64,000 nt of DNA from NCBI RefSeq assembly GCF_002234675.1, contig NC_019875.2:24394299-24458298 (forward strand), in the 5' to 3' direction. The DNA comes from Oryzias latipes (lineage: Eukaryota > Chordata > Actinopteri > Beloniformes > Adrianichthyidae). The stretch's first letter is position 1, and every line of letters starts with the position of its first letter. The notes beneath the pieces are model-generated. The model was not told the origin of the DNA. It was given only the letters and a program-made list of their open reading frames with translations, and searched no databases. A program made the translations under genes and the position numbers. Below, piece by piece: positions 1 through 64,000 of the stretch.

Positions 1-1062
1 TGTGTCAAAAAGCAATTAGAGTAAAAGATCAATGTGGCATATAAATGTCTAAAACTAAATAATTGATTTGGATGTGCAAAGTCTGAGCACAAAACCATGG
101 GAAAGAAAAAACTTCAATGTACCAGAAATGGCAGTTCCTGGGAGGAAATAGGTTCTAGCTCAGCAACCCCACTGATGCATAAAACCCGCCTAGACACACT
201 CACATGGGTTTTGGCTGGAATTCATGAGGAAAGAGCATTGCAATGGCCCACACACTCCTGAGAAAACACAAGTTACTAATTAGGTAAATTGTCCCACAGC
301 AGTCTGGCTGAATTCCTCCTCTGCTCTCATCTGTCTCCAGATGTTTGAAATCCTTCAGATTTACTGGTAGCGCTGTTTCATGTTCTGTCATCACAGCAGG
401 CCATGTTGCGGCTGATGATCAATGTTAATATTGGGCCAAGCTGTGGAACAAAAGAACACACAATGAAGAACCATGGTACAAACCCTCATAAAAAATAGTT
501 TTTTGGAGACTTTTTAAGTTTTATTAAATTTGGTCTTTAGGACGTTCTAACTAAAGTCTCAAAAAAATGGTTTATTGAATTAAAAAGGTTTGTTTCGAAC
601 AATAAGCAATCTTGATCACAGTTAGTTTTTCTGAATACCAAAATGAAATGTTATAGTGTCGAGTAAATATTTGTTTGGTCATAGAGCAGTAGATATAATT
701 TTCTTTTTTTGCTTTTAATGAAGAACAGAAGGAGACTTGTAAGAGGAAACGTACATTTCCTGTTGAACTGGTGTGTGACATGCATGCACTTTGTACAAGA
801 GCACGACACTGGGAAATGAAAGATCCTTCACGACGGGTGAAACCGCTGCCAAAACGCATACACACATCACAGACAGACAGAAAACGATGCGGTCAAGGGT
901 CAGTAAAACAGTTACAGAGGAAGGGAATGGACATCATAGCCACCCACTTCCCCTTGCCTCACATTTCCTCCTTCAAAGAGTTTATGGATTGCAGCAGTAG
1001 ATCTCCCACATTTAGTGAGTGGGGGGTGGGGGCACGTGGCCCTGATGGGGAACATCATTACT

Positions 1063-1183
1063 TTAACCCATAAGAGCCCATGGTGACATTAGTGTATAAA
1101 AATATCAGAAATGGATTCTGTGGTCCACTTAGTTTGTGGTAAAATATACATAATTTTATTTTTAATGGGTTTTTATGGGTTAA
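1063..1183. repeat. piggyBac-type MITE, copy 1 (121 bp)
   Basis: Both ends are TTAA followed inward by CCC: the left reads TTAACCCATAAGAGCCCATG and the right is its approximate reverse complement ending GGGTTTTTATGGGTTAA. TTAA duplication with termini starting CCC is the pattern known for piggyBac-superfamily elements. At 121 bp it has no coding capacity. A second copy in the opposite orientation lies at 48490-48624; the two share the block next to CCATGGTGACATnAGTGTA. Confidence 0.65.
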
Positions 1184-1291
1184 CTCCCCCCACCCCCCCC
1201 ACCCCAACAGTGTGGTTTGTTTTTAAAGACACAAAAGCTGCGAAAAAACTATACATATCTTACATGTCAAACATGTTTAATTTATCTTAAG

Positions 1292-1821
1292 TTATACCAT
1301 GGTCTGGTTGAATACTCGATTCTGATTGGCTGCTGGGTATGCATTGAAACCTGATAACCGCACGGTGAAAAAAGAAGTTCGGTCAGCTAGCTTAAATGAT
1401 TTGTATCACTGCGCCGGCTTCTTTAAAACAACCTTTTGCTTCATCATCTGGACAAAAACAAGTGGTAAGAGATGAACTTTCTCTCTGAACTGATACTTTA
1501 TTCAACCCATCGGGACGATCAGCATATATATATCGCCGAATCCTGACTGCAGCGGTGGTGCTGCGCGCCGCATCACGTAACATATAGTCCGCTTTTTGTG
1601 AAAAAAGCGATCCAAATCGGAAAAAAAAACAAGAATTAAGGACTAAAACCTGGTTAATATGTATTGCTTTTGTAACTGAGCATGGTATAAGCGGGTTAAT
1701 GGCCTTCGAAGTGTGCGTTTATTACTTTTTAACGCACTTTGCGGAAGCAACCGTCCGATGCGAAGGCTTCCAGGGCGTGCGTTAAAAAGTAATAACCGCA
1801 CACTTCGTCGGCCATTAACCC
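1292..1821. repeat. Putative non-autonomous DNA transposon with a terminal 45-bp-arm hairpin
   Basis: The left border TTATACCATG (1292) recurs inverted as CATGGTATAA at 1681-1690. Immediately after it stands a strong hairpin: arms at 1693-1737 and 1777-1821 pair over 45 bases with 3 mismatches, and the 39-base loop contains a smaller pairing (GGAAGC with GCTTCC). The arm sequence includes TTAATGGCC and TTATTACTTTTTAACGCAC. Base composition is clearly more GC/CpG-rich than the surroundings. The exact outer borders, target duplication and superfamily were not resolved. Confidence 0.5.
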
Positions 1822-2046
1822 TTATATAACTGCTGCCCATATCCCATCTAAGGAAAAAATTGCTTACATAAAAAAAGGTAGCCTAAAAATTGGAAATGAT
1901 CTCAAATCTTAGGAAAGAAATCCCAATAAAGTAGTAAAATGATCTGTTCACGCCGCAAATTTTACTTATAAGAAATCGAGTAATATATCAAAACCTAGAA
2001 GTTCAACACAAGCATTCAAAAATTAAAATTAATCCATAACACAGGT

Positions 2047-2345
2047 ATAATCGGGGTGGGATTATATAAATTATTTTCCTCCCAAGGAAAAATTTAAACT
2101 CAGTTTGACAAACTCTCTATTTAATAAATGTGTATGTACTATATGTATAAATACAACTAAGTAATTACAATGACATCATTTACATGAGTTTGTGGATAGA
2201 ATATATATGATTAATATCTTCTTTTACTCCAAGGTTTTTACTCACAATTAATCATCCAAAATGTCTATACGTAGATATATTAAGCTTTGGATGATTTTGT
2301 TCGTCTTCTTTAGTATTTTCTGGTTTGACTGCTTGAAATATGCCA
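2047..2345 (+). repeat. Old LINE 3'-UTR fragment, copy 1
   Basis: The block around GGGGTGGGATTATATAA and a distal GCTTGAAATA correspond to the same landmarks, in the same order, in a second copy at 39855-40050. In that copy the sequence runs into an A-rich tail. The pattern fits the 3' untranslated end of a 5'-truncated LINE. I recall this block from fish L1-like elements, but the family assignment is from memory. No reverse transcriptase remains. Confidence 0.45.
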
Positions 2346-5300
2346 ATTCCACTGTTTTAACAACTTTTGGCATGTTCTTTGTTTTCTTTGCTTGGATTTA
2401 TTTGGTTTTTGCAGGAATCATTTTCCTTTTGTGAATTACTCTAAATCGGATCGTCTAATGTCTAAGGTTCACAGGAAAATAGAAATTTACTGGTTAACTC
2501 CCAAACTCTTAGGAAAAAGATTAACAATTTATTTCTAAATTTCACGATCAAATTTTTATGTAAAAAAACAAAAAAAACACAGACAACAAGACTAGGTTTA
2601 TTTTAAATAATTGAAGACATTTGATCTCCTTTCCAAAAGGCTGTACCTATTAATATTTATAAATTCAAAGTGGGACCCTGGCAGAGCAATTTGCCCACAT
2701 TAAAGTCACATTCTCTGTCCACCACATTGCAGAATTCCTTACAATGACAGAGTGACCTCTCAATATAAGGGAAACCCCATTTTTCAGCAATGTTTACTAT
2801 TAAACGAGTTGTAAATTCTGGCCCACCGGGCTGGTTTGAACAAAGTCATTGGGTGAATTCATTTTAAAAAAGTGGTTTAAACTGATTCCAACAGGAGGAA
2901 AACAAGATGACTTTGCCAAAGCAGCAGAGTGAGAAAGCAGTCACATTGCTGAGGTAAGTCTGGCAAAAGGCCAGAGCGGTGCAGCACAGTGAGTGCAGTG
3001 TAATCTGCTGAGGAAATGATCTAATGCTGAAATAGCTGTAAAGAGCTTACTGGTAGAGTATTTGTTTGTGTTCTAATTTACAAGGACCCAGAAATCCCAT
3101 TAAAATGAAAAGATATAGACACGTTAGATAAGAAGGACTCCGTTCAAAAACATCGGGCAGATTTACAACTGAATGCAATTGATTTTAGAATGACTTATCT
3201 ATGCTGCATGTATATCCTTTTTTTTTGTATATCAACTGGTTGGCAGCTGCTGTAGCCTGAAGCATCATCGTCCATAAATATTCTTTTTTAATAGAAACAT
3301 GAAGTTTTTATCACTGTTTTCAATGTTTTATTCAACTAAACTTTGAGAGTAAACATTTAGCTTCCTTTTACATTTTTAACAAAAATTTGTTTCCTCTGGT
3401 ACAATCAGCTGGCTATTTCCTCATGTTTCACATCTGTATTAGATTTAATGTGATCCTCTGATTTTTGTGGGATTAGAACCAACACATTGTTTCATTGAGT
3501 TTACTCTCGTGGGAAAAAAAATGCAATGAGGTTGAAGAATTAGGATCAAGTTATGAAAGCTTTTTAGGAAGAATTGCCACAAGCCAAGTAGATTTGTATA
3601 ACCTGCTTTATTACGTGTCAGTTTTAAGAAACCCGGAACAACTTTTGAAAATCCACTCCAAACTATATGATTTGCTACTTTTGTGTCATCACAGAGTGAC
3701 ATCTTTATAAATACCAATCAAGTTTCTTATTTTTTCGTCACTACCCATATCTTAAGAGAACACTGAATTCTCAACCTATGAGAAACAAAACGCAGAACTC
3801 TCAGCACAGTTTGATACTGGTTTATTTTGAATTATGTCAAAGGAAAAGCTTGGAGACCTTAAATCTTTTCACTGCGATTTGTCAACCGTTGGTCACAAAG
3901 GTTTCAGAAATACTTTTGGTTTATAAGATCAATCTTTTTCAGGGAAGGAAGCATTTCACATTTCACTTTTTAGATCTTTTACCTTAAATTGTCCATATTT
4001 TATGCAAAACTCTGTCTAAAGCTGATGCTATTCTAATAATAACTTTTTCCCAAAATGAGAAGATACATTTGCTAAAAAATATATATCTATCTCTAACCTT
4101 TTAACAGATCTTTAAACAGTGTGTTGAGTTTTTGTGGAGTTGAAGCTTTCTTATCTTCCTGACTGAAAACAGTGTTCAGTTTTGCGGCGCTTCAAGGGTA
4201 GATGTATTAACCTGAGTGTATTTGCCTTGCAGTGCTTTGTAGTTAAAACGTTCACAGAGAACACTGTGTGGACAATCTGGTTTGTTTATATGTACTTTGT
4301 CCTTTCCTAAACTCAATGTTAAGCTCATCTGTAAATGTGTAATCATATTTAAACATTCATATATCAATGTTTTTACATCCTTCACATAAAAGTCATTCAT
4401 AATAACTTTACACAGAAAGATTATTTTAAGCTTTTTAAATGTACTTGTTTTTAATCCCTAAACAAAATGCGGTAATTGTACAAATGGCTGGTTTGTGAAC
4501 TCTTATAGTAGCAGCAGATAAGACAGCATACCTGTAAAGTAAGTACGCCTTTTTCTTCAGCTGATAAAATCACATACTTTATAAGCTTTAGCAGTGATGT
4601 CAAACCATCATTACTGCTTCCTTATTCCAAGATCTGAGGTGTTACTTCAGGCAAGTTTAGAAAACTAATGCTCCCAGACCAAATAATTATTTTCAACTAT
4701 TTTATGGGGGGAAAAAACTATAGTTTATTTAAAGATTTGCCATGTGCACCAATGTCTTCTTTCATATTTGCAACCTTTATTTTTATATACTTGCATAGTA
4801 AGAGCTTCTTTTTCTAAAGAAGCATGATTTGTTTGCTTTCCTAAATCTGTGATTGGGGCCTTTTTACTGCAGAAATCAATGTTTTCATAAAGCTATTCTA
4901 AAGGACTACTTTTGCTTTACATTTCATATTTCATTTTTTTCTGTCATGAATATTGTTCAAAAACATGTTTATAGTCAGTTGTATTTTTGAAATTGATACC
5001 TTTATTATAAAGGCGGCACATTTTGAACAATACTGAGACTACAATACCCAAGGGGCATTTAGGCAATTTCTTATGATTTGTCTTGTATGTGTTTGCAGTT
5101 CTGAAGAAAGCTTTTGAAATCAAATTGACAATACATGACATTGTCCTCTACAGTCTGTATTATTATTTTTTTAAAACAAATTTTTTTTTTTTTTTTTAGC
5201 AACTAAAAAAATGCTAAGCAGTTCAGCTGTTCTGGCTGTTTCTCAGTTTCACAACAATATACCTTCCCATTCCAGTCATTAACGCCTGTGACTTCAGTGT

Positions 5301-6094
5301 GGATGATTGCTAAAAATAAGTTAGATAGCTTTTTATACAAGTAGAAACGTTATGAGGGACCACTGGAAAAACTTGTCACCTGAATTTCATTGCACACAAG
5401 AACATCAGAGAAGTTAAAGAATAATGCAACTGTTTAAGAGAAGAATTCAATGACAGATGATGCTCATGACCAAGGTGTGCAGATCTGTACACATGCACGT
5501 TTTGTCTGTTTGTCATTCATTCACATGTGTTTGCACAAGGCGAGAGGAAACAGCTAAAGTGGTTGTCTTAGAGCAGGAACACTTGCTGCACATCAATCTG
5601 AAAAGTCATAAAAGCGTCTCCGAACAGGAGCCTCCCACAGCAAGAAAAACAGATGTCAGTTCTCTCTAGAATGCAGTTCAAACTGAGAAATATATATTTT
5701 TTAAATGTCTCAATTCTTACAAACCGCTTTGAAAATGTTAAATATTTAGGTGTCCGCCAGTCACAGTAAAGGAATTCTGAAGCAGCTTTACAGGAGAAGG
5801 GTTGTGTTGGGAGAAAAACATGTAGTAAAAGAGGTTGAGTTGAGCTTAGTCAGACAACTGTCCAAAACCTTTCCAAAAAATGCAAATCTCTGACAAAATA
5901 TTCAAGATCAACTTAGCTTGCTCAAAAACTGTGAGGCTGACAAACCCATTTGTGGGCGTCGCTGAAGCTCAGTTTTCAATCTACTAAATCATATCTAAGT
6001 ACTAATTTTCACAAAAATATCTATTCATTCTGTACTCTTTTTAAATGTCTATTTAATGAAGAACTGCCCTTTATTCCATTTTCATAACCTGCTG

Positions 6095-6360
6095 AATTCC
6101 TTTCGAGGTAGTGGGATGGCTGGAGCCAAACAAGCTACTATAGGCCAAGGGTGTGGTACACCCTGAACAGGTCACCACACCAATTAACCTATGAAGCATG
6201 TTTTTGGACTGTGGGAGGAAGCCAAGGTGCCTGGAGGACACCCACCCATGCACATGGAGAGCATGCAAATTCCACAAAGAAAGGTTGCAGCTGGTATTTG
6301 AACCAAGGCTTTCTCGCCACGAGGTGAAAGTGCTAACCACTGCACCACTATGCAGCCAAA
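6095..6360. repeat. Degraded teleost interspersed repeat
   Basis: The stretch contains a string of landmarks common in fish genomes: GGCTGGAGCC, a block close to GGTACACCCTGAACAGGTC, AACCTATGAAGCATG, TTTTGGACTGTGGGAGGAAG, GCATGCAAATTCCAC and CTAACCACTGCACCAC. I recognise the consensus as a high-copy teleost repeat but do not assign its family with certainty. Numerous differences and a missing middle show that it is old. Confidence 0.6.
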
Positions 6361-6699
6361 CTGTAGTTTTAAAGAGCCTAATTTGCCTGCTGCAAAGACT
6401 AAGATACATTCATTTTGCATATACTAGTTATAAATATTCAGATTTACCATGGTGTGCTTGTGTTCATTTAGCATATTTGCAAATGTCGTATTATTAAAAC
6501 TAGTATTATATCTCACACACATTGTACATTCTCAGTACCTTTCCACTACATTGCATAAGTTTCTTATTCAGACTTCTCTTTATATCTGTATCAGAACGCC
6601 AACACTGCTGCTTTTTGTTTTCTGATTGGATGCACTTGGCATTTATTCTGAACATAAACAATGACAATGTTGAATATCCACTCCAATGAAAGACCAAAT

Positions 6700-8412
6700 T
6701 TCATTCATTTTCAATAAACTTTATTTTTGTCCCAATTTCCCCCAAAAATGTTACATACAAAAAAAAAGTGATTGAAATTGAACCGTTCCTCGTGTCAATA
6801 ACAAAAGAAAATTACACAATAAATAAAAAAAGAAATGTATAAATAAAAAATAAATAAACAAAACGACATTATGTGCCAAAAAAAGAACTCCTCTAAATTG
6901 GCAGATGGCTTTCACAATGTTGGATTTTCTTTGAGAACACATGTATGTAATACTTGCATTCCAGGTCACAGTTTTTAGGATACAACTCTGGATCAAGAAA
7001 GCAATGTAAACCAATACAGGTTACAGTACAACAATGTTTTCTCTCTTCCATAGTAGATATTACTGGGGTAAATACTTATAACAGTTGTTCTAAAAGCTTA
7101 TACAAGGTAGTGAGGAGTGTAGTGCTTCTGGATTTACTCTTAACACTTGGCTCAAAGTACAAAAGTAAATCCTAAATTTAAAACCCATCTCAAATCTCGT
7201 CTCCCGCTTGACATTCACAAAGGGTTGTTATTGCACTATACAGACATCCCTCAGAAAGGCACTTATCCACGCTCTCTGCCCTCGTTTTCCAACCAACAGC
7301 TACGTTTACCAACAGGTGTGCGGCCAACACACATTCACCTACTCCAAGTGAAATTTAAAACTGTCATTTAAAAAAAACCAAAACCATTTGGTTCCTAATT
7401 TAAAAACAAGTAAAATATGACAAGTGTATAAAAAAAAAATTACAAAAAAAGTTTTTCCAGATTAAATTTTAAAGAAAAAATGTGCAAAATTGTGTTGTTC
7501 CCATAGCCGGTGTAGCATGCCGTGTACCGCATCTGTGAAATTTGTTTCCAAAAGTAAGACAAGTGACGGAGCAAAAAAAGCAGCAATTATTCTTGAAACT
7601 TGGAGCATTGCTATCATGAAGTAAGGCCAGAAATAAAATCTTGTGCGTGTGAGGTCAAGATCTAAAGTGATCCTATAGCTGGCTCATGTATAAAATGTAA
7701 GGAATAAATTAATGTGTGCATGCTCCACAGAGGGCAGAAACTAACAGAGGGTAGGAAAGTTCACTCTTCAGTCAGATTTTCACCCGAAGGCATCTCTGCT
7801 TAGAGATCACAGTTGCAGTCGATGGAGTGGGAGAGCGTGCTGCTAAAATGCTTTTGGAAAAGTGAGCCTTATTGCATTTTAGCACCAAGATTCCCTGTAC
7901 AGTTGCAAGCGATTTGGACAGTTTTAGTGTTTAGCCACCGTTGAGAAAGCAGGCCTGCTAAGTTTGGTAGAAATGGCTGAGACTGCAGGTTTGTTTGCTT
8001 CCGAGAAGCACTGGTTCTGAGTAGATGAGAGAAGGTAACTTAGTTGGTTGTGTCGGCATCTGCCGTTAAGAGATCCATCATAAAAAACAAAGCATAATCT
8101 CTTCCTGCGGGTATCAATACCTTCCATGTGGTCCACCTTCGAGGCATAAGCAGGGCAGGCACTGAATCTCAAGGCAGATGCTGATTTGGGCAGCTTCCAG
8201 ACTGCTTGACACTCATCAAGGTCAGTCAATCAGATAAACTAGACAACAGTCCAGACAAGGTATCGCTCAGGAGTCTTTCATCTGTCAGGCATCAGTCACT
8301 CTCGCCACTACCTGAAGAAATCAACAGGGCTGACTAAGATGTTGTTGAACTGGTCATGCTGCCTCTAAGGCAAGTGTCACTCAGTGAGCCTGGGCGGCAC
8401 AGAGCTGTGCTT
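6700..8412 (-). other. plk3: Probable plk3 3' untranslated region
   Basis: The plk3 stop codon is at 8413-8415. Reading the minus strand downstream, I found no AATAAA or ATTAAA until 6720-6725. That predicts a 3' UTR of about 1.7 kb in the terminal exon. Near its far end (about 6820-6860) the minus strand has overlapping ATTTA motifs, including TTATTTATT-type nonamers, which resemble AU-rich decay elements. Serum-inducible polo kinases are known immediate-early transcripts, so such elements would fit, but no transcript evidence is available. Confidence 0.5.
6720..6725 (-). terminator. plk3: Candidate poly(A) signal of plk3 (AATAAA)
   Basis: This is the first canonical AATAAA on the minus strand downstream of the plk3 stop. 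The surrounding minus-strand sequence is AAAATAAAGTTTATTG. The distance of about 1.7 kb from the stop is plausible but unproven. Confidence 0.4.
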
Positions 8413-14063
<5,651 letters not shown>

Positions 14064-14204
14064 TAAACTCAGAGACAACTGTCGTTTGGCGCTTTTCGCG
14101 TTTTCTTTCTTTTTAAATCCCTTTCTAGTTGTCGGCGGATGCTACGAAGAACCACACTCCCTGCATCCGCAATGACGGTTTTCATCTGGCTCTCTTGAAG
14201 CGGA

Positions 14205-14270
14205 CCGCCCTCTATATAGACAGAGCGGCGACGTCACACTTCCGGGGGCGGAGTTAGATGACGCAAAGGA
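14205..14270 (-). promoter_or_regulatory. plk3: plk3 core promoter: TATA, CRE-like, ETS-like and GC-box motifs
   Basis: Read on the minus strand toward the gene: TTTGCGTCATC (CRE/AP-1-like), then CCGCCCCCGGAAGT (GC box fused to an ETS core), TGACGTCG (CRE-like, plus 14229-14237), then TCTATATAGAGG (TATA-like, plus 14210-14220). The TATA-like motif sits about 150 nt upstream of the first ATG, leaving room for a start site and a short 5' UTR. The arrangement resembles an inducible immediate-early promoter, which is how FNK/PLK3 is known to behave. The motifs are seen; their use is inferred. Confidence 0.6.
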
Positions 14271-15464
14271 CTAGAAAGTACAAATGATTAGTCCTGACAT
14301 GATCTCCCTCAAAGATGTATCAGAGGCCCAGGGAAACTGAATGAGACCAAGGCTCCACTGCACTGACACATTTTTCATTATTACTATAAATTACCTGTGA
14401 GTAATCTGATTTTCAAAAGATTTATGCAGAAGGCCGAGTTTTTCTGCCCACACATATACTTTATAACTAAAGTTTGATTTAATTTGACATGTTTTCCAAA
14501 GACCAACAACATTCAGCTTTAAGATTACACACACATTTTGTGTCTCTATTTTATAAAGCTGAAAAAGAATTCTAAAATGTGCCAATAAAACTAGGATTTT
14601 CATTTACAAAACAAAATACAAAAATTTACAAAATAAAAAATACTAATTAACTTATCAATTAATAAATTTAAACACTAAAACATAAAGACTCAGCAGTCAA
14701 CACTAAGTTATTTTGAAATACATCATTATTAGTTTTAAAGTATTTTATTGGTTGTTTTCGTTTTTGGGAGAAAAGTAAAATGACACTGATGTTTTAGCAT
14801 AAAATAATTTCAAAAGAATAAATATATATTAGTATAATTGACCACTGATTATTACATAAAGATTTTGGGATGTAGAAGTAACAAAAACAGACAAAGTTCA
14901 TCTTAGCTGGTATATTTGTTAATAGTTTTGGAACAAATCAATATTGGAAAAACAACTTCAGTTGGAGGAATGCATTTCAGCAGTATAGGAGATCAATTTT
15001 CCATTGAAAATGAAACTATTGCTACCATACATACAGACTATGGTGGAAATCCTGCAGGTCACATTACCAATTTGTGGAAGCATGATGTGTAAACATACAA
15101 CAATTATCAGACTCATGCAATAATTTGGATTATGGCAATAAAAGCTTATCAGTGTCTTTGAAACCCATTTGATCCATTTATAGAATTACCATAAAATAAA
15201 AAGTACATTTACATATGTGAAAAACCCTTTAGGAACAAGATGGAACGTCTTTGATATCTGATCTAACATTACATTTCCATTACTTCAGATCTTAAACCAA
15301 AAGATGATAGGTTTGATTTTAGCGCCATCTGGTGGACAGAACTCCTTTCTGCCCATAATAACTTCAGGTGCCAGACAAAAATGTTTCCATGTTTGCATCA
15401 CATTAGGTATATGATCCTTTAACTCTAACTTTTAAACTCAAGATCGAAACAAAAACTGCAAAAT
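14271..15464. other. Intergenic region between plk3 and cacybp
   Basis: AT-rich sequence without a supportable gene or recognised mobile element. It should contain the 3' UTR of cacybp (minus strand) near its right edge; no convincing canonical poly(A) signal was picked out. Confidence 0.6.
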
Positions 15465-18400
15465 TTAAATGTCCATCGTTTCCTCTCCTCGAAACTTCTT
15501 CTCCTGGGACTCTGACCAAGCTTTGTTGATGGTTCTCTTCATCTCGTCATCTCCTTCTTCGTAAATCTTTTTCAGCATTTTCATTAAGCCATCACCTGGG
15601 TCTGCATTATCCTCAGCACTGGGTTTACTGTTGAGAGGGAAAAAAACAACAACATTCATGTGGGAATATTTTCACGGCTGCAAGGAAAGGGTCATGTACT
15701 ATCAACCCCGAGAAGATCCTTGAATTAATACATGTGTGATAAGTATTTCAATAAAAAACTTGAAGTTTCCCCACTTTTACAGCTTTAATGTGTGTTATGG
15801 CACTTAATTTTATTTTCCTTATTTTATTGGTCATTGAATCAGGTTAGCGTATCTTTACAGACTGGTAACAGTCTGTGGGTCACTTGGCACCAGGCCCCAT
15901 AATGTTACTTTACTTATAAAAACACATTTTCTGGGCAGTTGTGTTATTTTGTTTTGCTATATTTATCTGCCACACCTTAAAGGTCCAATGAGGCTACAAA
16001 TAGCCTCTTTTTTTCTTGAACTTCCACTTTAATAGTTCGGGAAAAGGTCTTAAATTTACTGGGTCCTACACCAAAATGAAAAGTTCTAAGTCTGCTAAAA
16101 ATGTCTGTAGATTTTATATAGAGAATGGCAATAAAACAAAACAAAACAATGCTGCTTGTTTGTGGTAGTTGTTTCTGATTTGTGATAACTTGTAAAAACA
16201 GGACATTTAGGACATTTTTCAAAAGGAAAACTAAATAATAAAGGTCTCTGATAAGAAACTAATACTCCTATGTAGTAAAAATAAATATAAAATGGTTCAA
16301 GATTTAATTTAAAAACAAAATATGATAAAATTTTTTTGTCCTGAAGCATAACCAGAGCCTGAATTGAGTTGACCCAGTGCTTTAGTCTTCTCACAAAGGA
16401 TTGTAATTTAGCTTTTATCCAATTTTCATTCATCAGAAGCACCTTTTCACATGTCAGCAACTTTGTTCTATTCAATCTATGTCTCCTGTAAAAATCTACA
16501 GACCTTTTTTATAATGACTTTTTTCTTTAGACTTTATGTAGAAACCTTGACTTGATAAATACATTTCCTCTATATTGCCCAACATTAAACTGGCCAAACA
16601 TTGTTGTGTTTCCAGCTAAACATTAATGAAAAACACATTTAGTTATTAAAAAAGAGGTTTATTCTGAACTTACTCTTTTTCTTTGGACTGCTTTTCCACT
16701 GCTGTTAGACAGTCCCACTTCTTTGTGGCCTGTTTCTTACACATGATCAAGACCATGTCTGTTTTGATCTGTTGCAAAAAAAAGTAGTAAGAAATTAGTG
16801 ACATAGAAAAAATACAATTGTAAAAACAAAGGGGACATATATGCCGAATAAATGGATATGTAATCCAAAAAATTCAGTGAGCAAATTTTTAGGTTCCAAA
16901 ATCCTTTGTTGGTTTTTTGTTTGCTGATTCGGAAGAGTATGAAAACTGGGAAGGTTTTTTGATAAAAAAAGAAAGAAAAAAAAAGGGGGCTGACATTTTG
17001 GTACCAAATTTTGCAAAGAATACTTTTTTCAAAAACAAAAACATGGTGCTACTGGTTCAAACAAACACTGGAGGAACATTTAAAGGACAAGAGAAAAAGT
17101 GACTCACCTTTTTGTAGCTGTCCTTTTCATCAATTGGATGTAACAAGTTGAGCACTGACATCTGGTGATTTTTCCCATTTAGATTCTTTACCAAAACAGA
17201 GAAAGACCTGAACCAAGACAAAATTAGGCTTAGCATAAAAAAATGTATGAATGCTCCTTACAAAACTGTAAGATAAGTGGATTTACCTTTCAGTGAAGTT
17301 GACTTCAACATTTTCTGCTGGGATTTTGTCAACACCTTTCAAATCCAGGTAAATTTTAACAAATTTGTCTGACTGGTCCCATGCTACAGATACAAAAGAT
17401 AAAACCACAAACAATTCTTCAAATCTTTCTTTTTTTTTTTTAGTTCCAAACACTTGTAATCTCTCAAACATGCTCCATACCATAGTTGGTGATTTTAGTT
17501 GTGTATGGTGCTTTAGAGCCTGCTGTTGGATCGGCTTCTCTCTTAGCCTGCTGCTCCTGCTGATGTCGTTTCGTTGCAAGCTCTTTTTCCACTTTCCTCT
17601 GCTCCTGTTTCAGCAGCTCCTGCACCCTTTTCCTCTCAGACTTCTCCAGGAGGGAACTAAGCTCCTGCAAGTCTGCTTCCAGCTGACTGATCTGTTAGAA
17701 AAATGAGGAACAACCACTGCACAAGCTGATCTTGATGAAGCAAACTATTTGTATCAAGTCTGTTTTATTTATTTATTTAACTTATATATAGCTTCTTCTA
17801 AAACAGTACAATTTAAAAGTTTCATTTTCCTGACTGGAAATTCTACATCTAACCTTTACTTAAGTCAGTTAAGAACCAATTCAAATGTGTGAACTGCTAA
17901 TGATGAGATCTGCAAGTCCCTTATGGAAATGTTTTAACGTACACTGTTCGATTAAACACATTTATGCAAAGACATGATTAAGAAATTCACCTAAAAACAT
18001 AAAAAAGCATTAATTAAAAGCAAAACTCACATGATTTTAATCAAAATATAAAAACCAAAGCAAAGCATGGCTCTATTATGACTTAAGTTTAATTATCACG
18101 ACATATAATAAAATAAACCTCAACATTTACGAGTAAGGATATTCAATAGCATCCAATAGGAATTGAGATATTGTCGCTTTCAATCGTTTTTCTATCATTT
18201 AAAATGCTATAAAGCAACTCCGAAGGAAGTGTAGCGCAGAACCCGCGAGCGTGATGTTGCTAGAAGGTTCTAGTAAACTTCATGAGCACAACTGAACGTC
18301 AATCATCACAGGGACTTTTCTCGCCCTCAACGTTTGTCACTGTGACAAACTAAACAAGCTTTTCAAACAATCGTCTAAAAAAATATACAGACAGAAAGAA

Positions 18401-18583
18401 ACAAAGCAAAGCATACAAAAAAATCCGTTAAGGGCAAGCGGCTAACCGACAGCTAACACAACACATCGCCCAACTATTGAGACCGACGTAAATTTAACAA
18501 ACTCATCCAAATAGACAATGATTTTTTCTTCTAAAATAATACTTTGGCCAAGACATGTTTCTTACCTGTTCCGTTAGATCCAT
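15465..18583 (-). CDS. cacybp: Calcyclin-binding / Siah-interacting protein, 6 exons, complete
   Basis: Exons on the minus strand: 18583-18566 (only six codons, MDLTEQ), 17691-17481, 17383-17287, 17207-17108, 16768-16674, 15627-15465. Together they give 684 nt, 227 residues; human CACYBP has 228. The N-terminal helical hairpin (about 1-60, rich in Glu, Lys and Gln) is the dimerisation and Siah-binding region. A CS (p23-like) domain covers about 70-165, with the landmark [11 protein letters not shown] and VKNLNGK. The C-terminal SGS region (about 170-227) has [20 protein letters not shown], which binds S100A6 and Skp1 in known homologues. The family bridges Siah1 to Skp1 in beta-catenin turnover and has co-chaperone activity. 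All borders are GT-AG and in frame. It lies head-to-tail with mrps14, as in mammals. Confidence 0.95.
18260..18275. promoter_or_regulatory. Heat-shock-element-like palindrome in cacybp intron 1
   Basis: The sequence CTAGAAGGTTCTAG contains opposed GAA and TTC units, the core of a heat-shock element, with a further TTC ten bases on. It lies about 300 bp inside the cacybp transcription unit in a small CpG-containing patch. Only two to three pentamers are present, so it is a weak candidate. Confidence 0.25.
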
Positions 18584-19181
18584 TCTGGTTCTTCAAATTC
18601 CACTCAGTTTTGTCAAGCAGCACAGCTCTTCGCAGTGAGGAGTTCTAACAATTTGGTTTGGCCCTCTTTAGAATTATTTCCTGCTGTTAAAAGTTCCTTT
18701 AATCTCATTACTGCCACCCAGTGGTTGGAATAAGTAAGATCAGAACAATACACAACAGTAAGATATATTTATTTTAAATTTAGCAGATTTTACGTACTGT
18801 AAATTACTAGTGGCAATATTTATACTCACGAGTTATTTTTTATTTTATTTTAAAGCAGCTATTTCTATTTAGGGTGAGTATATGACCTGACAACAAAAAC
18901 ATTTAGCAACTTGTATCACTGGGACACTTTATTTATTTTTTTTTAGAAATACCATCATGTTCAAATTAAACACCATAAATTAATCCTTTAATAACACTGT
19001 GAAGCTTCAAACAGCCGTGTTGAAAATTACACAGCACATGAATGCTTAATGATGGCTTTAACTTTTCACATCAGTAGATCATTCAGAAGCATTTTTCTCC
19101 ACAATAAACACAGTGTTTGTGTTTATTACCACCACATAAAAAAGAAGGAAAAAAAAAACAGGACACTTTTGTACAACAATA

Positions 19182-19187
19182 TTTATT
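19182..19187 (-). terminator. mrps14: Candidate poly(A) signal of mrps14 (AATAAA)
   Basis: The minus-strand hexamer AATAAA lies about 145 nt downstream of the mrps14 stop. Another AATAAA on the same strand lies near 19121. Either would give a short 3' UTR, as expected for a small housekeeping gene. Confidence 0.5.
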
Positions 19188-19331
19188 ATGTTTTGTTTTT
19201 TTTTACTCTTAGTCGAGCTTAAATACTCAATATTTGCATTACTTCTTTAAGTTCACACAACATTCTAGAAATCTGCAACCTGCATTGCTTTGTTAACACA
19301 CAATCTTACAGACGAATCCAATAGACCACAT

Positions 19332-20870
19332 TCACCACCTTGCCCTGAGAATCCCTGACATCTGGTTGTGGTCAGCTAGGTGTCGGAATACAATTCGACT
19401 CAGTCGCCACCTCCGCTTCACTCCTCGGGGCCGGGAAGTCATCACACACCTGTTGCGTATCCTCACAGGGCAGCTATCTCTCGGGAGTGCTGCAATTTCT
19501 TTGTCTGCTATCTCCTATGAAGACAATTAGACAGGGTTTAGGGATTGTCCGCTACTGGTGTACTTTCAGCTGTTTGACATATATTGTGTGTGCAACTAGA
19601 ACTTTTGTAAAATCGTGACTCTTTAAATAATAAGAGCATACTGTCAAACTTATGGTGTGGCACAATGAGGAACTAGTTGTAAATAGGAAGCTGGAGCCTA
19701 CCTGAAGCTCTTTAGGCAGGATAGTATTCTTTCTTAATGCATTGATCCGTAGCCTTTCATCTGCATAATCGAAGGCCATCTGTCTTCTTTTGACGTCCCT
19801 CAGCATCCTCCAGTCAACATAATAGCTTCTCATCTGCTCCACAGCTCCCCAGCAGCTTCTTAGTGCCTGCACACAACACACATCAAGTTTCTGACAGGTT
19901 TCTCTCCATTTACCACACATTTGCAATCTATTTTCTCTGGTTTTAAGTTTTCACTTGATCTTAGTTCTGTAATGCAAGAGGTGCTTGACAAAATATTGTA
20001 AAAGAAGTCTGTTTGCGATCATCAGTTTAAAAATAATTCCTTCTCATTTTGCGGGCTTGAAACAAGTGGTCCAATAATCTCTTTTTTTATTGCTTTGGCA
20101 CAGTTAAACTAACACTGTTATAGCAGCTTATAGAGTACACCAAAACAAGATAGTAGGTCATGTAAATCGGACCATCTTTAAAAAAACAGTAATGTAAAAG
20201 ATTAAAAAAATGTAAATGTTTTAGGCTTTTTAAGACCAAGAATATAAAATTTAGTATTACAAATTGACCACTGACAGAGAGAAGTGTATTTGGTTCACTG
20301 CTTCATCATTGGTTTAATGAATACAAATATCTCTACTTTTTCCATAAATGTTCTTAACGTGTTTTTTTTAATCATGTTTGTCATAATGTCGGATAAGTCA
20401 ATGTCGAACCCTGATGCAAACGCAGGCTCTGACTAATTGGTTTATCAGAAATGTAATGAGAGCTGCCTGTACCGTCTGCAGAAAACGCAGCAAAGGGAGA
20501 GGTCATAATAATGTCAGTCGATGTTCACAATATGTTAACTTTATACAAAAATGTCAGTCTCTATTCTACAACAGTTTTAAGATAAAGTTACTCTCAATTA
20601 CTGTCTATCCTCCTCAACACAATTTGAACAGTAAAGGAATTTATTATTAAAGTTAAATTTCGCAGCAATTTTATGTCTCCGAGTTAGCTAACATAGTCCA
20701 GGTCAAAAAGAGTTTTTGCACCCTTTATTTGAAACTACATGGGGCGATTTTACAAAAAAAAAAAAAAAACATAGGTCAAAACGTTAATACGTGACCTTTA
20801 CCTGATTTGGTGAGAAGACTGTAGAATAAACGGCATTTAACCCCAAACATGTTAGCCGGCGGGCCGCCAT
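19332..20870 (-). CDS. mrps14: Mitochondrial ribosomal protein S14 (uS14m), 3 exons, complete
   Basis: Exons on the minus strand: 20870-20802, 19866-19702, 19514-19332. They total 417 nt, 138 residues, against about 128 in human. The N-terminus (MAARRLTC...) is a probable mitochondrial targeting segment: basic and without acidic residues for about the first 30 positions. The body carries the family landmarks [52 protein letters not shown] and the C-terminal [18 protein letters not shown]. It is a protein of the small mitoribosomal subunit. All introns are phase 0 with GT-AG borders. The short length and position next to cacybp match the vertebrate arrangement. Confidence 0.95.
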
Positions 20871-20876
20871 ATTGGT
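20862..20876 (-). promoter_or_regulatory. mrps14: YY1-type site overlapping the mrps14 start codon, with a CCAAT motif
   Basis: The minus strand reads CCAATATGGCGGCC, in which the ATG is the mrps14 initiator. AATATGGCGGC matches the YY1 consensus AAnATGGCGGC, which is frequent at translation or transcription starts of ribosomal and mitochondrial housekeeping genes. No TATA box is visible just upstream. Confidence 0.5.
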
Positions 20877-21387
20877 TTAAGAGTGTCCTCTTCACGACGT
20901 GAGCAGGATATGACCATGGTGAGGCTGAAAGTGTCGCCACCTAACGACCAGGAGGGCGCACAACAAAAACCAGAGCCGTTGTAATCTTTAAGAATTAAAT
21001 AACCATGACGGTAAAATATGTCTGAAAAATGCACACTAACCAATAATATGTTCTTAAATTTTTATTGATAGTCATAGCTCAATTTTCAACTATTAAGTTA
21101 GGTTTAGTGGGAATATAAAACATATAAAAACATGTTGATTCTACATTTCTTTTTAATGTTTTGAATTGGAAAGCAAGCTTTACTATGATAGAAACTTGTC
21201 AAAACACATTTAAACAACACATTTTATGGTGAAGATAAGAAAAAATTACAAGACCAATGTGACAATCCTACCAGTAGGTGGCAGTGTAGCGCTTCTGTTT
21301 TCAAACCTTCACAAATCTCAAGTTATTATAATTTTGTAATGAAAAAATGATAAATACATTTCATTAAACTTAAATTCAGCAGTTTCG

Positions 21388-21425
21388 TATTATTATTATT
21401 ATTATTGTTATTATTGGTATTATTT
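21388..21425. repeat. (ATT)n microsatellite
   Basis: A tract of imperfect ATT/TTA repeats with single interruptions (GTT, GGT). Confidence 0.8.
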
Positions 21426-22990
21426 GGTATCCAACAGAATCCCAAACATCTGAGCTTCAGCAGGATGCCCAGCTGTTTTAAAACCTTGAAGGGTAAAAAA
21501 AAAAAAAATACATGGATGCAGATAAACAACAGAAGCTGATTCTATTAAACAATTCTCGTTATTTTAGAGCCTGTAGGGGATGCGTTCATGGTTAAGTATT
21601 AACACATGAGGTTTGGGAGTGCTTCCTCTATAAAAAGGAACATTTTGTGGCTGTAAAAGCTGCAAAGGAATTTGAAAATTGAACAAGAGAAACCAGTTCA
21701 TCTCTGTTGTCTGCAACTGACTACATTTTACACTTTTCATTGAGGATGTAGCAACGTGTCAAATATTTTTTTTTATTTGGATTTAAATGAAATCTAAATG
21801 TCTGACTTAAGTTTGCCATAATGGCAAAAAATATTTTATAAGGAAGTTACTGGTTCTTGAAATGGACAAATATTCTTATTAAAATTAAAAAAATAACGGC
21901 ATCGTCTAGAATAATATATAGTTTATTTGCTGTTGTTTTGTTCCTCAAGGTCTAGTACTCAGTTCAGACTTTTAAAGGAACTATTTTGGGTTCACCAAGA
22001 AGACCAGAAGTTTGTGAAGTTATTCCTTATTATGTAAATATTGAGGACAGCCATGGGTCTTAGATGCATCCCTCAAGGACAGAGAAACAAGAGATTTTCG
22101 ACAAATTTTCTTAAACCTTTGAAAGCAGGAACTGGGTTTTGCTGTGGTTGATTAAAAGTGTACCTCTCTGCTGCAAGCCTTTCAGCATCCTTGGTTTAAA
22201 CTTTTGATTTATCCCTATTTTTAAGCCCTATTTGGGTAAACAATCCTTTATCTGATTAAATTCAGCAACAGCATCAGACAAAATACAAAGAACATCTGTA
22301 CACAGACAGAACAAGCAGCTTTGAGGATGTGTCGTTTGATGCTTTCAAGCATCCCGCTGTGGCTTCAAAACATATGAATGTTCAAAGGAGAACATTTCCC
22401 CAAACTGGGACTTCTCAAGGTCCAAGACTAAAGTACCTTGTACTCAAATCTTACACCACAATTGTGCACTGATGTTCCAAGACCTCAGAAAGACGTTTTT
22501 ACACTAAAGTCACACTATGTCAGACTGGTGTGTTTGTGAGTTCAGCGGAGATTACTCAGACTGCTAACCTCATCTATAAAACTGACAGCAGTCAAGTGAG
22601 GACGGTCAGCACCGTGACACCATGTAACTTAGGGTGGAAGGACAGGTCACAAACCACAGCATCTTGCAGAACAGACTAAACAAACAAGTAATGCACAGTT
22701 TCACTCTCTCAGAAGATACGTTTACATTCCTCCACACGTGGGGCCAGTTGGCTTCGACAGAGAATGAAATCCAAAGTATATTTTGATCAACAATTACAGC
22801 TTCACAGTGGGATATATGATCATGACAACCTTTTCTAAGCAATATAATGAATGTAATTTTCCAGTTTCCATTCCACAGTGATAGCAAATTAACTGAATGG
22901 GTTGTGTACTGCACGTGTGCAAAAACACAACATTTAAATGCACGCACTCTCTTAATGATACATTTAAACAGAAATGTAATCATATTAAGT

Positions 22991-23199
22991 AACCCTTGTG
23001 CTACCTTAGATGACCCCACCCTTACATTGACGTGTTCTCCCTACTATGACAAAGGTGGATAAAGGTGGAAAGATTTCATGTAATCCATGGACACCAGTGA
23101 AGATCACAAATCATTGAAGAAAAAAGGGTTAGAGCACTGTCTAGTGGGTCTAGATGACCCAACTCCCAATGTTAAAGTGCCTAGGATAGCACAAGGGTT
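22991..23199. repeat. 209-bp MITE with perfect AACCCTTGTGCTA ends, copy 1
   Basis: The left end AACCCTTGTGCTA and right end TAGCACAAGGGTT are exact inverted repeats. The interior carries two further pieces in opposite orientation (GATGACCCCACCC near the left; GATGACCCAACTCCC near the right) and a unique block with CATGGACACCAGTGAAGATC. A second copy, inverted, lies at 39361-39567 and matches over most of its length. It is non-coding; the superfamily and target duplication were not determined. Confidence 0.75.
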
Positions 23200-25169
23200 T
23201 CAAGGCAGCATGTTCAGCCTTCATGCGGTCTTTCATTCCACTCTTAAAATGCTACCAAAGGAGATAAATATATATTTTCTCTTATCAGATATTAATACTA
23301 TTTTATGAAATATCACATGGGCAGAAAATGTGCTTGGAACAAAGGTCTGCATATTTTCCTTCTTGTCTAGCAGGAAATTTTGTTAATGAAAAATGAGTTC
23401 TTTAATGACTACCATTCTAGAGGTTTCTTAACAGAATATATTTTAGTTTATTGTCCTCTCTGTTCTGTTGGAGTATTACGATTTAGGCCTTCAAATACTG
23501 GGTACGAACCTTTTTGACCTGATGGTGCACTGGGAACTTGTCAGCGTAAATCAAGCGCAACTCACATAATCGAACTCCAGCAGCAAAACAGAAGGGCGAT
23601 ATTTATGAAAAATCAACATAGTTTCACTTCGACATCTTAAAAAGAATGTCCTTTCAGCTGGGACCATCTAAGTCATCTGTGAAAGTGAAGCCACATTTAC
23701 AGTCTTTATGTTGTTCAAATATTAGACACAAGTCTTCACCAGCTGGCAAAACACAAAGTGTTCCTAACATCTCTGTACCACAACTGAAGGAGACATAACA
23801 GATCTAATACAGTCTATGATCTGGACTGTATTAGGGGTTGTATAAAAAGGTCACATTTAAGGGAGAAGCAGATGTTTTTGTATGAGTTTACATGTTCAAA
23901 AAATACTAACCACCTCCACCATTTTCCAAGACCTCTTTAATTCCAGATGTTAACTTCTAATGAGTCAATTTGGAGCACATAAAAAAACAAAAAAGTACTC
24001 TAATTTCAAAAATGCTGGCACTCCATGAAAATCTCCATGAAATCTAAAATTTAACTTAACCCTCAAGCTTCAAAAACAGCAGAAAATTTCCATAAATCTA
24101 AATGAAATTTCTATAGATAGACACTTGTGTGTGTTGTGGTCTCTCAGTGTCATGAAAGTATAATATGTTGAAATTCCAGTCTACACAAATGCGGTCATTC
24201 CTATGAAATTGGTATCAAATGTGTACAGCTTGTGGTCAAAGAAAAGAGGAAAAAGTGTTACGTGAACCATTTCCTGTATGTCTCTGGCTGAGCTGAGTAA
24301 AATAAATAATTCAAGATGTTGTAAATGTCACAAGCAGAGCTAGTTTACAAGACCTAAACAGGCACAGTATTTAGTGGCTGATGTCTCTGGCAAACCTTTA
24401 TTTAAATGAAAAGAACCAAGCATGTGTGTTTTAATAAATCATCAACAATGAAAGTCTTGTAGCGGCAGAGACTTTTAATCATGGAAAATTCCTACTGTAC
24501 AATAAAACATAAGAACGGGTCTGCAGAAGGGATGTAAAGTTCTCAAGTGTTTATTTCAACCTTGATGCTCATAATTCTCCAACATGAAACCAAATAAAAT
24601 ATTTTTTGGGGGGAAAAATATCCTATAATGGTATAGAGTGCTAACAGACAAACTAACATGTGAACTCTTTCACCTCTTAGTAATTGCTGTTCCTATACAG
24701 CTCATTTAACAGGATCTCTTGACCTAGATGACTCTGTGCTCCCCGTTTTCCATAAGTGTGGAATGTTCTGCTTTCCCTTAGGGTCAGTGGACGAGTTTTC
24801 ATTTTTATGGTATTTATACAGGTTATGACCCACGTCTTTAACCGTTAAGTCTAGACCGTCAACTGAGGGTTTTAAAACACCTAACTAGAGATTATCTTCT
24901 GATGTGTTGCAATAGGGAGTAACTTTGTAAAATACTAAAACCTTTAAGAAAAAAAATCTCTTATTTCCATAAAAAATCCGTTTTAGGTACAAGCAAAAGC
25001 TGGGGTTGAGAAGTGAAATCGGAAAAGGCAACCTCTTTATTACTGACGTCCTGAAATCTAGATATATTACAACACCAATTCTGTCCTTTTTATTTTGATC
25101 AAATTGCACCGTTGTAGATTTGTATTGATGTACAGTTACAATACTGACATAGACATCAGAGCAGTTGCC

Positions 25170-25743
25170 AAAGTTCTCACAGAGGTTTTATCTATTGTAA
25201 AAGTCTTCCCGGTGGTCTTTAAATTATAATTATGCTGTTTTTAGGTAAAATCAAAAAACTGTGTTGTTTTCTAGGACGTAGTTTCTGCAGAGCAGCAGTA
25301 GTTTATTTGAAATTTGTCTCTCAGTTGTGGGTGGGACTGTTAGCAAGAAGTAAGCCCACACTTATATGCCATCATCTCTTTGTTTACACTCTCTCCTGCT
25401 ATAGCTTACAGCCCCTTACAACCACAAGCTAACATTACAGGTGCAACAAAAAACTCGAGCAATACCGAATTCAACCATCCGTATAGTGTGGAGCCCAATG
25501 GCAGCTCAGATTAGGAAAACAAAAACATACATGGATTTTATTTGTCTGCAAGTTGATCATTTTATGTACGATGAACCTTAAAAAACAGCATTTTTCATCT
25601 GCTCTTGATACACAATTTAAGTAAAGAAACAACCAGAAGGCAGTTTTAATCTGAATTTTCTTCACATGTTTTCTCCATCATGAAAAGAAGGCTACAAAAA
25701 CATGTTAAAAATGCTAAAAACACTTAGTGGAAGTGGGTCTTTA
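25170..25743 (+). repeat. TTAAAG-type MITE family, copy A
   Basis: This copy shares ordered blocks with copies B-E: AAAAGTCTTCCCGGTGGTCTTT, TTTCTAGGACGTAGTTTCTGCAG, CAGCAGTAGTTnATTTGAAAT, TTACAnTnTCTC and the right end GTGGGTCTTTAA. Its left terminus is degraded. The centre retains a decayed version of the protein-like segment that is clearer in copies B and C. It is a non-autonomous DNA-transposon relic. Confidence 0.65.
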
Positions 25744-26837
25744 ACATTACAATTTATTTATGAAAATCCGCTTTGGTACATCTGTAAGTTTGCAGAACCT
25801 TGCTGAGAGGAGCTTTTTAATTTAGTTTTTTCTTCAGGTTCAAGCCCGTCAACTTTTCTGTTGGAAAATGTTTTATGCGTTAAAGAGACAGTTTGTTTGT
25901 GTAATGGAACGTTTTGATGTTTACATTTGTCGTTCTATTTTTTTTCAAGAATAAAAGAACAACCATGGAAAACCATTCCATTTATTCAATTGACTTTGTA
26001 TTTTGATGCTGAAACCACTGTGATGGTGGAGGACCGAACAGTATGTTCAAGTAATGAGATTTAAATGCAAATAAGATTAGTTATTTTGGTAAAGATAGAG
26101 AAAAATTATTGTTGCGGCTCGAGGGAGCGGGGCGCTCTGCCACATCTGTGTTTACGCTTTGTTGCAGGACCACCAATGCAGTAGGAAGTGCAGTCTGCAT
26201 GATTTGAAAACAAATCTTTCTCAAGCATATTTTGTAGTGCTGATTGCAAAGCTAAAATTGTTTCCTTTTTGGAAACACACACCAACAAGTTTTATATGTG
26301 TCTGATTTGCCTTGAATGTGGGAAGAGGAATATTTGGCCCTGGCTTTATTTATCCCTGTCACTCACTGTGTAACAGAGTACGTTTGTTTTCCAAAATAAA
26401 TCCCAAAGGTCTGGACCTGTCTGTCAGAGGCTCCTAACCTTGTTCTTACTGTCAGCTAAAATAAATACTGTACTCTACACAGGGGTGATTTGTCAGTCTT
26501 TTAGGGTCTTTACTGATCTTCATCGCAGTAATAAGGAAGAGAGAGTTCAACCTATGAGTGATCATTTAACAAGGAAAGGTCCCCTTTTAAACATCATTGT
26601 TCTGTACTTTATCTATCTTTAGCTGCTTTTACTTGTCTTCAACTCTGAGATTGCCCAACCACACAAAATCTTAATAACGTTTTCTTCCAGTTAGTCTTCA
26701 TAATTTAAGCCTGACACAAAAGAACCAGAGGAATAATACTAAAGGAGAAACAGTTTTTACATTGACTTCTAAGATAATGACCAAAACAGAGCAAGTGAGG
26801 GAATTTCAGATCTGGAATATTCCATCCATCAATTGTT

Positions 26838-26975
26838 TATTACCACCAGTGTGTGAATGTGTGAGTGAATGTGAATGTGTGTGTGACTGGGTGAATGGGT
26901 CTGTGACTGTAAAGTGCTTTGTCCTTGTAGGAAGAAAGGCGCTTTATAAGTATACGCCATTTACCATTTTTATCA
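26838..26975 (+). repeat. L2-like LINE/SINE 3' tail
   Basis: GTGTGAATGTGTGAGTGAAT followed by GTGACTGGGTGAATGG, GTAAAGTGCTTTG and GGCGCTTTATAAGTATACGCC is the familiar 3' end of fish L2-type elements and SINEs that share their tail. Only the tail is present, so it is a severely 5'-truncated insertion lying directly before MITE copy B. Confidence 0.65.
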
Positions 26976-27000
26976 GTATCAAGCTAATATAAGTATTTAT

Positions 27001-27453
27001 TAAAGTCCTACTCCAATCAGCTTTCGAGCTATTTTAGAAAGGCTCCAAGTGGTCTTTGAACTATGATTTTGCAGTTTTTGGCCAAAATCAATCTGTTTAC
27101 CGCCCCTTACAACCACAACCTAACATGACTGGTGCAACGAAAATGGTGAGCAATATTGGAGCGATCCAGCCGTACAGTTTCTGAGCCAGATTCAAGCTCA
27201 GATGAGGAAAGCAAAGACATACATGGATCTAGTTGTCTGCAAGTAGAGGCATCAGAATGGAGCAGAGCAGGGATCTTGAGGCTTGCCAATTGTAGCTTCT
27301 TGGTCATAACTACAAGGTCTTTCAAACAGCATTTGAAACAATTTGAATAAAGACATACTCAAAAATGCAATTTTAAGCTTAATTGTCTCTATTTTTGTCC
27401 CCCATCATTAGAAAAATGCCACAAAAACATGGTTCTCGTCAGTTTGGGTCTTT
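27001..27453 (+). repeat. TTAAAG-type MITE family, copy B, with coding-like remnant
   Basis: The left end TAAAGTCCTACTCCAATCAG and right end GTTTGGGTCTTTGAA are approximate inverted termini. Around 27145-27275 the plus strand reads, with one frameshift, IGAIQPYSF then EPDSSSDEES and LQVEASEW. The same words occur in copy C, so they derive from an ancestral coding segment and not from chance. I recall similar N-terminal motifs in fish proteins annotated as P2X7-like (C-terminal-domain-like) and linked to transposons, but this is a memory-based resemblance. Confidence 0.6.
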
Positions 27454-29198
27454 GAACCTTCCTAATATTAATCAAAACTTCATTGTGGAGAAATTATGGA
27501 GAGCCTTAGTGCTAATGTCAACACAAAATGACAAAGTTCTTTTGTTATCTAGTCATTAATAATGAGTGAACCCTTAAACCCTTAAAGATAGAATTACTCA
27601 GAGGGCAAATTAGTCGTTTGTTTTATCTTATCTTCTCACTTTCACTTCACTACATGCTGTCTTTCTAACAGAAGCCATGTTTAAATTATTTTTACACCAA
27701 AAATATGAGTAAATAGAAGAAATGCTGTTTTCTGTGTTTGGCAATCAATACAAAAAGATGTGCTTTCTGTTTATTAGGAGAAGTATCAAGTGCATATGTG
27801 CCGACAAGCAGCTCTTACGTGCAAATATGGCATCATTAAAGAAGACCAAACATAAAACAAGCTCTGAGGAAGCATTTACAGCCAAACTTTCATGTGGCAT
27901 TCATTTGTTTTCCCTGACATCACTTAGGCTTTATCTGCACTGCTGCCTGTAATCTGATGTGCTTTCTGCCAAAGTCTCACAGGCTCCTTTTACTCTGGAA
28001 GATAATATAACAGCCTGCAAGCCTTTTTTCAGCGATAAACATGTAGAATGTGTTAAATAAAGCACTAACTGCCTTTCCTTTGGTAGGATCTTGTAATTTT
28101 GATTTAAATAGCAGAAAAAAAAGTTTTGCGCTTCATGTCAGAGCTAATATATAATTTAAATGATACCTTTTCTTTTGCCACTTAAAAAAAAAGTTAGGAA
28201 TAAGATGGTGTCATCAAATCTCATTTTTACACATATTTCCCATGTTAGGTAGCTATAGGTTTTGTTTAGATTTATTTTAGTTCCTGTTTCACTGACTCAA
28301 ATCAACCTTTTCAATCAGTAGTTTCCAGATCCACAAGAAAGCACGTAATCCAAGATGTTTGAGTTGCCACTGCCACAGTTAGCCTTTGCATGATTGAATG
28401 TAGCATACAGTTCAAAGGGGATCTTAATGGACTTCTTGTATATTTACCTTGTGAAGCCAATGAGGGTTTAGGTTTATATTACTGAGGGTAGTTGTTTAAA
28501 AAGCATAGCCTTGCAGTTGGTAGAAATGTCTGATTGTTACCAAATGTATTTACAAAGAAGTGAGCAGTAGTTTCAGGAGTCATTCATTGTACATTCACTG
28601 GCCTTTTTAAAAGTTACACCTGTACAGCCTGAATCCACTGGGTGTGAAAACAATTTAAACAATATCACATCTTATTTTAGTTGTTTTATTTGTTTGTTTT
28701 TTGTTCAAATAGTCAGAGAAGTATTCTTAAATTGTTTATTTTAAAAATACTTCTGAGGTATATTGCTTCTAATTAAATAATTTTATATTGTCATATTATG
28801 GAACAACTTGAGTTTTTTTTCCATCTTAATGCTATTTATTTTTTGTACTTATTTATTTTAAAATGAAATGGATTAAAATTTTCATTTTATTCTTGGGCAA
28901 TTTCTGATGATTAGTTGAAGAAGTTGGGGGATTTGATTATTATAATAATTTTTTAACTTGCAAAGCAAATGGTTTTACATCAAATTGTTCAATTAATAAA
29001 CTTGTAATTGAATATTTGATTAAGGAGATGGTGTTATACCAAAAAAAAAAATCTTTAATTGTAATTGTTTTATTTCACTAGTCTACTAGAAACTGGTTAT
29101 ATTTCTTGTTTTCTTTTAATCCAACTTGATTGCATAAAAAAACTGCTGCTAGCAACCATGTTAACAGAATTTTAAGGTGTTCAAGCAGTCATTTACGG

Positions 29199-29625
29199 TT
29201 AAAGTCTCACTCCAATCCTCTTTTATCAATTTTAAAAGCCTTCCCAGTGGTCTTTTTTATTATGATTATGCCATTGTTGACCATTGTTGACCAAACTATG
29301 TTGTTTACTAGGACATAGTTTCTGCAAAGCAGCAGTAGTTCATTTGAAATTCACTTCTGAGTTGTGGGAACACTGTTGGCGTGTTCCAATCATCCGTCCA
29401 TTTACACTCTCTCCCCCTAGCGCACAGCCCCTTCCAACCCAACATTACCGGTGAGACAAAAGTGGCGAGCATTATTGGAGCTATCCAGCCGTACACTTTT
29501 CAGCCACACACCAGTTCAGATGAGGAAAACCAAAATGCAAATGAATCTTTTTGTCTACAAGTGGATGCATCAGAATGGAGAATGCGGCCTGTCAATTGTA
29601 ACATCTACAACACTGCTGCAAGCTT
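29199..29625 (+). repeat. TTAAAG-type MITE family, copy C, with coding-like remnant
   Basis: It begins TTAAAGTCTCACTCCAATCC, the cleanest left terminus of the family. The plus strand at about 29485-29585 reads IGAIQPYTFQPHTSSDEE and LQVDASEW in one frame, parallel to copy B. The right part is missing: the element stops at a poly(T) run near 29630. The following sequence ends GACCTGAAAGGCGG...AATAAAATGT(ATT)n, which looks like a different retroelement tail inserted there. Confidence 0.6.
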
Positions 29626-32600
29626 TTTTTTTTTTTTTATGTCTTTATGTCTTAATGCTTATTCATGTTTTACTCTGATAATTTCTTATTCATGTTTTAT
29701 TCTGTTTTTCTTATTTTTAACCTTGTACAACGACCTGGATGACCTGAAAGGCGGTTGAAATAAAATGTATTATTATTACATTATTATTGCAATGATCTGT
29801 TCAGATTGATCGAGTGGTACTTATCTTAGATATGATTATGAGACAAATATAATTACAGAAAAAAGTAATACTTCGCTATCTTTAAAAGTGTATTAATTTG
29901 AATAGAGACCAGATTTTTATGTAGAAATATGTTTGCCCTTATTAAATGAGCATAGATGACTATCTTTTGTTTTAATGTATTATATTAAAGTCAGTCCTTG
30001 TTGCGGCAGCCTCAAACAAAAGGAAAAACTAAACAAAATGGAAATTGCAAATACTTTTCAGACTTTGCGATTTTTTTTTCTGTTTTAGAAAATATTCTTC
30101 TCTTTAGTTGTGATTCCATTTGACTTGTTTAAGCCATAGATCTGTGAATAGCATACAAGATATCCAGAGTGCAGCTGGAAGACTGCTAAAAAGATGTCCT
30201 TAGGGTTTCACATACTTCAGAACTGCCTTTCATTTTTGCACTGACTCTGCCTCTGGTTAAGAGTCCTCTTTAAAGTCTTTATTTCTACACTCAGATCCTG
30301 TGATTCTTAGGCTGTTGCTCTAAACCTCGGAGCCCTTTGCTATTATATTTGTGCTGTGGACACCATCAAAAGCGACAACTCCAAACACCCAATCATTATC
30401 CTCTTGTCACAACAAGTTTGTGTTGCGTTTTACTTTTGTTGGTATCCGTCCTCATCTGTTTGTGTACATGTAAATTTTGTGTGCATGTTTGTGTCTCAGA
30501 AGACCCATCCTGTGACAAATTCTCCTGGCATTGAAGTCTGAGTGCAGTTTTGAACATTGTTGTATGTTTATCTGCATAAAGGAGAAACTCTTTTCAAGTG
30601 CTTCTTCACTGCAAAGGCAAGCATTGTTTTAGCGTTGAGTCAAATGTTGTCATGGAGGTTGTGACTGGATTGGAAAGAAATACACTCATTCTTTACTGAA
30701 AAGATCAAGAACACACGCATAAAACAATTTTTAAAAGCTGAAGTAATCACCAGAAAATACATCACCACTTCAAAAAATGTAACTCTCAGAAATTGGCCTT
30801 TTCAAACGTCTTCTTTTTATTGCTTTGTCAAATTATGCTAATATTTCTTCTACATAAAAAATAAATAAATAAAGAATTTCTTTAGATCCTTATCTCATTG
30901 TGATCAAAACTTGACTGAAAAACCCCAAACTAGGTCCATATTTTCTCCCCCGTAGTGCATTATCATTCCACTAGAGGCAGTAGAAGGACTTTTTCCTCCA
31001 CATTTCTAAATGCTCGCCTTCATTAAATCTCAAAAACACTTTTGGCAGAAAAAGTTTAGCAAATTTTCAAAACTGTATGGTGAGAATGACCCATCAACTG
31101 TTATCTTTAAATGATTACTTGCTGTGTTGAAAGAAAGCCACTGTATCATAGTTAATTCTTTATACAGTTACACTAAAATGTGTGCGTCAAGTTAAAGACA
31201 GCAGGTAAATGCGTTTTTCCCCTTGAACACTCATGTTAATACTTTTACATCTTAAACTAACATTGTTGTACTCAAAGCTTACCAAATCACCTAACGTGTC
31301 ATAAATAACATTAACTATTTCTCAAAATAAAATGTTATTGCAATTTTGTTTTTGTGGATTTCATCAAAGGCTTTAAAGAGCACATTAATTCCAAAGGAAA
31401 ATACATAAATTATTATCTGTCAATTCTTTGATGTAGTGCGCTTTACAGGGTTAAGGTTGTTTGTAATAAGTAACCCAATAATTGTAACTATTTTTATTTT
31501 TAATATTTTATATCAATTTTTTAAATGAATAATCATTACAGTAATCATGATACATTCATACATTGCAGTTAAATTCTGATAATAAACAAACAAAACAATC
31601 TGGGAGAATGAGTGAAAGCAATATTTCCTCTTAAAATCCATGTATGTTTGGTTGGAGTGATCAGTCTCATAAAACACAGAGACTGAAGTAACTTTACTGT
31701 TGTGGTTAAAAGCAATAGTTTTCTTTTTCCTTATGAAAACTTTGAAGCAATAGACATCAATCTAAACTGACAGATTCAACATGATGTTATTAGTGCATTT
31801 TTGTTAAAAACAAGCTATATTAAGAGGATGAAGCAGCGGGAATCCTTTAGCAGTACTGACCTTTAGAAAAAAAGTGCCAGGACTTGCATTTTTGTGTTAA
31901 AAAGGAAGAAAAAAATCCAAAGAAACAAAACATGGAAGGTGTAAACTGCTGCTGTTGCTTTTTCAGCAAAGCAGAAACAGAGAAGAAATAAATAATAAAA
32001 AGATAAATCACCTTGTCTGTGTGTGTGGGCTCCTTCAATAAAAGCTCAAAGGTTGTCCTTTACCCCTGAGGAAGGAAGCAAGGCATGGACATGTATGGCT
32101 TTAAAGTAAACATGATATAAAGTTTACCCTGCTGTGAAGAGCTTGGTCATATCTGTGTGAGGTAGGTTTCCCAGCATGGGATAAAACACACATGGAAGGA
32201 AACGGTCAAATTTTCCTTAAAATATGGCACTTTGCATGACGTCCTTTCTCACTGTCCCATAAATGCAAATGTTATCCTCTCTAGCACAAGTTCCCACTGC
32301 AGCAGGAATTGACTTTCATGTATAGAATCTCTGTGTTTGCTTCAGGATTTTTCTATTGTTAATTTTTTTTAAGAAAGAAATGTTTAAAATGACTGAACAT
32401 AGCTACAGAATGCAACATTTAAAGACTAGGAGACCAGAAAATCACTGCTTTGATGTCAATGTGCTCTTCAATTATCCAACAGTGGTACCAAGCCAAATTC
32501 TGTTAAAAAACGTATTGTTTGTTAACAAGAGGCAAAACGTATTCTGCATAAACAATTGAATGTTTTGTGAAGATATCTGTAAGATACATTTGAAGTCACA

Positions 32601-32879
32601 GTCAGCAGCCAGGAAGCAAAACTGAAGCTTAGGAAACATAGAAAGGCACACAAGAAAAAAAAAGCACAAAGTTAAATGACAGATTCTAAGGTTAAGCCAG
32701 GAAAAAAGTTAGAATGGTTTGGAAAAAATCCTCCTTTCTGGTTAAAATAGTTTTGTGAACTCAACAGATTTGTTTTATTTAATTTATTTGATGAAAGTTC
32801 AAACTTTGATTAATAATATAATAATAAATTTTATAAAACAATATAATGTGATACTTATATTATTGTGTGGTAAGTATAT

Positions 32880-33670
32880 CCAGGGGTCTGCAACCCTCAA
32901 CACTTAAAGGACCGTTCAGGTCCATGTTTTACTGACAACAACCCAAATAGGAGCCACAAAGTCCAACTTTGTGGCTTCACCCTATAAAGAAAGAAGACAC
33001 TGATTTGTATTTATGTGACTGTAACTATTATGATAAATATCAATCAACTATTTTTTTGTATAAATAAAATATTAACATGGATAATTAATTTTTCAATGCA
33101 ATACAGTTTATAACTTTTGACAGAGGTTCACATGACTTCCTTCCAAAATAAGGCACCCTGTACATAAAGTCATCTCAATGCAGCAAATGTACAGTCTGAT
33201 GTCCGCAGTGATCAAAAAATATATAAATACAGTTTTCTTTATTGTATTCATCTCAACCAGAAATTTGTAAATCAAACTAAACTAAAATTAAACCAGAGCT
33301 TATTGGGAGATCCTTACTGCTTTTTTGGACCACATGACACGAATAAAACCCTTGAATAATAATAGTTCAATTATTGAACTATTGACAGACTGCCTAAAAA
33401 TCCACTGCGGCTTATGCATGATTTTGGTAAACTACAAAGTCCTACTGCAAAATGGATTATTGGAGCATTATGGGTAATGTAGTTAGTTGTCTGGTGGAAT
33501 GACACATATTGTGCCTCATCAGTTTGTGAATGAGTTGAATGTTTGACTTTTCTGACTGCTCATTTTGCTTAACGTATACTACAAAAAATGTTCCTTTTTA
33601 AAATTAAAATTTCATTTTTCACTCTTTAGAGCCACAAAAGAGGAGTTTCAGGTTACCCCTGGACCCCTGG
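32880..33670. mobile_element. Non-autonomous hAT-like element
   Basis: The left end CCAGGGGTCTGCAACC and right end GGTTACCCCTGGACCCCTGG form imperfect inverted termini of the CAGGGGTCTGCAACC type known from vertebrate hAT (Charlie-like) elements. The interior mentions GCCACAAAG at both sides (32950 and 33630). Flanks AAGTATAT and GACTATAT could be a decayed 8-bp target duplication with two differences. The interior, about 790 bp, has no transposase frame. Confidence 0.55.
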
Positions 33671-35679
33671 ACTATATTTATATCCAGTTCTTGATCTGCA
33701 GTGATGGGTAAAAACAGGAACAACTTATCCCATTTTTTTTTCCATTGGGCTAAACATTTTCCAAAAGGGACACAAAGGAATTATTCCTGTTTAATTTATG
33801 AGCAACTGCAGTGAAGCAAAGGAAAGTTCTCAATGATGACTTAGATATTTTGTTGTTTCACACAAACAAACAAAACAAACATGTAGTGAAAGTTTCTTCC
33901 ATGATTTCTTTAAAAGATCAACCGTAAAAGTAAAGCATGACCAAAAGAACAAGTCATAATCATAAAAGCAGTTTGTATGTATTGGGAATAATTCATCAGT
34001 CCTATTTTTGGCATTGAATCAAATTTGGGTAATTTTTTCTACCGTGTAGAAAACTAACATTTTCTTTCTGTAGATTTCCTGTCCCTAATGGCACTGCAGC
34101 TTCAGCTTTGTAGATAAAAGCGCCTTTCATGATTAAAAAGAAGTTGAAGGGAACTCAATTAATCAATGCAGCCTTTATTTTTAATGTACAGTTTAATTCA
34201 AAGCGTTCCAGTTTTATGGATCTGATGGACCATATTTGGATCGAAACAACAACAAGAAACCTGATGAAAGTAATAAAACTGGAGCTAACACTCAGTACCT
34301 TTATGTTTTTACAGTTACACCTGATGGTTCCGAACTGAATAAAATGTTATCATTTACCATTACATCTATTCTAGGAGATAAGTTTGTTTAAAATGTACCT
34401 TAAAAAAGTCATAGATGTATTTTTCTTAAATAAAACAATTGTCTTCAGATTGTTGCCAATGCTGTTTTTCCCCACATTTCACTAAAAAAAAAGGTCTCTA
34501 GAACCTTTGGCAAGTTCTATTCTTCTTCTGGCTCCACAAGTCATTTGCAGCCAAATTTAATGGATTCTTCCTTCACCCATGCCCCATCAACCCACATTTC
34601 ATGAATGTGATAGTAAATGTCACAATTGTTTTGCTGAAAAGAATCCAATAGCAACTAACTCTCATCCAAAGAGCAGGACCAGACCACAGCTCCTGGAAAC
34701 ATGACAAAATAACACAGCTGCTGGAAATATTTAAACCCTCAGGAGATTTAGAATTGACCTAAACATGCATACATGCACACACACACACAATCTCAACACT
34801 CAGATTCGTTCTTTTTTATGCAACCTTGTTGAATTATTTATAAAATCAGCAAAACTATATTATACTAAAAAGGCTAATGGTGTAAAAGGAGCAATGTCAA
34901 TTGAATCAGATGCAAAAAGGTTCTGTAGAGAATGCAAATTGTTGTTTGGAGCAGAACAAGAGCTGAAAGCACAACAGGATAAAAAGTAAAAAAAAAAAAG
35001 GTTTTGTTTTAAGTCTTACATTTAAAACACAAATTTCTGTTTACAGTGTTATATCTGCTCTCTGCATCAGTACTTTCTGTAGGTTTGTTCATCCATAAGT
35101 GTTTTTATTGAAGACCTTCTATGTGTTTTGAACAATACTTTTTTCTTGTGGTGAGTACTGGATGGTCAGTGGAGCAACTGGAGCAAAAGCAGAAGCACAC
35201 CTGAACCCTCAGCTTGAGATCCACCGTTTACCACACAGTTCAGAAGAAAATCTGAAACCAGGTACATATTACCAGAAAGTGTCTGTCAGCATAAACCATC
35301 GCAGTCTGGGGTTTTTCTGCATCGTTTATGGAAAAAGTTAAAACCCTTCTACACTGCATATTTGATTCTTTACCAGAAACCGTCAAAAAAGAAAACATTT
35401 GTTCAATGACTGTTAAGAGATCACAAAGTGAGAGGGAATGGTTTCTAAGATTGCGGTTTCTCTGGCACCTTGAAGGATTTAACTGTGTTTTCACATAACT
35501 TTCAGCGGGGCTAATTTCACAAAAAAATTACGCAAGGAACATTTTCTAAGAACTAATGGCCAAAACAAATCAAGACTAGCTGGCTGTTTTTGTTGCCAGT
35601 CGTCAGAACATTGAAGGCTCCAAAGTTTATCAGATGCTACTTCCTAGAATTAAGCCAGTTTGCCAGGTTTTCTGTGTTC

Positions 35680-35683
35680 CTTT

Positions 35684-35776
<93 letters not shown>

Positions 35777-35779
35777 TTT
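35680..35779. repeat. (TTTA)n microsatellite, about 24 units
   Basis: Almost perfect TTTA repeats over about 95 bases. The open frames through it are repeat artefacts (FIYL-type repeats) and not genes. Confidence 0.95.
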
Positions 35780-36476
35780 TGCACTTTTCAAACCTGGTTG
35801 CCAAATATAATACTGTCTTTGTACATTTCATTCTTAACCAACCTTGTGGCTGTTGTTACTTCCTCTGCTGTGGACCCTGGTCCTTAATCCTTTAATTTTG
35901 TTGAAAGACACAATCACATCATCGTCTACCTCATCCACTACTGTATCTAACTGCATTTTAAGAGAAACTAAAACTCTTGTGAAATTTTTCACAATACCTG
36001 TCTAAATTAAAATGTTTAAAAAACTAAATAAAATGAACCATGCACTCTAAGATGTGCAACAACTTTAAAGAAAAAGGAGCAGAAACACTCCCAGTTTGCC
36101 CATTGGTCTAGATCCATTTGGGGAGACTGAAACACTTCAAGAAGGAGGGAGGGAGAAGAAAAGTCACCAACAGCTTGGGGATCTTTGAATCACTTGCTTT
36201 GACCTGTCAACAGGTGGCAGAAGGAGAGGTTTGGGGAGTGCTGTTCAGTCCTTCTGAGAGAAGAAAGGAATAACTTGAAGGAGAAAGCAAAAAAAAAAAA
36301 CCTCAAGGGTAAGCTGCTTAATTGGTCTTTTATTCTTTCTATTTGGTTAAAAAACTAAAATGAAATCTACAGTTTCTTAAAGCTTCTTGATAGGTCTGTA
36401 AGAGATTTTGTGTTCGAATTATCTATTTACCTTTACCCATACTGCCTCCTAAAAAAAAATAAATCAAAATGGGAGT

Positions 36477-36514
36477 TCTGTCTGTCTGTCTGTCTGTCTG
36501 TCTGCCCGCCTGCC

Positions 36515-36586
<72 letters not shown>

Positions 36587-36601
36587 TGTCTGTCTGTCTG
36601 T

Positions 36602-36675
<74 letters not shown>

Positions 36676-36714
36676 GCCTGCCTGCCTGCCTGCCTGCCTG
36701 TCTGTCTGTCTGTA
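36477..36714. repeat. Compound (TGTC)n/(TGCC)n array
   Basis: About 238 bases of tetranucleotide repeat in which blocks of TGTC alternate with blocks of TGCC several times. The block pattern long-TGTC, TGCC, short-TGTC, TGCC, long-TGTC, TGCC suggests that larger segments were duplicated. Long reading frames on both strands are artefacts of the 4-base period. Confidence 0.95.
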
Positions 36715-39245
36715 ATAAAAAATAAAAATCAAATGATTCAATAAATCAGTACAAATATGATATAAAAACATTGCATACTTTGCATTAGGGTTTGGGTTTT
36801 TTGGAAGGACTGTAAGAGTATTAAATAAATCAACATTATTATTTTCCCAAAGTAGTAACGGTGACAGCATTTGTTGAAGCCCATCACTCATGACTCATAC
36901 ATCAAATGAATAGCTCCATTGTGCTGTGGATAATCTTCTATTATCTGTCAACAAAGACACGGGTATTCATTTCCCTTTGTGATAATAACCCAAATGTTTA
37001 CAATAATTTTGTGCCGGGGATGATAGATACTCTCTCAGGGCTTTCGATCCGGGAGATTTACCTTTAAGGCTACTGTGCTGGCTCCGGAGATACACAGAAG
37101 CTTTCAGAAAATAGGCTGCAGATGTGGGCCTTCAGCCATGCAAAATGTCAGAGGGGAGAGCAGGCGGAGAAAAAAGGACAAAGACAAGGCTATAACCCTA
37201 AGTGGGTGGCTTATAAAAGGTGGTCAGGTTGTATCATTTGACTGCTTTCTCTTTGGATGGTGTATTTTTTTGATCAGCTGTGATCAGTTGATTCAAGATA
37301 ACCTCTTCCCACGTGAATAAAGCTGGAAATATTTCAATTTTCTCAGTGCTTATCCACAGCATGTATAGGCTTTTAGGTGCTTCATAAATTTGTTTTTGTT
37401 GCACATCCTTTCTAAATAGAAGAAGCCCCTCACGGCTCTAATTCCAGGTTTCTCCTGAGGTCCTCTTGTGGTTTTTGAGGCAGCAGGAGGCAGACGAAAT
37501 CATGAAGTTAAGAGGTCTGCTCTCACACAGTAATTGCTCTCAGATGCATTTTATCATTTAACTTTCCACATTCTGTTTGCAAGCTGCAAGCTGTTTTGCA
37601 AAAGAAAAGGGGAAGAGCGTCTCTCTCATAAGAGCATGAATGACCTGACTACATCTGACCTCCTTGCCTGTTGGTTCATTCCAGAGAGATTGGTCCCCAG
37701 GTGAAACCTGGTGAAAAGTCAACCTTGTGAGGCTTCACGACTCTCTGAAGAGGAAACAGAAGCATTTTTATTCTGCATCCTCTTTTTAATTGTACCAGGA
37801 GTTTCAGGTTAATTATTTTAGAAGACTTATTTTTGCAGTCTTCCCTTTCTTCTTTTATGTGTCAACAAGCATTTTTGTTGCTTTAACATTTACTAAATAT
37901 CCCCAGGAGTAAGTTTTTTTATTTTTATTTTTACAGCATGTTGAAGTTTACTCACTTCCACCTAAAAAAACAGACAGAAATCTAATCTGGTAGGGTTGCC
38001 TTCTCACGGAGAGCCTTTCTGTGGTCCTGCTGTGAGTTCAAGCTGTAAAGAGATGAGCGACAGTCATGTGCGTTTTCCTTGTTAACGTGGAGGACACTAA
38101 AACCAAACATGTGTTCAACAGTTTTATGATAGTTAAAATGCACTGCATCCAAAATATGCACCCTACTGAGAACTGTATCAGCCTGGTGCAAATGTCAAGT
38201 ATGTCCTTGAGTCACCTGTCATTTTCATACACGTCTTGTCCCTTTTGTGGAATTAAAGTAAAATAAAAAGGTGTTGTGGAGCAGAAACTGTTGTATTAGA
38301 TAAGGTGGGATGTATCTGTATTAGAAAACAAAAATGACATGTTTTAGAAAGACATCTGACTGCATTTAAGTAAATGACTCAGTTTCTATCTGGGAATGGT
38401 GGTGTTGGACCCTATATGCTGAAGACCGGGCATGGTGGCAGAAACCAAACTCTAACATGACAAAACCCAGGGCGTAACAAAAGAGTGACAAAGCAGAGCA
38501 GAACAGATGACCTGACAAGGAAGAACTGAAAACCAGACACTCAAATAGACTGAGGGTAGTGAACTGAAATGAATGCAGCTGTGAATCATGACACACCTGA
38601 AACTGCTGTGATTGAGGGACAATTCGAAACAGAACAAGACCAAAAACCATAAAATAACCAGACCAAGTTCACAATCCTTACATAAACAACATATAAAGCA
38701 AGTATTGTGGAGTAGATGAGATGCAGTCAAGTCATACAGATTTTCTCTTTTTTCAACCCCCCCTGAATCCTGTGCACTGCGCACAGGAGTTAGTGCTGCT
38801 CAAGTGATGAGTCTGCACGCTTTGCAAGCTCCTAAGAGCTTCACCACACACACCACAATCGTACTTTCCATTTTAATGGCGTCCCCTTAAGGTGGCTGCA
38901 GAGTCTCAAGCACTCCTCTCTACAACCTTTCACAGGAACAGACAACCCAAAAACCTACAGCACCCCTATAGCTCAATCTCCTGTTCTGGTGCATGTGACT
39001 AAGGTTTAACGCCATTACTCTGATTGACAAATAAAATGGTTTCTCTTTGTTGTTTTTACTCTGTGGCACATAGTTTTAGACACTCTAGTTATTGTTTTGT
39101 CTCTTCTATAAACATTTCTCGTGCTACTGATTAAATGAGATTTGGAGACATTTCTAAAGACGGAACCTCAACCTCAAGATACTGTAGGTGGACCTCAACA
39201 AATCATTAAGTAAGACAGAAAATGTGGTTTTAAAATGAGCACATA

Positions 39246-39323
39246 CAGTTCAGACCAACAGTTTGGACACACCTTCCCATTCATTTGAATGAGAAGGTGT
39301 GTCCAAACTTTTGGTCTGTACTG
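39246..39323. repeat. Tc1/mariner-type palindromic MITE
   Basis: A near-perfect 78-bp palindrome of CAGTTCAGACCAACAGTTTG and its inverse, flanked by TA on each side, the target of Tc1/mariner elements. The motif with GGACACACCTTC is common in fish genomes. The whole insertion is two inverted termini joined head to head. Confidence 0.75.
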
Positions 39324-39360
39324 TAGGTTTTGCAATGCATCTATATCCGTGTTTGTTTAG

Positions 39361-39567
39361 CCCTTGTGCTATCTTAAGCACTTTCACATTGGGAATGAGG
39401 TCATCGAGACCCCCCCCCCACAAGACAGTGCGCTGAACCTTTTTCTTCAATGATTTGTGATCTTCACTGGTGTCCATGGATTACATGAAATCCTCTCCAC
39501 CTTTGTCCACCTTTGTCATGGTAGGGAGAACACGTCAATGGTCATCTTGACCCCATAGGATAGGGTT
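39361..39567. repeat. 209-bp MITE family, copy 2 (inverted relative to copy 1)
   Basis: It starts CCCTTGTGCTATCTTA and carries the reverse complement of the copy-1 interior (TGATTTGTGATCTTCACTGG, TCCATGGATTACATGAAATC, GGGAGAACACGTCAATG). The far terminus is damaged (GATAGGGTT in place of TAGCACAAGGGTT), and a C-run has expanded at 39411-39419. Confidence 0.7.
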
Positions 39568-39854
39568 ACTATGGAACGAGGTCTATCATGCATTTTTATT
39601 TACATCTTGAATGAGAGCTAACAAGTGAGGTTGTGTTCCGGTTCCGGGTTATACAGCATATGAATGACTTTTAAAAGTAACATAATTTGCATATATTTCA
39701 GATGCTGCATTTGCCATGTTGATTTCTAAAATAGTTATTTTTGACGTAGTACTTAAGTAATTCATCTTTGGCATGTGCTTTATTGATACCTTATGATTAT
39801 TAATTCTGTCTGATAAAACCTAGGAACCGGATATTGATAAATCATGTAATAAAA

Positions 39855-40050
39855 TGGTTATAGTATAACGGGGTGGGATTATATAAGTTAGCTTCCTTCC
39901 ACTCCCTTTCAAGCAATATTTATTAATTATGTCTAATTACCCTAAGTTTGATTAGTTACTGTATGAATGTATAACTGATGATTATATTGCTTTTGTGTAT
40001 TATTTCTATTTGATTGCTTGAAATAAATCATTTCAAATCAAAAAAAATTT
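39855..40050 (+). repeat. LINE 3'-UTR fragment, copy 2
   Basis: It shares GGGGTGGGATTATATAA and the distal GCTTGAAATAAA with the fragment at 2047. It ends in an A-rich tract, as expected for a target-primed insertion. Sequence upstream to about 39590 may belong to the same element but was not recognised. Confidence 0.5.
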
Positions 40051-42314
40051 TCAAATCAAGACATTTGTTTATGAATAAATAAAGAATGATAATCAGGCCC
40101 ACACATGGACATGTCCAAAAGAATTTCGGCACACACGGCTGCTCCTTTTGTGCCTAAAGTTATACTACAGATACAGAGCCAGAGGATATTCATTAGCAAT
40201 GCTGGAAACCTGACAATTACTTAGAAAATGATCTGATGATAACTTGCAATATTAAAAAAAAAATTGACAAGGAGAAATGGAGATTCGCATGAAGCACCTT
40301 GATGAACATTGGCATTTTAAACTGCAATTGCGTCTGTCCATCTGGCTAACTGCCAAACAACATAGGGCAGTCTTTCCATCAATCCTTTTACCACATTCAC
40401 TCTCAATCACTCACTTAATCCATCGTGTTTCCCCATTTAATTGTCCTTGCTGTCTTTCCCGTTTCCTTCTCATGATGTCTCTTAACTTGATCACTTATTT
40501 ACTTGCAATACTCTTTAAGAAATAATAAAAAAAACTGCTGAAACAGAAACTCCAAAGAGACTATCTCTTTGGGGAAAATGTAAGAATTTATGGCAGATGG
40601 AAGAGCTTATGTGTTGATTTGCAAGCCTTTTACAATCTTTACCTCTTACTCCACCCTTAACTTTTCCAGCTGTTTTATTGGATAAGCACATGTTCTGAAC
40701 ATTTAATTTAAAAAGTACAGAAAGAATATGAAATAATTCATAAGTAAGATTTACCCAAAACACTGAGCCTAAAATTATTTTTTTCCATTTTATGGGCATC
40801 TTTGAGCTTTTAAAACTATAAAAAAAAAATAAAAAAAACGCGAGCAGCAGCAGTGACATCAGGATCTTACTGCATTGCTTTTTTAAATTTTACCCCAGAA
40901 AAATTAATTCAAATCAGAGACCAGAGGAACTTTTTGAAGCTGAAAAAGGGCATGCTATTTTGACAGCATGCAATTTGGTTTCTTGGAGAAAACCGCCGCA
41001 GATTGGGGTTCAGATGACATCACTACCATTAGATACAGTGACATCATCAGTACAGCGGAAAAAACTGCGTTTTTGCTGTTTTAAAATGCCTGACTGAAGA
41101 GTGCTCCATAGTTTAGCGTAGAAAGATTGAAGGATTGATAAATATCTGTTGCCAAGCACCAACACTTGCAAACTAAACTATGCAAATATGTGAACCCAAC
41201 AGTAAAAGTTTTCTTTGATTAAATAAACACTGTGTGCCTCGCTGAATCTGTGTGAACTCCTGCATAGTCTGCACAATATTTCTGTCCTCACGTCTTAAAT
41301 AAGAAAACAGACAGAACAAAAATGACCTTTTTCAAAACTTGAGACTCAGAGGAAGTGAAGTGCAACGGAAAAGATTTGTAATTTCTCTGGTCTGCTCCAC
41401 ATTTTGCAGTTGCAAAAATATACAATCAATACAAAACAGACACAACAGAAGAAATGGCATGTTTAGTGTTATGTCCATGTTCTTGTAAAACTTACAAAAA
41501 AAAATCCAATGTTCTTGATGTTCCACACTGATCATGAGATTAAACTCAAATTACGAAGACATATCAGTTTTAGACTGTCAGAAACAGATAAAATTCAGTC
41601 TTCTCCTAGTTTTTTTTCCCATCTTCATAAACGTGTTAGCCACATAGTTGTAGAAAATAAAAAATTAACAAATCCTAATTTCCTGTCTCTTTCAAAGAGC
41701 CGTGAGCTGTTACAGCTGTGCTCAGGAACCATTCGGTGGTTTAACCCGCAATGCAACCCCTCAATTCTGCATGTAAAGCAGGGAGGTATTGGGTCCCATT
41801 TTTAGAGTCTTTGGTACTATCCAACTGTATTTGAATCCACAACTGCCCAGTCTCAGGGCGGACACTTTAATCATTGAGCTGTATGTGTGAGCCGGATGTT
41901 TACACGGCAGTAGAGGATTAATAGTTCAGAGCATGAAAGAAGTAGCATTTGTTACTTACAATTAAAAGAAAGATGATAAAACAGACAAAGATTCTGCTTG
42001 TCAGATGAAGAAGAGTGAGAGAAAGAATTTTTGCATCAATTGCTTTTACTGTTAAATAAAAAATGTTTTAATGTTGCAGGTTTAGCTCAGCAAAAATTGT
42101 TCACTTCCTCATAACGACCTGTAAACAATTAACCAATGCTCTTCATGCTTGCATTGCTCTCTCAAAGTTTGTTCTCTACATAACTTTCTTTTTTATTTAC
42201 TTACATGCAGTTATTATGTGAACAGTAACCTCGATGCCTGTCTTTGTCAAGAAAAAAAAGGAAAAAACCTGGGAAAAATCCCCCAATCATGGGCTCTCAC
42301 CTTCCTCTGCAGAA

Positions 42315-55206
<12,892 letters not shown>

Positions 55207-55252
55207 GTAAACTTTGAATGGAGTCATGGCCCAGTTGAGTTTTTTTTTTTTA

Positions 55253-55684
55253 AGATCCCTTTAAAAAAAACACTCCATGTCATCTTTTGATCCATTTTTG
55301 AAAGCCTTTCCAGTAGTCTTTTGTTTACGATTATGCAGTTTTTAGCCAATAAAAAAACAATGTCGTTTTCTAGGACAGTTTGTGCCGTCTGTCAGTAATT
55401 CACCTCTGAGTTGTGGCCAGAATCGTTGTATGGAGCAACCCCGCCCCATTTCCCCTCCCCATTACTGAGTGTTCAGAGCAGAGAGCTTGTAGCCTATTTT
55501 CCACATCACACAGAAGCTCTTTTTCAAATGCATTTTTTGTCTGCATCTCGTTCACAACTATTTGAATCAAGAACAACTCAGAAATGTAATTTTTAACTTA
55601 ATTTACTTCATAAATGTTCTCAAAAAATTACCACAAAAACATGTTAAAAACAACAAAACACCATTTTCATTTGGAGCGGATCTT
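55253..55684 (+). repeat. TTAAAG-type MITE family, copy E (tnn intron)
   Basis: Shared blocks are GAAAGCCTTTCCAGTAGTCT, ACGATTATGCAGTTTTTAGCC, TTCTAGGACAGTTTGTG and ACCACAAAAACATGTTAAAA, ending CATTTGGAGCGGATCTT. The left terminus is eroded (ACACTCCATG) and the coding-like centre is deleted. Confidence 0.6.
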
Positions 55685-56988
55685 CGTAAGCTGCATGTGC
55701 AAGACTTACATGTGGGTGAAAGATAAACAAAGATAAACTAACCCAGATTTCTATGACTATGAAAACCTCCAATCTGTACAATGCACCGATGTTCTTAACC
55801 AGGACACTTTTTAGCTTTCCCTTTTGCCGTTCAGGGGGAAGACAGATGGGCTTTTTCCTTTTCATATGGTGTTTTGTAAAAAAAAAACCAAAAAAAAAAC
55901 CACGGCTTTAAATCAAATACTTGAATTTATGTGAAAAGCTGTTACTTTTGATCATTTATGTGCTGGAATTCAGGGATAATTTTCATGACCTTTTGTTGTG
56001 CTGAAAAGTAAAAAGCATCAGTTCTGGCATTTCACAATAGGCTCATGAACCTCCCTTATTCTAACTGCCATGGGGGCGCTTTAACTCTGACTGAAACAGG
56101 CCATTTAAAATAATTAGCAAGGATTCCTCATTTAAAGCATTTTTTTTAGCCTTAGGCTAAATATGGGTTAAGAGGTTTGAAAGGACAAAATTTTTCTTGG
56201 TCAACAAAGCCAACTATTTAGCCTTTCATGTTATCCTGTCCTTTAATCTGACTGCTGTGGGAGCAGACAGCTGTTGCTGTCTCCTTGCATTAATGTTTGA
56301 GAGGAAGTCAGCTGAAGAACTCTGAGCATTTTTCCAATTGGCTCTAAAAATGTAGCCGTGCGTCAAGGTCTATAATTTGAAGATATTTAAATTTTGTGAT
56401 AAATTAGGGTTTCACAAAATCACCCATTTTTATTTTGACTCGATCAGGGGTAATTTAAAATAGATAAAGTTGAAATTTGTTTTCAACACTTTTCCAGGTT
56501 TCTTAAGATGAGATGTGCAAAAATGTTTGCTCCAATAACCATCCTCATACATCAAATGCCAGAAATGCCAACATTTGAGGTGAAAGAATTACAGATATTG
56601 ATGGAGGCGGATATTTGAACAGACTCTTTAACGAGATCAGACTGCAGCGTTTAAATAGAAGCAACGTTTGTTCTGCAGCATTTTACTGCTCAGATATGGA
56701 CACAAACATCTGGAGTTGCTAAACCCAAACAATATGAGATAAATGAGTTTCCCTGAGCAGCATCCCATGATGAGTCCTCCAGAAGTAAAGATACATGTAC
56801 TGAGCAGTCAAGGACAAAGGTAAACTCCTGTTAACACACCAACAAAAACACCAAAGCTGTCTAATACATTTATCAACATTTGTTAATCTAAACTTTATGA
56901 ATTTCCAGTACCAGTCTGTGAGGCAGAGAAAAATAAGCTTTTTTAGCCTGTTTAGAAAAATGTGTAATTTTTTTGTCACTATATGTTA

Positions 56989-56996
56989 GAAAATTT
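56989..56996. other. Left target-site duplication of the foldback element
   Basis: GAAAATTT, identical to 60802-60809, directly abuts the element terminus GGTAACG. Confidence 0.85.
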
Positions 56997-59900
56997 GGTA
57001 ACGCTTTCTTTTACAGTAAAGTACTTACAGTGTACTTAAGTGGTATTTACATGGTACTTATAGTGTAACTACTGGGTACTTTCAGGGTACTTACATGGTA
57101 CTTTTTTATGGAATTTACTGGGTACTTACAGTGTGTTTACATGGTACTTTCTATGGGACTTTACTGGGTACTTACATGGTACTTTTTGTGTCTACTCTGT
57201 ACTTACATGGTACTTACTGTGTATTTATATGGTACTATTTGGTTCATACCTATGTGGTACATACTGGGTATTTATAATATTCTTACTGGGTATTTACATG
57301 TTGTGCAAAGGTGTCTTTTATGGTACTTACCACATGTAAGAACAAGGTAAGTACAAATAAAGTACCTTGACCTTTAGGTCTGCACTCGCTGCACGTTTCA
57401 TGGTATTTACCATGAATTTACCACAGAAACTACCCCTTAAGTACAGTGAAACTGTAACTGTAAAAGAAAGTCAGCCCTATTTCCACTCAACTACATGGTA
57501 CTTTCATTACTAAATACTGGGTATGTTCACTTGAATAGTACTTGGTACTTACCCCTTAAGTACACTGAAACTGTAACTGTAAAAGAAAGTCAGCCCTATT
57601 TCCACTCTATTACATGGTACTTTCAGTAGTAAATGCTGGGTATGTACACGTATTACCATCCCGTACAGTGTACATGAACACACTTGGTCTTCTGTCCTCA
57701 CCACATGAGACAATGCTAACCTGTTGGTAAGGGTAAAGTAACTACATTGTAAAAACATATTCTGGCCTGATTACTTCTTGTAACATGAGGCAAGTTTAAA
57801 GAGAAACAAGACAGCTGTGAAAACAACAATCTTTAATATGATACATGTCTGCAGCATACAAAGTGTCATCACAATGAAATATGTTTTAAGTACAAAACAG
57901 TACAAAGGAGCATTCCAAAAAACACATTATTGGCCTGAGGGTCGTGCTTTTTGTCCATCAAAATTCTTTCAGCAGAGTTTGGTAACGGTGCAGGACTTCT
58001 TCAGGGTTTGTAACTGCAAGAAAATTCACAATATGAGCTCAAGTGAACATAAAAAGCATAACGACTTTGATAAAATACAAAATAAATTGTACTTATTTAA
58101 TCATTTCTGTAATGAGTTTGATAAATTTCTGTGAATTCTTTATAGCTTTGACTGTAATGCTTGAAATTAATCAATTATCCTCATTTATGAACATGACAAT
58201 AAATTATTCACAACTTTATATTTTAGTTACATAAACAAGAACAACAAAAAAGAAATCAAAAAGAAAAAAAATCAAAATTGCCATAAAAAAATCAAATTTG
58301 TTTAGACAAAGAATGACAAAAGCAATGTTTTAATTGGCAATTGCTGTGTGTATTTATTCTTTATAAATATTATTCGCACCTACAATTTGCATTAGCATGA
58401 AAAACATTGCAGTGTAAAAGAAAAGGAAAAAATAAATAAATAGGCAATTTCAAATTCAACACAGTTATTCACAAAAATATGTTTTAATTTTCAAACATTT
58501 ACATTCACTGTTGGGTGGTATTGTTGTCTCTATCATATTTGAAAATAAATAAATAAATAAAAATAAAATAAAAACGGCGAAAGAAAAGAAAATGGGGAAA
58601 CGGCATTTAAACTCTTCATTAATGTAAATAATATGTCCACTTGGAGGATTTAGCTTACTTTAGCTTACTCTCCTGTGGCTTCACGGATTCGTCTGGGATG
58701 TCTTCTTCACCATAGCTGATCTAAAGCGGTAAAAAGACGGAAGTACGTCATCATTATTTTAAATAAACGCCTTTCTTTGATTTTCCCAGAAAGACGTGCG
58801 CTCAGTCAAACGACCACAGAACAACAGACTTTATCATTTAGGCTACGTGCTTGTTTTACAGGTGCCTCTCTCCTGGTAAGTAACAAAAATGTTTGTAGAT
58901 TTTCATTACAAACTTTGAAAATGTATACATGAAATAACTGAAATTATTGCAGCAAGGTAGACAGGCTCTTACGTCACGTTTCAAACACAGAGATAGCGGC
59001 TTGAAATCACGAGGTTAGCTTCTTTATAAAGTTTGATCAGTTTAAATATTTACATGTAATTTATCCAATATTTAAAAAAAAAAAAAAACACTGGCTTACC
59101 TGCCAGATGAAGAGAAATTCAAACTGTTGCGCGCGCCTCGAGGTTCTCCGGATTAATCTGCACGTTCACTTTGGGGGTAGTTGTGCTGCATTCAAGTGCG
59201 CTGGGAATTTGCAACTTTACTTCCCCTGCCATACTTAACAACAACACACACTCGGGGTGTTTTTAGTATTAAAACTAATTATTTAGCCTTGTTGTTTTAC
59301 ATATTTTCCTGACATTATATAATATATATTTAAAAAAGTTCATTTTTAGAACAATATTTAAAAAAAGTTAAGTTTTGAATAATTTATTATCATGTTTTTA
59401 AATGAGGATAGTACTTGATTAATTTCAAGCATTACAGTCAAAGCGATAAAAAAATTCATAGAGATTTATCAAACTCATTACAGAAATGATTAAATAAGTA
59501 AAATTTATTTTGTATTTCATCAAAGTCGTTATGCTTTTTATGTTCACTTGAGCTCATATTGTGAATTTTCTTGCAGTTACAAACCCTGAAGAAGTCCTGC
59601 ACCTTTACCAAACTGGACAAAAAGCACGACCCTCAGGCCAATAATGTGTTTTTTAGAATTCTCCTTTGTACTGTTTTGTACTTAAAACCTATTTCATTGT
59701 GATGACACTTTGTATGCTGCAGACATGTATCATATTAAAGATTGTTGTTTTCACAGCTGTCTTGTTTCTCTTTAAACTTGCCTCATGTTACAAGAAGTAA
59801 TCAGGCCAGTATATTTTTTTTTACAATGTAGTTACTTTACCCTTACCAACAGGTTAGCATTGTCTCATGTGGTGAGGTCAGAAGACCAAGTGTGTTCATG

Positions 59901-60801
59901 TACACTGTACGGGAAGGTAATAAGTGGCATTTACTACTGAAAGTACCATGTAATAGAGTGGAAATAGGTCTGACTTTCTTTTACAGTACAGTTTCATTGT
60001 ACTTAAGGGGTAAGTACCAAGTACTATTCAAGTGAACATACCCGGTATTTAGTAATGAAAGTACCATGTAATAGAGTGGAAATAGGTCTGACTTTCTTTT
60101 ACAGTACAGTTTCATTGTACTTAAGGGGTAAGTACCAAGTACTATTCAAGTGAACATACCCGGTATTTAGTAATGAAAGTACCATGTAGTTGAGTGGAAA
60201 TAGGGCTGACTTTCTTTTACAGTTACAGTTTCACTGTACTTAAGAGGTAAGTACCAAGTACTATTCAAGTGAACATACCCAGTATTTAGTAAGGAAAGTA
60301 CCATGTAGTTGAGTGGAAATAGGGCTGACTTTCTTTTACAGTTACAGTTTCACTGTACTTAAGGGGTAGTTTCTGTGGTAAATTCATGGTAAATACCATG
60401 AAACGTGCAGCGAGTGCAGACCTAAAGGTCAAGGTACTTTATTTGTACTTACCTTGTTCTTACATGTGGTAAGTACCATAAAAGACACCTTTGCACAACA
60501 TGTAAATACCCAGTAAGAATATTATAAATACCCAGTATGTACCACATAGGTATGAACCAAATAGTACCATATAAATACACAGTAAGTACAATGTAAGTAC
60601 AGAGTAGACACAAAAAGTACCATGTAAGTACCCAGTAAAGTACCATAGAAAGTACCATGTAAACACACTGTAAGTACCCAGTAAATTCCATAAAAAGTAC
60701 CATGTAAGTACCCTGAAAGTACCCAGTAGTTACACTATAAGTACCATGTAAATACCACTTAAGTACACTGTAAGTACTGTACTGTAAAAGAAAGCGTTAC
60801 C
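56997..60801. mobile_element. 3.8-kb foldback (giant inverted repeat) transposon with 8-bp target duplication
   Basis: The outer ends are GGTAACGCTTTCTTTTACAG and its exact inverse, ending CGTTACC. Identical octamers GAAAATTT flank the element at 56989-56996 and 60802-60809. The arms, about 1.2 kb on the left (to about 58.2 kb) and 1.4 kb on the right (from about 59.4 kb), are nearly identical inverted copies. The outer part consists of degenerate GTACTTACATGG-type subrepeats; further in is a 119-bp unit (2 copies left, 4 right), then unique sequence with CCTCAGGCCAATAATG and GAGCTCAAGTGAACAT. A loop of about 1.15 kb separates the arms. No transposase frame was seen. An 8-bp duplication is known for hAT and P-type elements, but the ends match no hAT consensus I know. 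Reading frames of 60-80 codons in the arms are repeat artefacts. Confidence 0.85.
58650..59240 (-). other. Possible captured gene fragment in the foldback loop
   Basis: On the minus strand an ATG at 59232 opens a 37-codon frame (MAGEVKLQIPSALEC..., stop at 59122). This is followed by a strong donor CTGGCAG|GTAAGCC at 59100. An acceptor CCGCTTTAG lies at 58721, followed by a 21-codon frame ISYGEEDIPDESVKPQESKL with a stop. This loop is CpG-richer than the arms. The two pieces do not form one ATG-initiated frame, because a TGA precedes the donor, so a decayed or non-coding 5' exon is more likely than a live gene. No family was recognised. Confidence 0.3.
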
Positions 60802-60809
60802 GAAAATTT
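60802..60809. other. Right target-site duplication of the foldback element
   Basis: GAAAATTT directly after the terminal CGTTACC; it is an exact copy of the left octamer, so the insertion is not ancient. Confidence 0.85.
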
Positions 60810-62158
60810 TAATCTTTTTTTATTATTAAAAAAAGGACATTGCATATTAATGAACATTAAAAAACAAATGTAATATGCCGGATTTTAGCCACAGGCTACT
60901 TTCCATCTGCACTCCCATGGCAGGAAGAAATAAAACAGATTTCAAATGGAAGAAACTACACACAAGAACATAAACAGAGGCAAAACACAATGTACTAATT
61001 AGAAATAGAAAAAACTGTGTACATCTAAATAAAAATGGGAAAATCCGTGTCTGTATAGGAATAAAATGTTCGTTTTCCTGGTCATATATGATTACACATT
61101 TAAGATTTCTGAAGCCACAGTTTCTATTTTCTTTTGCAACACTTGAGAAGTTCATTTCCTAACATTTTATTCAGCCGTGTCTGCAAGAATGCAAGAATTT
61201 CTTGCAACTGCTTAATTATCATGAAAAGATTGTTTTTTTTCTGATTTGTTTTGTATCCATTTTAGACAATGGCTCTGAGAAAGAGACAGAAGGCAGAGCT
61301 GGAGGTGGAAGAGCTGACGATGTTGAGGTTCTCTTTGGGAGTTAAGAAAATGGATAGAATCAGGAATAAATAAAACAGATGAAGTTTGGTGAGGAGGATG
61401 GAGAGGATAAGATTAGATGGCGGTCTATGATTTGCTGTGGGGACATTCGAAGGGAGCAGCCCAAAAGCCAAAGAAGACTCATCTATTCAGCTTCAAACTA
61501 GATTTTAGCAGAACCACCTTATCATCTGCTTTTGGAAATGGATGCTCTGGCTGATGTCTAAACATATAGGATTCTATTTCTGTCCATGGAGAAACTGATG
61601 TTCACATCTCTGAAAGTTACCATAGAGGAATAGCATAAAGGCAAAAAAAAGTACTTCTCATAGTTTGAGTGGTTTCAGGGTCAGAATATTGTGGAAGCAT
61701 CTTCATTGTGTTTATCTGGCTCACTAAAGAAAACCCACCTATCAAGAGTCTTAACACAAGCTGGGGCAGGTTTTAAATCCGTTTTTTCAAAAGCCCATTA
61801 TTTAAGAGCGGCTCTTATCCATATTTCAAGTTATTTAAAAAACAAAGCAATTATTTTGTAAATCTAAAGCAACTGCAGTAGCATCCCGCATAACTGTTAA
61901 AATTAGTGTGTTTAGGGATTTTATTGATGTGTTCCTGCATCAGTTCATCCCTGTTTTTCTATAGAGTCAGAGAAGGGGAAGCCAAAACATCATCCCCAAT
62001 TACTCACAACAGCTCTGCTTGAGCAGGCCCGAGCCTGCTTAGAGGTGTGATCCACATGGGTAGGAACAACCTTGTGCTCTCCTCTACTAGTCAAGCTGGC
62101 ATTACAAAGAGAAAACCCTGGACCATTTTTAACCGCTTGGAGAATCTGATCTATTATG

Positions 62159-62220
<62 letters not shown>
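62159..62220. repeat. (TA)n tract at the insertion junction
   Basis: About 30 TA units end exactly where retrotransposon sequence begins at 62221. R4-clade elements are known to target simple AT repeats, so this tract may be the insertion target or have been generated on insertion. Confidence 0.85.
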
Positions 62221-62223
<3 letters not shown>

Positions 62224-64000
62224 TACGCTCAGTGACAGGGTCAAAACAGCCGAGCAGACCCACCAAGGCTGGAAACTGAACAGTACTGGAAAAGTATATG
62301 GGAGAAAGAGACAGCACATAACAGCAATGCCCAGTGGCTGGTCTCTCTGAGAAAAGAACATAGCAACCTCCCTGAACAGAATCCAGTAACCATCACAGTG
62401 GCAGACATCCAAGAAAGAGTCTCAGGTATGAAGAACTGGACAGCACCGGGCCCTGACATGATACAGGCCTACTGGCTAAAGAAGCTTACCGCACTCCACG
62501 AGCGCCTGGCAGCACAAATGAACCAGCTGCTAAGAGATGGGACTCACCCCGAATGGCTAACGGAAGGGCGAACAATCCTGATCCAGAAGGATCCCTCAAA
62601 GGGTGCAGTCCCATCCAACTACCGGCCAATAACCTGTCTGTCCACAACATGGAAGCTCATGTCAGGCATCATTGCAACCAAGATAAATAGGCACATGGAT
62701 CAATTCATGAGTAACACACAGAAGGGCATTGGTAGAGACTCCAGAGGAGCCAAACACCAACTCCTGGTCGACAGAACAGTCGCTCAAGACTGCAAGTCAC
62801 GACACACCAACCTGTGCACAGCCTGGATTGATTACAAGAAGGCCTATGACTCAATGCCACACACATGGATCACTGAATGCTTGGAGCTGTACAACATCAA
62901 CAGGACTCTAAGAGCCTTCATAGGAAACTCAATGAAGCTGTGGAAAACCACCCTTGAAGCCAATGGGAAGCCACTTGCACAAGTGTCCATCAAATGTGGG
63001 ATATACCAAGGTGATACTCTGTCCCCACTGCTGTTCTGCATAGGTCTGAACCCCCTCAGCCAAATAATCACCAAGACTGGCTATGGATACCGACTCAGAA
63101 ATGGGGCCAACGTCAGTCACCTCCTCTACATGGATGACATCAAGCTATATGCCAAGAGCGAGCGTGACATTGACTCCCTGATCCACACCACCAGGATCTA
63201 CAGTACTGACATTGGGATGTCATTCGGGCTCGAGAAATGCAGCCGGATGGTGACTAAGAGAGGCAAGGTAGTCCACACAGGAGGGGTCTCACTCCCAGAA
63301 GGAACAATAGCAGACATCGAGGACAGTTACAAGTACCTTGGAATTCCACAGGCAAATGGCAACCTGGAGCAGGCAACAAGGAAAGCTGCAACAGCTAAAT
63401 ACCTCCAACGAGTAAGGCAAGTCCTGAGAAGCCAGCTCAATGGCAAAAATAAGACCCGGGCAATAAACAGCTACGCACTGCCAGTTATCAGATACCCTGC
63501 AGGAATAATAAGATGGCCAAAGGAAGAGATACAGACCACGGATGTTAAGACACGAAAGCTCCTTACCATGCATGGAGGGTTCCATCCCAAATCCAGCACC
63601 CTGAGACTGTATGCTAGCCGCAAGGAAGGAGGCCGAGGACTAGTGAGCGTAGAAGCCACTATCCAGGATGAAACATCCAAGATCCATGAGTACATCAAGC
63701 TCAAGGCCCCAACTGACAGTGTGCTCAGTGAATGTCTCAGGCAATGGAGAGCAGAGGATACAGTGCTGGAGGACAGATCCTCATGGGAGGACAAACCCCT
63801 GCATGGGATGTACCACCGGACCATAACTGAAGTGGCTGATATCAAGAAGTCCTACCAATGGCTAGAAAGGGCTGGCCTACAGGACAGCACCGAAGCGCTC
63901 ATCCTGGCAGCCCAGGAACAAGCCCTGAGCACCAGAGCGATAGAGGCTCAGATCTACCACACCAGACAAGACCCAAGGTGTAGGCTGTGCAAAGAGGCGC
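62221..64000 (+). mobile_element. R4/Rex6-like non-LTR retrotransposon, 5'-truncated, intact RT frame to the edge
   Basis: One plus-strand frame stays open from 62236 (after a TGA at 62233-62235) to the window end, about 588 codons. It encodes a reverse transcriptase: WTAPGPDMIQAYWLKKL and SNYRPITCLSTTWKLMS (early fingers motifs), AWIDYKKAYDSMPH (motif A, Asp), GIYQGDTLSPLLF, the catalytic LLYMDDIKLYAKS (YMDD at 63127-63138), KYLGIP, then a connector with GGFHPKSSTLRLYASRKEGG and the first cysteines of a probable CCHC knuckle (CRLC at 63979-63990). This layout matches LINEs with a restriction-like endonuclease at the C-terminus (R4/Dong/Rex6 clade); that domain would lie beyond the edge. The absence of stops or shifts implies a young copy, although its 5' end is missing. 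Confidence 0.8.

Follow-up and report, generated by a model that had tools for sequence, protein, structure and literature searches.

A multi-copy, very probably non-autonomous DNA transposon family with foldback architecture and 8-bp target site duplications in Oryzias latipes

Results

The foldback element of 3805 bp found at positions 56997..60801 (no strand assigned) of the window, i.e. of the whole stretch of 64,000 nucleotides that was analysed, very probably belongs to a multi-copy family of non-autonomous cut-and-paste DNA transposons with terminal inverted repeats (TIR), which would be moved by a transposase acting in trans, with a repeated motif of the arms as its putative binding site. 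This reading is based on the 8-bp target site duplications, on the independent copies and on the preformed unit, all of which are demonstrated below.

Structure of the element

The first-pass annotation had described a 3805-bp unit with exact inverted ends between identical octamers, and its coordinates proved to be correct to the base. The element ends in GGTAACGCTTTC, exactly inverted at both termini, and is flanked by identical GAAAATTT octamers, the left (56989..56996, plus strand) and right (60802..60809, plus strand) copies of the 8-bp target site duplication. The left terminus, GGTAACGCTTTCTTTTACAGT (56997..57017, plus strand), is matched exactly and in inverted orientation by the right terminus (60781..60801, minus strand), the outermost 21 bases of the two ends thus forming perfect terminal inverted repeats, as in transposons of the TIR order. 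The nearly identical arms that had been reported around a loop correspond to a left arm of 1.23 kb (56997..~58224, plus strand) and a right arm of 1.44 kb (~59362..60801, minus strand), which enclose a loop of ~1.14 kb (58225..59361, no strand assigned). The arms are 96-98% complementary over in-register ungapped blocks of 547, 207, 166, 121 and 114 nt, and a block of 42 nt at the inner arm edge is 93% complementary. The order read earlier (subrepeats, then a 119-bp tandem unit, then unique arm sequence) was recovered in both arms: from the end inwards, degenerate 11-bp subrepeats (11/22 bp in the left arm, 57021..57236, plus strand; 11 bp in the right arm, 60563..60777, minus strand) are followed by the tandem unit of 118/119 bp and by unique sequence. 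This foldback-type architecture, with long arms, internal tandem repeats and a loop, was present in all 19 long copies, namely 18 long genomic end pairs and the copy of the window.

Going beyond the earlier annotation, it was observed that the number of tandem units is unequal in the two arms, with two units of 119 bp in the left one (57431..57649, plus strand) and four units of 118 bp in the right one (59929..60368, minus strand), and that every unit contains an inverted copy of a terminal motif. The motif is the 14-mer CTTTCTTTTACAGT, positions 8-21 of the end, which occurs eight times in the 64-kb window and always within the element. There is one copy per end and one per tandem unit (six units), the unit copies pointing the opposite way to the end of the arm in which they lie (left units, 57457..57470 and 57576-57589, minus strand; right units, 59974..59987 and three further copies starting at 60092, 60210 and 60329, plus strand). 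When one mismatch was allowed, each arm of the 19 copies carried one motif oriented as in the end and at least one inverted motif. The number of units counted in these copies varied from 1 to 4 per arm and was equal to the number of motifs; the left arms of L027 and L037 were the exceptions.

Copies in the genome and the amplified unit

The exact 21-base end was searched for in the genome of the species (734 Mb, 25 contigs), as had been proposed with the first-pass annotation, and it was found at 297 places (155 forward and 142 reverse), while the same end written backwards, used as the control, gave 0 matches. Among viral contigs and prokaryote contigs the end sequence had 0 matches each. The copy analysis was drawn from 100 of the 297 places, the window's own copy not being included. 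These places contained 30 convergent pairs of exact ends not more than 10 kb apart, all of which were analysed together with 13 of the 40 unpaired places.

The 30 pairs differed in length. In 18 of them the ends were 3.4-4.0 kb apart and the sequence matched the window element over the arms and the loop, ten were below this size (256 to 2848 bp) and two above it (L034, 4616 bp; L019, 7170 bp). Since the majority of the pairs match the window element over arms and loop, the arm-loop-arm unit itself spreads; a preformed unit of this kind was amplified, and MITE-like short forms of 256-888 bp with identical ends exist beside it. The short copies have mainly arm sequence in common with the long element. 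Inserts of unexplained nature were seen in L022, L032 and L034.

Target site duplications and empty sites

An exact 8-bp duplication of its own was found at 25 of the 30 end pairs, whereas none of the 870 combinations obtained by cross-pairing the left flank of one pair with the right flank of another matched at 8 bp. Among the five other pairs, L011, L026 and L028 lie in A- or T-rich flanks and their duplication is off by one base, L012 has CTT-rich flanks without an exact duplication, and L024, the flanks of which are unrelated, is possibly a recombinant. Of the 13 unpaired places analysed, one (L039) has a slightly changed second end and an exact 8-bp duplication, at two (L047 and L041) a second end was seen without an exact duplication, and no second end was present within the stretch examined for the remaining ten.

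In the empty-site test the two flanks of a copy were joined with one copy of the duplication omitted, and compared with other copies of the repeat in which the element is inserted. The joined flanks of L019 matched positions 22986-23199 of the window at 96.7% and the L044 locus at 93.3%, in both cases with a single, identical target. They also matched L040 at 94.0% with one target base changed, window positions 39356-39540, where the target has a one-base gap, at 87.6%, and L039 twice (91-93%) with the target changed more. In the case of L015, the joined flanks matched L001 at 89.3% with a single target in which one base was changed, and those of L032 matched the window at 77%, where the target is intact, and another place, where it is changed, at 70%. 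The empty sites of L019, L015 and L032 are paralogous sites within repeats, not alleles. On insertion the element duplicates 8 bp of an A/T-rich target. The proposal that this is a foldback-type transposon is borne out by the 25 pairs together with the paralogous empty sites, and the first of these results also removes the objection, raised with the proposal, that independent copies with their own 8-bp duplications might not exist.

Target preference was analysed on the 27 sites with an exact duplication (the 25 pairs, L039 and the copy of the window). The octamers carried A at position 2 in 19 and T at position 7 in 18 cases, T at position 1 and A at position 8 occurred only once each, and the bases between were A/T-rich. 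With 5000 random placements in the flanking sequence, neither the A2/T7 score nor the not-T1/not-A8 score was ever attained; since the patterns were chosen after the duplications had been seen, these statistics are descriptive. The palindromy of the target octamer is modest (p 0.027). The hAT target consensus nTnnnnAn, which is not shared by all hAT groups, is opposite to the A2/T7 preference found here and may count to some degree against a hAT origin; the corresponding T2/A7 score had a mean of 0.37 of 2 per site over the 27 sites, a purely descriptive value.

Amplification and conversion of the arms

The near-identity of the arms had been ascribed to recent origin or ongoing gene conversion, and both have a share in it, amplification of a preformed foldback being the main process and conversion occurring in a minority of copies. 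The left-right identity of the outer arms was 0.990 within a copy and 0.982 between copies, that of the inner arms 0.9705 and 0.957, respectively, and in neither case did any of 2000 permutations reach the within-copy value, which could however be raised by shared subfamilies. The own right arm was the nearest or tied in 12 of the 19 copies for the outer arm and in only 8 of the 19 for the inner arm; conversion is therefore not general.

In order to separate amplification from conversion, a maximum-likelihood tree of the inner arms was used. The right arms of the window copy, L010, L014, L015, L016, L025 and L030, which make up the subfamily of the window copy, formed a supported clade of seven (96/94), apart from their left arms, whereas the two inner arms were sisters in L021 (100/100) and L018 (98/91) and, less firmly, in L037 (92/93). 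The left/right label requires six changes on the tree, at least three of the changes being forced by well-supported branches. This topology indicates that amplification of the preformed foldback was the rule and conversion was restricted to a minority; arm-to-arm conversion is well supported in two of the 19 copies, with one further likely case.

The tandem units give a further view of the same copies. In a comparison of 93 units, the mean identity was 0.978 for units of equal rank in the two arms of one copy and 0.862 for different ranks, and same-rank units from different copies (0.965-0.969) were nearly as alike as those within a copy. Since units of the same rank are so much more alike than units of different rank, the unit types must be older than the amplification, and their number has been shifting arm by arm. 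The mean pairwise identity of the loop in the 19 copies was 0.964.

Coding content of the copies

A part of the loop (58640..59270, minus strand) is rich in CpG, with an observed/expected ratio of 0.91 compared with 0.37 for the window, and contains motifs resembling splice sites. On the minus strand of the loop the donor-like GGTAAGC was found in 16 and the acceptor-like GCTTTAG in all of the 19 copies. An ATG opening a short frame was present in the loop of only 7 of the 19. Our guess is that the CpG-rich part was captured from a promoter or 5' exon.

Of 15 different peptides scanned from the window element, none had a Pfam match reaching the cut-off; the best matches under it had E values of 0.11-0.2, apart from one frame of the repeat array with E 0.019, which was also below its cut-off. 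The loop had no match in Rfam. The idea that the loop holds a transposase gene, with the ATG frame of the loop and a last-exon-like frame of the arm as candidates, was dropped because of the lack of Pfam matches at the cut-off and the occurrence of the ATG in only 7 of 19 copies. The frames scanned between the ends of the copies analysed included none recognisable as a transposase. The long L019 (7.2 kb) was considered as an autonomous element and rejected, as it holds a nested reverse-transcriptase frame (RVT_1). An RVT_1 frame is likewise found inside L033, and L045 has the frame of a gypsy-like LTR polyprotein behind its left end. A DDE_1 (pogo/Tigger-type) transposase frame is situated in the flank of L041, ~4 kb outside the 657-bp element. 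Since pogo/Tigger-type elements duplicate TA, it was not taken as the mobilising partner.

Discussion

How such a family would be mobilised can be proposed from the arrangement of the motifs. A transposase encoded elsewhere would bind the terminal motif as well as the inverted copies that the tandem units carry, pair the two ends and excise the element, which would then be inserted by cuts made 8 bp apart. The long arms may persist because their additional binding sites attract the enzyme, and conversion and slippage acting on the repeats would vary the number of units.

The alternatives concern partly the reality of the fold and partly the identity of the enzyme. Foldback artefacts reportedly exist in long reads (PMC12870357), and the first-pass annotation had itself named an assembly artefact as one finding that would overturn it. 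The probability that the structure is such an artefact or a chance palindrome is practically negligible, since beside the window element there are 30 further end pairs, 25 of them with their own exact 8-bp duplication, and the two arms are not identical, either in sequence or in the number of units; the empty sites argue in the same direction. As to the transposase superfamily, Merlin is the first lead, followed by Zisupton and MULE/Phantom, and all of them should be treated as leads only. Membership in the Merlin (IS1016-like) group, as a non-autonomous element on whose GG ends a transposase of the DDE_Tnp_IS1595 type, PF12762, would act, is conceivable but with the balance somewhat against it: the terminal 5'-GG and the 8-bp duplication agree with the Merlin pattern of 5'-GG and 8 or 9 bp, while the inverted repeats cited for this group in the part of the source used are 24-462 bp long (PMC8101967), and the arms found here are about three times as long as the longest of these. 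The chances are about balanced that the enzyme belongs to another superfamily producing 8-bp duplications, such as Zisupton, which is known from fish and has a KDZ transposase, hAT, P or MULE/Phantom. The excerpts consulted give 8-bp duplications for Zisupton (PMC12730594), as here, and list it for ray-finned fish (PMC7599744), and the long ends of foldback and Phantom elements reportedly contain tandem repeats (PMC3688188). Zebrafish Pdre2, a P superfamily element, does not agree in its end, which is 13 bp long and reads CATACCTGTCAAC, and so differs from GGTAACGCTTTC (PMC10983969). It is otherwise similar in being a fish element with 8-bp duplications, and it also has distant subterminal inverted repeats; long arms are not mentioned in the portion of that report drawn on here.

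Capture of host-gene pieces by a smaller inverted-repeat element in the manner of a Pack-TIR, to which the CpG-rich loop, and possibly the inner arms as well, would owe their origin, would add to the reading as a non-autonomous cut-and-paste family instead of replacing it, and appears rather doubtful. The CpG ratio, the conserved donor- and acceptor-like motifs and the mainly arm-derived sequence of the short copies are in line with it, and Pack-TIRs have been reported for zebrafish in the excerpt cited (PMC8277862), but the scanned peptides gave no Pfam match at the cut-off and the apparent ATG is confined to a minority of the copies. Improbable, in our estimate, is a still wider picture, in which a vertebrate foldback lineage with arms made of arrays of inverted putative transposase-binding motifs has carried a captured, CpG-rich, promoter-like loop to about a hundred islands throughout the genome, one of them beside or inside a gene; the figure of perhaps a hundred is an extrapolation from 18 long copies in 30 pairs, obtained with 100 of the 297 ends.

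The suggestion that the element recalls Drosophila FB and Galileo more than an ordinary MITE holds as far as the architecture is concerned (PMC3573991, PMC3688188), with the addition that short forms with the same ends also exist. In the sections of these reports used here, Galileo of Drosophila, a member of the P superfamily, has long arms (~1.2 kb in some cases) with internal tandem repeats, a repeat number that can differ between the arms of one copy, and two-arm copies without coding sequence, and recombination and conversion have been proposed for it (PMC3573991, PMC3688188). It differs in its 7-bp duplications, compared with the 8 bp seen in 25 of 30 pairs here, in its known transposase of the P type, a superfamily marked by a THAP domain in the enzyme, in a tandem unit of ~210 bp in the F group instead of 118/119 bp, and in that its binding sites have been tested, whereas the present family offers only a motif, inverted in each unit. 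Drosophila FB4 resembles the family in its long ends (~700 bp) and non-autonomous copies, and Tm1 of root-knot nematodes in its composite repeats of variable number and its MITE-like relatives, according to the excerpts cited (PMC8277862, PMC3169594). However, the duplications are 9-10 bp in FB4 and mostly 9 bp in Tm1, and the latter is described with asymmetric 7-bp end motifs and without a clear target consensus, in contrast to the preference seen here.

Among the literature matches listed there was no fish foldback family with this layout, and, judged by title, none of the literature containing the end sequence or a guessed variant of it was on transposons; a repeat-library consensus with the same ends is possible. 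In the excerpts consulted, foldback elements are described from flies, nematodes and plants, and for some of them, e.g. FB4, the mover is still unknown. The present family is built like the fly foldbacks, but in a vertebrate; its copies are numerous, paralogous empty sites exist, and the arms of each copy can be set against those of the others. With it, two questions become open to testing in such a host, namely the identity of the transposase that moves foldbacks and whether long arms are retained for the additional binding sites they hold.

Concerning the genomic setting, frames at 43002-43481 and 54906-55214 encode an EGF domain (best match Teneurin, also Tenascin) and fn3 domains, which would agree with a plus-strand gene of the tenascin type upstream of the element. 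A position of the element inside tnn is plausible rather than proven; it may lie in an intron of the tenascin-type gene or just downstream of it.

Repeats and transposase or reverse transcriptase frames around the foldback copies

The foldback copy L019, found elsewhere in the genome, was inserted into the same interspersed repeat that occurs in the window at 22986-23199 and 39356-39540, and the copy at 22986-23199 represents an intact empty site for it, with a single uninterrupted 8-bp target. The flank of another copy, L032, is part of a diverged repeat (69-80% identity) located in the window at 25186-25723, 27097-27431, 29199-29580, 47014-47398 and 55271-55670, which is probably an older interspersed element.

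Atypical foldback copies were also observed. In the case of L024 (1-1650) the 8-bp flanks were unrelated to each other, and this copy is possibly a recombinant of two copies; if so, it would resemble the chimeric copies of Galileo, the Drosophila foldback element, described in PMC3573991. In L022, an unrelated DNA segment of 1.25 kb (303-1552) takes the place of the left arm past approx. 100 bp, reflecting either capture or nested insertion, and one frame of this segment gave no Pfam match.

In L041, where a short foldback copy occupies 201-857, a DDE_1 transposase domain (E 2.4e-37) was detected in a frame at 4922-5821 (-), which lies approx. 4 kb away from that copy. This frame is probably a pogo/Tigger relative and not the partner mobilising the foldback family.

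Close to the foldback of the window, the long open frame at 62236-63999 (+), which extends past the window end, contains an RVT_1 (reverse transcriptase) domain (E 7e-28) and is a retroelement. Short self-complementary palindromes are present outside the foldback at 39241-39328 (88 bp, 89%) and 1686-1826 (141 bp, 79%).
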